Positions 1-64,000 of a DNA stretch of 64,000 bases are shown here, piece after piece; within the stretch, counting starts at the first letter, position 1, and each line of letters starts with the position of its first letter. The DNA is from Pelomonas sp. Root1237. Its GTDB lineage: Bacteria; Pseudomonadota; Gammaproteobacteria; Burkholderiales; Burkholderiaceae_C. A program made the translations under genes and the position numbers. Location: NCBI RefSeq assembly GCF_001425055.1, contig NZ_LMDK01000001.1:385845-449844 (forward strand). Direction: 5' to 3'. A model generated the notes under the pieces. It had not been told where the DNA came from. It saw nothing but the letters and a program-made list of their open reading frames with translations, and did no database searches.

Positions 1-1303
1 GGCGGCGCCTGTCAAGGGCAAGGACCGTTATGCGCTGGCGCCCGAGGCCGCGGCGTTGTTGCGGGCGGACGCGTCGGACACGGTCTTCTACCAGGTGCTG
101 GGCCTGCGTGGCGAACTGCTCAGTGGCGATGCGACGTTGGCGGTGCCGACCGAGGATGCCCCCGTCGTGCCCTGGGAGCTGCATTTCCGCGACGACGAGG
201 TCGGCACCGACGCCGTGCGCGTGGCCTATCTCTGGGTGGCGCCCGAGGGGCAGGCCGGGTCGGCCAAGACCATGCTGGTGCAGGTCGCCGAGACGCTGGG
301 CAAGCGCGCCCGGCTGACCAACGAGATCATCAAGGGCGTCATCCTGCCGCAGTTCGTCATCCTGCCGCTGGCGGTGCTGCTGGTCTGGCTGGCGCTGGCG
401 CGTGGCATCTCGCCGCTGAATGAATTGCAGCGGCGCATCCGCTCGCGCGAGAGTTCAGACCTGTCGCCCATTGACGAGCAGCGCGTGCCCGATGAGGTCG
501 CGCCGCTGGTGCAGGCCATCAACGACCTGCTCGCGCGGCTGGACTCATCGATGAGCCGGCAGAAGCACTTCCTGGCCGACGCTGCCCATCAGCTCAAGAC
601 GCCGCTGGCTGGCCTGCGTACCCAGGCCGAGTTCATGCAGCGCGAGATCGATGCTGGCCGCTCCAACCCCGATGAATTGAAACGTTCGCTGGCCCAGATT
701 GCCCGCGCCAGCGAGCGAGCGGCCCACATGGTCAACCAGCTGCTGTCCATGGCCCGCGCTGAAGACGCCGAACAGGCCATGCGGCGTGAACCCGTCAGCC
801 TGGCCGAGATCGCCATCGACACGGTGCGCGATTTCGTGCCGCGCGCGCTGGAGCGCCGCATTGACCTGGGCTACGACGGCGTGGTGCCGGATGAAAGCCG
901 GCTGCGTGTGCATGGCCAGCCGGTGTTGATCGGGGAGCTGATCCGCAACCTCGTCGACAACGCGCTGCTCTACACGCCGGCCGGCGGCCTGGTGACGGTG
1001 CGCGTGGTGGAGGACCCCTTTGGCCAAGTTGTCGTGCTGCAGGTCGAGGACACCGGGCCGGGCATCGCGCCCGCCGAGCGCGACAAGGTGTTCCAGCCCT
1101 TCTACCGCTCGCTCGGCAGCGGTGTGGAAGGCTCGGGCCTGGGGCTGGCCATCGTGCAGGAGATCGTGCAGCACCACGAGGCCGAGCTGACCCTGGATGA
1201 CGCGCGCGTGCGTCGCGCCGTGGGGGGCGAGGCGCCCGACGGCCAGGGGCCGGGGGCGCGGTTCACGATCAGGTTTCCGGCTACGTCTTCACCAGCTTCT
1301 TGA
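1..1303 (+). CDS. TctE/QseC-type sensor histidine kinase, 5' end outside window
   Basis: The frame is open from base 2, so the start lies upstream of the window. Visible in order: the end of a periplasmic sensor domain, a transmembrane helix near bases 340-405 (IILPQFVILPLAVLLVW), a HAMP linker, a HisKA domain with the H-box AAHQLKTPLAGL (phospho-acceptor His at 587-589), and an HATPase domain with N-box LVDNALLYTP, G1 box VEDTGPGIAP and GSGLGLAIVQ. Known role of the family: membrane kinase for an OmpR-type regulator, often for carboxylate uptake. The partner regulator should lie just upstream. The 3' end overlaps the convergent rodA by 23 bases. Confidence 0.93.
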   Translation, partial: AAPVKGKDRYALAPEAAALLRADASDTVFYQVLGLRGELLSGDATLAVPTEDAPVVPWELHFRDDEVGTDAVRVAYLWVAPEGQAGSAKTMLVQVAETLGKRARLTNEIIKGVILPQFVILPLAVLLVWLALARGISPLNELQRRIRSRESSDLSPIDEQRVPDEVAPLVQAINDLLARLDSSMSRQKHFLADAAHQLKTPLAGLRTQAEFMQREIDAGRSNPDELKRSLAQIARASERAAHMVNQLLSMARAEDAEQAMRREPVSLAEIAIDTVRDFVPRALERRIDLGYDGVVPDESRLRVHGQPVLIGELIRNLVDNALLYTPAGGLVTVRVVEDPFGQVVVLQVEDTGPGIAPAERDKVFQPFYRSLGSGVEGSGLGLAIVQEIVQHHEAELTLDDARVRRAVGGEAPDGQGPGARFTIRFPATSSPAS

Positions 1304-2435
1304 CGCGGGCGATCGACAGCAGCAGCCCCAGCGACAACCCCAGCGTCACCATCGCCGTACCGCCATAGCTGACGAAGGGCAGGGGCACGCCCACGACCGG
1401 CAGGATGCCGCTGACCATGCCCATGTTGACGAAGACATAGGTGAAGAAGGACAGCGTCACCGCGCCGGCCATCAGGCGGGTGAACAGGGTCGGCGCGTCG
1501 GAGGCGATCATCAGCCCGCGCAGGATCAGCGCGGTGAAGCCGGCCAGCAGGGCCAGCGCCCCCATCAGTCCAAACTCCTCGCCAAAGGCCGCGAAGATGA
1601 AGTCGGTGGTGCGCTCGGGGATGAACTCCAGGTGGGTCTGCGTGCCCTGCATGAAGCCCTTGCCGGTCATGCCGCCGGAGCCGATGGCGATCTCGCCCTG
1701 GATGATGTGAAAGCCCTTGCCCAGCGGGTCCTTGGACGGGTCCAGCAGCGTGCAGATGCGGTGTTTCTGGTACTCCTTGAGCACCGGCCATTTCAGGTCG
1801 GGCTGGCAGATGGCGTCCTCGCTGAGCACCAGGGCGGTCGCGCCGGCGGCGCCCAGCACCAGGGCCGGCACGATGAGCTTCCACGGCAGGCCGGCGAAGA
1901 AGATCACGTAAAGGCCGGCCGCCAGCACCAGGATGCCGGTGCCCAGGTCGGGCTGCTTGGCGATCAGCAAAAAGGGCACGAGCAGCAGCGCGAAGGCGGC
2001 GATGAAGTCCGGCCAGCGCAGCAGGCCCTCGCGCTTCTGGAACCACCAGGCCAGCATCAGCGGCGTCGCCAGCTTGAGCAGCTCGGACGGCTGGATCTGC
2101 GTGACGCCGATGCTGAGCCAGCGCGTGGCCCCCTTCTTCGTGACACCAAAGAGAGCGGTCGCGATCAGCAGCATCACGCCGATCGTGTACAGCGGAATGG
2201 CCAGGGCCATCAGCTTTTGCGGCGGCACCTGGGCGACGATGAACATCAGCCCCAGTGCCAGCACCATGTTGCGGGCATGGTCGGCAAAGCGCGTGCCGTG
2301 GTCGTAGCCGGCCGAGTACATGCACAGCAGGCCCCAGCCGCACATCCACAGCACGGCGAGCAGCAGCGGGATGTCGAAGCCGCTGAGCCAGGGCTTGAGG
2401 CGTTGCCACAGGGGCGGGCGTTCGATGACGGTCAT
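1281..2435 (-). CDS. rodA: Peptidoglycan glycosyltransferase RodA (SEDS family)
   Basis: A 384-residue SEDS-family polytopic membrane protein. It polymerises lipid II into glycan strands within the elongasome, paired with PBP2. Visible SEDS features are the early GWGLLCMYSAG helix, TKKGATRWLSIG, the QPSELLKL motif, KQPDLGTG with the conserved Asp, and PVVGVPLPFVSYGG near the C-terminus. The start at 2435 gives MTVIERPP and forms an ATGA overlap with the mrdA stop, so the two are translationally coupled. A longer upstream reading frame is only the shadow of mrdA. It is the last gene of mreB-mreC-mreD-mrdA-rodA. Confidence 0.97.
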   Translation of the reverse strand: MTVIERPPLWQRLKPWLSGFDIPLLLAVLWMCGWGLLCMYSAGYDHGTRFADHARNMVLALGLMFIVAQVPPQKLMALAIPLYTIGVMLLIATALFGVTKKGATRWLSIGVTQIQPSELLKLATPLMLAWWFQKREGLLRWPDFIAAFALLLVPFLLIAKQPDLGTGILVLAAGLYVIFFAGLPWKLIVPALVLGAAGATALVLSEDAICQPDLKWPVLKEYQKHRICTLLDPSKDPLGKGFHIIQGEIAIGSGGMTGKGFMQGTQTHLEFIPERTTDFIFAAFGEEFGLMGALALLAGFTALILRGLMIASDAPTLFTRLMAGAVTLSFFTYVFVNMGMVSGILPVVGVPLPFVSYGGTAMVTLGLSLGLLLSIARVKKLVKT

Positions 2436-4456
2436 CGCGAGGCTCCCGAGGCGGGTGCGGGGGGCGCCGAAGCTGCGGAGGCCGAGACCGAGGGCGCTAT
2501 CGGCTGCCAGCCTGACAGTGGTACGTCCGCCACCTTGCGCGGTGTGCCGGTGGGGGCGAAGGTCTGGCCCAGCTGCGTCTTGGCGATGTCTTCCTCGCTG
2601 GGGTACTGGCCCAGCAGCAGATAGTCGAATACGCGGCGCGCAATCGGCGCAGCGGAAGAAGATCCCCAGCCGGCGTTCTCGACGATGACGGCCAGGGCCA
2701 CCGTCGGGTTGTCCACCGGCGCGAAGGCGACGTAGAGCGAATGGTCGCGCTTGCGCTCGTCCGCCTTGATGCTGCTGTACTTCTCGCCGGCCTTCAAGCC
2801 GACGGCCTGAGCCGTGCCGGTCTTGCCGCCGCTCTGGTAGCCCGCGCCCAGGAAAACCTGGCGCGACGTGCCTTCGAGCGTCACGCCGTTCATCGCGTTT
2901 TGAATGACGGCGACGTCGGCGGGCTTCAGCGGCAGCGCGGGCAGCGCATCGCTGGCGATGCGGCGCTGCTCGTGCTTCACCACGTCCTCGATCTCGCGCA
3001 CCAGGCGCGGCTTGTAGCGCTGGCCGCCGGAAGCGATGGTCGAGTAGGCCGTGGCCATCTGCAGCATGGTGAAGCTGTTGTAGCCCTGGCCGATGCCCAG
3101 CGAGATGGTCTCGCCGGGGAACCACTTCTGATTCGCCGGGCTCCTGGCGAAGTAGCGGCGCTTCCAGTCCTGCGAGGGCAGCACGCCGGTGACCTCGCCC
3201 TGCACGTCGATCTCGGTCTTGCGGCCCAGGCCGAAGGGCTCCAGCTGGTCGTGGATCAGGTCCACGCCCATCTCGTTGGCCAGGCTGTAGAAGTAGACGT
3301 TGGACGAGCTGACGATGGCCAGGCGCATGTCCTTGGGGCCGGCGCGATCGGTCTCGGGGCTGCCGAAGGTGCGGCCGCCGAAGCTGTAGGTCAGGTTGTC
3401 GATGATGACCGTGCTGGGCGAGCGCTTGCCACTGTTCAGCGCCGCCATGGCCATCAGCGGCTTGAACGTCGAACCCGGCGGGTAGGTGCCGCGCAGGGCC
3501 CGGTTCAGCAGCGGCTTGTCGATGTCCTCGTTGAGGTCCCGCCAGGAGTCGGCGTCGATGCCGTCGACGAAGAGGTTGGGGTCGAAGGTCGGCTTGGAAA
3601 CAAAGGCCAGCACCTCGCCGTTGCGCGGATCGATGGCGACCAGCGCGCCGCGGCGCTCGCCGAAAAGCCGCTCCACCAGCGCCTGCAGCTTGATGTCGAT
3701 GGACAGGTTCAGCGTGTTGCCGGGCGTCGGCGGCTTGTGGGCAAGGCGCCGCACGGCGCGGCCGCCTGCGCTCGTCTCCACCTGCTCGAAACCGGTCGCG
3801 CCGTGCAGCTCCTTCTCATAGGCCTGTTCCAGGCCCAGCTTGCCGATGTACTCGGTGCCGCGGTAGTTGGCGAGGTCTTCTTCTTCCCAATCGTCCATGG
3901 CCTTCTTCTCGGCCTGGTTGATGCGGCCGATATAGCCGATCAGGTGGGCGCCAACCTCGCCCAGGGGATAGGAGCGGAACAGCCGCGCCTTGATCTCCAC
4001 GCCGGGAAAGCGAAAGCGTTGGGCCGTGAAGCGGGCGACCTCTTCGTCCGTCAGCTTGGTGCGGATGGGCAGGGAGTCGGTGTGCTTGGTTTCTTCCAGC
4101 AAGCGCTTGAAGCGGCGCTTGTCGCGGGCCTGAACCTCGATGACCTGACCCAGGGCCTCGATGGTGGCGTCCAGATCGACGACCTTCTCGGGGTTGATTT
4201 CCAGCGTGTAGGCCGAGTAGTTGCTCGCCAGCACGACGCCGTTGCGGTCCTTGATGAGGCCGCGATTGGGCACGATGGGCACGACGGCGATCCGGTTGGA
4301 CTCGGCGCGTTCGGCGAAGCTGTCGTACTGCACCACCTGCAACCACAGCAGGCGCGCGACCAGCAGGCCGAAGCAGAACAGCACGAAGGCGCCCGCGGCC
4401 AGCACGCGCAGCCGGAAGCGCGACAGCTCCTGGTGGAGGTTCTTGAGGACGACCAC
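2432..4456 (-). CDS. mrdA: Penicillin-binding protein 2 (elongation transpeptidase)
   Basis: A 674-residue class B PBP that cross-links peptidoglycan during lateral wall growth with RodA. It has an N-terminal membrane anchor (VLAAGAFVLFCFGLLVARLL), a pedestal domain beginning near NRIAVVPIVPNRGLIKDRNG, and a transpeptidase domain with all three active-site motifs: STFK (nucleophile Ser329, Lys332), SSN within SSSNVYFY, and KTG (Lys545). The C-terminus is extended by an Ala/Pro/Ser-rich tail (ASAASAPPAPASGAS), which is probably disordered. It sits three bases after mreD and overlaps rodA by four. Confidence 0.97.
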   Translation of the reverse strand: MVVLKNLHQELSRFRLRVLAAGAFVLFCFGLLVARLLWLQVVQYDSFAERAESNRIAVVPIVPNRGLIKDRNGVVLASNYSAYTLEINPEKVVDLDATIEALGQVIEVQARDKRRFKRLLEETKHTDSLPIRTKLTDEEVARFTAQRFRFPGVEIKARLFRSYPLGEVGAHLIGYIGRINQAEKKAMDDWEEEDLANYRGTEYIGKLGLEQAYEKELHGATGFEQVETSAGGRAVRRLAHKPPTPGNTLNLSIDIKLQALVERLFGERRGALVAIDPRNGEVLAFVSKPTFDPNLFVDGIDADSWRDLNEDIDKPLLNRALRGTYPPGSTFKPLMAMAALNSGKRSPSTVIIDNLTYSFGGRTFGSPETDRAGPKDMRLAIVSSSNVYFYSLANEMGVDLIHDQLEPFGLGRKTEIDVQGEVTGVLPSQDWKRRYFARSPANQKWFPGETISLGIGQGYNSFTMLQMATAYSTIASGGQRYKPRLVREIEDVVKHEQRRIASDALPALPLKPADVAVIQNAMNGVTLEGTSRQVFLGAGYQSGGKTGTAQAVGLKAGEKYSSIKADERKRDHSLYVAFAPVDNPTVALAVIVENAGWGSSSAAPIARRVFDYLLLGQYPSEEDIAKTQLGQTFAPTGTPRKVADVPLSGWQPIAPSVSASAASAPPAPASGASR

Positions 4457-4459
4457 GGC

Positions 4460-4981
4460 TCAGAGTGGCCGGTGGGCGTCGCGGTCGGGCGCACGGCGCT
4501 GCGGTGCCAGCAGCAGGAAGCTCGCCACGGGCCACAGCGCCGCCTCGAAGACCGGCGCCAGCAGCACGCCCCAGCCTGGCCACATGCCACCGATGATCAT
4601 CCGCACGATCAACGCCAGCGCATGGGCGCCGAAGAACAGCGGCAGCACCTGCACGGCCTGGGCGCCCAGCGGGAACCAGGTCAGGCGGCGGTGCAGCGTG
4701 ATGGCGCCGAAGCTCAGGCCGCTGTAGGCCAGCGCATGCTGCCCGAGCAGGGCGCCGTCGTGCACGTCCATGGCCAGGCCGAAGATGAAGGCCCACAACA
4801 CGCCGACGCGCCGGGGCTGGTGCACGCCCCAGAACACGAGCACGACGGCCAGCACGTCAGGCGAGGCCGCCAGCCGGCCGGCCGGCACCATGTCGATCAT
4901 CAGCGCGACGATCAGCGTGAAGCCGATGAACCAGGGGTTGGCCGGCAGCAGCAGCTGGTCGGCGGCGCGCGGCATGATCAT
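4460..4981 (-). CDS. mreD: Rod shape-determining protein MreD
   Basis: A 173-residue hydrophobic protein with about five membrane segments. MreD is an inner-membrane partner of MreC in the elongasome. The family is recognised mainly by size, hydropathy and position between mreC and mrdA; visible features are LPANPWFIGFTLIVALMIDM near the start and WAFIFGLAMDVHDGALLGQHAL in the middle. The start at 4981 overlaps the mreC stop as ATGA and has a GGAG-like site upstream in the mreC 3' end. Confidence 0.93.
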   Translation of the reverse strand: MIMPRAADQLLLPANPWFIGFTLIVALMIDMVPAGRLAASPDVLAVVLVFWGVHQPRRVGVLWAFIFGLAMDVHDGALLGQHALAYSGLSFGAITLHRRLTWFPLGAQAVQVLPLFFGAHALALIVRMIIGGMWPGWGVLLAPVFEAALWPVASFLLLAPQRRAPDRDAHRPL

Positions 4982-5970
4982 TGGGAGGCTCCCGAGGCCT
5001 TGGCGGCAGCTTTTTCAGCACGCTCGGCCTTCTTGGCGGCGCGCACGGCGGCCTTGGTGGCCGCGGCAGAGGCGGCTTCATCGGCGGCGGCCGCTTCCGC
5101 TTCCTTCTTGGCAGGCAGATGACGGTCCTGCGGCAGCAAGATGAGGACGTGGCGGGCGCTGTCGGGCTGGGCAATGGGTGCCAGCAGCACCTGGGCGAAG
5201 CTGGAATCGCCGCGCCGCTCGACGACGCTGACCTTGGCGACCGGCAGGCCCGGCGGGTAGACGCCGTCCAGGCCGGAGGTCGTCATCAGGTCGCCGACCT
5301 TGATATCGGCATTCGCGGCCAGGAAACGCAATTCCATGCCCGATCCGTCAGCGCGGCCGGCGGCGGCATTGCGCATCTGCGTGCGGGCGTTCAACAGCGG
5401 GATGGCTGCCTCCTTGTCGGTCAGCAGCGTGACCTCGGCCGACAGCGGGTAGACGCGCGTTACCTGCCCCAGCACGCCGGCCTCATTGATGACCGGCGAA
5501 CCAGCCACCACGCCCAGCGTGGCACCCCGGTCGATGACGACACGGCGCGAAAAGGGGTCGGGTGCTTCGAACAGCACCTCGGCAGGCATCGAGGGCGCAA
5601 TCAGCGAGGGCTTGAGGCCCAGCAGCTTGCGCAGATGGTCGTTCTCGGCCTCCAGCGCCTGGGCGCGCGACAGGCGCTCGGCCTGGGCGCTGAGCTGCCG
5701 CCTGGCCTGGTCCTCGGCCTCCATGGCGCGCTTGGTGCCGCGCAGGTAGTCGCCAGCCGTCTCCCAGGCGTCCACCGGCGTCAGCAGCAGGCGCTGCACC
5801 GGGTGCAGCACCAGCGCATAGGCGCCGCGCACCGGCTGCATGAGCTTGAAACGCGCGTCCGCCACCATCAGCAGCAGCGCGAGCGCCGAACACAGCGCGA
5901 GCTTGGTCAGCGCCGACGGACCCTGGCGGAAGAACGGCGGTGGGGTGCGGTCTAGTGTGCCGAGGGGCAT
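4978..5970 (-). CDS. mreC: Rod shape-determining protein MreC
   Basis: A 330-residue bitopic periplasmic protein that links MreB to PBP2. It has one N-terminal membrane helix (LALCSALALLLMVADARF), a coiled coil around residues 90-130 (EDQARRQLSAQAERLSRAQA), and the beta-rich MreC core (VVIDRGATLGVVAGSPVINE, LMTTSGLDGVYPPGLPVAKV). The C-terminus carries an unusual Ala/Lys-rich tail of about 50 residues (AEAAAADEAASAAATKAAVR and on), low in complexity and beyond the conserved domain. It overlaps mreD by four bases. Confidence 0.96.
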   Translation of the reverse strand: MPLGTLDRTPPPFFRQGPSALTKLALCSALALLLMVADARFKLMQPVRGAYALVLHPVQRLLLTPVDAWETAGDYLRGTKRAMEAEDQARRQLSAQAERLSRAQALEAENDHLRKLLGLKPSLIAPSMPAEVLFEAPDPFSRRVVIDRGATLGVVAGSPVINEAGVLGQVTRVYPLSAEVTLLTDKEAAIPLLNARTQMRNAAAGRADGSGMELRFLAANADIKVGDLMTTSGLDGVYPPGLPVAKVSVVERRGDSSFAQVLLAPIAQPDSARHVLILLPQDRHLPAKKEAEAAAADEAASAAATKAAVRAAKKAERAEKAAAKASGASQ

Positions 5971-6020
5971 GGCGCCGCGAGGTCAGGCAGACAGTGGCGG
6001 TTGCGACGATAAACGCAACG

Positions 6021-6089
6021 ACCGAGGCACAAAGGCACAGAGGAAATGCGGAGCCGGTCTGTTCTCCGTGCCTCTGTGCCTCTGTGGTT
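6021..6089. repeat. Imperfect inverted repeat of the CACAGAGGCACAGAGG type between mreB and mreC
   Basis: Arms at about 6021-6043 and 6066-6088 both contain GGCACAGAGG-type units in opposite orientation. An inner stem (CGGAG at 6049-6053 with CTCCG at 6064-6068) closes a ten-base loop. The arms are themselves internally repeated (GAGGCACAAAGGCACAGAGG). The mreB-mreC mRNA, read on the minus strand, would carry this hairpin between the two genes. Similar CACAGAGGCACAGAGG elements recur between genes in many unrelated genomes, so this is probably a dispersed intergenic repeat rather than part of the operon. Confidence 0.6.
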
Positions 6090-6119
6090 GCATTGCTTCA
6101 GCGTGGGAAGAAGGCCGGT

Positions 6120-7349
<1,230 letters not shown>

Positions 7350-7375
7350 TCAATCCTTACTTCTGAAAACGACTC

Positions 7376-7671
7376 ATGAGCCTCACTCCCGATGACGTGA
7401 GCCGCATCGCCAATTTGGCCCGGCTGGAACTGCAACCGGCTGAATCTGCGGCGCTGCTGGGCAACCTGAACGACTTCTTCAAGATCGTGGACCAGATGAG
7501 CGCCGTGGATACCGCCGGCGTCGAGCCGCTGTACACGCCGCTGTCGGCCATCCAGCAGGTGCAGTTGCGCCTGCGTGATGACGCCGTCACCGAGACCAAC
7601 CAGCGCGAGCTGAACCAGCGCAGCGCCCCGGCCGTCGAGGACGGCCTCTTCCTCGTTCCCAAGGTCATCGA

Positions 7672-7675
<4 letters not shown>
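7376..7675 (+). CDS. gatC: Asp/Glu-tRNA(Asn/Gln) amidotransferase subunit C
   Basis: A 99-residue GatC, the stabilising belt of the GatCAB complex that converts Glu-tRNA(Gln) and Asp-tRNA(Asn) to the amidated forms. Typical features are [48 protein letters not shown] and the C-terminal [13 protein letters not shown]. Its last codons overlap the gatA start (ATGA at 7672), so A is translationally coupled to C. The gene order C-A-B is common in betaproteobacteria. Confidence 0.97.
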
Positions 7676-9159
<1,484 letters not shown>

Positions 9160-9161
9160 AT

Positions 9162-10610
9162 ATGCCAACTTCCAAGCTCATCCGCGGTTATGAGGTCGTC
9201 ATCGGCCTCGAAAACCACGTCCAGCTCTCCACGCAGAGCAAGATCTTCAGCGGCAGCTCGACCGCCTTCGGTGCGGCGCCCAACACCCAGGCTTCGCCGG
9301 TGGACCTGGCCCTGCCCGGCACGCTGCCGGTGCTGAACCGCGCGGCGGTCGAGCGGGCCATCCGCTTTGGCCTGGCGGTTGGCGCCAAGGTGGCGCCGCT
9401 GTCCATCTTCGCGCGCAAGAACTACTTCTACCCGGACCTGCCCAAGGGCTACCAGATCAGCCAGTTCGAGATCCCGGTGGTGCAGGGCGGCTCGGTCGAG
9501 TTCTTCGTCGGCGACGTCAAGCACAAGGTCAACCTGACCCGCGCCCACCTCGAGGAGGATGCAGGCAAGAGCCTGCACGAGGACTATCACGGCCAGTCCG
9601 GCATCGACCTGAACCGCGCCGGCACGCCGCTGCTGGAGATCGTCTCCGAGCCCGACATGCGCTCGGGAGCCGAGGCGGTCGAGTACGCCAAGACGCTGCA
9701 CGCCCTCGTCATGTGGCTGGGCATCTGCGACGGCAACATGCAGGAAGGCTCGTTCCGCTGCGACGTCAACGTGTCGGTGCGCAAGCCCGGCGAGCCCTAT
9801 GGCACCCGCCGCGAGATCAAGAATCTCAACAGCTTCCGCTTCCTGGTCGACGCGGTGAACTACGAGGTCAACTGGCAGATCGATGAGCTGGAGGACGGCC
9901 GCCGAATCAGCCAAGCGACGATCCTTTACAACCCGGACACGGGTGAGACCCGCGCGATGCGCAGCAAGGAAGACTCGGCGGACTACCGCTACTTCCCCGA
10001 CCCCGACCTGCCGCCGCTGGTCATTGCGCCGGAGTGGGTGGAGCGTGTGAAGGGTGAGATGCCCGAGCTGCCGCGCGTGATGGCGGCGCGCTTCGAGAGC
10101 GTCGATGGCCTGCCCGCCTATGACGCGACGATGATGACGCAGAGCCTGGCGACGGCGCGCTACTACGAGGCCGCGAAGGCCGCGGGTGCGGTTCCGAAGC
10201 TGGTTGCAAACTGGGTTATGGGCGAGGTGTCGCGCCGGCTGAATTCGGAAGACCGCGAGATTGATGCCGCGCCAGTCGGCCCGGAGTTGCTGGCCAAGTT
10301 GATCGTGCGCATTACCGACGGCACGATCTCCAACAACTCTGCCAAGCAAGTTTTCGAAGCTTTGTGGAGCGGCGAGGGCAAGGATGTCGATGCAGTCATC
10401 GACGCCAAGGACCTCAGGACGTCGAATGACACCGGCGCCATCGAGGCCATCCTCGACGAGGTGCTGGCCGCCAACCAGAAGTCGGTCGACGAGTTTCGGG
10501 CCGGCAAGGACAAGGCTTTCAACGCGCTGGTCGGCCAGGCGATGAAGGCGACCAAGGGCAAGGCCAACCCCGCCCTGGTCAATGAACTGCTGAAGAAGAA
10601 GCTCGGTTAG
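9162..10610 (+). CDS. gatB: Asp/Glu-tRNA amidotransferase subunit B
   Basis: A 482-residue kinase-like subunit that phosphorylates and amidates the mischarged tRNA. Conserved segments are [63 protein letters not shown], and the YqeY-like C-terminal domain ending [16 protein letters not shown]. It starts two bases after the gatA stop. It ends 24 bases before the convergent secreted-protein gene, with no clear intrinsic terminator in that gap. Confidence 0.98.
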
Positions 10611-10634
10611 CCCAGGGTTTGCCCGAAGCTGAAC

Positions 10635-11327
10635 TCAGCGCTTGGGCGTCGGCGGCGGTGCCGTCGGCGGCAGCTCGCCAAGCGGTGGCAGTGAGCCCGG
10701 CGTGGCGCCGGCCCAGAGTTTCTTCAGCCGGGCGAGCTCGGCGTCGAAGGTCTTGTTGATGCGCACGAGTTCGGCCTTCTGGTTCTCGATGAGAACCTGC
10801 TGGGCCTCGATGCTCGCGTCATTGGCGTCCAGCATCTGCTTGAGCTTGGCCGGCAGTGGGCGGCCCTTGTAGAACTCGGCCTCGTCGAGCAGGGGCTTGC
10901 GCTCGATGTTCAGGTCCTTGATGCGGCGCTCGGACATGCGCATGGCCTTGTTGGAGTCGTCCAGCGCGGCGTTGCGGGCGCGCTGGTGGGCGGCCTCGGT
11001 GGGATAGCGCAGCATCAACGTGCGGTCGCGGCGGATGGCGTCCAACTGGGCAATGCGTTCCGCCGCGGCGCGGCGGTCCGCGGCCTCCTTGGCGGTGCGC
11101 TCCTCGGGGCTGAGGAAGGGCGGCAGCGTCGCGCGCTGCGAGCCGTCGGGGTTGAGCACGCGCTGTTCGCGCGTCGTGCACTCGGGGATCGGGCGGTCGC
11201 CGGTCAGCTTGCGGCCATCGGCCGTCGTGCAGGTGTAGATGCCCTTGGCGGGCGTGACGTCTTGCGCCAGCGCGGTGCTGGCGACGAACAGGCCGGCAAG
11301 AACGGGCAGGGCGGGCAGGACGCGCAT
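10635..11327 (-). CDS. Secreted DUF4124-like coiled-coil protein
   Basis: 230 residues with a clear signal peptide (LPALPVLAGLFVASTALAQ). A short DUF4124-like segment follows (GIYTCTTADGRKLTGDRPIP, with a second Cys in ECTTRE), then a long charged helical stretch (residues about 75-200) with coiled-coil character, and a Pro-rich end. The family is usually periplasmic with no known biochemical role. Its start overlaps the pyrE stop by one base (TGATG), so it is probably co-transcribed with pyrE. Confidence 0.85.
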   Translation of the reverse strand: MRVLPALPVLAGLFVASTALAQDVTPAKGIYTCTTADGRKLTGDRPIPECTTREQRVLNPDGSQRATLPPFLSPEERTAKEAADRRAAAERIAQLDAIRRDRTLMLRYPTEAAHQRARNAALDDSNKAMRMSERRIKDLNIERKPLLDEAEFYKGRPLPAKLKQMLDANDASIEAQQVLIENQKAELVRINKTFDAELARLKKLWAGATPGSLPPLGELPPTAPPPTPKR

Positions 11328-11995
11328 CAGACCCCGTAACGCTCTCGGTAGGCCAGCACGGCCGGGCGGTGGGCGGCCAGCTCCGGCGCGCCTTCAAGAA
11401 AGGCCAGCAGGTCGGCAAGACCCGCCACGGCGACGACCGGCAGGCCGTAGCGCTGCTGAACCTGTTGCACGGCAGACTGCGGGCTGTCGACGCCGCCTTC
11501 GGCCGCCTTCTCCTGGCGGTCCAGCGCGATGCTCACACCACAGGGTGTGGCACCGGCGGCCTCGATCATCTGGATGGATTCGCGCACCGAGGTGCCGGCG
11601 GAGATGACGTCGTCGATGATCAGCACGCGGCCCTGGACCGGCGCGCCGACGAGGGTGCCACCCTCGCCATGGTCCTTGGCTTCCTTGCGGTTGTAGGCGA
11701 ACGGCACGTTGTGGCCGCGGCGCGCCAGCTCCATGGATACAGCGGCGGCCAGCGTGATGCCTTTGTAGGCCGGGCCGAAGATCATGTCGAACTGCAGGCC
11801 CGAGGCAATCAGCCGCTCGGCGTAGAAGCCAGCCAGTCGCCCCAGCTTGGCACCGTCATCGAAAAGGCCGGCGTTGAAGAAATAGGGGCTGAGCCGGCCG
11901 GCCTTGGTCTTGAACTCGCCAAAGCGCAGCACGCCAGCCTCGACGGCGAAGGCGACAAAGGACTGGGCGAGAGAGTCGGTGGGCGCGGCGGACAT
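11327..11995 (-). CDS. pyrE: Orotate phosphoribosyltransferase
   Basis: 222 residues, as usual for PyrE. It joins orotate and PRPP to give OMP in pyrimidine synthesis. The PRPP-binding motif VLIIDDVISAGTSVRE is intact, and FNAGLFDDGAKLGRLAGFYA, GPAYKGITLAAAVSMELARR and the catalytic-loop region YNRKEAKDHGEGG match the family. The start at 11995 gives MSAAPTDS. The upstream gap contains only the terminator of the TonB-receptor gene. Confidence 0.97.
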   Translation of the reverse strand: MSAAPTDSLAQSFVAFAVEAGVLRFGEFKTKAGRLSPYFFNAGLFDDGAKLGRLAGFYAERLIASGLQFDMIFGPAYKGITLAAAVSMELARRGHNVPFAYNRKEAKDHGEGGTLVGAPVQGRVLIIDDVISAGTSVRESIQMIEAAGATPCGVSIALDRQEKAAEGGVDSPQSAVQQVQQRYGLPVVAVAGLADLLAFLEGAPELAAHRPAVLAYRERYGV

Positions 11996-12016
11996 GTGAC
12001 AAAGATTCTAGGGGTC

Positions 12017-12052
12017 AAAAAAACAGGCCCGACCCCTAGAAGGGGCCGGGCC
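12017..12052 (-). terminator. Intrinsic terminator of the TonB-receptor gene
   Basis: On the minus strand an 11-pair GC stem (one G-U pair, loop TTCTA) spanning 12026-12052 is followed by seven T residues. It lies about 50 bases downstream of the receptor stop and separates that gene from pyrE. Confidence 0.9.
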
Positions 12053-12104
12053 GTCGATGGTTTTCACCAAGTCGCGGGCGGGGCCCGCATGACGTCTTAC
12101 GGGG

Positions 12105-14423
12105 TCAGAAAGAAGCCTTGAACTGAACGCCGTAGCTGCGGGGCTCGTTGACGATGCCGGTCAGGTTGTCGAAGTCGATGGCGGCGACGACCTGGCGGTG
12201 GTTGGTGATGTTGCGCGAGTAGGCCGCCACTTCATACTTGCCGTTGTTCCAGCCGTAGCCCACGCGCAGGCCGCCTTCCAGCGCCGACTTGGCCTTGTAC
12301 TCGACGGCCTCGTACAGGAACATGTTGTACTTGTCCTTGTAGGCCCAATCGGTCAGCACGCTCAGCTCGCCGTTGCCCAGCTCGACGCTGTACTTGAGCG
12401 TCCAGTTCCAGGTGACCTTGGGTGCGCGCGGCAGCGGGTTGCCGTTGATGCTGACCGTGCCAGCCAGCGGGCCGGCCGGGTCGAGCACCGTGCAGCCGGT
12501 GTTGGCTTCCAGGAACTGGAAGTTGGCATTGCCGCAGGGTTGCACGAAGAGATTGGCGTCCTTGATCTTCGTGTCGTTGTACGAGAAGCCCAGCGTCGTG
12601 CGCCAGTCGCGCGCGATGATGGCCTGGGCGTCCAGCTCGAAGCCCTGGCCCTCGGCCTTGGCGGCGTTGACGAGGCGGTTCTGATTGGTCGAGCCCGAGC
12701 CGGCCGTCAGCTGCATGTCCTTGACGCGGTACTTGAACACCGTGCCGCTGACGCGGGCGGTGTTGTCGAGCAGGTCGGCCTTGAAGCCGGCCTCGACGGA
12801 CAGCACCTTCTCGGAGTTCGCCACCGAGATCGAGTCGCCAAAGAGCACGCGGCCCTGGATGGACGGCGCGCGGTAGCCGGTGGCGACGCGCGCGAACACG
12901 CTGGTGGACTTGTCGAGGTTGTAGTTGGCGCCGAAGTCCCAGCTCCAGTTCGTGGACTTGGGGTGGGTGTAGAACGGGCCGATGATGTCGACGTTGTTGG
13001 CCTTGCCCGGCGTCCAGGTGCGCACGGCGTCGAAGTCCTTCTTGTCGTCGGTGTAGCGCAGGCCGGCGGTGAGCTTGAAGTCCGGCGTGACGGCGTACTT
13101 CACATTGCCGAAGGCCGCCCAGGACTTGGCTTCCTGGTGCTGCACGGCATAGCCGTTCTGCGGGTCCCCCGCGGCGAAGCTGTCGAAGTTGAAGCTGTCG
13201 ACCTGCAGCTTCTCGTTGAAGTAGTACAGGCCGGCGATCCACTGGAACGGCGCGCTGGTGTTGGACTGCAGGCGGAATTCCTGGGTCGTCTGGCGCAGGT
13301 AGGGGATGCCGTCGGCTGTCTGCGCGTCAAACGGGATGACGGACGGGTAGGGCGTGTTCGAGCCGGAGGGGTAGTACTTCGGGCCGTCCGGGATGCCGCA
13401 GAAGCGGCAGCCGAAGCCACCATCCACGTCGCCGCGGCTGTAGAACTTGGCGCGGTCGTGGGCGGTGATGGAGTAGAGCGACACGCCGTCGAAATCCCAG
13501 CGCAGGCGAGCGCTGACCTCGCTGGACTTCAGCGTCTGCGAGTTGTAGCCGTCGCTGGGGTAGGAGCTGTCGTCGTAGCCGTCGACGAGGTCATTGGTGC
13601 CGCGCTTCATGATGTTGGCGCGGAAAGTCGTGGCCGTGCCCTTGAAGTCGCGGGCCTGGACCTTGAAAAGACCCTCGAAGTTGCCGCTCTTGTAGAGGGC
13701 CTGCAGGCGCAGCGCCTTGTCGTTGTAGCCTTCAAGGTCGGAGGTCGCGCTGGTCACCGGGTTGTGGACACGGTCACTCTGGCGCTGGGCCAGGCCCGCC
13801 ACGCGCAGCTGCAGGTCTTCGTTCACCGGCACGTTGACGGCCGTCTCGAGGTTGACGGCGCTCCAGCGGCCGAAGCCGATGTTGGCGTAGCCTTCCAGGC
13901 GCTTGGTGGGCCTGGCCGAATCGAACTTCATGACACCGGCCGGCGAGTTGCGGCCGAACAGCGTGCCCTGCGGGCCGCGCAGCAGTTCCACCTGGGCCAT
14001 GTCAAAGACTGGGAAGCCCTTGAGCGCGATGCTTTCCTGCACGACATCGTCGTACACCAGGCCGACCGGCTGGGAGGCGTTCATGTCGAAGTCGGTGTTG
14101 CCCAGGCCGCGCACGTAAAAGCGCGGGAAGGTGCGGCCGTAGTCGGACTCGATGTTCAGGCTCGGTACCTTGCCAGATAAGGCGCGGACGTCCTGGCCGC
14201 TGGCGTTGTAGGTGTCCAGATCCTCGGACTTGATCGCCGAGATCGACAGCGGCACTTCCTTCAGGTTCTCGGCCCGGCGGCTGCCGGTGACGATGACGGC
14301 TTCGAGCTGGCTGACGTCTTTCTTGGCTTCCGCTGTCGGCGTGGCTTGCGCCAGGGCCGCCATCGGGAAGGCCGTGCTCAGCGCCAGCGCGAGCAGGGTC
14401 GGTGAAAGGCTGTATTTGGGCAT
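12105..14423 (-). CDS. TonB-dependent outer-membrane receptor
   Basis: A 772-residue beta-barrel importer energised by TonB. It has a signal peptide ending in MAALAQA, a TonB-box-like EAVIVTGSRR, a plug domain (residues about 50-160, with FYVRGLGNTDFD and LRGPQGTLFGRNSPAG) and a 22-strand-type barrel ending SYGVQFKASF with the terminal Phe. The start at 14423 has GAGGA seven bases upstream; the 11 extra upstream residues lack a site. The substrate cannot be read from sequence: it resembles the large FpvA/CirA/BtuB-like group found in many free-living proteobacteria. No regulator or uptake gene is adjacent. Confidence 0.93.
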   Translation of the reverse strand: MPKYSLSPTLLALALSTAFPMAALAQATPTAEAKKDVSQLEAVIVTGSRRAENLKEVPLSISAIKSEDLDTYNASGQDVRALSGKVPSLNIESDYGRTFPRFYVRGLGNTDFDMNASQPVGLVYDDVVQESIALKGFPVFDMAQVELLRGPQGTLFGRNSPAGVMKFDSARPTKRLEGYANIGFGRWSAVNLETAVNVPVNEDLQLRVAGLAQRQSDRVHNPVTSATSDLEGYNDKALRLQALYKSGNFEGLFKVQARDFKGTATTFRANIMKRGTNDLVDGYDDSSYPSDGYNSQTLKSSEVSARLRWDFDGVSLYSITAHDRAKFYSRGDVDGGFGCRFCGIPDGPKYYPSGSNTPYPSVIPFDAQTADGIPYLRQTTQEFRLQSNTSAPFQWIAGLYYFNEKLQVDSFNFDSFAAGDPQNGYAVQHQEAKSWAAFGNVKYAVTPDFKLTAGLRYTDDKKDFDAVRTWTPGKANNVDIIGPFYTHPKSTNWSWDFGANYNLDKSTSVFARVATGYRAPSIQGRVLFGDSISVANSEKVLSVEAGFKADLLDNTARVSGTVFKYRVKDMQLTAGSGSTNQNRLVNAAKAEGQGFELDAQAIIARDWRTTLGFSYNDTKIKDANLFVQPCGNANFQFLEANTGCTVLDPAGPLAGTVSINGNPLPRAPKVTWNWTLKYSVELGNGELSVLTDWAYKDKYNMFLYEAVEYKAKSALEGGLRVGYGWNNGKYEVAAYSRNITNHRQVVAAIDFDNLTGIVNEPRSYGVQFKASF

Positions 14424-14603
14424 GAGAAATCCTCGGGTTGACGGGTTCGCGGGCAAGTGGGTAAAGAAATGGGCGCTCGCGGCGCCTCTGATTCCTACTG
14501 GATCGTAAAGATCACATGACGGTTCCGTGATGAAAGCGTGCCGCTGTGTTGTGCATTTGCTGCACTGCGATACTTCTCCAGGTCAAACCCTCTCCCTAAT
14601 CCG

Positions 14604-15386
14604 ATGCGCTTCATCACCGCCAACCTCAACGGCGTGCGTTCCGCCGCCAGCAAGGGCTTCTTCGACTGGCTCGACAAGCAGCAGGCCGATGCCGTCGGCG
14701 TGCAGGAGCTCAAGGCGCAGGCGGATGTCGTGGAAGCCAAGTTCCGCAGCTGCGACCTGCTCAACGGCCATTTCCATTACGCCGAGAAAAAGGGCTACTC
14801 AGGCGTGGGCCTGTACACCAAGGAAGAGCCCAGCGACCTGATCACGGGCTTGGCGATGCCCGAGTTCGACTGCGAGGGCCGCTGGGTGGAGAAGCGTTTC
14901 GACAAGCCCGGCCGCAAGCTCAGCCTCATCAGCGTCTACTTTCCCAGCGGCACCAGTGGCGAGGAGCGCCAGGCGGTCAAGTACCGCTTCCTGGCGGCGC
15001 TCTACCCTCATCTGCAGGCGTTGAAGGCCGAGCGCGAGTTCATCCTCGTCGCCGACGTCAACATCGCGCACAAGGAGATTGACCTGAAGAACTGGCGCGG
15101 CAACCAGAAGAACAGCGGCTTCCTGCCCGAGGAGCGCGCCTGGTTGACCACGCTTTTCGATGACGGGGGTGTCGTCGACGTTTTCCGTACGTTGAACGAC
15201 AAGGCCGAGCAATACACCTGGTGGAGCGCCCGCGGCGCGGCGCGCGCCAACAACGTCGGGTGGCGGTTGGACTACCACCTCGCCACACCCGGCATCGCGG
15301 CGCTGGCCCGGCGGGAGGCCATCTACACCGGTCAGATGTTCAGCGACCACGCGCCGCTGACGGTGGACTACGACTTCAATCTCTGA
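14604..15386 (+). CDS. xthA: Exodeoxyribonuclease III
   Basis: A 260-residue AP endonuclease / 3'-5' exonuclease of base-excision repair. Endonuclease/exonuclease/phosphatase motifs are present: ITANLNGVRSAA, VGVQELKAQ (metal-binding Glu), DVNIAHKEIDLKNW, WRLDYHLATP and the terminal SDHAPLTVDY. The start at 14604 matches the family N-terminus MRFITANLN; the longer frame to 14538 adds unrelated residues. It is divergent from the TonB-receptor gene. Confidence 0.96.
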   Translation: MRFITANLNGVRSAASKGFFDWLDKQQADAVGVQELKAQADVVEAKFRSCDLLNGHFHYAEKKGYSGVGLYTKEEPSDLITGLAMPEFDCEGRWVEKRFDKPGRKLSLISVYFPSGTSGEERQAVKYRFLAALYPHLQALKAEREFILVADVNIAHKEIDLKNWRGNQKNSGFLPEERAWLTTLFDDGGVVDVFRTLNDKAEQYTWWSARGAARANNVGWRLDYHLATPGIAALARREAIYTGQMFSDHAPLTVDYDFNL

Positions 15387-15601
15387 GGCTGCAAAGGCTC
15401 AGGCGAATGCGAGCGGCGAGGCACGGCAGCTACACGGCGTAACCGGCCGCTACGGACTGGGGGAGCCTCCTACATGAGATGACGCTCGGCGCCGACGCCG
15501 GGCGCGAGGGTGCAGGCCTAGAGTGGACCTCAGCCGGTGGAAATGCCCGGCCCAGCCACCCGGCTCCAGGCCGGTTCCCGCTTTCAAAAGGAGTTCCCCC
15601 C

Positions 15602-16000
15602 ATGTCCGCCCTCAAGACCGCCACCAGTGCACTGACCGCCGCCGTTCTCGTGACCAGCATCGGCTTGGCTTTCGCCCAGACCGAAGATCAAAAGCAGCCT
15701 ACCGACCCGATGGCCGCTGCCACGGCTTCGCCCACCAGCGAACAGACCCCTGCCGACCCGAATGCGGCGCCGGCTGATCCGAATGCAGCGGCGCCTGCGG
15801 ACAGCACCGCCGCCACGGCCGCCATGGCCGAGCAGCAGCCGCCCGCCGACGACCCGGCCAAGGTGACGCCGCCGGTCGACAGCACCGCCGCGACGCCGAC
15901 CACCACGACGACTGACACGACGACCACGACCACGACGACCACGCCGAGCCCGTCGTACGACCAGCCGGCTGCGCCCGCCCCCCGCGCCGACCGTCACTGA
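15602..16000 (+). CDS. Secreted Ala/Pro/Thr-rich low-complexity protein
   Basis: 132 residues. A strong AAAGGAG site precedes ATG 15602, and a signal peptide (ALTAAVLVTSIGLAFAQ) is clear. The mature part is low-complexity: PADPNAAPADPNAAAPADST, then a run of Thr encoded by ACG/ACC/ACT repeats near 15895-15945, then PSPSYDQPAAPAPRADRH. There are no Cys and no recognisable domain. It is probably an extended periplasmic or surface polypeptide. It lies 35 bases upstream of two L,D-transpeptidase-like genes, which may hint at a cell-envelope role. Confidence 0.75.
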   Translation: MSALKTATSALTAAVLVTSIGLAFAQTEDQKQPTDPMAAATASPTSEQTPADPNAAPADPNAAAPADSTAATAAMAEQQPPADDPAKVTPPVDSTAATPTTTTTDTTTTTTTTTPSPSYDQPAAPAPRADRH

Positions 16001-16035
16001 TCGTCGTCGGCTGAGCGCTGCCTCCGTCACAAACC

Positions 16036-16863
16036 ATGCGTTTCGGAGAACGCGCTGATCTCGCCGCCGCAGCCCGGCGGCGTGACATCCTCATCGGCCT
16101 CGGCCAGGGTGGCGTCATCGCTGCCCTGGCACTGGCCGTTTTCTTCACCTTCTTTGGCGGCAGCTTCAAGCGCAAGCCCGTGGCGTCCGCCCATCGCCCG
16201 GCGGCTGTCGCCAAGGCGCCCGCCCCAACCCAGCCGCCCGCGGTCATCGACCGCCAGCTTGACTTCGGCAAGGTCCGTGCGCCGCTGGACGTGACCCGCG
16301 TGGCCGCCTGGGCCGTGCGCGAGGCCGACAACGGCAGCAGCGCCTTCGCCATCATCGACAAGCGCCGCGCCCAGGTCTACGTCTTCACCGCTGGTGGCCG
16401 CCTGCTTGGCACCAGTCCGGTGCTGCTCGGCTATGCCTCCGGCGACCTCACGGTGGCTGGCATCGGCAGCAAGAGCATCGAGCAGATCAAGCCGCAGGAG
16501 CGCACGACGCCGGCCGGCCGCTTCGTGTCGGCCCCTGGCCGCAACGCCGACGGCAAGGAGGTCGTCTGGGTGGACTACGACGCCGCCGTGTCCATGCATC
16601 GCGTGATCAACTCCAACCCCAAGGAGCGCCGCCTGGAGCGCCTGGCCACCAAGACGGCGGCCGACAACCGCATCAGCTGGGGCTGCATCAACGTTCCCGT
16701 CGATTTCTTCGAGCGCACCGTCCTGCCCAACCTGGGCCAGAGCCGTGCCGTTGTCTACGTGCTGCCGGAAAAGAAGTCCCTGATGGCCTTCTTCCCAGGC
16801 GCTGCACCGCCCCAGGTGCTGGCCCAGGCCGGGTCAAGACGAGGTAACAACGCCAAACCGTGA
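16036..16863 (+). CDS. L,D-transpeptidase (YkuD-like) family protein, first of a tandem pair
   Basis: 275 residues: a cytoplasmic N-terminus, one membrane helix (GGVIAALALAVFFTFFGG), a Pro/Ala linker, then a YkuD-type domain. FAIIDKRRAQVYVFTAGGRL and TPAGRFVSAPG are typical of the fold. The catalytic pair looks present: His188 in VSMHRVI and Cys217 in NRISWGCINVP, where the family shows SHGCI or SWGCI. Known role of the family: 3-3 peptidoglycan cross-links or lipoprotein attachment. It is a shortened, atypical member. Confidence 0.82.
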   Translation: MRFGERADLAAAARRRDILIGLGQGGVIAALALAVFFTFFGGSFKRKPVASAHRPAAVAKAPAPTQPPAVIDRQLDFGKVRAPLDVTRVAAWAVREADNGSSAFAIIDKRRAQVYVFTAGGRLLGTSPVLLGYASGDLTVAGIGSKSIEQIKPQERTTPAGRFVSAPGRNADGKEVVWVDYDAAVSMHRVINSNPKERRLERLATKTAADNRISWGCINVPVDFFERTVLPNLGQSRAVVYVLPEKKSLMAFFPGAAPPQVLAQAGSRRGNNAKP

Positions 16864-16953
16864 AGTCCTTGTCTGTTGGTTACAAGACTGCTTTCCTAGA
16901 CTGCCCGCCAAGGCAGGCGCGATGGTTGCGCCGCCCGGTACAAGGGGCGTCGA

Positions 16954-17571
16954 GTGGGCAGCAGTTGGGCAGATCGGGCCAAGGCCGTCGTATGTGGCAT
17001 CGCCACGGTGTGGAGCCTTTTTGCGACGGCTTCGGCTGGCGCGCAGGTCATCTCAAGGCCGGTGGCCAGTGACGCCCGGGACGGCCGCCCTTTTGCGATC
17101 GTCGACAAGCGCCAGGCGACGCTGTCGATCTATGCCGCGGACGGTAGTCTCGTCGGCCGCGCCCCCGTATTGCTGGGCCTGACGCCCGGTGACCAGGAGC
17201 CGCAGAGCTCGCGCGGCAAGCAGCCGGCGGCGCTCAAGGTCAACGAACGCGTGACACCGGCCGGCCGCTTCGAAGCCCAGCCGGGCGTCAACCTGAACGG
17301 CGAGCGCATTGTCTGGTTCGACTACGAAGCCAACCTTGCCATCCACCGGCTGCGTCCCGCGCCGGCCAGCCAGCGCCGCCCAGAGCGCCTGGCCTCGGCC
17401 AAGCTGGAGGACCGCCGCATCACGCTGGGCTGCGTCGTCGTCGAACCGGCCTTCTTCGACGAGGTCGTGCTGCCCACACTGGGCGCTGGCAAGAGCCTGG
17501 TCTACATCCTGCCGGAGCGTGAGCCCGTTCTCGCCGCCGCCGCGGGCGCACCGCACGCCGCTGCGCCCTGA
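16954..17571 (+). CDS. L,D-transpeptidase (YkuD-like) family protein, second of a tandem pair
   Basis: 205 residues from a GTG start with AAGGGG upstream. A signal peptide (VVCGIATVWSLFATASAGAQ) replaces the membrane anchor of its neighbour. FAIVDKRQATLSIYAADGSL and VTPAGRFEAQPGV parallel the first copy closely. His131 (LAIHRLR) and Cys160 (ITLGCVVVEP) are kept, but the usual S(H/W)GC has become TLGC. It is probably a diverged duplicate of the gene 90 bases upstream: one copy is membrane-anchored and the other exported. Confidence 0.8.
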   Translation: MGSSWADRAKAVVCGIATVWSLFATASAGAQVISRPVASDARDGRPFAIVDKRQATLSIYAADGSLVGRAPVLLGLTPGDQEPQSSRGKQPAALKVNERVTPAGRFEAQPGVNLNGERIVWFDYEANLAIHRLRPAPASQRRPERLASAKLEDRRITLGCVVVEPAFFDEVVLPTLGAGKSLVYILPEREPVLAAAAGAPHAAAP

Positions 17572-17717
17572 GTTCCTCGGCATACCGCGGGCTTGAACCG
17601 ACCCAGGGCAATCCCTGGCCCGCCCGTCCGCGGAAAACGCCCTGCTGGCGGGACAATTCCAGGCTTCCGCACGGGCTACCCGCCCGCCTCCTCGCGGTTT
17701 CACCTGGAACGACTGAC

Positions 17718-19292
17718 GTGACTACCACCACCCCCGTGGCCAACCCGGCCACGGCCGGCCGAGCGGCGCCTACCCCGGCGACCATCCTCGGCCAGCCCAA
17801 TCAGCTCTTCGTGCTGTTCTTTACCGAGATGTGGGAGCGCTTCTCCTACTACGGCATGCGCGGCCTGCTGGTGCTCTTCCTCGTGACCGAGGTCGCCAAG
17901 GGCGGCTGGGGGTGGAGCCGTGCCGAGGCGACGTCGCTGTATGGCTGGTACACGGGCATGGCCTATCTGCTGCCGGTGCTGGGCGGCTACCTGGCGGACC
18001 GCTACCTCGGCACGCGCCGCGCCGTCTTGTTCGGCGGCTTCGTCATCGCGGCCGGCCACATCTCGATGTTCCTGAACACGGTGCCGAGCTTCTACATCGG
18101 CCTCGGCCTCGTCGTGCTGGGCACGGGCCTGTTCAAGCCCAATGTGTCGGCCATCGTCGGCCAGCTCTACGGCCCCAAGGAAGACAACGCCCGCGACGGC
18201 GGCTATACGCTGTTCTACATGGGCGTGAACGCCGGCGCCTTCTTCGGCATCCTGCTGTGCGGCTACATTGGCGAGAAGGTGTCCTGGCACCTGGGCTTCG
18301 GCCTCGCCGGCCTGTTCATGATCCTGGGCGCGCTGCAGTTCTATTTCAGCCAGCACATCTTCGGCGACATCGGCGCGCCCCCGAAGGTCGAGGATCGCGC
18401 CAAGGCCGCTGCTGCGGCCGCGGCTGACGAAGCGCCGGCCCACGTCGTGGCCGACCGCCTGAAGGCCATCTTCGTCTTCTCCTTCTTCACGATCTTCTTC
18501 TGGTTCGCCTTCGAGCAGGCCGGCGGGTCCATGACCATCTTTGCGGCCGACTACACCGACCGCGCGCTGGTGGGCACCAGCGGCTTCATCTTCAAGGTCG
18601 TCAACTCGCTGATGACCGTGCTGCCGGCCGTGATCCTGACCTGGCTGCTGTGGAAGCTCAACCGCAGCACCGGCAGCCGCTACCTGCTGGCCAACACCAT
18701 GCTGGGCCTGGCCTTCGCCGTCATCTGGGGCCTGGTGATCTGGATGCTGGCGCGCGAGTTCGCGCTGGAGCAGTCCGAAGTGCCGGCCAGCTGGTTCGGC
18801 GTGCTGAACAGCTTCTTCCTCGTCATCCTGGCGCCGATGTTCTCCAAGATGTGGGAGAAGCACTGGAACCCGCCTGGCCCGGTCAAGTTCGGCGTCGGCC
18901 TGGTGCTGCTGGGCCTGGGTTTCGCCGCGCTGTCCTATGGCTCGTCCGGCATCGCCCAAGGCGCCAAGACGGCCCAGGTCAGCATGATCTATCTGAGCCT
19001 GGCCTATCTGCTGCACACCATGGGCGAGCTCTGCCTGTCGCCGGTCGGCCTGTCCTATATCTCCAAGCTGGCGCCGCCGCGCCTGCTGGGCCTGATGTTC
19101 GGTGTCTGGTTCCTGAACACGGCCATTGCCAACAAGCTGGCCGGCTCCACCGGCGCCTACATCGACGAGATCTCGACCAAGTACTCGATGTCGGCCTTCT
19201 TCCTGATCTTCACGGCCATCCCCATCGGCGCCGGTCTCGTACTGATGTTGTTGACCCCGTGGATGAAGAAGAAGATGCACGGCGTCCACTAA
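17718..19292 (+). CDS. Proton-dependent oligopeptide transporter (POT/PTR2)
   Basis: A 524-residue 14-helix MFS-fold symporter for di- and tripeptides in the inner membrane. It has the diagnostic ExxERFSYYG motif (EMWERFSYYGMRG), GGYLADRYLGTRRAVLFGG, and a late TMGELCLSPVGLSYISKLAP, which is the PTR2 signature region. The GTG start at 17718 is the most upstream plausible start, and the residues after it are Thr/Ala-rich up to NQLFVLFF. It is a single-gene unit ended by the intrinsic terminator at 19337-19368. Confidence 0.95.
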   Translation: MTTTTPVANPATAGRAAPTPATILGQPNQLFVLFFTEMWERFSYYGMRGLLVLFLVTEVAKGGWGWSRAEATSLYGWYTGMAYLLPVLGGYLADRYLGTRRAVLFGGFVIAAGHISMFLNTVPSFYIGLGLVVLGTGLFKPNVSAIVGQLYGPKEDNARDGGYTLFYMGVNAGAFFGILLCGYIGEKVSWHLGFGLAGLFMILGALQFYFSQHIFGDIGAPPKVEDRAKAAAAAAADEAPAHVVADRLKAIFVFSFFTIFFWFAFEQAGGSMTIFAADYTDRALVGTSGFIFKVVNSLMTVLPAVILTWLLWKLNRSTGSRYLLANTMLGLAFAVIWGLVIWMLAREFALEQSEVPASWFGVLNSFFLVILAPMFSKMWEKHWNPPGPVKFGVGLVLLGLGFAALSYGSSGIAQGAKTAQVSMIYLSLAYLLHTMGELCLSPVGLSYISKLAPPRLLGLMFGVWFLNTAIANKLAGSTGAYIDEISTKYSMSAFFLIFTAIPIGAGLVLMLLTPWMKKKMHGVH

Positions 19293-19336
19293 TAAATCAT
19301 CTGCGCGGGGTCATGAAACCCGTGCGTTACTGCCAG

Positions 19337-19368
19337 AGCCGCCCGGCCCCGTGCCCGGCGGCTTTTTT
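19337..19368 (+). terminator. Intrinsic terminator after the peptide transporter gene
   Basis: The stem AGCCGCC (19337-19343) pairs with GGCGGCT (19357-19363) and is followed by TTTTTT at 19363-19368, about 45 bases after the transporter stop. Confidence 0.8.
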
Positions 19369-19484
19369 GACGGCTGTTTGCACGCGAACCGCTGACACGC
19401 ACGGTTATGGGGCCTGCCTACGGCTGGCCGCCTCGGAGCCAGCGCGCAAACAACCGGCTGTTCACAGTTCCGACCTGTTGACAA

Positions 19485-19507
19485 GTAATGTCAGCAGCCT
19501 GAATGGG
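19485..19507. promoter_or_regulatory. Palindromic operator upstream of the RND efflux operon
   Basis: CTGTTGACA (19485-19493) and TGTCAGCAG (19499-19507) form a nine-base inverted repeat with one mismatch around AGTAA. The left arm contains a consensus -35 hexamer, TTGACA, so a bound regulator would block the promoter. Size and form suit a TetR- or MarR-type regulator. It lies 70 bases before the membrane-fusion gene. Confidence 0.6.
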
Positions 19508-19576
19508 CTTTAGGTTTTGGGGTAACGGTGCCGCGGTGATGTGCTTACAGTCGCCCGCTTGCATTCGGAGCCCCCC

Positions 19577-20803
19577 ATGTCCAAGAAGAATCTGGCGCTG
19601 ACCCTGTCTCCCGTCCTCATCGCCCTGCTCGCCGCCTGTGGTCAGAAGCAGGAGGGCGGCGGCCCGGGGGCTCATGGCGGCCCGCCGCCCGTGTCGGTGG
19701 CCCCCGCTACCCAGCGCGAGGTGCAGGAGTTCGACGAGTTCACCGCCCGCCTGGAAGCTCCGGATACCGTCGACGTGCGCTCCCGAGTCGCTGGCACCGT
19801 CGACGCGGTGCGCTTCAAGGAAGGCCAGCTCGTCAAGAAGGGCGACCCGCTGTTCACCATCGACGCCCGCGCCTTCAAGGCCGACGTGGCGCGGGTGGAG
19901 GCGCAGATCGCTGCAGCCCGGACCCAGGCCGAGCTCGCCAAGACCGATCTGGCCCGCTCCGAGAAGCTGATCAGCATCAACGCCGTCAGCCAGCAGGAGA
20001 TCGACCAGCTGCGCTCGGCGTTGCGCTCGGCCGAGGCCAACCAGAAGGCGGCCGAGGCGGCCCTGGTGCAGTCCAAGCTCAATGTCGAGTACGCCAGCGT
20101 GACGGCGCCGGTCAGCGGCCGCACCTCGCGCGCCAACGTGACGCCGGGCAACCTCGTCGGCGTGGGCGACCCGGTGCTGACGACCGTCGTCTCCAGCGAC
20201 AAGGTCTATGCCTACTTCGACGCCAGCGAGGCAACCTACCTGAAGTACATGCGCGCCGCCCGCGACGGCAGCCGCACCTCATCGCGCGACGTCGCCAACC
20301 CGGTGCAGATGGGCCTGTCCAACGAGCAGGGCTATCCGCACGCCGGCAAGATGGACTTCGTCGACAACCGCCTCAACCCGGCCACCGCCTCCATCCGCGG
20401 CCGCGCGGTGTTCGACAACAAGCAGGGCCTGTTCACGCCGGGCCTGTTCGCCCGCATCAAGCTGGTCGGCAGCGGCAACTACAACGCCGTCGTCGTGCCC
20501 GACCGCGCGATCACGACCGACCAGACGCGCAAGATCGTCCTCATCGTCGGCCCCAACAACATCGTGCAACCCCGCCCCGTCACGCCGGGCGCGCTGATCG
20601 ACGGCATGCGCGTCGTCGATGGCGTCAAGGCCGGCGAGATGGTCATCGTCGACGGCCTGCTGCGTGCCTTCCCCGGCGCGCCGGTCACGCCGCAGGTGCT
20701 GAAGGTCGACGACAAGGGCATGCCCATCCCCGCCGCGCCGCCGGGCGCACCGGGCGCTGCCCCGGCTCCCGCCTCCGCTCCGGCCTCCGCCGCCTCGAAG
20801 TAA
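19577..20803 (+). CDS. RND efflux periplasmic adaptor (membrane-fusion lipoprotein)
   Basis: A 408-residue HlyD/AcrA-type adaptor that bridges the RND pump and the outer-membrane channel. It has a lipoprotein signal with lipobox LLAAC (Cys21), a lipoyl half-motif VRSRVAGTVDAVRFKEGQLV, a coiled-coil hairpin (residues about 105-175), a second lipoyl half (VTAPVSGRTSRANVTPGNLV), and beta-barrel and membrane-proximal domains ending in an Ala/Pro tail. CGGAG precedes ATG 19577. It is the first gene of a three-gene operon. Confidence 0.95.
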   Translation: MSKKNLALTLSPVLIALLAACGQKQEGGGPGAHGGPPPVSVAPATQREVQEFDEFTARLEAPDTVDVRSRVAGTVDAVRFKEGQLVKKGDPLFTIDARAFKADVARVEAQIAAARTQAELAKTDLARSEKLISINAVSQQEIDQLRSALRSAEANQKAAEAALVQSKLNVEYASVTAPVSGRTSRANVTPGNLVGVGDPVLTTVVSSDKVYAYFDASEATYLKYMRAARDGSRTSSRDVANPVQMGLSNEQGYPHAGKMDFVDNRLNPATASIRGRAVFDNKQGLFTPGLFARIKLVGSGNYNAVVVPDRAITTDQTRKIVLIVGPNNIVQPRPVTPGALIDGMRVVDGVKAGEMVIVDGLLRAFPGAPVTPQVLKVDDKGMPIPAAPPGAPGAAPAPASAPASAASK

Positions 20804-20821
20804 ACAAAGGCGGCCCCTGCC

Positions 20822-23800
20822 ATGGACATCTCACGCTTCTTCATCGACCGGCCGCGTTTCGCGACCGTCCTGTCCCTCTTCATCTTCCTGATCGGCGCGC
20901 TGGCCATCCCGCTGCTGCCGATCTCCGAGTACCCCGAGGTCGCGCCGCCCCAGGTTGTCGTGCGTGCCCAGTACCCCGGCGCCAACCCGCGCGTCATCGC
21001 CGAGACGGTGGCCACGCCGCTCGAGGAGCAGATCAACGGCCTCGAGAACGTTCTCTACTTCGACAGCCAGGCCACCGGCGACGGCGGCATGACGCTGACC
21101 GTCACCTTCAAAATCGGCACCCACCCGGAAGCCGCCGAGACCGCGGTGCAGAACCGCATCAACCGCGCCCTGCCGCGCCTGCCCGACATCGTGCGCCAGA
21201 TCGGCGTGACGACCGAGAAGGCCGCGTCCAACCTGACCATGGTGGTCCACCTGGTCAGCCCGGACAACTCGCGCGACGCCCTCTACCTGCGCAACTATGG
21301 CACGCTGAACGTGCGCGACGACCTGCTGCGCGTGCCCGGCATGGGCTCGGTGCTGAGCTTCGGCGCTGGCGACTACGCCATGCGCATCTGGCTGGACCCG
21401 CAAAAGCTCGCCGCGCGCAACATGACGGCGAGTGACGTCGTCGGCGCCATCCGCGAGCAGAACACGCAGGTGGCGGCCGGCGTGGTCGGCGCGTCGCCGT
21501 CGCCCAAGGGCACGGATTTCCAGCTCGCCATCAACGCGCAGGGCCGCCTCGTCAGCGAGGAAGAGTTCGGCGACGTCGTCGTGCGCAGCGAGCCCAAGAC
21601 CGGTGCCCTGGTGCGCGTGAAGGACGTCGGCCGCGTCGAGATCAGCGCCAACACCTATGCGCTGCGCAGCCTGCTGAACAACAAGGAAGCCGCGGCCATC
21701 GCCATCTTCCAGGCGCCGGGCTCCAACGCGCTGGCCATCTCGGACAACGTGCGCAAGACCATGGAGAGGCTCAAGCCCAGCTTCCCCAAGGGTGTGGACT
21801 ACGCCATCGTCTATGACCCGACACGCTTCGTGCAGACCAGCATCGAAAAGGTCGTGCACACGCTGTTCGAGGCCGTCGGCCTGGTCGTGCTGGTCGTCAT
21901 CATCTTCCTGCAGACCTGGCGCGCCTCCATCATCCCGCTGGTGGCCGTGCCGGTGTCCATCATCGGCACCTTCGCCGTGCTGCTGTTGCTCGGGTTCTCC
22001 ATCAACACGCTGACGCTGTTCGGCCTCGTGCTGGCCATCGGCATCGTCGTGGACGACGCCATCGTCGTGGTCGAGAACGTCGAGCGCAACATCCAGGACG
22101 GCCTGACGCCGCATGCGGCCACCGTCAAGGCCATGCAGGAGGTCTCGGGCCCCATCATCGCCATCGCCCTGGTGCTGTGCGCGGTGTTCATCCCGCTGAC
22201 CCTGGTGCCGGGCCTGTCGGGCCAGTTCTACAAGCAGTTCGCCGTCACCATCGCCATCTCGACGGTGATCTCGGCCTTCAACTCGCTGACGTTGTCGCCG
22301 GCGCTGGCCGCCATCCTGCTGCGCCCGCATGACGCGCCCAAGGACGCGCTGATGCGCGGCATGGACAAGGTGTTCGGCCGCTTCTTCAACTGGTTCAACC
22401 GCTTCTTCCACCGCCGCTCGGAAGACTACGGCCGTGGCGTCACCGGCATCCTGAAGCGCAAGTCGCTCGCGCTGGTCGTCTATGCGCTGCTGCTCGGCGC
22501 CACGGCCCTGCTGCTGGCGCGCATCCCCAGCGGCTTCGTGCCTGCGCCGGACAAGCAGTACCTGATCGGCATTGCCCAACTGCCGGCTGGAGCCAGCCTG
22601 GACCGCACCGAGGAAGTCATCCGCCGCATGAGCGAGATCGCGCTGAAGGTGCCCGGCATCAAGGACTCGGTGGCCTTCCCCGGCCTGTCCAGCGCCGGGT
22701 TCTCGGCAGCGCCCAACGAGGGCATCGTCTTCTTCGGCCTGGAGAGCTTTGACGAGCGCACCTCGCATGAAAAGAGCAAGGAGGCCATCCTCGGCAAGGT
22801 CAACGGCGCCATCCAGCAGATCCAGGGCGCGCGCATGTTCGTCGTGCCACCGCCGCCGGTCGACGGGCTGGGCATTGCCGGCGGCTTCAAGGTGCAGGTG
22901 CAGGACCGCAGCAGCCAGGGCGAACAGGCCCTGTATGGCGCCGTCTGGGGCACGCTGGGCCAGATCTACGGCAACCAGAACACCTCCATCGGCCAGCCGT
23001 ATTCCAACTACGACATCAACGTGCCGCAGCTGTTCGCCAACGTCGACCGCGTCAAGGCAAAGCAGATGGGCGTGCCGCTCGCGTCCATCTACGACACGCT
23101 GCAGATCAACCTCGGCTCGCTGTACGTCAACGACTTCACCAAGTTCGGCAAGACCTACCAGGTCATCGTGCAGGCCGACGCGCCCTTCCGCGCCAAGGCC
23201 GAGGACGTCGTCCAGCTCAAGACCCGCAACGGTGTCGGCGACATGGTGCCTCTGGGTTCGCTGATGAGCGTCGAGCCGACCTTCGGCCCGACGCGCGTGA
23301 CGCGCTACAACGGCTTCCCGTCGGCCGACGTCAACGGGGCGCCCAAGCCGGGCTTCTCCAGCGGCCAGGCCGAAGCCGAGATCGAGACCCTGCTGAAGAA
23401 CCTGCCGCGCGGCTTCGGCTATGAGTTCACCGAGCTCAGCTACCAGGACCGCCTGACCCGCAGCGTCAACGTGCCGGTGCTCAACGTGCAGATCCCGACG
23501 CTCGCCGCGGTGCTGCTGTTCTCGGTGCTGCTCGTCATCCTGGTACTGGCTGCCCAGTACGAGAGCTGGAGCCTGCCGCTGGCCATCATCCTGATCGTGC
23601 CGATGTGCATCCTGTCGGCGCTGTTCGGCGTCTGGCTGTCGCACTTTCCGCCGTTCGGGCAGGCGGGGGACCTGAACATCTTCACGCAAGTGGCTCTCGT
23701 CGTGCTGGTCGGCCTGGCGTGCAAGAACGCCATCCTGATCGTCGAGTTCGCCAAGGAGCTGGAAGAGCAGGGCAAGACCATCCGCGAGGCCGTCATCGAG

Positions 23801-24109
23801 GCCTGCCGCCTGCGGCTGCGCCCCATCCTGATGACGTCCATCGCCTTTTGCGCCGGCGTCATCCCGCTGATCCTGGGCAGCGGCGCGGGCAGCGAGATGC
23901 GCCGTGCCATGGGCATCGCGGTGTTCGCCGGCATGCTGGGCGTGACGCTGTTCGGCATCTTCCTGACACCGGTCTTCTACAGCCTGCTGCGCGCCAGCAC
24001 CCAGAAGCGTCGCGCCCGCGCCGCCACGGTGCGAGCCCAGATCGACGCTTCCGCGCATGCCTTCCATCCCGGCATCGACGATGCTGCACCCAAGAAGGAG
24101 GGCCACTGA
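20822..24109 (+). CDS. RND multidrug efflux transporter, HAE1 family (MexF/BpeF-like)
   Basis: A 1095-residue inner-membrane proton-driven drug pump. It starts MDISRFFIDRPRFATVLSLF and has 12 membrane helices, two large periplasmic loops, and the TM4 proton-relay Asp pair in AIGIVVDDAIVVVENVERN. PISEYPEVAPPQVVVRAQYP, ATPLEEQINGLENVLYFDSQ and QTWRASIIPLVAVPVSIIG most closely recall the MexF/BpeF branch (substrates there: chloramphenicol, fluoroquinolones, trimethoprim). Substrate here is inference. Eighteen bases after the adaptor, one base before the outer-membrane gene. Confidence 0.96.
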   Translation: MDISRFFIDRPRFATVLSLFIFLIGALAIPLLPISEYPEVAPPQVVVRAQYPGANPRVIAETVATPLEEQINGLENVLYFDSQATGDGGMTLTVTFKIGTHPEAAETAVQNRINRALPRLPDIVRQIGVTTEKAASNLTMVVHLVSPDNSRDALYLRNYGTLNVRDDLLRVPGMGSVLSFGAGDYAMRIWLDPQKLAARNMTASDVVGAIREQNTQVAAGVVGASPSPKGTDFQLAINAQGRLVSEEEFGDVVVRSEPKTGALVRVKDVGRVEISANTYALRSLLNNKEAAAIAIFQAPGSNALAISDNVRKTMERLKPSFPKGVDYAIVYDPTRFVQTSIEKVVHTLFEAVGLVVLVVIIFLQTWRASIIPLVAVPVSIIGTFAVLLLLGFSINTLTLFGLVLAIGIVVDDAIVVVENVERNIQDGLTPHAATVKAMQEVSGPIIAIALVLCAVFIPLTLVPGLSGQFYKQFAVTIAISTVISAFNSLTLSPALAAILLRPHDAPKDALMRGMDKVFGRFFNWFNRFFHRRSEDYGRGVTGILKRKSLALVVYALLLGATALLLARIPSGFVPAPDKQYLIGIAQLPAGASLDRTEEVIRRMSEIALKVPGIKDSVAFPGLSSAGFSAAPNEGIVFFGLESFDERTSHEKSKEAILGKVNGAIQQIQGARMFVVPPPPVDGLGIAGGFKVQVQDRSSQGEQALYGAVWGTLGQIYGNQNTSIGQPYSNYDINVPQLFANVDRVKAKQMGVPLASIYDTLQINLGSLYVNDFTKFGKTYQVIVQADAPFRAKAEDVVQLKTRNGVGDMVPLGSLMSVEPTFGPTRVTRYNGFPSADVNGAPKPGFSSGQAEAEIETLLKNLPRGFGYEFTELSYQDRLTRSVNVPVLNVQIPTLAAVLLFSVLLVILVLAAQYESWSLPLAIILIVPMCILSALFGVWLSHFPPFGQAGDLNIFTQVALVVLVGLACKNAILIVEFAKELEEQGKTIREAVIEACRLRLRPILMTSIAFCAGVIPLILGSGAGSEMRRAMGIAVFAGMLGVTLFGIFLTPVFYSLLRASTQKRRARAATVRAQIDASAHAFHPGIDDAAPKKEGH

Positions 24110-24110
24110 A

Positions 24111-25523
24111 ATGCTCGCCCGCCTGACCCCCCTCGCCGCCGCTTCCGCCGCCATCCTGCTGGCCGGATGCGCCGCGCCCGGCCTCTCCTCCGGACCGCAG
24201 AACCTGGCGCCCGCGAGCTTCGCTCAGTTGCCTGCCATCGAGGCCGGGGCCAATCCTGGCGCCGCGACCATGACCGCCGCCTTCGTCGACAGCGCCCAGC
24301 TGCAGCGCGTCGTCGACGAGGTGCTGGCCAACAACCGGGACCTGCGTGCCGCTGCCGCGCGGCTGAAGCAGGCAGAAGCCTTTGCGACGGCCGCCGGTGC
24401 CCAGCGCTTCCCGACCGTGGGCCTGGGCGCCAGCGCCAGCCGCCAGCGCGCGCCCAACGAGCAGGGCGTGTTCAACAACTTCACCAGTTACGGCGTCAAT
24501 GCGACGGCGGGCTGGGAGGTGGACCTGTGGGGCCGCGCCGCATCCAACGCCCGGGCCGCCAGCTATGACGCCGAAGGCGCAGCGCTCGATCGTGACGCCG
24601 CCCAGCTCAGCCTGGCCGGTACGGCGCTGAACCTGCAGACCCAGCTCATCGGCCTCGGCCACCGCCTGAATCTGGCCAAGGAGACCCTGGTCGTGCAGAA
24701 CCAGCTGCTCGATCTGGTGAAGGCCCGCGTCGGCGCCGGCCGCGGCACCGCGCTGGACCAGGCCCGCGCTGAAGCCTTGGTGGCGCAGACCTCGGCCAGC
24801 GTCCCGGCGCTGCGCAACGCGGCCTGCCTCACGCGGCTGCAGCTCGACGTGCTGCGCGGCCAGCCGCCAGCCGACTGCGACAAGGCCGACAGCGACCCCT
24901 TGCCCGCCATGCCCGAGCCCCGCCTCATCAGCTTGGGGCAGCTGCCTGACCCCGCCGGCCTGTTGGCGCAACGCCCTGACGTGAAGGCCGCCGCCGTGCG
25001 CGCCCAGGCTGCCGCATCACGCGCTCATGTCGCCTGGGCCGCGCGCTGGCCCAGCCTGGGCCTGACCGGCCAGATCGGCTGGAGCGCCGGCAGCGCCGGT
25101 GACCTGTTCAAGAGCGGCACGCAGATCCACAGCCTTGCCGCGGCGCTGAACTGGAACTTCCTCGACTTCGGCGCTCGCAAGGCCGAGGAGGGCGCGGCTC
25201 GCGCTGGCTACGAGGCTGCTGTCGCCGGTGCCGAGCAGGCCCAGCTGACGGCCCTGCAGGACGCCCAGGGCAGCCTGTCGACGCTGCGCGAGACGGAGCT
25301 TCAGGCCGCGGCCCAGGCCACCGCCGCCGACGCGACGCGGCGTGCCCGCGAACTGGCCTTGAAGCGCTACGAGGCCGGCGTGACCGACTTCTACGCGCTG
25401 CTCAGCGTCGAGCAGGAGCGCCTGGCAGCGGCAGACGCGCTGATCCAGGTACAGACCCAGCGCGCCGCCGCCCTGTTGGGCGTGCACAAGGCGTTCTCGG
25501 CCCGCTTGACGGTGGCGCAGTAG
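24111..25523 (+). CDS. RND efflux outer-membrane factor (NodT/OprN family lipoprotein)
   Basis: A 470-residue TolC-fold channel. It has a lipoprotein signal with lipobox LLAGC, two outer-membrane efflux repeats (LRAAAARLKQAEAFATAAG with NNFTSYGVNATAGWEVDLWG, then the second half from about residue 290 with LNWNFLDFGARKAEEGAARA), and a helical C-terminus. The start at 24111 has AAGGAGGG upstream, inside the pump gene's last codons. Completes a MexEF-OprN-like system. Confidence 0.95.
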   Translation: MLARLTPLAAASAAILLAGCAAPGLSSGPQNLAPASFAQLPAIEAGANPGAATMTAAFVDSAQLQRVVDEVLANNRDLRAAAARLKQAEAFATAAGAQRFPTVGLGASASRQRAPNEQGVFNNFTSYGVNATAGWEVDLWGRAASNARAASYDAEGAALDRDAAQLSLAGTALNLQTQLIGLGHRLNLAKETLVVQNQLLDLVKARVGAGRGTALDQARAEALVAQTSASVPALRNAACLTRLQLDVLRGQPPADCDKADSDPLPAMPEPRLISLGQLPDPAGLLAQRPDVKAAAVRAQAAASRAHVAWAARWPSLGLTGQIGWSAGSAGDLFKSGTQIHSLAAALNWNFLDFGARKAEEGAARAGYEAAVAGAEQAQLTALQDAQGSLSTLRETELQAAAQATAADATRRARELALKRYEAGVTDFYALLSVEQERLAAADALIQVQTQRAAALLGVHKAFSARLTVAQ

Positions 25524-25625
25524 TCAACCCGTATCGGTTGCCCATGGTGCTGGGCGCCATCTGCAACCCACAAAGCCCGGGTATTGCGGGCCGAGCGCCG
25601 GGCCGCTCCCAAGGCGGCCCGCACT

Positions 25626-25677
25626 GGCGATGTGCTTGCGGCTCGATGCCGCAAGCATCGCCGTCCCCTCGGGGGAC
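25626..25677. repeat. Two adjacent GC-rich hairpins after the efflux operon
   Basis: The first hairpin spans 25626-25662. GGCGAT plus GCTTGCGGC pairs with GCCGCAAGC plus ATCGCC, a 15-pair stem with a two-base bulge and loop TCGAT. The second is GTCCCC (25663-25668) pairing with GGGGAC (25672-25677). No T-run follows, so they are not classical terminators. They could be Rho-linked 3' ends or remnants of a dispersed repeat. The surrounding 209-base gap (25524-25732) holds no gene that I can support. Confidence 0.6.
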
Positions 25678-25732
25678 CGACCAGACTCGCTCGCGTTCAG
25701 CGACGCGAGGATGGGCGAGGGGCAGGTCCGCT

Positions 25733-26197
25733 TCAGGCCGCCGCAGTGGCCGGCCCGGCCGAGTTCTTGCGCCAGCGCCACCACAACAGGCCCAGGCCGG
25801 CGAGGAACATGACTGCGCCGATCCAGCGGGTTTCGCTGGTGTTGTCCTGCATGTCGGCCAAGCGCACGACGCTGGGTTCATTGGGCAGGTAGCGCACCTT
25901 GACCATGGGGTCGGCCTTGCCGTCCTTCATGGCCTGGCCCTGTTGTTGAGGCAGGCCGATCTCGGCGTTGACCAGGTTGCCGGCCTCCGTCTTGAAGACG
26001 ATGTGGCCGCGGAAACCGCTCTCCGAGCCGCTGCGCTTCTTGCGCCACTCGATGCTTTCCACGGTGGCGGTGGTCTCGCGGCCATTGGCCTGCAGGCGCT
26101 TGATGTCGCGCGAGTCGTTTGCGCCGCTGAACATCACGTAGGGGCCGCCGATCAGCAATGCCAGCACCATGACCCAGGACCTGAGACTTTCCAACAT
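25733..26197 (-). CDS. DUF3592-type membrane protein
   Basis: 154 residues with one membrane helix at each end (VMVLALLIGGPYVMFSGAND and WIGAVMFLAGLGLLWWRWR) and a beta-rich extracytoplasmic domain between them. ATATVESIEWRKKRSGSES and VKVRYLPNEPSVVRL are typical of DUF3592, a family of unknown role. Start: ATG 26197 directly follows an in-frame GTG at 26200; AAGGGA lies about nine bases upstream. It stands alone between the efflux and lipid-transport operons. Confidence 0.85.
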   Translation of the reverse strand: MLESLRSWVMVLALLIGGPYVMFSGANDSRDIKRLQANGRETTATVESIEWRKKRSGSESGFRGHIVFKTEAGNLVNAEIGLPQQQGQAMKDGKADPMVKVRYLPNEPSVVRLADMQDNTSETRWIGAVMFLAGLGLLWWRWRKNSAGPATAAA

Positions 26198-26327
26198 CAC
26201 ACACTCCCTTGGCGCCCTCGGGCGGCCCGGGCGCGGTTCTTTTTTAAACGAGGCAGCCGCCCCTGCGGCCGCTATTGTTTCCGCGCCGGCCGCGCGATCG
26301 CCTCAGGGTCTCCCTGAAGTGACGGGT

Positions 26328-26951
26328 TCAGGAGGCCGCGACCATGCGTGCGGCCAGCTCCAGGATGCTGCGACGGTAAGCGTCGGCCAGTGCATCGGCG
26401 TTCGCCGCGCACGGGACGGTCAGCTCGGCGGCGCCGGCGGCAGGCAGGGCGGTATTGATCGGCGCGTGCAGCGGGGCCCAGCGCCAGCGCGCGCGCAGCG
26501 TCAGCTGCAGGCCACCGCCATCCTGGCGAGCCAGCCATTCATCGACCTGCACGACCAGGCGCAGCGACTCCGCGCCGTTGTCGGGCTGCGACTTGGCGCC
26601 CAACGTGACCGGGTAGGGCTGGCGCAGCCGCCCCAGGTCCTCGGCCAGCACGCGTGGCAGCGCGTCACGCAGCGGCTCGGCCCAGCGCGCCTCGGGCCAG
26701 GGCCTCAGGCCCGCGCTGCCCTCGGCAACCAGGATCTCGTCGCGGTCCAGCAGTTCGGGCAGCGCGATCTGCGGGCTCAGCACCCAGGCGCGGCCATCCT
26801 GGCCGGGTTTGGCACTGGCCGGCAGGGGCGGCGTGCTGGTCAGGCCATAGAGGCGGCGCGGCGGCGCGTCGCGCGTGGCGCATCCGGCCAGGGTGGCCGC
26901 GGCCAGCAGGCCCAGGACCAGGTCTCGGCGGTGCAGGGCGATCGGCTTCAT
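26328..26951 (-). CDS. ABC-transport auxiliary lipoprotein (PqiC-like)
   Basis: 207 residues with a signal peptide and lipobox LAGC (LLAAATLAGCATRD). The rest fits the PqiC/ABC-auxiliary fold: LYGLTSTPPLPA, LPELLDRDEILVAEGSAGLR, RWAEPLRDALPRVLAEDLGR, LRLVVQVDEW. Known role: outer-membrane lipoprotein partner of an MCE-domain protein in lipid transport. Its ATG overlaps the stop of the MCE gene (ATGA), so it is the last gene of a tightly coupled operon. Confidence 0.9.
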   Translation of the reverse strand: MKPIALHRRDLVLGLLAAATLAGCATRDAPPRRLYGLTSTPPLPASAKPGQDGRAWVLSPQIALPELLDRDEILVAEGSAGLRPWPEARWAEPLRDALPRVLAEDLGRLRQPYPVTLGAKSQPDNGAESLRLVVQVDEWLARQDGGGLQLTLRARWRWAPLHAPINTALPAAGAAELTVPCAANADALADAYRRSILELAARMVAAS

Positions 26952-27988
26952 CGTGCGGGCTCCGGTGCAGGCGTGGTGTCGGGCTTGCGGCCGCGCAGCA
27001 GCGCCTCGGGTTGCGCGTCCAGCGTGTTGGCGAGCTGGCGCAAGGCCCGCGCCGCTTGCGACAAGTCGCGCATCGTGCGCTCGGTCTGCTGCAGCAAGGG
27101 GCCATCGCTGCTCGCGGCCTCCTGCAGCGAGGCGCTGGCGCGGCTCAGCTCTGCGAGGGCCCGTTGCAGGTCCCGCATGACCGGGCCGTTCGGGTCGAGC
27201 ACGGCACTGGCCTTGTCGGCGCCCACGCCCACCTTGTCAGCCGCGCCGGACACCTTGTCGCCAGCTCTATCCACACTGGCCATGGCGCGTTCGGCGCTGC
27301 GCGTCAGCGGCGCGGCGCGCTGTTCCAGCTGCGCGGCCAGCTTGCGCGCGTGGCCCGCGGTGGCCGCGAAGTCCTTCAGGCCCTGCTTCAGCTCGGGCGC
27401 TGCGATCAGCGAGCGAGCAGAATTTGCGATCTGGCTCAGGTCATCGAGGACCTTGCGCAGGTCCACGCTCTCGAGCTGGTTCTTCAGCGCCTGGAAGGCG
27501 GTTGCAACGGTCGGGATCTCCGTCATGTCGCCGCGAAAGCCCCCGCGCAGCGTGCCGCGCTGCTTGGTGCGGATGTCCAGGTCGATATAGAGCTGGCCGG
27601 TCAGCAGGCTTTGCGTGCCGAGTTGGGCGCTCAGGCCGCGCTTGATGAGGGCAGGCAAGGCGTGGCCGATGTCGTCGCTGTCGTTGCGGCCGTTCAGGCC
27701 GCGCACGGCGTCGGCATCCAGCTGGGCAACGACGGGGATGGCGAAGCTGTCGGTTTCCCTGTCGTAGTGCACGCTGATGTCGGTCACGTCGCCGATGCGC
27801 ACGCCACGGAACACCACCGGCGCGCCCTTCTGCAGCCCGAACACCGAGCCGGAGAAGAACATCACGACGCGTTGCGGCTGCTTGAACCAGTGCTGGCCCG
27901 GCAGCACGACGAGGGCCACGGCGAACAGGGCCAGCGCACCGACGACGAAGGCGCCGATGGCCAGGGGGCTGGCGCGGCGGCGCTTCAC
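26948..27988 (-). CDS. MCE-domain lipid-binding protein (MlaD family)
   Basis: 346 residues. It has a single N-terminal membrane helix (AIGAFVVGALALFAVALVVL), the MCE domain (FFSGSVFGLQKGAPVVFRGV, IGDVTDISV), then a long helical region with regular Ala/Leu spacing (residues about 190-320). Such a region may form a tube or coiled coil toward the outer membrane. The GTG start at 27988 overlaps the ATPase stop (GTGA). MCE proteins bind phospholipid in the periplasm next to MlaE/MlaF. Confidence 0.93.
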   Translation of the reverse strand: MKRRRASPLAIGAFVVGALALFAVALVVLPGQHWFKQPQRVVMFFSGSVFGLQKGAPVVFRGVRIGDVTDISVHYDRETDSFAIPVVAQLDADAVRGLNGRNDSDDIGHALPALIKRGLSAQLGTQSLLTGQLYIDLDIRTKQRGTLRGGFRGDMTEIPTVATAFQALKNQLESVDLRKVLDDLSQIANSARSLIAAPELKQGLKDFAATAGHARKLAAQLEQRAAPLTRSAERAMASVDRAGDKVSGAADKVGVGADKASAVLDPNGPVMRDLQRALAELSRASASLQEAASSDGPLLQQTERTMRDLSQAARALRQLANTLDAQPEALLRGRKPDTTPAPEPAR

Positions 27989-28761
27989 GCGGCTTCCTTC
28001 TGCGGTTCGTACTGGCCACGGGTCAGGAACTCGCGCACCGGTTCGGGCCCTTGGTCTCGCAGCTCTGCCGGCGGTCCGAGCGCCGTGGCCGTGTGCGCCT
28101 CGACGTCGAGAAAGAGCACGCGGTCGGCCACGGCAAACAGGCTCTCCAGTTCGTGCGTGACGAGCACGATGGCCGAGCCGACATCGTTTTTCAGCTGCTT
28201 GATGAGGTCGTCCAGCCGCGCCGAGGTCAGCGGGTCCAGGCCGGCCGAGGGCTCGTCCAGGCACAGCAGCGGCGGGTCCAGCATCAGCGCGCGGGCAATG
28301 GCCGCGCGCTTTCGCATGCCACCCGACAGCGCGGCCGGTTCGGCGTCGAAGGTGTCAGGGTCGTTCAAACCTGCCAGGGCGAGCTTGAAGCGGGCCTGGC
28401 GCTCGCGCTCGGCCTCGTCCAGCTCGGTGTACAGCTCCAGCGGCAGCATCATGTTTTCGCCGACGGTCATGCTGCTCCACAGCGCGCCGGCCTGGAAGGC
28501 CACGCCGATCTCGCGCCGCGGCGGATCGTCGCCGTGCACATCGCGTTCCTTGCCGCCGGCCGTCCACAGCACGCGGCCGGTCTGCGGCGTCTGCAGCCCG
28601 ATCATGTGGCGCAGCAGTGTGCTCTTGCCGCAGCCGCTGGCGCCGACTATGGCGAGCACCTCACCCGCCTTGACCTCGAAGTTCAGGCCATGCTGCAACT
28701 CCTTGCCGCCGGCGTGCAGGCTGAGGTTCTCGACACGCATCAGGACCTCGCCCTTGTCCAT
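27985..28761 (-). CDS. Lipid-transport ABC ATPase (MlaF family)
   Basis: A 258-residue cytoplasmic ATPase. Walker A is GASGCGKST, the signature LSGGMRKRAAIARAL, Walker B LLCLDEPSAGLD, and the switch His is in LVTHEL. The start at 28761 shares one base with the permease stop (TGATG). A much longer frame that runs upstream is only the shadow of the permease gene. It powers movement of phospholipid through the permease encoded just upstream. Confidence 0.95.
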   Translation of the reverse strand: MDKGEVLMRVENLSLHAGGKELQHGLNFEVKAGEVLAIVGASGCGKSTLLRHMIGLQTPQTGRVLWTAGGKERDVHGDDPPRREIGVAFQAGALWSSMTVGENMMLPLELYTELDEAERERQARFKLALAGLNDPDTFDAEPAALSGGMRKRAAIARALMLDPPLLCLDEPSAGLDPLTSARLDDLIKQLKNDVGSAIVLVTHELESLFAVADRVLFLDVEAHTATALGPPAELRDQGPEPVREFLTRGQYEPQKEAA

Positions 28762-29897
28762 CAGATGTCTAGCCTTTGGAAGATGACGGTCAGCGCCGAG
28801 GCAGCCACCACCATCCAGACGATGGCCTGCACGACCGCCGCCGTCGTCGCCTCGCCCACTGCCTGGGCGCTGCGACCGGCATTCAGCCCCTGGCGGCAGC
28901 CGGCCAGTGCCACCAGCACCGCATACACACTGCCCTTGAGCAGGCCGACGAAGAGGTCCCAGCCTTCCAGCGCCTCGCGCGTCGTCGCCAGATAGGCGGC
29001 GGCCGGCACGTCGTAGAGCACGACGGCCACACCGCAGCCCACGGCCAGGCCGGCGGCGCCTGCGCACAGCGTCAACAGCGGGCCGGTGACGAGCAGGGCC
29101 AGCATGCGCGGCAGCACCAGATGCTCGACCGGGTCCACGCCCAGCGTCGTCAGCGCGTCGATCTCCTCGCCGGCGCGCATGCTGCCGATCTGGGCCGCGA
29201 AGGCCGCACCCACGCGGCCGGCCAGCACGATGCCGACGACGAGGGCCGCGATCTCGCGCACCACGCCGACGGTGACGAGATTGGCGATGTAGCTCTGCGC
29301 GCCGAAGCGCTTCAGCTGCTCGGCGCCCATGTAGGCCACGATCAGCCCCACCAGCGAACTGACCAGCAGCACGATGGGCAGGCTGCGCGGGCCGGTCTGC
29401 TCGATCTGCCACAGCCAGTCGCTCATGCGCATAGCGCTCTTGCCCCGCGCCAGCCGGCCGACGGCGCCCAGCATGTCGCCGACGAAGACCAGGGTCTTGC
29501 GCCATTCGGGCTCGGCCTGAGGCTCATCATCGGCGGCTGGTTTCTTCTTCTGCGCGGCCTCGGTCTTGGGCAGGCTGAGCGACAGCAGCGGCTGCAGGCC
29601 ACGCGGCAGGCCAGCCAGGTCCAGTTGCACGCCGCCTCGCGCCAGCGGCGCCAGCAGCTGCCACAGCGCGCCGGCCAGTGGCGGTTGCCAGTGCGACAGC
29701 GCCGAGCTGTCAAAGCCCAGCCGTGTGCTCGCCGCCACCGGCAACTCGGCGGGCGGTTTGGGCAGCGCCACATCGGCGCCGTCGCCCGCCAGCACCAGGC
29801 GCCACTGAGGGCCTTCGCCTTCCCAATGCGCCTTGCCCTCGCCGGTGCTTGCGGTGTCGGCGGGCGGAGGCAGTGAGGCAGCAGGGGTGGAGGACAT
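28761..29897 (-). CDS. Lipid-transport ABC permease with N-terminal STAS-like domain (MlaE family)
   Basis: 378 residues. The C-terminal 240 are a standard MlaE permease (FGAQSYIANLVTVGVVREIA, GRVGAAFAAQIGSMRAGEEI, DALTTLGVDPVEHLVLPRML). The first 130 or so residues form a STAS-like domain (WRLVLAGDGADVALP, LGFDSSALSHWQPPLAGALW), which E. coli provides as the separate protein MlaB. Start ATG 29897 is the best family fit; AGGGGTGGAGG lies upstream. First gene of the E-F-D-PqiC operon, divergent from two tiny genes. Confidence 0.92.
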   Translation of the reverse strand: MSSTPAASLPPPADTASTGEGKAHWEGEGPQWRLVLAGDGADVALPKPPAELPVAASTRLGFDSSALSHWQPPLAGALWQLLAPLARGGVQLDLAGLPRGLQPLLSLSLPKTEAAQKKKPAADDEPQAEPEWRKTLVFVGDMLGAVGRLARGKSAMRMSDWLWQIEQTGPRSLPIVLLVSSLVGLIVAYMGAEQLKRFGAQSYIANLVTVGVVREIAALVVGIVLAGRVGAAFAAQIGSMRAGEEIDALTTLGVDPVEHLVLPRMLALLVTGPLLTLCAGAAGLAVGCGVAVVLYDVPAAAYLATTREALEGWDLFVGLLKGSVYAVLVALAGCRQGLNAGRSAQAVGEATTAAVVQAIVWMVVAASALTVIFQRLDI

Positions 29898-30082
29898 GAC
29901 GACCCATGCTCTGCCGCGCCGTCTTGCCAGTGGCCCGGACGCCGACTGCGCGCTTTGTAGGACGGCGCGCCGCCGCGACCGCCCTGTCGGCCTGCGCCGA
30001 CAGGGTGAAGGCGGCCTGGATGACCGCGACCGCTGCGCTCGTCGCCGAAAGTTGTTCAACTGAACTTCTTCCGGAGCCCGCG

Positions 30083-30295
30083 ATGAAATCCACCTCCAAA
30101 AGCCCGACCCAGGGCGACGGTCTGCAGGGCGAAGGCAATTACGACGCCGCGCGCCGCCACCGCGAGTCCGCCGAGAAGTTCGTGAAAAGCGGCGGTGTGG
30201 AACCAGCCGCCCGCGAGGCCGCGCCGCGCAGCATCGACGAGGCCCGCGAGATGCGCGACGCCGAGCAGGCTGGCAAGAGCCACGCCAGGCGATGA
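30083..30295 (+). CDS. Small hydrophilic protein of unknown function
   Basis: 70 residues, strongly charged, with no membrane segment, Cys or Trp. NYDAARRHRESAEKFVKSGG and VEPAAREAAPRSIDEAREMR recall a short conserved Burkholderiales family without assigned role. CCGGAG precedes ATG 30083. Its stop overlaps the next start (ATGA), so the two are made together. Composition suggests a soluble, partly disordered protein of the stress-response kind; this is inference only. Confidence 0.75.
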   Translation: MKSTSKSPTQGDGLQGEGNYDAARRHRESAEKFVKSGGVEPAAREAAPRSIDEAREMRDAEQAGKSHARR

Positions 30296-30546
30296 GCAAG
30301 ACCATCAACCCCGACGCCGCTCGCCCCGAGGGCAAGCCGTCGCTGCCGCACGAGCGTGACCAGCAGAACTCGGCGACCAATGCCAAGCCCGACCCTCAGG
30401 TGGATCGTGCGGCGCGCGATCTGAAGCAGGGTCAGGTTGACACTGACCTGCGCGCTACGCCGGGGCTGGATGCCGATCGCCGCGGCGGCATGGTGAAGGG
30501 TGGCGAGCACGGCGCGGCCGACAGCAAACCACGGCCCAACCGCTGA
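30292..30546 (+). CDS. Small disordered hydrophilic protein of unknown function
   Basis: 84 residues, rich in Asp, Lys, Arg, Pro and Gly, and almost without hydrophobic core residues (DPQVDRAARDLKQGQVDTDL, GLDADRRGGMVKGGEHGAAD). It is translationally coupled to the preceding gene by an ATGA overlap. No domain is recognised. It probably stays unfolded alone. Its upstream partner and third-position GC support coding. Confidence 0.7.
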   Translation: MSKTINPDAARPEGKPSLPHERDQQNSATNAKPDPQVDRAARDLKQGQVDTDLRATPGLDADRRGGMVKGGEHGAADSKPRPNR

Positions 30547-30621
30547 CGGTCCTGGGACGAATGGCGCCCTGGCCGGGGCGAAGCGCCGAGGCGCAGCCCC
30601 TGCCCGGGCTAACCTCGCGGC

Positions 30622-31689
30622 ATGACCATCCTGCCGCGCCGCTGGCGCCTGCCTTATGTCGCCGTGCTGGCCATCATCGGCCTGCTGCTGAGCATCTCCG
30701 CGCTGCAGACCTACCGCCTTTCGGGCGGCACCCACCCCTGGGAGCCGTTCCTGTGGGAGTTCAGCTCGGTCAGCGTCATCGGCCTGCTGGCCCTGGGTGT
30801 GCATGCCTTGCTGGGCCAACTGCGGGGCCGGTCCTGGCAGCGCCAGCTGGCGGCGCATGCGGCCGCGATGCCCCTGTTCAGCCTGCTGCACATCGCCGGC
30901 ATGTTCGGCCTGCGTTTTGCGGTCTACGGCCTCGCAGGCGTGGACTACCACCCAGACGATCTGGCCACGGTGCTTGTCTTTGAGGGTGGCAAGGACGCCG
31001 TCAGCTATCTCAGCTTCTGCCTGATCTCGCGCGGGGTCTGGATGGCCCAGGCGGCGGCCCTGCGCGCGCAGGAGCTGGACCGGGCTCGCCGCGAGCTCGC
31101 CGAGGTGAGGCTGGCCCGCCTGGCCGACCAGGTGCAGCCGCACTTCCTGTTCAATACGCTCAACCTCATCAGCTCGGTGATGTACGAGGACGTGCCGCGC
31201 GCCGACAAGCTGCTGTGCCAGCTCGCCGACCTGCTGCGCCAGACGCTGGCAGCCCAACAGCGCGCCGAGCACACGGTGGGCGAGGAGCTGGCGCTGGTGC
31301 AGCCCTTCCTCGCGCTGATGCAGGCCCGCTTCGGGCCGGAGCGGCTGGTCGTGCATATCGAGACCGACGAGGCGGCGAGCGCCTGCCGGCTGCCTGCTCT
31401 GCTGTTGTTGGCGCCGGTGGAGAACGCCGTCAAGCATGACGTGGCGCGGCATCGCGGCCGCGTCACGGTCAGCGTCGTCGCGAAGCGCGTCGGCGAGCGG
31501 CTGCATCTGAAGGTCAGCAACCATGGCGACACCCCTGTGCCCGATTCGCCGCCTGACCCTGATGGCGGCCTGGGGCTGCGCAATCTGCGGGAGCGGCTGG
31601 AAGCCCGCTATGCCGATGCTGCCAGCGTCAATTTCGGGCCCGACGGTGGCGGCATGAGCTTGACGTTGGAGCTGCCATGCGCGCGCTGA
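30622..31689 (+). CDS. LytS/AlgZ-type sensor histidine kinase
   Basis: 355 residues. The N-terminal half has about four membrane helices (LPYVAVLAIIGLLLSI; VSVIGLLALGVHALLG). It is followed by a cytoplasmic helix and the His_kinase domain with phospho-acceptor motif QVQPHFLFNTLN. The ATP-binding part shows APVENAVKHDV and GGLGLRNLRERLEARY. It overlaps the LytTR regulator gene by 13 bases, a classic coupled two-component pair. No separate sensory domain is visible. Confidence 0.93.
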   Translation: MTILPRRWRLPYVAVLAIIGLLLSISALQTYRLSGGTHPWEPFLWEFSSVSVIGLLALGVHALLGQLRGRSWQRQLAAHAAAMPLFSLLHIAGMFGLRFAVYGLAGVDYHPDDLATVLVFEGGKDAVSYLSFCLISRGVWMAQAAALRAQELDRARRELAEVRLARLADQVQPHFLFNTLNLISSVMYEDVPRADKLLCQLADLLRQTLAAQQRAEHTVGEELALVQPFLALMQARFGPERLVVHIETDEAASACRLPALLLLAPVENAVKHDVARHRGRVTVSVVAKRVGERLHLKVSNHGDTPVPDSPPDPDGGLGLRNLRERLEARYADAASVNFGPDGGGMSLTLELPCAR

Positions 31690-32369
31690 TCGTCGACGAC
31701 GAGCCCGCCGCGCGCGCCAAGCTGCGCCGCCTGCTGGCGGCCGAGACGGACGTGGCCGAGCTGATGGAGGCGCCCGACGCGCCGTCGGCCCTGGCCCTCG
31801 TGCGTTCGCTCGCCACGCCGCCCGACCTGGCCCTGCTCGACATCGAGATGCCCGGCGGCAACGGCGTGCAACTGGCCGCCGCGCTGCGCGAGGCCGGTGT
31901 GCGCTGCATCATCTTCTCGACGGCGCACGCCGAGCACGCGCTGCAGGCCTTCGAGCTTGCGGCGCTGGACTATCTGCTCAAGCCCTACACGGCCGAGCGG
32001 CTGGCCGCGGCGCTGGCGCGCGTGCGCGAGTCGCTGGCGCGCCCCGCGGCGCCAGTGGGCGAGTGGTGGGTTGAAGGCGAGCGCATTGCGCTGGCCGAAG
32101 TGCAATGGATCTCGGCAGCCGACAACTACATCGAGCTGCACCTGCCCCCGCGCAGCCTGCTGGAGCGCGCCACGCTGGCCGATGCGCTGGGCCGCCCCGG
32201 CTGGGCCGCGCGCTTTGTACGCGTGCACCGCAGCCACGCGGTGAATCCGGTGCATGTGAAGCGCATCGAGCGCCTGTCCAGTGGCGAGGCCGTGCTGACG
32301 TTGAGTTGCGGCGGAACGCTGCGGGTGTCACGCGGCTATCGCGGGGTTCTTGACGCGATCGCCGGCTGA
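31677..32369 (+). CDS. LytTR-family response regulator
   Basis: 230 residues. Receiver domain: acidic pocket in IVDDEPAARAKLRRLL, phospho-acceptor Asp in DLALLDIEMPGGNGV, conserved Lys in LDYLLKPYTAERL. LytTR DNA-binding domain from about residue 125: WISAADNYIELHL, FVRVHRSHAVNPVHVKRIER and the terminal SRGYRGVLDAIAG. It is coupled to the kinase upstream. LytTR proteins bind direct repeats; no obvious target pair was seen in the short gaps nearby. Confidence 0.95.
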   Translation: MRALIVDDEPAARAKLRRLLAAETDVAELMEAPDAPSALALVRSLATPPDLALLDIEMPGGNGVQLAAALREAGVRCIIFSTAHAEHALQAFELAALDYLLKPYTAERLAAALARVRESLARPAAPVGEWWVEGERIALAEVQWISAADNYIELHLPPRSLLERATLADALGRPGWAARFVRVHRSHAVNPVHVKRIERLSSGEAVLTLSCGGTLRVSRGYRGVLDAIAG

Positions 32370-32453
32370 CGGTCGATACGTGTGCTAACGAAGCAAGCCG
32401 CTGACCGGGTTAGCATCGTCGCCCAATCAAAAGGCCACAGGCCGGGGGGCGCG

Positions 32454-33977
32454 ATGGGCAGGCGTGTGTGGTGGGCGTTGATGGCCTCTTGCCTGGTGTT
32501 GGCCGCCTGCGGCGGCGGTGGTGGCGGGGGGTCGAGCACGCCGGGCGACACGACCACGCCGGTGACCCCGTCCAACGACATCGGCGCCCACATGTCGATG
32601 TCCAGCGTGACCGTGGAGCGCGACCTTTACCGGCGCAACCAGGTCGAGAAGGTCGAGCTCGCGCTGCTGGTGGATCGTCCGCCCGCCGAGGGCTACTACT
32701 ACCGCGTGACCTACACGAAAAAGGCCCTGAACTTCATTGGCGAATCACCGCGCACCGACTCGGGGCTGGACCTGCAGGTCGGGTTGTCGTCTCCTGGCGT
32801 GCTCGGTTTGGGCAGCTATGACGACACGATCACCGTCGAGGTCTGCATCGATTCGAAATGCGCCACGCCCGCGCGCGGCAGCCCCTTCGTCGTGCCGGTC
32901 AAACTCAAGGTGGGCTACTTCGCCGAAACCGAGGCCGGGCTGCCGCAGCAGGTCCTGGCCGACGCCGTCACTTTGCCGCATGACGTCGTTGCCGCCGCCT
33001 ACAGCGCGAGCCTGGATGCCGTCGTGTCGGTGTCCAAGGCGCCGACCGCCGCGCTGAACCTGCGCTCGCTCGCCGATGGGCAGACGCGCAGCGTCGCGCT
33101 GGCCTCGGTGCCGACCTCGGTGGCGCTGTCGCCCGACGGCCGGCGCGCGGCAGTGGGGCATGACGGCGCCGTTTCATTCGTCGACCTCGTGCCGGCCACG
33201 CCGGGCGCGGCGATGGCGGTCAGCCGGTTTGCGGTCAGCATGCCGGTCGGCGCCGTCGTGCTGGACGGCCAGGGCCGCATCTACGCCTTCGGCTCGGCGC
33301 CGACCTGGGCCTACCTGCACTGGGTGGACACGGCCAACGGCATCGACAAGACCGCCACGGCCAACATCTACAGCCCGGTGCGGCCGGTACTGCACGCCGC
33401 CGGTGACCGCATCTATTTCTCGACCCGGGACGTCTCGCCCAACGACATCTACAACGTCACGCTGGAAGCCACTGGCCCGCGTGATGCCGTCGATTCGCCC
33501 TATCACGGCGACTATGAAATCTGCGGCCAGGTGTGGACCTCGGCAACCAGCTCACGGCTGTACACCGCCTGCGGCAAGGTCTTCACGGCGTCCAGCGATC
33601 CAAGCCTGGACATGCGCTATGCCGGCTCCTTCGCGATGTCGGCGTCAACGTCAACGGCCAGCTTCGGCTATGCGGCGCTGTCCATCAGCGACAGCCTCGT
33701 GAGCAACCAGCTCGTGGTGCTGGAGCAGGACAAGTTCAATTGCGATCCTCGCCTGGACATGCTCTACGCCTGCTTCACACGGGTCGGCACCTTCAACGCG
33801 ACCGACATGGCGTTGCAGGCGCGTGCCTCGCTGGCGCCTGTCACCGTGGGCGCGGACCGCTTCGCGCAGGTTGGCCGCTATGTTTTCCATCGTGTCAACA
33901 GCAAGGCGGTGCTGCTGACCGAGCTGCGCGGCGCGCCCGACGCGGCGGCCAGCATCCGGCTCAGCAGCCTGCCCTGA
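32454..33977 (+). CDS. Lipoprotein with Gly-rich linker, probable beta-propeller
   Basis: 507 residues. Signal peptide with lipobox VLAACGGGGGGGSS: the Cys is followed by a poly-Gly linker common in Burkholderiales surface lipoproteins. After an N-terminal beta domain (residues about 40-165) come repeated units such as VALASVPTSVALSPDGRRAA and AVVLDGQGRIYAFGSAPTWA, which look like propeller blades. No catalytic motif is seen. Start ATG 32454 follows a GGGGGG stretch; an upstream in-frame ATG at 32382 would bury the signal. It follows the two-component pair at 84 bases and may be its target. Confidence 0.8.
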   Translation: MGRRVWWALMASCLVLAACGGGGGGGSSTPGDTTTPVTPSNDIGAHMSMSSVTVERDLYRRNQVEKVELALLVDRPPAEGYYYRVTYTKKALNFIGESPRTDSGLDLQVGLSSPGVLGLGSYDDTITVEVCIDSKCATPARGSPFVVPVKLKVGYFAETEAGLPQQVLADAVTLPHDVVAAAYSASLDAVVSVSKAPTAALNLRSLADGQTRSVALASVPTSVALSPDGRRAAVGHDGAVSFVDLVPATPGAAMAVSRFAVSMPVGAVVLDGQGRIYAFGSAPTWAYLHWVDTANGIDKTATANIYSPVRPVLHAAGDRIYFSTRDVSPNDIYNVTLEATGPRDAVDSPYHGDYEICGQVWTSATSSRLYTACGKVFTASSDPSLDMRYAGSFAMSASTSTASFGYAALSISDSLVSNQLVVLEQDKFNCDPRLDMLYACFTRVGTFNATDMALQARASLAPVTVGADRFAQVGRYVFHRVNSKAVLLTELRGAPDAAASIRLSSLP

Positions 33978-34063
33978 GAGGCTGAGAGCCGTTGGCCCCT
34001 GGGGCGGCGCCACTCGCCCCAGCGCGCTGGCTCGCGCGCCGGGCCACCGCGAAGCTGGCGGCC

Positions 34064-35284
34064 ATGAACACGAACCGCCTCCCCTTCCTTGACGGCCTGC
34101 GCGTTGCCGCCTTCGCGCTGCTGATCCCGTATCACGTCGGCATGTACTACGTGACCTGGGACTGGCATGTGAAGAGCCCCGCGGCCAGCGGCGCCCTCGA
34201 GCCCTTTATGCAGCTCAGCTCGCCGTGGCGACTGGGCCTGCTCTTCCTGATTGCCGGCGCGGCCTGCCAGGGGCTGTTCACCAAGCGCGGCGCCCTGGGC
34301 ACGCTGAAGGACCGCTCGCTGCGCCTGCTGCTGCCGCTGCTCTTCGGCATGGCCGTCATCGTCACGCCGCAGGCCTATTTCGAGGTGCTGACCAAGGTGC
34401 CGGCACAGTTGCCCGGCGACGGCGGCTACCTCGACTTCTGGCAGGCCTACCTGAAGGGCGGCAAATACTGCCGCGGCCAAGACTGCATGGACGTGCCGAC
34501 CTGGAACCACCTGTGGTTCCTGCCCTATCTGTGGCTGTATGCGGTGCTGGGGGCGCTGCTGGCCCGTTTCATCCGCCTGCGGGGCGAGCTGCGGCTGCCC
34601 ACCTGGGCCTGGCTGCTGCTGCCGGCAGTGCCGCTGGCGCTGATGCGCATCTTCATCAAGCCGCGGTTCCCGGTCGAGCACGACCTGGTGCATGACCTCT
34701 ACAACCACCTGCAATACGGCTGGCTGTTTGCCATCGGCTGGGCCAGCCGCACGCCGTTGGCGCAAGACTTCTGGGCGGCGGCATTGCGGTTGCGCTGGGT
34801 GGCCCTCGGCGTCTCGCTGGCGGGCTGGGCCGTGCTGATGGTCTTCAGCCAGCAGTACGCCGAGGCGACGCCGAGCGATGCCGTCCTGACCGCCGCCCGC
34901 ACGCTGCGGGGCTCGCTGACCTGGTTTGCCATCGTCGCCGCGGGCGGATGGGCCCAGCGCGCCTTCACGAAGGAGTCGCCGCTGCTGCGCGAGGCGAGCA
35001 AGGCGGTGTTCTGCCTCTACATCCTGCACCAGAGCGTCATCGTCGTGCTGAGCCAGTGGCTCAAACCTCTGGCCCTGCCCTGGGGGCTGGAGGCGGTGCT
35101 GCTGATCGTGCTGACCTTTGCCATCAGCGGCGGCGCCTATCTCGTGCTGCGCCGCGTGCCGGGGCTGGCGTTGCTGGTCGGCATTCAGCGCACGCCGCGC
35201 AAGGCGCTGCCGTCCACGCCGCGCGTGATGGGGCAGTTGACGACGATGCCCGTCACGTCGAGCTCGACGTCGCCCGAGGCCTGA
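34064..35284 (+). CDS. Acyltransferase-3 / OpgC-like membrane protein
   Basis: 406 residues, about ten membrane helices. The start RLPFLDGLRVAAFALLIPYH carries the family His/Arg features (LDGLR, then His). Further segments are SPWRLGLLFLIAGAACQGLF, TWNHLWFLPYLWLYAVLGAL and a late LYILHQSVIVVLSQWL. Such proteins transfer acyl groups to envelope carbohydrates such as glucans. The last 33 codons, from about 35185, are also coding on the other strand; the tail TPRVMGQLTTMPVTSSSTSP looks non-conserved. Confidence 0.87.
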   Translation: MNTNRLPFLDGLRVAAFALLIPYHVGMYYVTWDWHVKSPAASGALEPFMQLSSPWRLGLLFLIAGAACQGLFTKRGALGTLKDRSLRLLLPLLFGMAVIVTPQAYFEVLTKVPAQLPGDGGYLDFWQAYLKGGKYCRGQDCMDVPTWNHLWFLPYLWLYAVLGALLARFIRLRGELRLPTWAWLLLPAVPLALMRIFIKPRFPVEHDLVHDLYNHLQYGWLFAIGWASRTPLAQDFWAAALRLRWVALGVSLAGWAVLMVFSQQYAEATPSDAVLTAARTLRGSLTWFAIVAAGGWAQRAFTKESPLLREASKAVFCLYILHQSVIVVLSQWLKPLALPWGLEAVLLIVLTFAISGGAYLVLRRVPGLALLVGIQRTPRKALPSTPRVMGQLTTMPVTSSSTSPEA

Positions 35285-35682
35285 GCGTCCAGCACCGCCT
35301 CTTCGGAGCGCAGCTCGCGCGGCGGCCTGGCCGGTTTCCAGCGCACCAGCACCAGCCGCCACAGGGGGCTGTAGTTCGGGTCCGGCCGAGCAGATCCCAC
35401 CGGTGCCGGCCCGGAGGCGAAGACGCTGATCTGCGCGCCGTCGGCAAACTTGTAGACGCGCTCGGTCAGCGAGGTGCTGCCCATGCCCACGGCGCCGGCC
35501 AGGCGCGGCACGTGGTGGATGCCCGCCTGCGCGGCCATCGTCCCGTCGGAGATGTCCGTCGTCACATACTCGACGCGCTTGCCGTCGACCCAGGCCTGCT
35601 GGCGCGGCAGCGTGATGCCGGGTGGCGCAGCGCAGGCGGACAGCAGCAGGGCGGGTAGCAGGAACCAGGGAAGGTCTCTCAT
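35185..35682 (-). CDS. Lipoprotein of the DUF7482-like type
   Basis: 165 residues with a signal peptide and lipobox LLSAC. The pattern of short blocks (KRVEYVTTDISDGTMAAQAG, VYKFADGAQISVF, DPNYSPLWRLVLVRWK, LRSEEAVLDAQASGDVELDV, VTGIVVNCPIT) fits secreted proteins annotated as DUF7482 as I recall them. Its role is unknown. It shares 100 bases with the convergent acyltransferase 3' end. It is divergent from the hydrolase gene (69 bases). Confidence 0.72.
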   Translation of the reverse strand: MRDLPWFLLPALLLSACAAPPGITLPRQQAWVDGKRVEYVTTDISDGTMAAQAGIHHVPRLAGAVGMGSTSLTERVYKFADGAQISVFASGPAPVGSARPDPNYSPLWRLVLVRWKPARPPRELRSEEAVLDAQASGDVELDVTGIVVNCPITRGVDGSALRGVR

Positions 35683-35751
35683 GGCGTGGCGGTCGTGCAG
35701 GCCGGGCGGCCCTGGTGCTATGGTGCGCCGCCCGTTCAACGCCCGGCCGCC

Positions 35752-36855
35752 ATGATCGAGAAATTCCTGCCCGCCACGCTGCTGTTTTTCGCCGGCCTGG
35801 CCCATGCCGCGGACGCGCCCGTTGCGCCGCCCCCTGCCGAGCCTGCCTACGCCACCGTGCGGCCCATGATTGCCGACCAGCAGCGCCTCGTGGCGCCGAA
35901 TGCGGTCGAGATCAGCGAGGCCGTCGAGCTGGGTGGGCTCAAGCAATGGGTCACCATCCGCGGCGCCGACAAGGCCAACCCCGTGCTCATCTATGTGCAT
36001 GGCGGCCCGGGTGCCGCCGAGATGGGGCGCAGCTGGCCCTACCAGCGCGGCTGGGAGGACTTCTTCACCGTCGTGCAATGGGACCAGCGCGGCACCGGCA
36101 AGACGCTGCGCCATGGGGGCGAGGCCGCCAACAAGGCCTCGCTGACGCGCCGGCAGATGGCGGACGACCTCATCGAGCTGATCGCCATGGTGCGCCAGCG
36201 CCTCCAGGTCGAGCGCGTCGTCCTACTGGGCCATTCCTGGGGCAATGTCATCGGCCTGGACGCGGCCATGGCCAAGCCGAGCTGGGTCAGCTCCTATGTA
36301 GGTGTCGGGCCGTTGATGAATCTGCAGGCCAACGAAAAGGCGCAATATGAGGCGCTGCTGGCCGAGGCGCGCAAGCGCCATGACACGGTCGCGTTGACCG
36401 AGCTGGAAGCCATCGCGCCCTATCCCGGCGAGGGCGAGATCCCCTTCGCCAAGGTCAATGTCGCACGCAAATGGGTGATGGCCTATGGCGGCCTGGCCGC
36501 CTACCGCGACAACGCCGATTTCTACTTCCGCGCCGCGCGGCTGTCGCCCTATTACGAGTTCGAGGACCGCCTGGCCATCGACCAGGGCGGCCAGTTGTCG
36601 GTGCCGACCTTGCTGCCCGACATGCAGCGCGTCGACCACACGCGCATCCGCGAGACGCGCTTCCCGGTCTTCATGTTCCTCGGCCGCCACGACCTGACCA
36701 CGCCGTCCTCGGTCATCGAACCCTGGTTGACCCAGCTGAAGGCGCCGGTGAAGAAGCTCGTCTGGTTCGAGCACTCGGCGCATCTGGCGCCCCACGAGGA
36801 GCCCGGCAAGTTCCTGCTCGCTCTGGTCGAGCAGGTGCGTCCGTTGGTGCGTTAG
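35752..36855 (+). CDS. Secreted alpha/beta hydrolase, proline-iminopeptidase-like (S33)
   Basis: 367 residues. Signal peptide FLPATLLFFAGLAHAAD. Oxyanion motif HGGPG in LIYVHGGPGAAEMG, then WDQRGTGKT, nucleophile elbow GHSWGN, acid in LGRHDLTTPSSV, and the catalytic His probably in EHSAHLAPHEEP. This order matches peptidase family S33 (prolyl aminopeptidases and related hydrolases). The substrate is unknown. The stop overlaps the end of the convergent HPP gene by four bases. Confidence 0.88.
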   Translation: MIEKFLPATLLFFAGLAHAADAPVAPPPAEPAYATVRPMIADQQRLVAPNAVEISEAVELGGLKQWVTIRGADKANPVLIYVHGGPGAAEMGRSWPYQRGWEDFFTVVQWDQRGTGKTLRHGGEAANKASLTRRQMADDLIELIAMVRQRLQVERVVLLGHSWGNVIGLDAAMAKPSWVSSYVGVGPLMNLQANEKAQYEALLAEARKRHDTVALTELEAIAPYPGEGEIPFAKVNVARKWVMAYGGLAAYRDNADFYFRAARLSPYYEFEDRLAIDQGGQLSVPTLLPDMQRVDHTRIRETRFPVFMFLGRHDLTTPSSVIEPWLTQLKAPVKKLVWFEHSAHLAPHEEPGKFLLALVEQVRPLVR

Positions 36856-37385
36856 TACCAGTACGCCGGATACGCCCGCCGCGTGGCCCGGTGATAAAGC
36901 ACCGCGACGACCACCATCGTCAGCGCACCAAACAGCGTGGGAAAGAGCAAAAAGCCCCACTTGGGTGCGACGAGGAACACGATCACGGGATTGGAGCCCG
37001 CGGGTGGGTGCATCGTCCGCGTGAGCATCATCAATGCCACCGAGACCGCCGCGGCCACGGCGAGCGACCACCACGCCGGGCCGAACACCGCCAGCACCGC
37101 CAGGCCCACCGCTGTGCAGATGAAATGCCCACCGATGACGCTGCGGGGCTGCGAGAAGTGCAGCTCCGGGAAGGTGAACATCATCACTGCGGTCGAGCCG
37201 AAGGAGCCCAGCAGCAGCAGCACGCCCAGGTTGAACGAGCCGATCGCCAGCACGCCAATGATGGTGAACACGCCGGCGCAGGCGAGGACGCCCTGGCTCA
37301 GGGTGTAAGTGGGCGCCCTCGTGGGATGCACGACGGGCGCCGGCACAGGCGGGCGGGCCACGACGTCGGGAGCAAGCTCGCTCAT
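36852..37385 (-). CDS. HPP-family integral membrane protein
   Basis: 177 residues with four or five membrane segments. The family motif HPPAGSNPVIVFL is intact (TRTMHPPAGSNP), preceded by SFGSTAVMMFTFPELHFSQP. In plants a homologue moves nitrite into plastids; bacterial roles are little known. ATG 37385 has GAGGA ten bases upstream, whereas the longer frame to 37430 does not. It lies downstream of the antiporter gene but is separated by an intrinsic terminator. Confidence 0.9.
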   Translation of the reverse strand: MSELAPDVVARPPVPAPVVHPTRAPTYTLSQGVLACAGVFTIIGVLAIGSFNLGVLLLLGSFGSTAVMMFTFPELHFSQPRSVIGGHFICTAVGLAVLAVFGPAWWSLAVAAAVSVALMMLTRTMHPPAGSNPVIVFLVAPKWGFLLFPTLFGALTMVVVAVLYHRATRRAYPAYWY

Positions 37386-37440
37386 GGATGTCCTCGGCAG
37401 GTCTCGGAGTCGCAGCAAGGAGCGCGCCAACTCAGGGCAT

Positions 37441-37470
37441 AAAAAGGGGGCAGGCCTGCAGCCTTGCCCC
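37441..37470 (-). terminator. Intrinsic terminator after the cation antiporter gene
   Basis: On the minus strand GGGGC-A-AGG pairs with CCT-GCCCC around a short loop, followed by CTTTTT (T-run opposite 37441-37445). It lies about 50 bases after the antiporter stop and upstream of the HPP gene. Confidence 0.75.
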
Positions 37471-37522
37471 TGAGAACGCCACCGACACCTCTCAGCGATG
37501 GCGAGGAGAGCGAAACGAGGCC

Positions 37523-38887
37523 TCAGGCCGGGTTGCTGGCCGGCGTGCCGGGCACGGCTTCCAGCTCGCCCGATGCACGCGCCTTGCGGCCGTAGAAGAT
37601 CTCGAACAGCGGCGTGGCCATCATGGTCGTCACCACCGCCATCAGCACCAGCATCGAGAACAGGGCCGGGCCGATGATGCCCTTCTGCAGGCCGATGTTG
37701 ATGATGATGAGCTCCATCAGGCCGCGCGAGTTCATCAGCGCGCCGATGCCCAAAGCGGTGCGGTTGTCTTCACCGGCCATGCGGGCCGCCAGGTAGCAGG
37801 CGCCGAACTTGGCCAGCACCGAGGCGACCAGCACACCGGCGGCGATCAGCAGCAGCTGCACCGAATTGATCATGTCCAGGCGCGTGTTCAGGCCTGAGTA
37901 GGTGAAGAACATCGGCAGCAACAGGATCACCGTGAGCGGCTCGACCTTCTTCTTCAGCTCGGCAGCGAACAGGCCGCGCGGCATGACGGCGCCCAGGATG
38001 AAGCCGCCGAAGATGGCATGGATGCCGACGGCGTCCATGATGAAGGCCGACGTGCAGAAGCAAATCAGCGTGATGCCCAGCACCGTGTTGCTCATGTGGC
38101 CATCACGCTCGACCATGCGGCCCAGCGGGGCCAGCAGCTTCTTGCCGAACAGCATGACGAAGGCCGCCCACAGCACGCCGCCGCCGATGGCCAGCACGGC
38201 CACGCCGGGGCCCGCACCAAAGGCCGCCAGCACCAGGGCCAGCACGCACCAGGAGGCGGCGTCGTCGAAGGCGCCGGCCGTCAGCGTCAGGGTGCCCAGC
38301 GAGGTGTTGGCCAGGCCCTGCTCGTTGATGATGCGGGCCAGCATCGGGAAGGCCGTCAGCGCGATGCAGGCGCCCATGAACAGGGTCGCATTCGCCGTGG
38401 AGATGCCTTCGGCAAACAGCCCGGGAACCTGGAGCAGCAGCGGTGTGATCAGGAAGGCGATGAAGAAGGGCGCCGCGATGCCGGCGAAGGACACGCCCAT
38501 CGCGCTCTTCGCCTTGGTCGCGAAGTGGTCCAGTCGCAGCGTCGTGCCGACCAGGAACATGTACAGCCCCACACCCAGCTGGGCACCGGAGTACAGCACG
38601 CTGCGCATCTCCTTCGGGAAGATGGCGGACTGCACGTCGGGGAAGAACAGGCCCAGCAGCGACGGGCCGAGGATGACGCCCGCGATCATTTCTCCAACCA
38701 CCTGGGGCTGGCCCAGGAATTTGCGGCCGGCCCAGCCAACCACGCGGCACGCCAGCATGATCAGCCCGAGCTGCAGGAAGAAGTGGACGCTGAAATCGCC
38801 CGGCGCGTAGGTCTTGGCGGCCGCGGCCGCAGCGGGACCATGCTTGGCGAACACGTCGCCCATGATGGCAAGAAGGTCGAATTCCAT
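37523..38887 (-). CDS. Cation:proton antiporter, CPA2 family
   Basis: 454 residues, about 12 membrane helices. Family segments: LGQPQVVGEMIAGVILGPSL, GAQLGVGLYMFLVGTTLRLD, ALTAFPMLARIINEQGL, AGAFDDAASWCVLAL (transport Asp), GIHAIFGGFILGAVMPR, and GALMNSRGLMELIIINIGLQ. It exchanges Na+ or K+ for protons across the inner membrane. There is no C-terminal RCK domain. ATG 38887 with AGGAA upstream was chosen; the frame continues 56 codons further with unrelated sequence. Confidence 0.94.
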   Translation of the reverse strand: MEFDLLAIMGDVFAKHGPAAAAAAKTYAPGDFSVHFFLQLGLIMLACRVVGWAGRKFLGQPQVVGEMIAGVILGPSLLGLFFPDVQSAIFPKEMRSVLYSGAQLGVGLYMFLVGTTLRLDHFATKAKSAMGVSFAGIAAPFFIAFLITPLLLQVPGLFAEGISTANATLFMGACIALTAFPMLARIINEQGLANTSLGTLTLTAGAFDDAASWCVLALVLAAFGAGPGVAVLAIGGGVLWAAFVMLFGKKLLAPLGRMVERDGHMSNTVLGITLICFCTSAFIMDAVGIHAIFGGFILGAVMPRGLFAAELKKKVEPLTVILLLPMFFTYSGLNTRLDMINSVQLLLIAAGVLVASVLAKFGACYLAARMAGEDNRTALGIGALMNSRGLMELIIINIGLQKGIIGPALFSMLVLMAVVTTMMATPLFEIFYGRKARASGELEAVPGTPASNPA

Positions 38888-39038
38888 GGCTGTTCCTGTA
38901 GATTTTTTGCCGTTGCCACGCACCGCCGCGCGGTTTTGTACAACGTTGTCTGCCTCTTTTGGTGAAAGCGCTCTCACCACGTGGAACACTTTGCCAGCCG
39001 GGTTTTCAATGTCCATTGGGTCGAACAGATCCGGGCCT

Positions 39039-39084
39039 ATGTACCTACATCCCAATTGCGCGATTGCAGGTAGGTAGGTACATT
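39039..39084 (+). promoter_or_regulatory. Promoter with palindromic operator of the Phd/VapC-halogenase operon
   Basis: Perfect inverted repeat ATGTACCTAC (39039-39048) and GTAGGTACAT (39074-39083), centred on an imperfect AATTGCGCGATT. A -35-like TTGCGC (39056-39061) and a -10-like TACATT (39079-39084) are 17 bases apart, so the operator covers the promoter. This fits autoregulation by the antitoxin. The predicted transcription start falls only a few bases before the ATG at 39094. Confidence 0.7.
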
Positions 39085-39093
39085 GGCGAGGCC

Positions 39094-39345
39094 ATGAAAC
39101 TGCTCACCAGCCGCGATTTCAACCGTGACGTCAGCCTCGCCAAGCGGGCGGCGCAGGTCGAGCCGGTCGTCATCACCGACCGCGGCCAGCCCACTCATGT
39201 GCTGATGAGCATTGCCGAGTACCGCCGCCTGACCGGCGAGGGCGAGAGCATCCTGGAGCTGCTGGCCATGCCCGAGGTCGTGACGATCGATGCGGCCGAC
39301 GCCGCGGCCGATGGCGCCTGGGATCACCGCGAAAACCTCCCCTGA
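39094..39345 (+). CDS. Phd/YefM-family antitoxin
   Basis: 83 residues. Start KLLTSRDFNRDVSLAKRAAQ and PVVITDRGQPTHVLMSIAEY are the typical Phd/YefM DNA-binding and dimer core. The C-terminus (LELLAMPEVVTIDAADAAAD) would wrap the toxin. Seven bases separate it from the toxin gene. It probably represses its own promoter through the palindrome just upstream. Confidence 0.93.
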   Translation: MKLLTSRDFNRDVSLAKRAAQVEPVVITDRGQPTHVLMSIAEYRRLTGEGESILELLAMPEVVTIDAADAAADGAWDHRENLP

Positions 39346-39352
39346 GGGCGCC

Positions 39353-39850
39353 ATGTTCCTGCTCGACACCAGCATCGTTCTCGAACTGCGCAAGGCCAAG
39401 GCCGGCCAGTCCGACGCCGGCCTGGCCGCCTGGGCCGCCGGCCTGCCGCGCCAAAAACTCTTCATCTCGGCGCTGAACCTGCTGGAGATCGAGAACGCCG
39501 CCGCCCGCCTGGGCCGCAAGGACCGCGCCGCCGGCCTCGTCGTGCGCGACTGGATCGATAGCCGCGTCATTCCCGCCTTCGAAGGCCGCGTGCTGCCGGT
39601 GGACGCGGCCGTCGTGCGCCGCCGGGCCCAGCTGCCCTATGCCAATACCCGCGACGGCCTGCTCGCCGCGACGGCGCTGGAACATGGCCTCACCTTCGTC
39701 ACCCACCGCGTCTCGGCATTCCGCGTCGGGCGCGTGAAGCTGCTCAACCCCTCCGGCTACGTCGCCCAGCCCAGTGACGAGGACGAGGACTGGAGCCATG
39801 GCGCCCAGACCGGCCAGCAGTGGCTGAAGAACCTCTATACGAGAGCATGA
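39353..39850 (+). CDS. VapC-type PIN-domain ribonuclease toxin
   Basis: 165 residues. PIN-domain acidic residues are present: Asp5 in MFLLDTSIVLEL, Glu in ISALNLLEIENAA, Asp in YANTRDGLLAATALEHGL. VapC toxins cleave tRNA or rRNA when released from antitoxin. About 25 residues beyond the core form an acidic tail (SDEDEDWSHGAQTGQQWLKN). Its stop overlaps the halogenase start (ATGA at 39847), so toxin and halogenase are translationally coupled. Confidence 0.92.
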   Translation: MFLLDTSIVLELRKAKAGQSDAGLAAWAAGLPRQKLFISALNLLEIENAAARLGRKDRAAGLVVRDWIDSRVIPAFEGRVLPVDAAVVRRRAQLPYANTRDGLLAATALEHGLTFVTHRVSAFRVGRVKLLNPSGYVAQPSDEDEDWSHGAQTGQQWLKNLYTRA

Positions 39851-41376
39851 ACAAGCGACGCATTCTCATCGTCGGCGGCGGCACGGCCGGCTGGCTGACC
39901 GCCGCCTACCTGGCCAAGGCCCTCAAGCTGTCCGAGCGCAGCCACCTGGAGGTGACCGTGCTGGAGTCGCCCGACATCAGCAGCGTCGGCGTCGGCGAAG
40001 GCACCTTCCCCACCATCCGCAGCACGCTCCAATTCCTCGGCATCGACGAGGCGCGCTTCATCCGCGAGACCTCGGCCACGCTCAAGCAGGGCATCCGCTT
40101 CGTCGACTGGGCGCGCACGCCCACCGCGGGCCAGCATCAGCAGTTCTTCCATCCCTTCGAAGCGCCCTTCTACACGGAGGACCTCAACCTGGTGCCCTAC
40201 TGGCTGCTGCAGGACGAGGCCGGGCGCATGCCCTTCGCCGAGGCCATGACGCTGCAGGTGCGCGTCGCCGAAGCCCACCGCGCGCCCAAGCGGGCCGGCG
40301 AAGCGCCTTATGCCGCGCCGCTGAACTACGCCTACCACTTCGACGCGCTCAAGCTCGCCAAGCTGCTGGCCGCGCGCGCCCGTGAGCTCGGCGTGCGCCA
40401 CGTCGAAGGCACGGTGACTGACGTCGTTCTCGATGCGACGGGCGCCATCGCCCATCTCGACACCGCCCAGCTGGGCCGTTTCGAGGCCGAGCTTTATATC
40501 GACTGCACGGGCTTTCGCGCCGAGCTCATCGGCCGGGCGATGGGTTCGAACTTCAAGTCCGTGCGCCACCAGCTCTTCGTCGACCGCGCCCTGGCCTGCA
40601 AGGTGCCGCTGGATGCCAATGCGGTCATGGAAAGCTCCACCATCGCTACCGCCCACGAGGCGGGCTGGTTGTGGGAGATCGGCCTGAACGGCGCGCGCGG
40701 CATCGGCTGCGTCTATTCCAGCGACCATCTCAGCGACGACCGTGCCGCCGACATCCTGCGCGGCTACTGCGGCGCGGGCAACGAAGACCTGGCAATGCGC
40801 AGCATCCCCTTCACGCCCGGCTACCGCGAGCAGCAGTGGGTGAAGAACTGCGTCGCCGTCGGCCTGTCGGCCGGCTTCCTGGAGCCGCTGGAGGCCACCG
40901 GCCTCGTCCTCATCGAGGCGGCCGTCGGCATGATTGCCGAGATGCTGCCGCACAGCGGCCCCATGCACGCACCGGCGCGGCGCTTCAACGAGCTGATGAC
41001 GGCGCGCTTCGAGAACATCATCAACTTCCTGAAGCTGCACTACTGCCTGAGCCAGCGGCAGGAGCCCTTCTGGCGCGACAACGCCGCGCCGGCCACCATC
41101 CCGGATCGACTGGCCGGCTTGCTGGAGGAGTGGCAGCTGCGCCCGCCGGGCCGTTTCGACTTCGTGCTCGACACCGAAACCTTCGCCTTCTTCAACTACC
41201 AGTACATCCTCTACGGCATGGGCTTCGCCACCGACCTCAGCGCCGGCCGCAGCGATTTCCCGCAGATGGCGGACGCCGACAAGCTGTTCGCCAAGATCCA
41301 GCGTTTTGCCGACCGCGCCATCGCCGATCTGCCCAGCCACCGGGCGCTGATCCAGCAGATCAACGCGGGGCGCTGA
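39847..41376 (+). CDS. Flavin-dependent tryptophan-halogenase-family protein
   Basis: 509 residues. FAD-binding GGGTAGWLTAAYLA at the N-terminus; GVGEGTFPTIRSTLQFLGID is the usual second block. Catalytic Lys80 (TLKQGIRFVDW) aligns with PrnA Lys79, and the active-site Glu is present in FLEPLEATG. The diagnostic WxWxIP motif is altered to WLWEIG (residues 274-279, Pro to Gly). The family chlorinates or brominates tryptophan or other aromatic compounds using FADH2 from a separate reductase; none is adjacent. The substrate is unknown. The last 17 bases overlap the convergent arsN1-like gene. Confidence 0.92.
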   Translation: MNKRRILIVGGGTAGWLTAAYLAKALKLSERSHLEVTVLESPDISSVGVGEGTFPTIRSTLQFLGIDEARFIRETSATLKQGIRFVDWARTPTAGQHQQFFHPFEAPFYTEDLNLVPYWLLQDEAGRMPFAEAMTLQVRVAEAHRAPKRAGEAPYAAPLNYAYHFDALKLAKLLAARARELGVRHVEGTVTDVVLDATGAIAHLDTAQLGRFEAELYIDCTGFRAELIGRAMGSNFKSVRHQLFVDRALACKVPLDANAVMESSTIATAHEAGWLWEIGLNGARGIGCVYSSDHLSDDRAADILRGYCGAGNEDLAMRSIPFTPGYREQQWVKNCVAVGLSAGFLEPLEATGLVLIEAAVGMIAEMLPHSGPMHAPARRFNELMTARFENIINFLKLHYCLSQRQEPFWRDNAAPATIPDRLAGLLEEWQLRPPGRFDFVLDTETFAFFNYQYILYGMGFATDLSAGRSDFPQMADADKLFAKIQRFADRAIADLPSHRALIQQINAGR

Positions 41377-41896
41377 AGGCCTGGGGCGGCGAGGGTGTGT
41401 CCAGGGGCCTGAGCGCCTTCTGCCACCAGCCCACGTCGCGCCACTCGCCGTTCTTGAAGCCGACGTTGCGATACACGCCCAGGGCTTCGAAACCCACTGC
41501 CTCGTGCAGGCCGACGCTGCCCGCATTGGGCAAGGCGATGCCGGCAAAAGCCTGGAAGTAGCCGAGCTCGGCCAGCAGCGGCAGCAGCCGCTCGTACAGC
41601 GCCCGGCCGACGCCCTGGCCGCGCATGCCCTCGCGCACATAGACCGTCGTGTCCACCGACCACTGGTAGGCCGCCCGTTCGCGGTGCTTGCTGGCATAGG
41701 CATAGCCGCAGATGGCGCCGTCTGCATCCTCAGCCACCAGCCAGGGCAGGCTGGCCAGCGTCTTCTCGATGCGGCTGCGCATCTCCTGCGCGTCCGGCGG
41801 CTCCGTCTCAAAGGAGATGCTGGTGTGGGCCACGATGGGCGCATAGATGGCTGCGACGGCGGCGCCGTCCTCGGGGGTGGCGGTGCGGATCTTCAA
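41360..41896 (-). CDS. arsN1: GNAT acetyltransferase of the PAT/ArsN1 type
   Basis: 178 residues. It matches phosphinothricin-type N-acetyltransferases: KIRTATPEDGAAVAAIYAPI, ISFETEPPD, WLVAEDADGAICGYAY, the acetyl-CoA loop VREGMRGQGVGRALYERL, and VGFKNGEWRDVGWWQKAL. In arsenic operons this subfamily is ArsN1, which acetylates the natural antibiotic arsinothricin; the ArsN1 name rests on that context. TTG 41896 is used: GGAGGA lies six bases upstream and TTGA overlaps the MFS stop. Outside this setting it could be an amino-acid acetyltransferase such as MnaT. Confidence 0.82.
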   Translation of the reverse strand: MKIRTATPEDGAAVAAIYAPIVAHTSISFETEPPDAQEMRSRIEKTLASLPWLVAEDADGAICGYAYASKHRERAAYQWSVDTTVYVREGMRGQGVGRALYERLLPLLAELGYFQAFAGIALPNAGSVGLHEAVGFEALGVYRNVGFKNGEWRDVGWWQKALRPLDTPSPPQAFSAPR

Positions 41897-43077
41897 GGCG
41901 GGTCCTCCATGAATGGCTGGGTGGTGCGCGCGGGCACATGGATGAAAAGCAGGGCGGCCAGCGCGCTCAGGCCCAGACCGGTCGACAACCACAGCACGCC
42001 GGTTCCGAAGTCCGCCAGCAGCAGGCCGAACAGCCATGGCGCCAGCGCCTGCGCCAGGCGCGCCGGCAGCACCAGCAAGCCCTGGCGCTGCCCGTAGCCC
42101 AGCGGCCCGAACAAGGCCAGCGGCAGCGTGCCCTTGGCGATGGTCAGCACGCCGTTGCCCGCGCCATGCAGCAGCGCAAACACCATGGCGGCAGGCGCGC
42201 CGATGACGGCCAGCAGGGCCGCGCCCAGCGGATGCATCAGCGCCGCGGCGCGCGCCGACTGCAAGGGGTGCAAGCGCCGCAGGAAACCGAACTCCAGCAG
42301 CCGCCCCGCGACCTGGGCTGGGCCGACCAGGGCGCTGATCAAGATGACCGCCGCTGGCGTGGCACCCGCGGCGTCCAGCAGCCGTGGCAGATGTGCAGCC
42401 ATCGCCGTGCTGATGAACCACGTCACCGCGAACACCCAGGCCAGCAGCGCGGCGGTCCGCATCGGCGGCGCTTCGCCGTTCGCAGCCGCTGGCGCCTGGG
42501 TGGACACCGCCAGCGCCGCGGCCTTGGGCAGCCAGGCGTTCAGTGGCAGGCCCACCAGGAGATGCAGCCCCGCCCAGGCCCAGCAGGCGCCGCGCCAGCC
42601 GAAGGTGTGCTCCAGCGCCGCCGTCAACGGCCAGCCGACGGTGCTGGCAAAGCCCGCGATCAGCGTGATGCCGGTGATGGCACTGCGCGCGTCATGGCCG
42701 TACAGCCTCACCAGCGACGCGAAGGCTGCCTCGTAGAGCCCGCCGCCCATCGCCACGCCCAACACCAGCCAGGCGGCGAAAAGCCCGACCGGCCCATCGG
42801 CCAGGGCCAGCAGCGCCAGACCGACGGCGAACAGCAGGCTGGTCACCATCAGCACCGGCCGGCCGCCCCAATGGTCGATGCGGCGGCCCGAGTGCGGCCC
42901 GACGATCGCCGAGACGACCAGGGCCGCGGAAAAGGCCGCGAACACCGTAGGCTCCGATACGCCCAGCTCCGCCGCCATCGGCCGCGCCAGCATGGCCGGC
43001 AGGTAGTAGGTCGAGGCCCAGGCCAGCGTCTGGGCCGTGCCCAGCGAGCCGACGACGCGCAGGCGGCTGGCCGCCAT
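41893..43077 (-). CDS. MFS transporter in the arsenic operon
   Basis: 394 residues, 12 membrane helices. Start TLAWASTYYLPAMLARPMAA and the motif GGRPVLMVTSLLFAVG after helix 2 are MFS-like. ALLHGAGNGVLTIAKGTLPL and YGQRQGLLVLPARLAQALAP are found in a group of MFS proteins linked to ars genes. It is a plausible exporter for arsenical products of the flavoprotein or acetyltransferase on either side. No ArsB or Acr3 is present. It starts two bases after the fusion gene's stop. Confidence 0.87.
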   Translation of the reverse strand: MAASRLRVVGSLGTAQTLAWASTYYLPAMLARPMAAELGVSEPTVFAAFSAALVVSAIVGPHSGRRIDHWGGRPVLMVTSLLFAVGLALLALADGPVGLFAAWLVLGVAMGGGLYEAAFASLVRLYGHDARSAITGITLIAGFASTVGWPLTAALEHTFGWRGACWAWAGLHLLVGLPLNAWLPKAAALAVSTQAPAAANGEAPPMRTAALLAWVFAVTWFISTAMAAHLPRLLDAAGATPAAVILISALVGPAQVAGRLLEFGFLRRLHPLQSARAAALMHPLGAALLAVIGAPAAMVFALLHGAGNGVLTIAKGTLPLALFGPLGYGQRQGLLVLPARLAQALAPWLFGLLLADFGTGVLWLSTGLGLSALAALLFIHVPARTTQPFMEDPP

Positions 43078-43079
43078 GC

Positions 43080-44939
43080 TCAGCCGCAGCAGCGCGAGGC
43101 GCGCTCCGGCGCCGGCTTGGGGGCGCAGCTGCTCGGGCCGCAGCCCGACTTGGGCGCGGCCACGGCCACCACCGCTGCCGGGCCGCAGCAGCCGGACGCT
43201 TCGCCTTCGACCGCCAGGTTGACCGAGCAGACACCCGTCTCCGGCAGCTCCAGTTCGACCCGGTCCGCCGCCGTCAGGTCGCCCGCGATAGCGGCGACGA
43301 CCGAGCGCGCCTGCTCGAAGCCCGTCGCCATCAGGAAGGTCGGTGCGCGGCCATAGCTCTTCACGCCCACGGTGTAGAAGCCCGGCTCCGGGTGGGCCAG
43401 CTCGCGGTGGCCATGCGGGCGCACCGTGCCGCAGCTGTGCAGGTTCGGGTCGATCAGCGGCCCCAGCGCTTCGGTGGATTCCAGCCACGGGTCGAGCTTG
43501 ACGCGCAGCTCGCTGGCCAGCGACAGGTCGGGGCGCTGGCCGGTCGCACAGATGATTTCGTCGACACCGTCAACGACGACGGGCTGCTGTTTCGGGTCCA
43601 AACCGCTGAGGCGCAGCTGCCCGCCCACGCGCTCGATCCGCGTGATGCGCAGGCCAGCGAAGAACTCCAGTGCACCGCCATCGTGCAGCCGGCGCAGCGA
43701 CGTGCCCAGCGCGCCGCGGGCAGGCAAGGCGTCCGCGTCGCCACCGCCGAAGACGCGCTGCAGCGTCGGCGTGCGCACGGCCCAGGCCAGGCGCGTGCCG
43801 GGCGACTGCCTGGCCAGTTCGGCCAGCGCCAGCAGCGCATTCGCGGCCGAGTGGCCGGCGCCGACGACCAGGGTGCGCCGCCCCTCGTAGCGCGCCCTCT
43901 GCGCGCCCGTCACGTCGGGAATGCCGTAGAAGATCTGCGCCCCTGCCTCGGTCTCGCCGATGGCGTGCAGGCCGTTGGCGCCGACCGGATTGGGCTGGTT
44001 CCAGGTGCCGGTTGCGTCGATGACGGCGCGGGCGCGCAGCTCGTGCACTTCGCCGCCTTGCTCGTAGCGGATCAGGAAGGCAGCCTGGTCGCGCCCGGCG
44101 CTCTTGACCTTGTCGAAACCCTCGCGGCTGACGGCCACGACGCGTGCGCCCAGCTTCAACGCGCCGGCCACCTGCGGCAGGGCCGCAAACGGCTTGAGCA
44201 CGCGCTCGACCACCTCGCCGGCCTTGGGCAGCTCGGCCGCCGGCGGCGCTGTCCAGCCAGTGGGCAACAGCAGGCGGGCCATCGCGGGGTCGACGTCGAA
44301 CTGCCACGGCGAGAACAGCTGCACATGGCCGTAGTCGACGAGATTGGCGCCCACCGTCGCGCCGGCCTCCAGCGCGACAAACGGCAAGCCGCGCTCGATG
44401 AGCTGGGCGACCGCCGCCAGCCCGACCGGCCCGGCGCCAAGCACCGCGACCGGCAGCGGGCCATCGGCGACCGGCGCTTCACGCAGCACCAGCGTCATCA
44501 GTGCCGCACAGGCCGGGCAGGCGCCCTGGAACTCGGCCGAGGCTTTCAGCGCCTGGGGCGCCTCCTCGATCTTGATGCGCTTGAAGCCGTATTGCGCGAA
44601 GTACTCCGGCGCCGTGACGGTCAGCAGATAGAGGGCCGCGATGTCGCGCGAGCGGGCTTCCTGCAGCAGCCGCTCGACGAGCAGGCGCCCGATGCCCTGC
44701 TTGTGCAGGCCCGGCGCAATGGCCACCGAGCGCAGCAGCGCGATGGTTCCGGCGACATGGCCGTAGACCTCGGCGCCGGCGCAGCCAACGACCTCGCCAT
44801 TGCTGATGGCAAGCAGATAGGTGGGCAGGTGCGCCTGCGCGCCCTCGGTGGGCAACTTGTTCGCCAGCAGCAGGGCTTCGATGGCGGGCCAGTCGGCGGC
44901 GCCGGCCTGGCGCAGGGAGGGGGTGTCGTTCAACAGCAT
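43080..44939 (-). CDS. ArsN2 GNAT domain fused to a flavin monooxygenase-like domain with Cys-rich tail
   Basis: 619 residues. Residues 1-155: ArsN2-type GNAT (SVAIAPGLHKQGIGRLLVER, TAPEYFAQYGFKRI, CPAC at 141-144). Residues 163-565: FAD/NAD(P) oxidoreductase, with GAGPVG at 168-173, a second dinucleotide site in VVGAGHSAANALLALAE, and CATGQRPD. Residues 569-619: a tail with seven Cys (571, 584, 585, 600, 605, 617, 618), suited to thiol binding of As(III). Its start overlaps the MarR stop by ten bases. The reaction is unknown: oxidation of As(III) or of an organoarsenical is plausible. Confidence 0.85.
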   Translation of the reverse strand: MLLNDTPSLRQAGAADWPAIEALLLANKLPTEGAQAHLPTYLLAISNGEVVGCAGAEVYGHVAGTIALLRSVAIAPGLHKQGIGRLLVERLLQEARSRDIAALYLLTVTAPEYFAQYGFKRIKIEEAPQALKASAEFQGACPACAALMTLVLREAPVADGPLPVAVLGAGPVGLAAVAQLIERGLPFVALEAGATVGANLVDYGHVQLFSPWQFDVDPAMARLLLPTGWTAPPAAELPKAGEVVERVLKPFAALPQVAGALKLGARVVAVSREGFDKVKSAGRDQAAFLIRYEQGGEVHELRARAVIDATGTWNQPNPVGANGLHAIGETEAGAQIFYGIPDVTGAQRARYEGRRTLVVGAGHSAANALLALAELARQSPGTRLAWAVRTPTLQRVFGGGDADALPARGALGTSLRRLHDGGALEFFAGLRITRIERVGGQLRLSGLDPKQQPVVVDGVDEIICATGQRPDLSLASELRVKLDPWLESTEALGPLIDPNLHSCGTVRPHGHRELAHPEPGFYTVGVKSYGRAPTFLMATGFEQARSVVAAIAGDLTAADRVELELPETGVCSVNLAVEGEASGCCGPAAVVAVAAPKSGCGPSSCAPKPAPERASRCCG

Positions 44940-45421
44940 GGTTTGGAATCCTGGATGGGCTCCTTCAGCACTTGGGGCGGCAGGCAGCAGGTCGCGGCCG
45001 GGTCTTCGCGCAATGCCTTCAGGAGCGTCAGCAAAGAGGTCTCGACGGCGGCGCGTTCGCGCTCGCTCAGGGATGCCAGCAACTGCTGGGCATGGTCGTC
45101 GAGGGTCTGGTTCAGCTCACGGACGGTGCGTTCGCCGTCGGCGGTGAGCGTGACGAGCCAGCTCCTTGCGTCGAGCGGGTTCGGCTCCTTGCTCACCAGC
45201 CCACGGGCTGCCATGGCCTCCACGGCACGCGACACCCAGCTCTTCTCCAGGCTGACCCGCGTGCCCAGTTCCGACAGCGGCAGCGGCCCGGAGCGGCCCA
45301 GCTCGGTCAGCAGATGGCATTGCGTGCTGGTGGTGCGGCAGCAGTCGGCCACGACGCGCTGGGCGCGGGTGTACAGGCGCGCCACTTCGCGCAACAGGCT
45401 GCCGGGGGCGGACTCGGTCAT
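44930..45421 (-). CDS. Cysteine-rich MarR-family regulator
   Basis: 163 residues. The MarR winged helix is clear: LPLSELGTRVSLEKSWVSRA, VEAMAARGLVSKEPNPLDAR, WLVTLTADGERTVREL. It has unusual Cys clusters: CC at 27-28 and Cys35 in DCCRTTSTQC near the N-terminus, and CC at 145-146 and 162-163 in the tail. These would suit direct sensing of As(III) by thiols; this is inference. It heads the operon MarR, ArsN2 fusion, MFS, ArsN1, and is probably autoregulated through the repeated sites upstream. Confidence 0.87.
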   Translation of the reverse strand: MTESAPGSLLREVARLYTRAQRVVADCCRTTSTQCHLLTELGRSGPLPLSELGTRVSLEKSWVSRAVEAMAARGLVSKEPNPLDARSWLVTLTADGERTVRELNQTLDDHAQQLLASLSERERAAVETSLLTLLKALREDPAATCCLPPQVLKEPIQDSKPCC

Positions 45422-45431
45422 TTGGGTGTGT

Positions 45432-45486
45432 ATAGCAACTATCCGGGCGCATGTTGAGGTCCGCTTTGTTCGTTGTCAATAGCAAC
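45432..45486 (-). promoter_or_regulatory. Promoter of the MarR-arsN operon with two flanking half-palindromes
   Basis: On the minus strand a consensus -35 TTGACA (45479-45474) and a -10-like CAACAT (45456-45451) are separated by 17 bases. The sequence GTTGCTAT occurs twice, opposite 45432-45439 and 45479-45486, one copy upstream and one downstream of the core. The downstream copy is part of ATAGTTGCTAT. GTTGC/GCAAC half-sites are typical of MarR-family operators. Confidence 0.7.
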
Positions 45487-45496
45487 CACCTGGGTC

Positions 45497-45521
45497 AAAA
45501 AGGCGGGGCTCGCAGCCCCGC
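45497..45521 (-). terminator. Intrinsic terminator after arsR-arsC-aquaporin
   Basis: A perfect eight-pair stem GCGGGGCT/AGCCCCGC with a three-base loop (45503-45521) is followed on the minus strand by CTTTTT (45497-45501). It lies 15 bases after the aquaporin stop and separates the two arsenic operons. Confidence 0.9.
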
Positions 45522-45536
45522 ACGTTCAAGTCACGG

Positions 45537-46211
45537 TCAGGCCGCGCGTCGGGCCGTGACCTCGGCGGCCGTGCCTGACAGTACGCGGTTCACCACCACG
45601 GCCATCACGGCACCCACCAGTTCAGCAACGACAAAGCCCGGTGCACTGGCGGGCGCGATGCCGGCGAAGCTGTCGCTGAACATGCGGCCGAACACGGCCG
45701 CCGGATTGGCGAAGGAGGTCGACGCGGTGAACCAGTAGGCCGCACCGATATACGCCGCCACCATGGCCGCGACGCGCGAGCCCGGCGCGCGCAGGATGAC
45801 GAGCACGAGGCCGAAGGTCGCGACGCCCTCCGCGATCCACTGCCCCGTGCCGGCGCGCAGCTTGGTCGAGAACTGCAGCACGCTCATGTCGAACATTGCG
45901 TGGGCCAGCCACGCGCCCAGCATTGCGCCGGTCAGTTGCGCGGCGACATAGGGCAGCAGGGCGGCGACAGGCAGCTCGCCACGCCAAGCCATCACGGCGC
46001 TGACGGCGGGGTTGAAGTGAGCGCCGCTGACTGGGCCGAAAACCTCGATCAGCACGTACAGGCCGCCGACCGTGGCCAGCGTGTTGGCCAGCAGCGCGAG
46101 GGCCACGTTGCCGCCGGACAGGCGCTCGGCCATGACGCCGGAGCCGATGACGATGGCCAGCAGCAGGGCCGTGCCCAGGGCTTCGGCGAGGAGTCGGCGA
46201 GGCAGGTTCAT
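45537..46211 (-). CDS. aqpS: MIP-family aquaglyceroporin of the ars operon (AqpS-like)
   Basis: 224 residues, six membrane helices. Both half-helix motifs are present: HFNPAVSAVMAW and FANPAAVFGRMFSDSFAGI, with the selectivity Arg after the second NPA. In Sinorhizobium AqpS replaces ArsB in an ars operon: ArsC makes arsenite, which leaves down its gradient through the channel. The same arrangement is seen here. The start overlaps the arsC stop (ATGA); the terminator follows. Confidence 0.88.
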   Translation of the reverse strand: MNLPRRLLAEALGTALLLAIVIGSGVMAERLSGGNVALALLANTLATVGGLYVLIEVFGPVSGAHFNPAVSAVMAWRGELPVAALLPYVAAQLTGAMLGAWLAHAMFDMSVLQFSTKLRAGTGQWIAEGVATFGLVLVILRAPGSRVAAMVAAYIGAAYWFTASTSFANPAAVFGRMFSDSFAGIAPASAPGFVVAELVGAVMAVVVNRVLSGTAAEVTARRAA

Positions 46212-46714
46212 GCCTTCGAGATCCCGACGAGGGCTTGCTGCAGCTCGGCCTTGCTCATCGTGGCCAGTGGCAGGGCCAGCAGTTGCAGGAGCCGAAAGCC
46301 GATGGCCTGGCGCGTCAGCTCGAAGGCGCGGCGCTTGCCCTCATCGCCGCCCTCGGCGTTGGACGGGTCCGGGTAGCCCCAGTGCACCTTGACCGGCTGG
46401 CCGCCGCTGCCACCGAAAAAGACCGGGCACTGCTCGGCGGCCGCGCTGTCGCAGACGGTGATGACGATGGACAGCGGTGGTGCGCCGTCCTGGCTGAATT
46501 CATCCCAGCTCTTGCTGCGGTAGCCCGAGATATCGACGCCGGCGTTGCTCAGGGCCTCCAGCGCAAAGGGGTTGATGCGGCCACTCGGGGCGCTGCCGGC
46601 GCTGTGCGCCTGCACGTCGCGGCCGAGCTTCTTTGCCCAGTGGTTCAGCATGCCCTCGCTGAGCACGCTGCGGGCGGAGTTGTGGGTGCAGAGGATGAGG
46701 ACGTGGGTGGTCAT
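46208..46714 (-). CDS. arsC: Arsenate reductase, low-molecular-weight phosphatase type
   Basis: 168 residues. P-loop CTHNSARS with nucleophile Cys9 and Arg15 (VLILCTHNSARSVLSEGML), a redox Cys pair candidate in TVCDSAAAEQCP, and the general-acid region GYPDPSNAEG. The fold is that of thioredoxin- or glutathione-coupled ArsC reductases, reducing As(V) to As(III) in the cytoplasm. It lies between arsR (seven bases upstream) and the aquaporin gene. Confidence 0.92.
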   Translation of the reverse strand: MTTHVLILCTHNSARSVLSEGMLNHWAKKLGRDVQAHSAGSAPSGRINPFALEALSNAGVDISGYRSKSWDEFSQDGAPPLSIVITVCDSAAAEQCPVFFGGSGGQPVKVHWGYPDPSNAEGGDEGKRRAFELTRQAIGFRLLQLLALPLATMSKAELQQALVGISKA

Positions 46715-46721
46715 GGCGATC

Positions 46722-47057
46722 TCAGCAGCAGGATGCCGTGCCGCTCGGCACGACGCAGGTGGCGCCCTGGCAGCAGTTTTCGGTCAGATAGCCCAGCAGC
46801 GAGTTCATGCTGTCGTATTGGGCGCGATAGATCAGGTTGCGGCTGGCGCGCTCCTGGGTCACCAGGCCCGCGTTGACGAGTTCCTTCAGATGGAAGGACA
46901 GCGTGGCTGGTGCTACGCCCAGCCCCTCCTGGATGGCGCCGGGTGTCAGCCCCGCATCACCGACGACGACCAGGGCGCGGAACACCCGCAGGCGCAGCGG
47001 CTGGGCCAGGGCGGCGAGGGCCTTGATTACAAATTGCTCGACGGCTTGTTCATCCAT
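46722..47057 (-). CDS. arsR: ArsR-family arsenic-responsive repressor
   Basis: 111 residues. The winged helix is ALAQPLRLRVFRALVVVG and VAPATLSFHLKELVNAGLVT. The C-terminal end carries five Cys (95, 96, 101, 110, 111) in ENCCQGATC and SGTASCC. This is a C-terminal As(III) site rather than the CxCxxC in the recognition helix of the R773 type. It is the first gene of arsR-arsC-aquaporin and probably represses through the palindrome at 47061-47082. Confidence 0.93.
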   Translation of the reverse strand: MDEQAVEQFVIKALAALAQPLRLRVFRALVVVGDAGLTPGAIQEGLGVAPATLSFHLKELVNAGLVTQERASRNLIYRAQYDSMNSLLGYLTENCCQGATCVVPSGTASCC

Positions 47058-47093
47058 ACTTCCATTATTATCGAATCATGGATTGAAGTGCAA
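47058..47093 (-). promoter_or_regulatory. arsR promoter and palindromic operator
   Basis: On the minus strand TTGCAC (47093-47088) and TAATAA (47070-47065) are exactly 17 bases apart. Inverted repeat TCCAT (47061-47065) and ATGGA (47078-47082) covers the -10. The predicted transcription start lies within a base or two of the ATG at 47057, so the mRNA may be leaderless. Confidence 0.7.
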
Positions 47094-47114
47094 GCGGTCC
47101 GGCAATGCCGGCGC

Positions 47115-48086
47115 TCAGCGAAGGGATTGGATCTTTGTCTGCTTTGCCTCGAACTGCCGCGCCACAAAGCGCCAGACCATGCGTGATGCGTCCGGCCCGT
47201 TGGCGTCGCTGAAGCGCTGGCGCGCCGCGCCGCCGCTCCAGGCGTGGCCCAGTCGGTCGACCTCCACCAGCGTCGCCACCACCTCGCGCGAGCGCTTGAA
47301 CTGCGTCACCCGCATCGGGTAGCGCTTGCCGCGGCGCTGTTCTTGCGCCGGCTCCTGGTGCGCGCCGGCCGCCTCGGACCACATCAGCGCCGCAGAACCG
47401 GCGTTGCGGGCTGACACGACGCGGTCCGCGTCACCGTGGATGACCATCAGCGGCGGCCAGTCCTGGGCCGGGCCGGGTGGCAGCGGCTGGCGTCGTCCCT
47501 GCATCGCACCGACGGCCGAGACCGGCGAACTCGCCGTGCCGGGCGGCACGCCCGAGTGCATGACCAGGGCCTTGAAGCGCTGTGGGTAACGCGTGGCCAG
47601 CAGGGCCGCCATGCTGGCGCCGGCCGACAGGCCGGCCACGGCAATGCGCTCGCGGTCGGCCGTGTACAGCATGCAGACCTGGTCGACGGCCTTCATGATC
47701 CAGCCGGCTTCGGCGAAGGCGCGGCCCGACTGTGTGTCGAACCAGTTCCAGCAGCCCTGGGTGTTGCACAGCCGTGGCTGCTCGGGATAGAGCACCAGGA
47801 AGCGCTCGCGCGTGGCGACGGCATTCATGCGCGTGCTGGCGGCAAAGCTCTTGGCGTCCTGGTGGCAGCCATGCAGCATGACGAGCAACGGCAGCCGCTC
47901 GCCGAAGCGCACGCTCGCGGGCCGGAACAGGTAGTAGCGGCGCGGCCCGTCCGCGGCCATCACCAGGCCCATCAACCAGCTGCCCGCGCTGGACGGCGGA
48001 CGATGGCGCTCGCGCAGCGGCTGGGTCGCCCGCTTGAACAGCGCGGCGTTGCGGTTGAGCAGCGCCGACCACGAGGGCTGTTTCAT
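47115..48086 (-). CDS. PHB-depolymerase-family esterase
   Basis: 323 residues. LPLLVMLHGCHQDAKSFAAS is the diagnostic start of the family, followed by lipase box GLSAGAS (catalytic Ser), acid in HGDADRVV and His in RLGHAWSGG. The family includes poly(3-hydroxybutyrate) depolymerases and acetyl/feruloyl esterases. There is no obvious signal peptide, so it may be cytoplasmic or exported by another route. ATG 48086 overlaps the DUF2789 stop (ATGA). Confidence 0.9.
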   Translation of the reverse strand: MKQPSWSALLNRNAALFKRATQPLRERHRPPSSAGSWLMGLVMAADGPRRYYLFRPASVRFGERLPLLVMLHGCHQDAKSFAASTRMNAVATRERFLVLYPEQPRLCNTQGCWNWFDTQSGRAFAEAGWIMKAVDQVCMLYTADRERIAVAGLSAGASMAALLATRYPQRFKALVMHSGVPPGTASSPVSAVGAMQGRRQPLPPGPAQDWPPLMVIHGDADRVVSARNAGSAALMWSEAAGAHQEPAQEQRRGKRYPMRVTQFKRSREVVATLVEVDRLGHAWSGGAARQRFSDANGPDASRMVWRFVARQFEAKQTKIQSLR

Positions 48087-48373
48087 CCGCCGGTGCTGTC
48101 GTTTGGAGCCTGGGCCAGCTCCGAGGGGTCGGGATGCTCGCGCAGCAGGGCGTTCAGCTGGTCGATCTGCCCGCACCAGTCACCATCGTCCTGATGCCAT
48201 TGCTCGCGGATGAAGGCGACCTGGCTGGCGTTCCAGAACGGGGCCTCCGACAGATTCAGCGTCTGCGGCAGCGGCCGGTGCAGGCGGATGAACTGCTTGA
48301 TTTCGGCCGGCGAATCCGGCAGGCCGAGCTGGCAGAACAGGGCCTGCATGTCATGGTGGGTGGTGGTGTCCAT
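48083..48373 (-). CDS. DUF2789 family protein
   Basis: 96 residues. HDMQALFCQLGLPDSPAEIK, LPQTLNLSEAPFWNASQVAF and FIREQWHQDDGDWCGQIDQL are characteristic of DUF2789, a small helical family of unknown role in proteobacteria. ATG 48373 has AGAGGA upstream, whereas the longer frame to 48400 does not. It is translationally coupled to the esterase. Confidence 0.9.
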   Translation of the reverse strand: MDTTTHHDMQALFCQLGLPDSPAEIKQFIRLHRPLPQTLNLSEAPFWNASQVAFIREQWHQDDGDWCGQIDQLNALLREHPDPSELAQAPNDSTGG

Positions 48374-48446
48374 GGCGGATCCTCTTTCAAAGGGTTTCAA
48401 GGCGGAAACCGTGAGGCTTAGACCTTAGATGTCGGCGCCGCTGCGC

Positions 48447-48524
48447 GGTGTCAGCCGACACCCCGTCCACGACGGTCGTCCCTGTCAGCCGAGGCCCACA
48501 CTGCCGGCTGTCACCCGCTGACAG
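48447..48524. promoter_or_regulatory. Cluster of short perfect palindromes between DUF2789 and mscS-like genes
   Basis: GGTGTC-AGCC-GACACC (48447-48462) and CTGTCA-CCCGC-TGACAG (48508-48524) are perfect six-base inverted repeats, with a further CTGTCAGCCGAGG at 48482. All three share TGTCA. They lie in the 206-base divergent region and could be regulator sites or RNA hairpins. No gene is seen in this gap. Confidence 0.45.
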
Positions 48525-48579
48525 ACTGGCGGGAACGGCGCACCTACGGTCATGGGATTGAAGACTGCAGGAGGTCGCG

Positions 48580-49728
48580 ATGACCTGGAATGAATTCATT
48601 GCGCGCATGCAGGCCGCTTGGCCCGATGTGGGCTGGACCGACGTGTTGCCCGCCGTGCTGGCCGGCGCCTTGACCATCGTCATCATCAAGGTCGGCCTGC
48701 GCTTCGTCGTGCAGCGCTTGCGCAAACTGTCGCAGCGCACCAGCAGCACGCTGGACGACGGCCTCGTCAGCGTGCTGGAGCGCACCAATGGCGCGCTGAT
48801 CTGGGTGGTGGGCCTGCTGGTCGGGCTCAACATGCTGCCGCTGGACGACCGCTGGCATGACCGCGTGTCGCAGCTGTGGTTCGCCGTCGTGGCCCTGCAG
48901 CTCGGCCTGTGGGCCCAGCAGGCGGTGGCGCAGGTGCTCGCGGCCCAGCAGACGCGCCATGGCGGTACGGCGGCGCTGTCGGCCTCGGCCACGCTGCTCA
49001 GCTGGGGCCTGCGCGGCGCGCTGTGGGTGGTGGTAGTGCTCGCCGTGCTATCCAACCTCGGTGTCAACATCACGGCCTTTGTTGCGAGCCTGGGTATCGG
49101 TGGCATCGCGCTGGCGCTGGCCGTGCAGAACATCCTCAGCGACCTGTTTGCGTCGCTGGCCATCGCGGTGGACAAGCCCTTCGAGGTGGGCGACTCCATC
49201 ACCGTCGGCGACGTCACCGGCACGGTGGAGCGCGTGGGCCTGAAGACGACGCGCATCCGCAGCCTGGGCGGCGAGCAGATCGTCATGTCCAACGCCGAAC
49301 TGCTCAAGCGCACGGTGGCCAACTTCAAGCGCCTGCAGACGCGCCGCGTCGCCTTCACCTTCGGCATCACGTCCGATGCGTCCGCCGACGACGCTGCCGC
49401 GGTGCCGCCGTTGGTCAAGGGGCTGATCGACGCCGACCCCAAGCTCGAACTGGTACGGGCCCACTTCAAGGGCTTCGGCGAGAACTCGCTGAACTTCGAG
49501 GTGGTCTACCGCGTCAACGATCCCAGCTATGACGTCTACATGGACCACCAGCAGACGCTGAACCTGGCGCTGATGCGCGAGCTGCAGCAGCGCGGCATCC
49601 GTCTGGCGTTCACCACCAACACCGTCAACGTTGTCGGCTTGCAGTCACCGGCGCCGGCTGGCCCGGCGGCAACGCGCAAAGGCGCCTCGCCCGACGCGCC
49701 TGACATCGTGCCCGCCGCGGCAGGCTGA
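48580..49728 (+). CDS. MscS-family mechanosensitive channel
   Basis: 382 residues. Four or five membrane helices; the pore-lining TM3 and following beta domain are clear: VASLGIGGIALALAVQNILS, DKPFEVGDSITVGDVTGTVE, LGGEQIVMSNAELL. It opens on osmotic downshift to release solutes. AGGAGG precedes ATG 48580. Five bases separate it from the antiporter gene, so an osmotic/ionic pair is likely. Confidence 0.94.
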   Translation: MTWNEFIARMQAAWPDVGWTDVLPAVLAGALTIVIIKVGLRFVVQRLRKLSQRTSSTLDDGLVSVLERTNGALIWVVGLLVGLNMLPLDDRWHDRVSQLWFAVVALQLGLWAQQAVAQVLAAQQTRHGGTAALSASATLLSWGLRGALWVVVVLAVLSNLGVNITAFVASLGIGGIALALAVQNILSDLFASLAIAVDKPFEVGDSITVGDVTGTVERVGLKTTRIRSLGGEQIVMSNAELLKRTVANFKRLQTRRVAFTFGITSDASADDAAAVPPLVKGLIDADPKLELVRAHFKGFGENSLNFEVVYRVNDPSYDVYMDHQQTLNLALMRELQQRGIRLAFTTNTVNVVGLQSPAPAGPAATRKGASPDAPDIVPAAAG

Positions 49729-49733
49729 ACTTT

Positions 49734-50966
49734 GTGATCCACAGCGCCGCCGCCGGCCCCGAGTTGCTGACGGCGGCCATTGCGGCCCTGGTTCTCGTCG
49801 CCATCGCCGGCGCCCTCTACACCCACCGCCTCGGCCTGTCGCATCTGCTCGTCTTCATGGCGGTTGGCATGCTGACCGGCGTGGATGGGCCGCTGGGCCT
49901 GCCCTTCGACGACCACCGGCTGGCCGTCACCGTCGGCAATCTCGCGCTCGCCCTCATCCTGTTCGATGGCGGCCTGCGCACGCGCTGGAGCGAGGTGCGC
50001 CGGGCGATGCTGCCGGCCAGCCTGCTGGCCACGGTAGGCGTCGCGATCACGGCCGCCATCGTCGCGGGCATCGCGAAGGCGGTGCTGGACATGCCGTGGA
50101 CCGAAGGCCTGCTGCTGGGCGCGGCGGTCTCGTCCACCGATGCCTCCGCCGTGTTCGCGCAGTTCGCCGCCAGCAAGCTGCGTCTGGAGCCACGCCTGGC
50201 GGCCACCATCGAGGTCGAGTCGGCCCTGAACGACCCCATGGCCATGGTGCTGACCATCGGCCTGATCGCCTGGTTGATGCCCTTCGGCCAGCCGGGCGAC
50301 GCGCAGGTGAACAGCCTGGTCGACCTGCTGCCCCTGCTGGGCGAGCAGCTCGGGCTGGGCCTGCTCGCCGGCGTGCTGGGCGGCCTGCTGGCCGCATGGT
50401 GGGTGGGCAAGCTGCCCATCACAGATGACCACGACGGGCTGACGGCGCTGCTGATGGCGGCACTGGGCTTCCTGCTGTTCGCCGTCACCAACCGCTGCGG
50501 CGGCTCGGGCTTCCTGGCTGTGTATGTCGCCGGCCTGCTGGTGCGCCACCGTGCCGAACGCGTGGCGGCGATGAGCCTGCCCGGGCTGAACGGCTACACC
50601 TGGCTGGCCCAGGCGGTGCTGTTCCTGCTGCTGGGCCTGCTGGTCACGCCGCATGAGGTTCTGCGCCTGATCGGCCCGGCCCTGCTGCTGGCGGCCGGCC
50701 TGATGCTGGTCGCGCGGCCCGCTGCGGTCTTCCTGTGCCTGGCGCCGCTGGGCTTTAGCTGGCGGGCACAGTGTTTCGTGGCTTGGTCGGGCCTGCGCGG
50801 CGCGGTGCCTATTGTGCTGGCCACCTACCCGGTGCTGGCCGGCCTGCCGAACGGCTGGCGCTTCTTCGACGTGGCCTTCGTCGTCGTGCTGCTGTCTCTG
50901 CTCATCCAGGGCCCGACGCTGGCGCCACTGGCGCGCTGGCTGGGGCTTGATCAGAGTAAGCGCTAG
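49734..50966 (+). CDS. Monovalent cation/H+ antiporter, NhaP/CvrA-like (CPA1)
   Basis: 410 residues, 12-13 membrane helices. Family motifs: LALALILFDGGLRTRWSEVR, GAAVSSTDASAVFAQFA, IEVESALNDPMAMVLTIGLI (transport Asp), VAWSGLRGAVPIVLATYPVL. It resembles the membrane part of CvrA/NhaP2, but the C-terminal TrkA-C and CorC domains (about 160 residues) are absent. GTG 49734 is the start. Stop overlaps the next convergent gene by four bases. Confidence 0.93.
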   Translation: MIHSAAAGPELLTAAIAALVLVAIAGALYTHRLGLSHLLVFMAVGMLTGVDGPLGLPFDDHRLAVTVGNLALALILFDGGLRTRWSEVRRAMLPASLLATVGVAITAAIVAGIAKAVLDMPWTEGLLLGAAVSSTDASAVFAQFAASKLRLEPRLAATIEVESALNDPMAMVLTIGLIAWLMPFGQPGDAQVNSLVDLLPLLGEQLGLGLLAGVLGGLLAAWWVGKLPITDDHDGLTALLMAALGFLLFAVTNRCGGSGFLAVYVAGLLVRHRAERVAAMSLPGLNGYTWLAQAVLFLLLGLLVTPHEVLRLIGPALLLAAGLMLVARPAAVFLCLAPLGFSWRAQCFVAWSGLRGAVPIVLATYPVLAGLPNGWRFFDVAFVVVLLSLLIQGPTLAPLARWLGLDQSKR

Positions 50967-51355
50967 GCTACCGGCGCCAGCAGGTTGGCGTCACGCGCCA
51001 GCTTCCACCGGCCGCCATCCTTGCGCAGCAGCGTCAGCGTGTGGCCCTCGCGGCGTGTCGGCGGCGAACCATCCGGCGGTGTGGCGGTCACGCTCAGGCG
51101 GGTGCGCATGAAGGCCCAGTCGCCCAGGATCTGCACCTCCAGCATCTCGCTGTGCCCGTCGAACTTCGGCGCCTCGCCGCGTGCCTGGCCCTCGGCGGCC
51201 TTGGCGAAATCGCTCTTGGTCATCGGGGCCCGGCCGGGCGTCAGGAAGACGGCGTCATCCGTCATCAGTGCGAGCACGGCCTGGACATCGCCCTCGCGCG
51301 TGGCGGCCATCCAAGTCGTCACGAGATCACGGATCTCTTGTTCATCGGCTTGCAT
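50963..51355 (-). CDS. SnoaL-like / YybH-type protein (DUF4440)
   Basis: 130 residues. The fold pattern of the SgcJ/EcaC and YybH families is visible: EIRDLVTTWMAATREGDVQA, VLALMTDDAVFLTPGRAPM, WAFMRTRLSVTATPP, GRWKLARDANLLAPV. These small cone-shaped proteins bind or isomerise small molecules; the role here is unknown. It is the last of seven consecutive minus-strand genes. Confidence 0.87.
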   Translation of the reverse strand: MQADEQEIRDLVTTWMAATREGDVQAVLALMTDDAVFLTPGRAPMTKSDFAKAAEGQARGEAPKFDGHSEMLEVQILGDWAFMRTRLSVTATPPDGSPPTRREGHTLTLLRKDGGRWKLARDANLLAPVA

Positions 51356-51391
51356 GTCACCACCTTAGCGCCACGGCGGGCGCTCGCTGTT

Positions 51392-52315
51392 TCAGGTTGT
51401 GCCGGCCAGGGAGTCCGCCTGCGTGACGAGGCTGCCCGGCGGCACGCTGCGCGTCAGCCAGACATTGCCGCCAATGACGGCCCCGCGGCCGATGGTGACG
51501 CGGCCCAGCACGGTGGCGCCGGCATAGATGACGGCCTCGTCCTCGACGATGGGATGGCGCGGCTGGCCCTTGACGAGATTGCCGTCGCCGTCGGTGGGGA
51601 AGCTCTTGGCGCCCAGCGTGACGTTCTGATAAATGCGCACGCGCTCGCCGATGACGGCCGTCTCGCCGATGACCACGCCGGTGCCATGGTCGATGAAGCA
51701 GCCGCTGCCGATCGTGGCACCGGGGTGGATGTCGATGCCCGTGTCGGCATGCGCCAGCTCGGCGACGACGCGGGCGATCAGCGGCAGGCCGAGCTTGTAG
51801 AGCTCATGCGCGAGGCGGTGGCTGATCAGGGCGCGCACGCCGGGGTAGCACAGCAGCACCTCGTCGACGCTGCGCGCCGCCGGATCGCCCTGGTAGGCGG
51901 CGAGCACGTCGCTGTCCAACAGCACGCGCACGCCGGGCAGGGTGCGCAGGAAGCGAGTGGCCAGCTCGGCGGCATCCTGGCTGGGTGTGTCATCGCCACG
52001 CTGGCGGGCCTCGTGGCGCAGCTCCAGCGCGGCCTGCTGGCGCAGTGTTGCCATGGCGGTGCCGATGGTGTGGCCGACGTAGAAATCCTCGTTCTCGGGC
52101 TGCAGCGTTGGCGGCCCCAGGCGCATCGGGAACAGCGCGCCCGACAGGCACTGCACCATGCCTGCCAGCAGCTCGCGCGACGGCAGCTCGCGGCCGTCGC
52201 CGCCGCGGCGGTGCGCCTCGCGCCAGCGCCTGCGTTCGTCGCGCAAGGCCTCGACGACAGCCTGCAGTTCATCACCGGGCGCGGGCGTTGACGGAGGAGT
52301 GAGGGCTTGGGTCAT
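51392..52315 (-). CDS. epsC: Serine O-acetyltransferase EpsC/CysE type
   Basis: 307 residues. An N-terminal helical domain (residues about 20-170) precedes the left-handed beta-helix: IDIHPGATIGSGCFIDHGTG, VVIGETAVIGERVRIYQNVT, HPIVEDEAVIYAGATVLGRV, IGGNVWLTRSVPPGS. It acetylates serine for cysteine synthesis. ATG 52315 (MTQALTPP) was chosen. Its first 44 bases overlap the preceding membrane-protein gene. Confidence 0.93.
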   Translation of the reverse strand: MTQALTPPSTPAPGDELQAVVEALRDERRRWREAHRRGGDGRELPSRELLAGMVQCLSGALFPMRLGPPTLQPENEDFYVGHTIGTAMATLRQQAALELRHEARQRGDDTPSQDAAELATRFLRTLPGVRVLLDSDVLAAYQGDPAARSVDEVLLCYPGVRALISHRLAHELYKLGLPLIARVVAELAHADTGIDIHPGATIGSGCFIDHGTGVVIGETAVIGERVRIYQNVTLGAKSFPTDGDGNLVKGQPRHPIVEDEAVIYAGATVLGRVTIGRGAVIGGNVWLTRSVPPGSLVTQADSLAGTT

Positions 52316-52829
52316 GGCGGGCGCCGCGCAGGCGGTTGGCAAGGGCGGCCAGTATAGAAATCCACCGTTTCCCCACGAGGGCCAGGGCTGCCGTCACGGC
52401 CAGCATCGCCGCCATGTGGACGGCCACGGCCGCCAAGGCCAGCAGCAGCGAGCCCGAGGCAGTGATCTCGCGGGCCGGCGAGGCACTCAGGCATAGCGGC
52501 ACCAATGCTGGCACCAGCATCATGCCGCTGCCATGGGCACTGGCCACCAGGCAGGACCACAACGCCAGCCCGGCCTTGGCGCGCCGCAGCGCCAGCGCCA
52601 GCAGCAACAGCAGGCCGCACAAAAGTTGCCCGCTGCCCATGGACCCGCCCAGCGCCACCAGCACCGCCACGCCGCCGATTGCGCCGGCATGCCCGAGCGC
52701 GATAGGCAGCAAGGCCCGGCGCGCGTTCTGCGAGCAGGCGGCCAGGCCCCAGCCGGTGGCCGGGTTCAAGCCGTGCAGGGCGCCGGCGCCGGCCAGGGCC
52801 AGCCACGGCCAGAGGCTGGTGGCGCTCAT
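52272..52829 (-). CDS. Small polytopic membrane protein with His-Gly motifs
   Basis: 185 residues, five or six membrane helices. GALHGLNPATGWGLAACSQN, LPIALGHAGAIGGVAVLVAL and ASAHGSGMMLVPALVPLCL place His residues next to Gly in three helices, faintly like nickel/cobalt or sulphite/TauE exporters. The family is not recognised. ATG 52829 lies five bases after the DUF899 gene stop. The 3' end overlaps epsC by 44 bases, so coupling is likely. Confidence 0.8.
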   Translation of the reverse strand: MSATSLWPWLALAGAGALHGLNPATGWGLAACSQNARRALLPIALGHAGAIGGVAVLVALGGSMGSGQLLCGLLLLLALALRRAKAGLALWSCLVASAHGSGMMLVPALVPLCLSASPAREITASGSLLLALAAVAVHMAAMLAVTAALALVGKRWISILAALANRLRGARHDPSPHSSVNARAR

Positions 52830-52834
52830 GACCG

Positions 52835-53593
52835 TCAGGCCTTCTGGCCGCAGCAAGCCGCTGCTGCTGGCGCCTGCGACTCGTAGCGGTCGTGGTGGCG
52901 CACCCACTCCATGGTGTAGCTCAGGCCCGCCTCGTCACGGCCCTTGGGCGTCAGGTCGATGAGGTTGTAGCTGCCCATCATCACTTCCACGCCACGGCCG
53001 AAGGTCGAGTAGGTGTGGAAGACCTGGCCGTCGTCATCCTTGCAGAAGATGCTGATGCCGGGCGCCTCTTCATTCGGGAAGGGCGTCATGTGGAAGTTGT
53101 AATAGACCTCGCCGTCGACCCGGTCCGCCGGCGTGAAGCTGACGTGGAAGTCGCGGTTGAAGTCATTGCCGTTGGACGAGGCCCAGGCGAATTGCCAGCC
53201 CATGCGGCGCTTGAAGTCCTCGAGGTCGGCCAGCGGCGCGCGCGACACCGCCAGCAGCGCGATGTCGCGCTGGGCCAGGTGGGGCGCCATGCTGTCCAGG
53301 TGGTCGGCCATGAAAGAGCAGCTCTTGCAGCCCTGCTCCCAGCCGGGGCCGAACATGAAGTGCTGTACCAACAGCTGGCGCCTGCCCTGAAACAGCTCGC
53401 TCAGCTTGCGCGGGCCGGCCGGCGTGTCGAAGACGTAGGTGTTGTCGTCCAGGCGCACCCAGGGCAGGGTGCGGCGCTCTTCGGCGACCTGGTCGCGCAG
53501 CCGGGTCAGTTCCTTCTCGCGGGCGAGCAGGTTCTTGCGTTCGGCGATCCAGAGATCGCGGGTGACGACAGGATGAGAAATGGGGGCGTTCAT
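52835..53593 (-). CDS. DUF899 thioredoxin-like family protein
   Basis: 252 residues. Typical DUF899 segments: KELTRLRDQVAEERRTLPWV, LLVQHFMFGPGWEQGCKSCS (CxxC), FMADHLDSMAPHLAQRD, FHTYSTFGRGVEVMMGSYNL. The fold is thioredoxin-like with a CKSC pair at the usual position. Biochemical role unsettled. It ends with AACCGQ. AAGGAG precedes ATG 53593. Confidence 0.93.
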   Translation of the reverse strand: MNAPISHPVVTRDLWIAERKNLLAREKELTRLRDQVAEERRTLPWVRLDDNTYVFDTPAGPRKLSELFQGRRQLLVQHFMFGPGWEQGCKSCSFMADHLDSMAPHLAQRDIALLAVSRAPLADLEDFKRRMGWQFAWASSNGNDFNRDFHVSFTPADRVDGEVYYNFHMTPFPNEEAPGISIFCKDDDGQVFHTYSTFGRGVEVMMGSYNLIDLTPKGRDEAGLSYTMEWVRHHDRYESQAPAAAACCGQKA

Positions 53594-53674
53594 CAAAGGC
53601 TCCTTGGGTGGGTGAAGGCAATGCAGCGGCTCCACCCGGGGTTCGGGTGAGTTCTGCTCAGGGGGAATCAGTGG

Positions 53675-54319
53675 TTAGGCGCGCTTGGGGCGGCGCACGG
53701 CGCGGACCTTGCCCGCGCCGCCGCCGCCGGCGTAAAACAAGTCAGCGCCGTCGGATTCGAGGCCGCTGACATTGGTGCCGGCGGGCATCTGCAGACTTTC
53801 AAGCACGCGGCCATCGGCGGGGTCGATGCGGCGGATCTCGCTGGCGTCGTCCTCCCAGGTGCCGTGCCAGAGCTCGCCATCGACCCAGGTCACGCCGGTC
53901 ACGAAGCGGTTGGACTCGATGGTGCGCTGGATGGCGCCGGTGGCGGGGTCGATCTGGTGGATCTTGCGGCCGCGGTGCTGGCCCACCCACAGGCTGCCCT
54001 CGGCCCAGGCCATGCCGGAGTCGCCACCCTGGCCCGGCGCCGGGATGGAGGCAACGACGCTGCCCGTGGCGGGGTCGATCTTGTCGATGCGGGCTTCGGC
54101 GAGCTGCCAGAGGTAGCGGCCGTCGAAGGCGGTGCCGGCGTCGCAGGGGCGCTCGATGCGCTGCTGGGCCTCGCCGCTGGCGGGGTCGAAGGCGACCAGG
54201 GCGGCGCCGGTGGCGGCCCAGACGCGCCGACCGTCGTGGGTGACGCCGGCGACGCTCTTGCCGCCTTCGAAGGGGCCGTATTCGCGGACGATCTCGGCGG
54301 GGTGGATCACGGTGTTCAT
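53675..54319 (-). CDS. Short beta-propeller protein (YncE/SMP-30-like)
   Basis: 214 residues built of repeated blades: RRVWAATGAALVAFDPASGE, KIDPATGSVVASIPAP, KIHQIDPATGAIQRTIESNR and RIDPADGRVLESLQMPAG share the IDPATG motif. No signal peptide, so probably cytoplasmic. A binding rather than catalytic role is likely. AAGGAG precedes ATG 54319. It lies between a regulator gene (26 bases upstream) and DUF899. Confidence 0.85.
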   Translation of the reverse strand: MNTVIHPAEIVREYGPFEGGKSVAGVTHDGRRVWAATGAALVAFDPASGEAQQRIERPCDAGTAFDGRYLWQLAEARIDKIDPATGSVVASIPAPGQGGDSGMAWAEGSLWVGQHRGRKIHQIDPATGAIQRTIESNRFVTGVTWVDGELWHGTWEDDASEIRRIDPADGRVLESLQMPAGTNVSGLESDGADLFYAGGGGAGKVRAVRRPKRA

Positions 54320-54345
54320 GGTTTGCTCCTTGCGATGGGCGAACC

Positions 54346-55557
54346 TTAGCCAAGCTGCAGCGCGGCGGGGAGTAACAAGATCGTCGTGAATCCGGTCAGC
54401 GGCGGCGCCAGCCAGCGCCGCGAGCGCGTCTGGCCGATGGCGCGCACGCGGCCTGCGGCCTCCAGTTCGGCCAGCTCGCGTTGCACGGTGCGCTGGCTGG
54501 CGTCCAGGGCCAGGGCCAGGGCCGAGGTGGACCAGGCGGCGCCGTCGGACAGCAGGGCCAGCAGCTCGCTGGCCTCGCCTTCCATCGGTGGCGAGAGCAC
54601 GGCCACCTCCGGAGCGCGCAGCGCAAAACCGCGTGCGGTCGCCTCGATGCCGGCGACGGGCTTGACCAGGGCACGCAGCCTTCCAATCTCGACGCGCAGC
54701 CGCGCTCTATGGGTTTCGTCGACCTCGCGGATGCGAAAGGCGCGGGCAATCAGCGTGTCGCGCTCGGCCTCGCCCGGCCAGGCCTCGGCGAGGGCCCGCA
54801 ACAGCGTGAACAGGACGGGGCGGCGGGCGAGTGGCACGCGCAACTCCCCGGCACTCAGCGCGTGGCGGCATGCGTCGACAACGACGGCGCCCGAGTCCAT
54901 CAGCGCGGCCACCTCGTGCAGGCGCAGCGGCTGCCAGGCGCCGGCCACGAGCCGGCGTGCGGCGGTGTGGTCGAGCACGGCAGCAGCGTCGGCGGCCTCG
55001 GCCATCAGCGCCGGCACGCCGGCCCGTGCGGCTGCGTCGCGAGCGCGTGTGAGGGCGGCGTGCACCTCGGCCATGCGCAGCGAGCGCAGCGCCAGTTCCG
55101 CGCCGGCCAGGGCGGCCACGGCAGCGGGCAGGGGTGGCAATGCCTGGTCGTCAAGCGGCGCGAGCAAGGCCGAGGCGGCATCGAGTCGGCCCAACAGCAA
55201 TTGCCGCCGCGCCGCGATCAGTCGGGCCTGCAGCGCGTTGACGCGGTCGCCGCGCGTTTCGAGCGCGGCCATGGCGGCCTCCAGCGCGCGCGGTGCGGCG
55301 CTGAAGTCGCGCATGGCCAGCGCCACCTCTGCCTCGGCGACGACGCAGCGCGCCCGTGCCGTGGCCTCCTGCGCGCCAAAGCCCTGGGCCGCGCGCCTGA
55401 GCAGCTCGCGCGCCCGGGCCAGCTCGCCGAGCTGGGCCATCGCGATGCCGCGCAAGGCCAGCGCAGGCGGGTCCTCGCGCAGCGCGACGCGCTTCAGTGC
55501 CGCCAGCGCATCGCCGGCGGCCAGGGCGCGGGCTGCGGCGGAGATCAGCGAGTCCAT
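54346..55557 (-). CDS. Regulator with TPR-like N-terminus and C-terminal winged helix
   Basis: 403 residues. Residues 1-220 are Ala-rich helical repeats of TPR type (ALALRGIAMAQLGELARARE, LEAAMAALETRGDRVNALQA). Around residues 250-330 there is a DNA-binding-like segment (VPLARRPVLFTLLRALAEAW, THRARLRVEIGRLRALVKPV), and near 340-385 a second helix-turn-helix (STSALALALDASQRTVQREL). It starts three bases after the sugar-dehydrogenase-like gene and probably regulates this minus-strand gene group. Confidence 0.82.
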   Translation of the reverse strand: MDSLISAAARALAAGDALAALKRVALREDPPALALRGIAMAQLGELARARELLRRAAQGFGAQEATARARCVVAEAEVALAMRDFSAAPRALEAAMAALETRGDRVNALQARLIAARRQLLLGRLDAASALLAPLDDQALPPLPAAVAALAGAELALRSLRMAEVHAALTRARDAAARAGVPALMAEAADAAAVLDHTAARRLVAGAWQPLRLHEVAALMDSGAVVVDACRHALSAGELRVPLARRPVLFTLLRALAEAWPGEAERDTLIARAFRIREVDETHRARLRVEIGRLRALVKPVAGIEATARGFALRAPEVAVLSPPMEGEASELLALLSDGAAWSTSALALALDASQRTVQRELAELEAAGRVRAIGQTRSRRWLAPPLTGFTTILLLPAALQLG

Positions 55558-55560
55558 GGA

Positions 55561-56754
55561 CTAGCGCGGCGCGAGTAGCAGCAGGTCGCCATTGCGGTCC
55601 TCGGTGATCCACAGGCGGCCTTGCTCGTCCTGGTCGACATCGACCGGCGCGCCCATCGGGTGCTTGCCGGCCTGGGCGCTCCATCCCGCGATCAGCGGCA
55701 GCTGCTCGCCCATGGGCTGGTGTTTGCGATCGAAGCGCCAGGCCATCAGCCGATGGCCCGTCGACTGGTAGCCATGCCAGGTCATGACGAGGCTGCCCTG
55801 CCATTTCGCCGGCCCGGCCTTGCCGTAGAACAGCATGCCCAGCGGCGCGGCATGCGCCGGCAGCAGCTTCACCGGTGGGGTGAAGTCCTGGCAGCTGTGC
55901 GCGCCGAAGCTGCTGTCCAGGATGTCGGTGCCGGTGCAATGCGGCCAGCCGTAGTGGCGGCCGGGTTCGACGCGATTGAGTTCATCGGGCGGGCTTGCCT
56001 TGTCGTATTTGTCGCCGGGCAGGCTGTCGCGGCTGTTCTCGGCCTGCCAGAGCTCGCCGCTGTCGGGGTGGAAAGCCAGCCCGACGGAATTGCGCAGGCC
56101 CCACGCGAAGGGCTGGCCCTCCCATGCGCCGCCATCTTTCGGCGTGAACTTCCAGACCGCCGCCAGCGGCGCCTTGCCGCCCGTCTGGCCGCAACCCTGG
56201 GCCGTGCCGGCCGCGACACCGTCCATGGCCTCGCAATGGTCGCTCGGCGCGCCGTAGTTGACGAAGAGGGCGCCGGCGGCGTCGACGGCGAAAGACTTGA
56301 GCGGGTGGCGACCCTGGGTGGGCAGCTCGGTGACGAGGGGCTGCAGCCGGCCCGCGGGCAGTTCGACGCGGCTGATCCGGTGCGCCTCGGCCAGCAGCAC
56401 ATGGCCCTGAGCGTCCTTGCGCAGCCCATGCGGGCGGTCCAGGCCCTTCAGCAGCACCGTGACTTTGAAGGGCTGGCCCGGCTCGCGGGTCAGCCCCAGC
56501 AGCCGGCCATGGCCGGGGTTCCAGTTGCCCATGTCGGTGACGAGCAGGCGGTTGGCACTGAGCGCCAGCACACCGCGTGGCCGGCCCAGGTTGGAGGCGG
56601 CCAATGCGAGGCAGAACTCGGGCGCGACCTTCAACGAGGTGATGGCGGGCAGGCCGTCGCATTGGCCCTGGGTGCGGTAGGCGGGCGGCTCGGCCCAGAC
56701 GGGTGCGGCGACGGCAGCGGCCAGGGCCCAGGCGGCGCGAAGGGTGAAGCTCAT
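55561..56754 (-). CDS. Secreted sugar/sorbosone dehydrogenase-like beta-propeller
   Basis: 397 residues, signal peptide AALAAAVAAPVWAE. PQQ-dependent sugar dehydrogenase fold: RPRGVLALSANRLLVTDMG, GLDRPHGLRKDAQGHVLLAE, GLRNSVGLAFHPDSGELWQA, RVEPGRHYGWPHC, APLGMLFYGKAGPAKWQGSL. The glucose dehydrogenase catalytic His appears in DRPHGL. Family members oxidise sugars in the periplasm or only bind them. The longer upstream frame is not supported. Confidence 0.88.
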   Translation of the reverse strand: MSFTLRAAWALAAAVAAPVWAEPPAYRTQGQCDGLPAITSLKVAPEFCLALAASNLGRPRGVLALSANRLLVTDMGNWNPGHGRLLGLTREPGQPFKVTVLLKGLDRPHGLRKDAQGHVLLAEAHRISRVELPAGRLQPLVTELPTQGRHPLKSFAVDAAGALFVNYGAPSDHCEAMDGVAAGTAQGCGQTGGKAPLAAVWKFTPKDGGAWEGQPFAWGLRNSVGLAFHPDSGELWQAENSRDSLPGDKYDKASPPDELNRVEPGRHYGWPHCTGTDILDSSFGAHSCQDFTPPVKLLPAHAAPLGMLFYGKAGPAKWQGSLVMTWHGYQSTGHRLMAWRFDRKHQPMGEQLPLIAGWSAQAGKHPMGAPVDVDQDEQGRLWITEDRNGDLLLLAPR

Positions 56755-56850
56755 ACGGCCATTGTGTCGGTCGCCGCATTGATACAGCACGCCGCACGGC
56801 ACCGCGCGCTGTAGCTTCACGTCCCGGCCGCCGGGCGCTGCAATGGCCCC

Positions 56851-57435
56851 ATGAACGAGATGCTGCCCTTCGCCACCTACTGCCTGCTGATGTCCAGCAC
56901 CCCCGGCCCCAACAACATGATGCTGGTGGCCAACGGCGCCCACTACGGCTACCGGCGCACGCTGCCGGCCATCCTGGGCACCAACACCGGCGTGGCCGTG
57001 CTGACCTTCGCGACCTGTGCGGGCCTGGGTGTCGTCTTCACGGCCTGGCCGGTGCTGCACGAAATGTTGAAGCTGGCCGGCACCCTCTACATGCTGGTGC
57101 TGGCCTGGAAGCTGGCCGTGGCGCCCGCCGCCAATGGCCGGCCGCCGGAACGGGTCGGGTTCGCGGAGGCCGCGCTGTTCCAGGCGGTGAACCCCAAGAG
57201 CTGGATCCGCGCGGTGACGGTGGCGTCGGTCTTCATGCCGGCGCAGTGGAGCATCGTCAGCGGCGCCTTGTTCGTCAGCTTCGCGGGCGCCCTCATCGGT
57301 TTCCCCTGCGTCTCGATGTGGGCGCTGTTCGGCGTCGGCATTTCCCGCTTCCTGTCCAGCCCGGCGCGCCGCCGCGCCTTCAATGTCATCATGGCCACCT
57401 CCCTGGTTGTGCTGGCCCTGATGCTGCTGCGCTGA
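56851..57435 (+). CDS. LysE/RhtB-family amino-acid exporter
   Basis: 194 residues, six membrane helices. The family signature STPGPNNMMLVANGAHYGYR is in the first helices, then FQAVNPKSWIRAVTVASVF and a C-terminal helix. It exports amino acids or homoserine lactones. Its stop shares one base with the start of the MocR regulator (TGATG), so the exporter and regulator are made from one transcript. Confidence 0.93.
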   Translation: MNEMLPFATYCLLMSSTPGPNNMMLVANGAHYGYRRTLPAILGTNTGVAVLTFATCAGLGVVFTAWPVLHEMLKLAGTLYMLVLAWKLAVAPAANGRPPERVGFAEAALFQAVNPKSWIRAVTVASVFMPAQWSIVSGALFVSFAGALIGFPCVSMWALFGVGISRFLSSPARRRAFNVIMATSLVVLALMLLR

Positions 57436-58880
57436 TGTTTTCTCTGGACCGCGACTCCCCGACGCCGCTGGCCGATCAGATCGAGCAGCGCCTGCACGCG
57501 CTGATCGCCAGCAGCCAGCTGCCGCCCGGCGCACGGCTGAACTCCATCCGCCAGCTCGCGTCGCGGCTGGGCGTCAGCCCCAACACCGTCGTCGTCGCGT
57601 ACGACCGCCTCGTCGCTGCCAGCCTCATCGACTCGCGCGGCACCGCCGGCTTCTTCGTCGCCGAGGGCCCGGCCGACGCCATGCCCGACGCCGCCCGCGT
57701 GGAGGCCGGCGAGGAGCAGGAGGCCGTCTGGCTGGCCCAGCAGGCGAACGACCAGAAGGCCGGCGTGCTGCTGGCCAGCAGCGGCGCGCTGCCGGCCACC
57801 TGGCTGGAAGACGCCATCCCCGCGGCCGCCGTGCAGCGCGGCCTGGCCCGCGCCACGGCCGGCATGGCCTCGCGCTGCCCGCCGCAGGGCCTGCCTGAGC
57901 TGCGCGAGCGCATCGCGATGCTGCTGCGCAGCCAGGGCGTGGCCGTGGATGCCGGCCGCATCCTGACGACCTATGGCGGCACCCAGGCCATCGACCTGAT
58001 CTGTCGTGCCTTCCTGCGCCCGGGCGATACGGTCGCCGTCGAGACGCCGGGATATTTCCTGCTCTTTGACCGCCTGCGCCAGGCCGGCGTGACCATCGTG
58101 CCGGTGCCGCGCCGGCCCGATGGCATCGACCTGGAGGCGCTGGACGCCGCCTGCACCGAGCACCGCCCGCGCCTGCTCTTCATCCAGAGCGTGCTGCACA
58201 ACCCGACCGGCTGGGGCAGCACGGCCGCCAACCTGCACCGAGTGCTGATGCTGGCCCAGCGCCACGACTTCCTGATCGCCGAGGACGACGTGCAGGGCCA
58301 CTTCCACCCCGGCGCGCCGACGCGGCTGGCCCAGCTGTCGGGGCTGGACCGCGTCATCTACTACTCCAGCTTCTGCAAGGCCATGAGCCCGGCGCTGCGC
58401 CTGGGCTATATGGCGGCCGAGCCGGCGCTGCTGAAGGCGCTGATGCGCGAGAAGATCATCTCGGTGCTGACGACGGCGGCGCTCAACGAGTACGTGCTGC
58501 TGGAAGTGCTGGCCGCCGGCCGCTGGCGCAAGCACCTGGACCGCCTGCAGCAGCGCCTGGCCGCGGCCCGCGCCGCGGCAACGCTGCAGCTGCGCCAGGC
58601 TGGCGTGCTGCTCGAGCATCCGGGCGAGGGCGGCCTGTTCCTGTGGGGCACGCTGCCAGCCGGCGTCGACGTGGACAACGTCGTGAAGGAGGCTTTTCGC
58701 GCCGGCATCCTGCTGGTGCGCGGCGCCACCTTCGCGGCCGATGGCGCTCGCGACTCGCACATCCGTTTCAACGCCGCCTTCAGCCAGCAGCCGCGGCTGG
58801 CGCAGTTTCTGCAAGATCAGCTCAGTGCGACGGCCAGTGCCCAACGCGCCGTCGATCGGGCACGCAGCAAGGTCAGCTGA
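57435..58880 (+). CDS. MocR-type GntR regulator with aminotransferase domain
   Basis: 481 residues. A GntR winged helix (residues 1-75: LADQIEQRLHALIASSQLPP, SRLGVSPNTVVVAYDRLVAA) is fused to a fold-type I aminotransferase domain with TTYGGTQAIDLICRAFLRPG, HNPTGWGST and the PLP Lys in SSFCKAMSPALRLGYM. Such proteins use PLP or an amino-acid adduct as effector. Its coupling to LysE suggests it controls that exporter. The last eight bases overlap the convergent MOSC gene. Confidence 0.94.
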   Translation: MFSLDRDSPTPLADQIEQRLHALIASSQLPPGARLNSIRQLASRLGVSPNTVVVAYDRLVAASLIDSRGTAGFFVAEGPADAMPDAARVEAGEEQEAVWLAQQANDQKAGVLLASSGALPATWLEDAIPAAAVQRGLARATAGMASRCPPQGLPELRERIAMLLRSQGVAVDAGRILTTYGGTQAIDLICRAFLRPGDTVAVETPGYFLLFDRLRQAGVTIVPVPRRPDGIDLEALDAACTEHRPRLLFIQSVLHNPTGWGSTAANLHRVLMLAQRHDFLIAEDDVQGHFHPGAPTRLAQLSGLDRVIYYSSFCKAMSPALRLGYMAAEPALLKALMREKIISVLTTAALNEYVLLEVLAAGRWRKHLDRLQQRLAAARAAATLQLRQAGVLLEHPGEGGLFLWGTLPAGVDVDNVVKEAFRAGILLVRGATFAADGARDSHIRFNAAFSQQPRLAQFLQDQLSATASAQRAVDRARSKVS

Positions 58881-59364
58881 CGCTCACCACGTCACCGACG
58901 CGGATGGCGCCGCCCTCGAGGATGCGCGCCGTCATGCCGCCATGGCCGCGCATCGCCGCATAGCCGCCCGGGCCGATGACCTCCTCCATGCGCGAGCAGG
59001 GCGCGCAGGGGCCGACGATCTCGATCAGCGCTGCGCCGACGCGGACCTTGGTGTTCTTCAGCGTCAGCAGGTTGATGCCGGAGATGACGAGGTTGCGGCG
59101 CAGGTCGACCGGGTCGATCGGGCCGCTGCGCGCAAATGCCGCGATCAGCGGCAGGTGCTCCAGCTGGATCAGCGTGACCTGGCGCGTCGACAGCTCGGCC
59201 TCGCCGCGCTGGCCGAGCCGGTCGTCGGCCAGGCCAATGCCGGCCAGCGCCGTCGTCTGCTCGATGCGTCGGGCCCGGTCGCGCGGTGCGCCGCGCACGA
59301 TGATGGTCTCGACGCGGCCCTGGATATGGGCCGGCGGCGTCATCAGGTCGCGCATGGTTTTCAT
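58873..59364 (-). CDS. MOSC-domain protein
   Basis: 163 residues. A MOSC (molybdenum cofactor sulphurase C-terminal) domain: LADDRLGQRGEAELSTRQVT, IDPVDLRRNLVISGINLLTL, and CAPCSRMEEVIGPGGYAAMR with the conserved Cys. Such proteins move sulphur or bind the molybdenum cofactor; a stand-alone example acts in detoxification of N-hydroxylated compounds (YiiM). The partner reductase is not nearby. Start at 59364. Confidence 0.92.
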   Translation of the reverse strand: MKTMRDLMTPPAHIQGRVETIIVRGAPRDRARRIEQTTALAGIGLADDRLGQRGEAELSTRQVTLIQLEHLPLIAAFARSGPIDPVDLRRNLVISGINLLTLKNTKVRVGAALIEIVGPCAPCSRMEEVIGPGGYAAMRGHGGMTARILEGGAIRVGDVVSVS

Positions 59365-59471
59365 AGATACACCTTAGCCCGGCTTTGGTCCGCATAGTTC
59401 ACGGATGCGCGGCACGGGGCAGTCAAGTCTCGTCCGGTCACGCCCGAAGATGCTCTCAAGGAGTGTCTGCC

Positions 59472-60164
59472 GTGCTGAGACGTCTTTTTTCCACCTTTGC
59501 TTTTGTGTGTGTCGCGCTGTCGCAGACCGCTCACGCCGCCGATCTGACCGCCCTGGAAATGCGCTGGCTGCAGGGCATCACGCCCGTCATTGCCCATGCT
59601 CGCCAGGCGCTCGCCCTGCCGGTGGACATCGTCGTGCAGCCCCAGGCCGAGCCCGGCACGGCGCCGCTCGCGCTGGGTTTTGTCGATGGCCGCTGCAAGC
59701 TGGTGCTGTCGATGCGCGGCAACCCCGAAGGCCAGCGCCAGATCGACGCCCTCGACCCCGCGCTGCGCGGCCCGGCCCTGGAGCTGATGGCCGCCCATGA
59801 ACTGGGCCATTGCCGCCGCTATCTCGATGGCGCCTGGCATGGTGTGCCGGCCGGCTTCGTCGCCGCCAAGCCCCCGGACGGCCTGGCCGCGGATCTGCAG
59901 CAGGCCTGGCTGGCCATGCGGTCCACGCGGCGTGAGGAAGCCTATGGCGATCTCGTTGGCCTGGCCTGGGCGCAGGCGCGCCATCCCGCGCTGTATGCCA
60001 GGCTGCATGCCTGGCTCGTGGCGGAACGGTCGACCGACCTGATTCCCGGCAGCCACCACGACACACTGGATTGGTTGGCCCTCGTCCGCGACCCGGCCAT
60101 GCTGGACGGCCGCACGATGTTCGAGGCCGCCGACCGCGTCTGGGCGCGTGGTCTCAGGGACTGA
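59472..60164 (+). CDS. Exported protein with HELGH zinc-protease-like motif
   Basis: 230 residues from GTG 59472, with AAGGAG eight bases upstream. Signal peptide LFSTFAFVCVALSQTAHAAD. His109-Glu-Leu-Gly-His113 in LMAAHELGHCRRY is an HExxH motif. An acidic third ligand could be in RREEAYGDLVGLAWAQARHP. There is no wider match to a named peptidase family. It is inferred to be a periplasmic metalloprotein, protease activity uncertain. It stands alone between convergent and divergent minus-strand genes. Confidence 0.8.
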   Translation: MLRRLFSTFAFVCVALSQTAHAADLTALEMRWLQGITPVIAHARQALALPVDIVVQPQAEPGTAPLALGFVDGRCKLVLSMRGNPEGQRQIDALDPALRGPALELMAAHELGHCRRYLDGAWHGVPAGFVAAKPPDGLAADLQQAWLAMRSTRREEAYGDLVGLAWAQARHPALYARLHAWLVAERSTDLIPGSHHDTLDWLALVRDPAMLDGRTMFEAADRVWARGLRD

Positions 60165-60185
60165 GCTGACGCCGCTCTTTCCCGT

Positions 60186-60521
60186 CTACGCCTGCCACAC
60201 CGCGTAGCCCGCCTCACGCAGGCCGATGGCGAGTTCCACTTCCATGTCGCGCGCCGCGTCGTAGGGCATCGGGTTGTAGAACTCGTAAAGCTCGGGCATC
60301 AGGCGCACGCCGTACTTCAGGACGAAGCGATTGGCCTGCACGCCGGCCATGTGCCTGTCAAAGCGCAGATCCGGGTCCAGGCCCGTCATGCCGACGTACA
60401 GGCAGGGCTTGACGATGTCGTGGCCGGGGTTGGCCTTGCGAAAGGCTGGCTCGTTCCAGACGCGTTCAGACAGCAGCACGACATAGACGTGGTGGTGATC
60501 GCGGCGCTGTCGGCGTGGCAT
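60186..60521 (-). CDS. Small GIY-YIG nuclease-like protein
   Basis: 111 residues. VYVVLL (GIY equivalent) and CLYVGMTG (YIG equivalent) are 34 residues apart, wider than usual. DLRFDRHMAG gives the catalytic Arg and a His, and the Glu is in MEVELAIGLREAGYAVWQ. It is a degenerate but recognisable GIY-YIG domain of the URI/Slx1 kind. ATG 60521 was chosen; a TTG at 60557 would place the start inside the T-run of an upstream terminator. A LexA-type box lies about 120 bases upstream. Confidence 0.75.
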   Translation of the reverse strand: MPRRQRRDHHHVYVVLLSERVWNEPAFRKANPGHDIVKPCLYVGMTGLDPDLRFDRHMAGVQANRFVLKYGVRLMPELYEFYNPMPYDAARDMEVELAIGLREAGYAVWQA

Positions 60522-60555
60522 GGCAGGGCGGATTGTCTGGCGACCCCACGATGGC

Positions 60556-60588
60556 AAAAAAGCCCGGCGACCCTTGGGCCGCCGGGAT
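60556..60588 (-). terminator. Intrinsic terminator ahead of the GIY-YIG gene
   Basis: The stem CCCGGCG/CGCCGGG (60563-60586) is followed on the minus strand by TTTTTT (60561-60556). There is no convincing gene directly upstream on that strand, so it either ends a short RNA begun near 60630 or acts as a leader attenuator. Confidence 0.75.
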
Positions 60589-60639
60589 TGAACGCCTTGG
60601 CGTGCACCTCACACCTGGCAACGGCGACCCGGCATGATA

Positions 60640-60655
60640 CTGTTGATTTAAACAG
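60640..60655. promoter_or_regulatory. LexA-type SOS box
   Basis: CTGT-TGATTTAA-ACAG is a perfect CTGT-N8-ACAG, the LexA operator form of beta- and gammaproteobacteria, with flanking TA and TG. On the plus strand TACTGT (60638-60643) could be the -10 of a promoter whose -35 is CTGGCA (60615-60620), 17 bases apart, so LexA would cover it. The plus-strand target is the 73-residue membrane protein. On the minus strand the GIY-YIG gene could be controlled. Confidence 0.65.
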
Positions 60656-60780
60656 TGTTTCGGATGCCGGAAACGTGGCGAAGTCCTCATGCTTGATGAC
60701 GCCCCACTCAACCTGGGCCTCGCCAACCTTCGGTGCCTTGGCTAAAACCGCCATTCAAAGTTGCAGTCTGAGGAAGTCAC

Positions 60781-61002
60781 ATGAATGCTCAACACGCTTT
60801 CGTATCGCTGCTGCTGTTCGCCGCGCTCGTCGGCCTGGCCTTCCTGGGCCTGTCGTTCGGCCATGCCCTCAAGCACCATGACCTGGCCCTGTGGGGGCAC
60901 CATCCCTTGTTTGGATCAGGCATGGCGTCGCTGATCACCGCTCTGCTTGGCGGCATCTTCTTGTTCGGCCTGGGCCGCTCGCCGCACGACCGCAAGCAAT
61001 AG
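60781..61002 (+). CDS. Small membrane protein with His-rich loop
   Basis: 73 residues. Two membrane helices (AFVSLLLFAALVGLAFLGLS and MASLITALLGGIFLFGLG) flank a loop with five His (HALKHHDLALWGHHPLFG). GAGGAAG precedes ATG 60781. No family recognised. The 125-base leader carries the LexA-type box and a possible 18-codon reading frame at 60689-60745. If the box is used, this is an SOS-induced membrane peptide; that is inference. Confidence 0.7.
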   Translation: MNAQHAFVSLLLFAALVGLAFLGLSFGHALKHHDLALWGHHPLFGSGMASLITALLGGIFLFGLGRSPHDRKQ

Positions 61003-61312
61003 CAGCGGCGCTGCGGCCGACCTGGCCCATGCATCGGCCCAGTTGCTCGATCCGTCGGAGGAGATCGAGGTCAGCTTCATAGCGCAGGCGGCCATCAGCG
61101 GCGACATCGAGGCCGGGCGGTTCTCGCAGGCGCTGCATGTGGCGTCGTTCTATCGCGCCGTGGGTCATCTGGCGGCGCGCTGCGAGCCTTAGCCCGTCTT
61201 TCCAGCGGGCCAGCCGCTGGCCCCGCTCGCCCCACCATTCACCCCAACGCGCCTGCCAGGCGCGCAGCGCCGTGGAATGCTGGTGCTCATCCAATGACCC
61301 AGGGAGTTCACG
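61003..61312 (+). other. Gap with an orphan coding-like segment
   Basis: Between the small membrane gene and the FAD oxidase. The plus frame ending at the TAG at 61190-61192 has strong third-position GC and reads LLDPSEEIEVSFIAQAAISG then DIEAGRFSQALHVASFYRAV, but has no good start (only TTG 61042, without a ribosome site). It may be a small gene with a missed start or the 3' remnant of a lost gene. An opposing minus-strand frame (61327 to 60935) is also open. The last 120 bases hold GGGAG for the downstream TTG. Confidence 0.35.
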
Positions 61313-63091
61313 TTGCTTCGTAGACATCTTCTTCAAGGCGCAGCGGCCATGGCGGCGCTGCCGTTGGTCACCCATGCACAGGGCCGGGCGCGGCGGCGCA
61401 AGCGGCCGACGGACCCGGACTGGCCCGACGCCGCGCAGTGGCAGCGGCTCAAGGACGCGGTGGGCGGGCGCCTGTCGGCCGTGGAGCCGCTGATGGCGCC
61501 GTGCGCGGCCAGCCCCGTCGCGGCGGCTTGCGGCGTGCTGATGAAGAACCTGCGCAACCCGTTCTTCGTGGGCGACCAGGCCGGGGGCACACAGGTGTCG
61601 GGCTACCTGGACGCGTGGACGCCGGCGGCGAGTGCCTATGTGATCAAGGCCGGCAGCACGGTGGACGTGGTGGCGGGCGTGAACTTCGCGCGCGAGCACA
61701 ACCTGCGGCTGGTGGTGAAGGGCGCGGGGCACAGCTACCAGGGCACGTCCAACGCGCCGGACTCGCTGTTGATCTGGACGCGGGCGATGAACGAGGTGAC
61801 GTTGCACGACGGCTTCGTGCCCAAGGGCTGCGAGGGCAAGGTGGCGCCGGTGCCAGCGGTGTCCGCGCAGGCGGGCGCGGTGTGGATTGACCTGTACCAC
61901 GCGGTGACGACATTGGCTGGCCGCTATGTGCAAGGCGGTGGCTGCACGGACGTGGGCGTGGCGGGGCTCATCCAGAGTGGGGGCTTTGGCAGCTTCTCCA
62001 AGGGTTTTGGCACGGCGGCGTCCAGCCTGTTGGAGGCCGAGATCGTGACGGCCGATGGGCAGGTACGCACGGTCAATGAGCGGTCAGACCCTGAGCTGTT
62101 CTGGGCGCTGAAGGGCGGAGGCGGTGGCAGCTGGGGCGTGGTGACGCGCGTGACGCTGCGCACGCACGAACTGCCGCAGCACTTCGGCGCGGCATGGGGC
62201 AAGTTCAAGGCCCGCGACGACGCGGCCTACCGGCGCCTCGTGGCGCGGTTCGTGGACTTCTATGCCGACTCACTCTTCAACCCGCACTGGGGCGAGCAGG
62301 CGTCGTTCGGGCCGGACAACACGCTCAAGATCTCCATGGTGTGCCAGGGCCTGGAAAAGGCGCAGGCGCAGCAGGTGTGGGCGCCGTTCTTCGACTGGGT
62401 GAAGGACTCGCCCGAGGACTTCAGCGTGGTGGAGGAGCCCGGCGCGTGGGCGGACGATGCGCGCGGCTGGTGGAGGATGGAGGGCAACGGCTCCATGATC
62501 CCCGACACGCGCGAGGGCGCGCCCAAGCACCACGGCTGGTGGAAAGGCGACCAGGCCCAGGTGGGCGCCTGGCTACACGGCTATGAGTCCCTCTGGCTGC
62601 CCGCCGCGCTGCTGCAGCCCGGCGAGCGCGCCCGCATGGTGCAGGCGCTGCTGGACAGCACACGCCACAAGCACCTGGACCTGCACTTCAACAAGGGCTT
62701 GGCCGGCGCGCCGCCCGCGGCACTGGCCAGCGCCGCCAACACGGCCACCAACCCGGCGGTGTGCGAGTCGTTCGCGCTGGTCATCATGGCCGACGGCGAG
62801 GCGCCCGCCTACCCGGGCCTGGCCCGCACCCCGCCCGACCTGACCAACGCGCACCGCAACGCGCGCGCCATTGATGCCACCGCCGCCGCGCTGCGCCGCG
62901 TGGCGCCGAGGTCAGGCTCCTATGTGTCGGAGAGCAACTTCTTCAACGCCGACTGGCAGCGCGAGTTCTGGGGCGCCAACGCCGCGCGGCTGCGGGCCGT
63001 GAAGGCGCGGTACGACCCCGATGGTCTCTTCTTCGTGCACCACGGCGTGGGCTCGCAGGCGTGGAGCGCGGACGGGTTTGTGCGGGTTTGA
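61313..63091 (+). CDS. Exported FAD-linked oxidase, berberine-bridge-enzyme-like (bicovalent FAD type)
   Basis: 592 residues from TTG 61313, with GGGAG upstream. The N-terminus LRRHLLQGAAAMAALPLVTH resembles a Tat signal (twin Arg, weak hydrophobic core). FAD-binding PCMH domain: KGAGHSYQGTSNAPDSL (His140) and GGGCTDVGVAGLIQSGGFG (Cys211), positions that carry the two covalent FAD bonds in BBE-like enzymes. C-terminal berberine motif: NFFNADWQREFWG and RYDPDGLFFVHHGVGS. Likely an oxidase of sugars or alcohols; substrate unknown. Confidence 0.92.
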   Translation: MLRRHLLQGAAAMAALPLVTHAQGRARRRKRPTDPDWPDAAQWQRLKDAVGGRLSAVEPLMAPCAASPVAAACGVLMKNLRNPFFVGDQAGGTQVSGYLDAWTPAASAYVIKAGSTVDVVAGVNFAREHNLRLVVKGAGHSYQGTSNAPDSLLIWTRAMNEVTLHDGFVPKGCEGKVAPVPAVSAQAGAVWIDLYHAVTTLAGRYVQGGGCTDVGVAGLIQSGGFGSFSKGFGTAASSLLEAEIVTADGQVRTVNERSDPELFWALKGGGGGSWGVVTRVTLRTHELPQHFGAAWGKFKARDDAAYRRLVARFVDFYADSLFNPHWGEQASFGPDNTLKISMVCQGLEKAQAQQVWAPFFDWVKDSPEDFSVVEEPGAWADDARGWWRMEGNGSMIPDTREGAPKHHGWWKGDQAQVGAWLHGYESLWLPAALLQPGERARMVQALLDSTRHKHLDLHFNKGLAGAPPAALASAANTATNPAVCESFALVIMADGEAPAYPGLARTPPDLTNAHRNARAIDATAAALRRVAPRSGSYVSESNFFNADWQREFWGANAARLRAVKARYDPDGLFFVHHGVGSQAWSADGFVRV

Positions 63092-63277
63092 GGATTGAGT
63101 TCTGCGCATGGTCTGCTCACCCGCGCTAGCCCGTCGGCAGCTTGCTTCGTTTCCGATTCATACGTTGCTTGCGGCCCAAGGGCTTCGCAACTTTGGCATT
63201 GGCATTCGGTGAAGCTCGGTGGGCCGATTCGATACATTGACCTTCAGTTCGAAACTTTGTTATTAGCTTTCACCCGA

Positions 63278-63922
63278 ATGGCCCTGCAATACCTGACCGT
63301 CCCCGTCACGCCCTTTCAGCAGAACTGCTCCCTTGTCTGGTGCGACGTCACGAAAGACGCCGCCGTCATCGACCCCGGCGGTGAGCTGCCGCGTTTGCTG
63401 GCCGCCGTCAGCGAGCGCGGGCTGAACCTGAAGGCCATCTGGCTCACCCACGCGCACATCGACCACGCTGGCGGCACTGGCCAGCTGGCCCGCGAACAGG
63501 GCCTGCCCATCATCGGGCCCCACCCCGGCGATCAGTTCTGGATCGACGGTCTGGCACAGCAAAGCAAGATGTTTGGCTTCCCGCCAGCGGAAGATTTCAA
63601 GCCCGACCGCTGGCTGGACGATGGCGACACGGTGCAGATCGGCCATGAGACCCTGGCCGTGCGCCACTGCCCCGGCCACACGCCGGGTCATGTCGTCTTC
63701 CACTCCGCCTCGGCGCAGCGGGCCTTCGTCGGCGACGTGCTGTTCGCTGGCGGCATCGGCCGGACCGACTTCCCTGGCGGCAACCACCAGCAGCTGCTCG
63801 ACGCCATTCGCCAGCGCCTTTGGCCGATGGGTGACGACACCGTTTTCATTCCAGGCCATGGGCCGGAAAGCAGCATCGGAAGAGAGCGCCGCAGCAATCC
63901 CTATGTTGCCGATGTCGTTTGA
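63278..63922 (+). CDS. MBL-fold hydrolase (YcbL/glyoxalase II-like)
   Basis: 214 residues. The metal motif THAHIDHAGG, then GHTPGHVVFH, FVGDVLFAGGIGRTDFPGG and FIPGHGPESSIGRERRSNPY, match the YcbL type of hydroxyacylglutathione hydrolase-like proteins. It is likely a zinc thioesterase. ATG 63278 gives the family start MALQYLTVPVTPFQQNCSLV. The 186-base upstream gap shows nothing else; after the stop the last 78 bases of the window hold no feature. Confidence 0.94.
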   Translation: MALQYLTVPVTPFQQNCSLVWCDVTKDAAVIDPGGELPRLLAAVSERGLNLKAIWLTHAHIDHAGGTGQLAREQGLPIIGPHPGDQFWIDGLAQQSKMFGFPPAEDFKPDRWLDDGDTVQIGHETLAVRHCPGHTPGHVVFHSASAQRAFVGDVLFAGGIGRTDFPGGNHQQLLDAIRQRLWPMGDDTVFIPGHGPESSIGRERRSNPYVADVV

Positions 63923-64000
63923 ACGGCGGTTGGAGGTAATTCGTTCACAAACACATCCAGCAACATTTACGCCCGAAGCGAAACGTGCTCTCCTACTCTT

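Follow-up and report, generated by a model that had tools for sequence, protein, structure and literature searches.

Why does a gene pair of the toxin-antitoxin (TA) type stand directly ahead of a flavin halogenase, and what has become of the toxin in that position? In the window, the 64-kb stretch of Pelomonas sp. Root1237 DNA that was analysed, three genes follow one another on the forward strand. The first, phd (39094-39345; ATG at 39094, TGA at 39343-39345), encodes an 83-residue Phd/YefM-type antitoxin that matches PF02604 (PhdYeFM_antitox, E 1.2e-9) and TIGR01552. The second (39353-39850; ATG at 39353, TGA at 39848-39850) encodes a FitB/VapC-like protein of 165 residues matching the Pfam PIN family, and the third (39847-41376; ATG at 39847-39849) encodes a 509-residue protein of the Trp_halogenase family. 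The initial annotation had pointed out an ATGA common to the stop of the PIN gene and the start of the halogenase, and the sequence bears this out on the forward strand at 39847-39850. Divergent from phd, on the reverse strand, lies a cation:proton antiporter gene (37523-38887, 454 residues) with a Na_H_Exchanger domain (PF00999, residues 49-425, E 3e-49), and downstream of the halogenase a GNAT acetyltransferase gene (41360-41896) is convergent with it. Further along, a long ORF on the reverse strand (43080-44939), adjoining a MarR gene, has an N-terminal GNAT domain, followed further on by a weaker flavin oxidoreductase match.

The halogenase matches PF04820 over residues 5-463 (E 1.2e-127), and its nearest solved relative is 2pyx. 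The GxGxxG flavin motif and the catalytic Lys/Glu patterns are present in all 18 halogenases of this type from the genus, and so is WxWxI, which is followed in the window protein by G and not P; we take GxGxxG, the catalytic Lys and Glu, and WxWxIP to be the motifs of flavin-dependent halogenases. By its sequence, the protein is a flavin-dependent enzyme of the tryptophan-halogenase family, with predicted halogenating activity.

The arrangement was followed through the genus in 20 Roseateles/Pelomonas genomes. Besides the window's own halogenase, 17 orthologues with 77-94% identity were found, and the same 18 genomes hold the long PIN protein. In all 18 loci, a Phd/YefM gene directly precedes the PIN gene at a short spacing, and the halogenase comes after both; Phd is 76-95% identical across the other 17. 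The antiporter occupies the same place beside the trio in every one of these loci, that is, in 18 of the 20 genomes. The remaining two (G011 and G018, 95% and 91% complete) lack the trio, the absence being scored for this halogenase and this PIN protein. G011 has the antiporter with no gene of the module within 1.5 kb of it, and G018 has a halogenase of only 51% identity and no antiporter match. As a control for the turnover of TA genes, which consisted of one gene, a different PIN gene from the genome of origin was found at >80% identity in 5 of the 20 genomes, that genome included.

In a family sample of 399 genomes, scored on the best three halogenase and best nine PIN candidates per genome, the same 12 genomes hold a halogenase at ≥73% and a PIN protein at ≥78% identity. 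The two genes are adjacent by coordinates in 11 of these; in the twelfth a contig end cuts the halogenase, whose start follows the PIN gene. The family sample gave ten further halogenase matches (52-55%). Six genomes with such matches lack a PIN protein of this kind, and the other four have one at the module only. Searching named genomes with patterns derived solely from the PIN protein, we obtained 26 loci, of which 17 belong to genus genomes already counted, 5 to family genomes and 4 are new; phd precedes and the halogenase follows in 26/26, and the antiporter is present in 25/26. Gene content downstream of the halogenase is common to at most 7 of 25 loci. At the level of the order, a PIN-profile search of 399 genomes recovered only the genome of origin at 1e-40, which says little because the genomes were drawn evenly over 159 genera and the known carriers were evidently not drawn. 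The link between the Phd-PIN pair and the halogenase is thus non-random and no local accident. The initial annotation had proposed looking for phd-vapC upstream of related halogenases and had named the lack of any related genome sharing the arrangement as one part of what would refute its idea; the pair is upstream in 18/20 genus genomes and 26/26 named loci, and genus, family, named loci and Sphingomonas (see below) all answer the opposite way.

The junction between PIN and halogenase varies among the loci. The ATGA overlap is seen in 10 of the 18 genus loci, a gap of 2-3 nt in 2 and a spacer of 135-162 nt in 6; among the named loci, the overlap occurs in 10 of 26 and a 1-base overlap in one more. 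Translational coupling through ATGA is a local detail, and we rejected it as an essential feature. At least four of the six long spacers (G004, G005, G007 and G009) are copies of a dispersed repeat, the spacer of G015 being absent among the matches listed and that of G017 lying outside the search. The repeat is about 123 nt long and, in six genomes of the genus, has at least 30-42 matches per genome (up to 244 candidates at first look); it directly follows the PIN stop, before the halogenase, in L011, L017, L018 and L024, and copies occur elsewhere in the genome of origin, for example at about 25581-25683 of the window. No Rfam match was obtained for the spacer repeat in L011, L017 and L024, and its fold z-score was -1.6; together with its dispersal, this led us to reject the idea that the spacer works as a specific regulatory RNA. 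We likewise dropped the possibility that the end of the PIN gene conceals a promoter, there being no drop in synonymous change and no match in the promoter scan at that position.

Upstream of phd, the window has a palindrome with arms at 39035-39053 and 39069-39087. It contains a putative Phd operator (39039-39083, forward strand) with two GTACCTAC half-sites, at 39041-39048 (+) and 39074-39081 (-). These are the only two occurrences of the GTACCTAC core in the 64-kb window, against an expectation of 0.06. The half-sites flank and overlap a putative phd promoter, TTGCGC-17 nt-TACATT (39056-39084, forward strand), which ends 9 nt before the phd ATG and would be near-leaderless. The layout TTG(N)3-17 nt-TAC(A/C/G)NT recurs in 18/18 genus loci, its end lying 8-10 nt ahead of the phd start; the transcript may therefore be almost leaderless. 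A strict consensus scan of 38880-41420 gave no promoter-like site and also missed this putative promoter; a sequence scan of the same interval gave one terminator-like site, on the reverse strand. The left (upstream) GTACCTAC half-site is exact in 14 of the 18 genus loci and has at most one mismatch in all 18; the right arm (inverted GTAGGTAC) is exact in 8. Of the earlier proposal of a three-gene operon under one palindromic operator, the same-strand trio with its own putative promoter and operator therefore stands, whereas the full palindrome is not universal.

Two other elements were seen between the antiporter and phd. A conserved box further upstream, recognized by eye, resembles an antiporter promoter on the other strand. 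A second palindrome, TGGTGAAAGCGCTCTCACCA (38960-38979), lies between the antiporter start and phd; we presume it to be LacI-operator-like. Its core is the sole such site in the window within two mismatches and is also found in L009 and, in weaker form, in L011, L018 and L024.

The PIN protein consists of a core (residues 1-136, 39353-39760), which keeps D5, E45 and D101 and has replacements at N7 and the fourth acid, and a C-terminal tail (residues 137-165, 39761-39847) with the conserved motif DW...WLKNLYxR. The tail is acidic in the window protein, in agreement with the initial annotation, which had described an extra acidic tail just before the junction. We compared 241 tailed PIN proteins, the best matches to tailed queries, with 27 short PIN proteins. 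A tail motif of this type is found in 239/241 tailed and 0/27 short proteins; its broader form is DW...W(L/F)(K/R)N(L/I)(F/Y)xR. The asparagine of the DTN motif (N7) is present in none of the 241 tailed proteins and in 27/27 short ones, and the fourth acid (position 119 or 122) in 7/241 and 26/27, respectively. The tailed group therefore departs from the canonical active site of Phd-VapC toxins (DTN plus four acids). Three acids (D5, E/D45 and D101) are kept in 235/241, and the proteins may therefore still bind metal and perhaps cleave. At position 119, R/K here, a Sphingomonas-type set has mostly N, Q or H; the alphaproteobacterial label of this set comes from the names of some members and its gene context from two plasmids.

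An AlphaFold model built on 86 diverse alignment rows (mean pLDDT 80.9) predicts a PIN fold closest to that of FitB for this toxin-like protein, with the tail disordered (pLDDT <50). Median omega is 0.16 for the PIN core, 0.23 for the whole tail, 0.15 for residues 144-165, 0.26 for phd and 0.30 for the halogenase. Since the tail is disordered alone yet conserved, it probably folds on a partner. The possibility that the tail had been copied from the C-terminus of Phd, both of which contain W-x-H in the window species, was dropped, as the H varies between species.

These data bear first on the simplest explanation, that the genes form an ordinary active Phd-VapC pair, serving as an addiction guard of the halogenase or merely neighbouring it upstream. 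A Phd/YefM antitoxin next to a FitB-like fold, the short Phd-PIN spacing and the three acids kept in nearly all tailed proteins are what such a pair would have. The loss of N7 throughout the group and of the fourth acid in most of it argues against this, and so does the fixed place in 18/20 genus genomes, compared with 5/20 for the control PIN gene. In addition, the eight relatives from viral contigs align over residues 1/2-133 only and have no tail. We consider an ordinary pair improbable. The addiction-guard role put forward in the initial annotation is also disfavoured by the group-wide altered active site and the fixed place beside the antiporter.

The PIN protein might instead still be an endoribonuclease whose specificity has changed and which cleaves either the mRNA of its own operon or a single target RNA, thereby tuning the halogenase post-transcriptionally. 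In the clade of the window protein, D5, E45 and D101 are all kept in 120/121 proteins, and the omega values show the PIN core to be more conserved than the halogenase, both of which speak for this explanation. N7 is nevertheless lost in all 241 proteins and the fourth acid in 234 of them. Synonymous sites near the 3' end of the PIN gene are no more conserved than those in the rest of the gene and thus give no sign of a conserved RNA target in that part. This explanation, too, appears doubtful to us. The loss of toxicity itself is likely, and is put no more firmly because three acids remain; the reviewer section of PMC2701414 mentions possible inactivation of some PIN toxins.

According to a passage of PMC10724926, RohQ is a PIN-fold cyclodehydratase of azomycin synthesis, and the roh genes are named in an excerpt of PMC12713392. 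By this analogy, a PIN fold can also serve chemistry, and the PIN protein of the window could be an enzyme or subunit acting with the halogenase on a small molecule. RohQ (9c5w) resembles it in having a PIN-type fold within a biosynthetic operon; the similarity is one of fold, and we regard a chemical role as unlikely.

How the halogenase is embedded elsewhere was examined with its relatives. A tree of 25 halogenases unites the 11 module members included (9 from Burkholderiales and 2 from Sphingomonas) in one group (support 100/99) and nine relatives with 51-54% identity in a second (support 99/99). These nine, drawn from 11 unlinked halogenases found (G696 and G755 were left out), all adjoin a TonB-dependent receptor gene, and no Phd or PIN relatives lie beside them. 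One of the nine loci (L103, 2756-5665, from family genome G655) has the TonB-linked halogenase followed on the same strand by a distant Na_H_Exchanger gene (28%), a second halogenase-antiporter neighbourhood. The genome of origin (G000) gives 17 halogenase matches at E up to 0.001 (L001-L008 and further places), some being pieces of one gene, and three of its paralogue loci (L002, L003 and L006) adjoin TonB receptors.

A search of plasmids with the PIN protein returned 513 records; two of the best ten listed reach through the tail, and both are from Sphingomonas. The plasmid of S. parapaucimobilis (L091) has the order divergent antiporter, phd, PIN and halogenase. That of Sphingomonas sp. R1 (L092) has antiporter, phd and PIN alike, with the halogenase on the other side of the antiporter. 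Identities to the window proteins in L091 and L092 are 75% and 78% for the antiporter, 57.6% and 63.6% for the halogenase (51-54% for the nine TonB-linked relatives), 51% and 49% for PIN, and 60% over 60 residues and 67% over 66 for Phd. An exact GTACCTAC lies within 60 nt of phd in both loci, with chance probabilities of 0.0016 and 0.0017 as calculated by shuffling. No GTACCTAC was found in front of the L092 halogenase, and as this gene also lies outside the phd operon, direct operon control does not hold in L092. A glutaredoxin gene directly follows the tailed PIN gene there (6542-6790), a possible redox link. When plasmids were searched with the R1 halogenase, four records were obtained, namely both Sphingomonas loci and two at 51-52%, of which the one examined has an adjacent TonB receptor. 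Antiporters on three other plasmid records (57-70% identity) have no neighbours belonging to the module; these records and G011 show that the antiporter also occurs independently of the trio.

The module thus spans two distant bacterial groups, Betaproteobacteria and Alphaproteobacteria, Sphingomonas belonging to another class. That the genes are neighbours merely by descent, with no functional link, is very improbable: 17 of the 26 named loci are from genomes of one genus already counted, which suits common descent, yet downstream gene order is not kept, the unit recurs in another class with an antiporter of 75-78% identity, and halogenase and PIN are jointly absent from 2/20 genus genomes and jointly present in the same 12/399 family genomes.

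The reading that we prefer, with about an even chance of being correct, is that a domesticated Phd-PIN pair serves as a control part of the halogenase operon rather than as an addiction guard. Gene order, co-occurrence, the operator motif, the sequence changes and the predicted fold, all observed or computed, support it. Two distant groups of bacteria each carry an altered, tailed toxin together with a halogenase and an ion pump, which suggests that a self-poisoning system was turned into a control device.

From this support we infer repression, loss of toxicity, partner binding, a signal and the function of the system, as follows. Phd, alone or with PIN, would bind the GTACCTAC half-sites and repress phd-PIN-halogenase; the divergent antiporter, which starts 206 bp away, may be affected by this repression too. 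The PIN protein, with its FitB-like fold and three acids kept and the DTN asparagine and fourth acid lost, has probably ceased to be a toxin that cuts RNA generally, and may act as corepressor or derepressor through the Phd:PIN ratio. Conditional cooperativity has been described for related TA systems, according to passages of PMC3920265. The partner of the tail may be Phd, the halogenase or another protein. Once this partner binds, or a signal arrives, the proportion of Phd to PIN on the operator would change and thereby determine halogenase output, which would in this way respond to antitoxin level. More tentatively, antiporter, Phd, altered-site tailed PIN and halogenase may be one four-gene module in which the former toxin is a regulator or docking partner of the halogenase via its tail, a TA-derived switch connected with ion or pH homeostasis, for which the literature searched describes no precedent.

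Chromosomal TA pairs have long been said to be domesticated in some cases, of which few are clean. In the open-licence literature, we found no paper on a halogenase in a TA operon and none on a domesticated, catalytically inactive PIN domain of TA origin. Here, changes of the domestication type (an altered active site, a conserved tail, fixed partner genes and a retained operator) can be seen across 241 aligned sequences and offer directly testable points, namely toxicity, operator binding and the tail partner. They also open a way into the many environmental flavin halogenases whose substrates and control are unexplained.

Known systems share single features with this locus. In operons such as mazEF-mazG and mazEF-sigB, the mazEF toxin is active. 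Third genes in TA operons are known: passages of PMC3920265 describe one transcribed with the TA pair in E. coli mazEF-mazG and S. aureus mazEF-sigB. The third gene there is an NTP pyrophosphohydrolase or a sigma-factor operon, whereas that of the window is a flavin halogenase that follows an altered-site, tailed PIN protein. FitAB of Neisseria gonorrhoeae (PDB 2h1c, 2bsq) provides the fold closest to the window PIN protein. FitB is tailless, with DTN and an acid at the TRD position, whereas the window protein is tailed and lacks the DTN asparagine; FitA is a ribbon-helix-helix protein according to the same passages of PMC3920265, the partner at the window locus being Phd/YefM, and FitAB has no halogenase. 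The TonB-receptor-linked flavin halogenases of Proteobacteria belong to the same Pfam family at 51-54% identity, and differ in having no Phd/PIN neighbours in 9/9 examined. The autoregulated YefM-YoeB and Phd-Doc operons are alike in their Phd/YefM antitoxin and in promoter half-sites resembling the TGTACA cores that, according to PMC3920265, overlap the promoter in YefM operators; they differ in that the toxin of the window is an altered-site PIN protein and its operon runs on into a halogenase.
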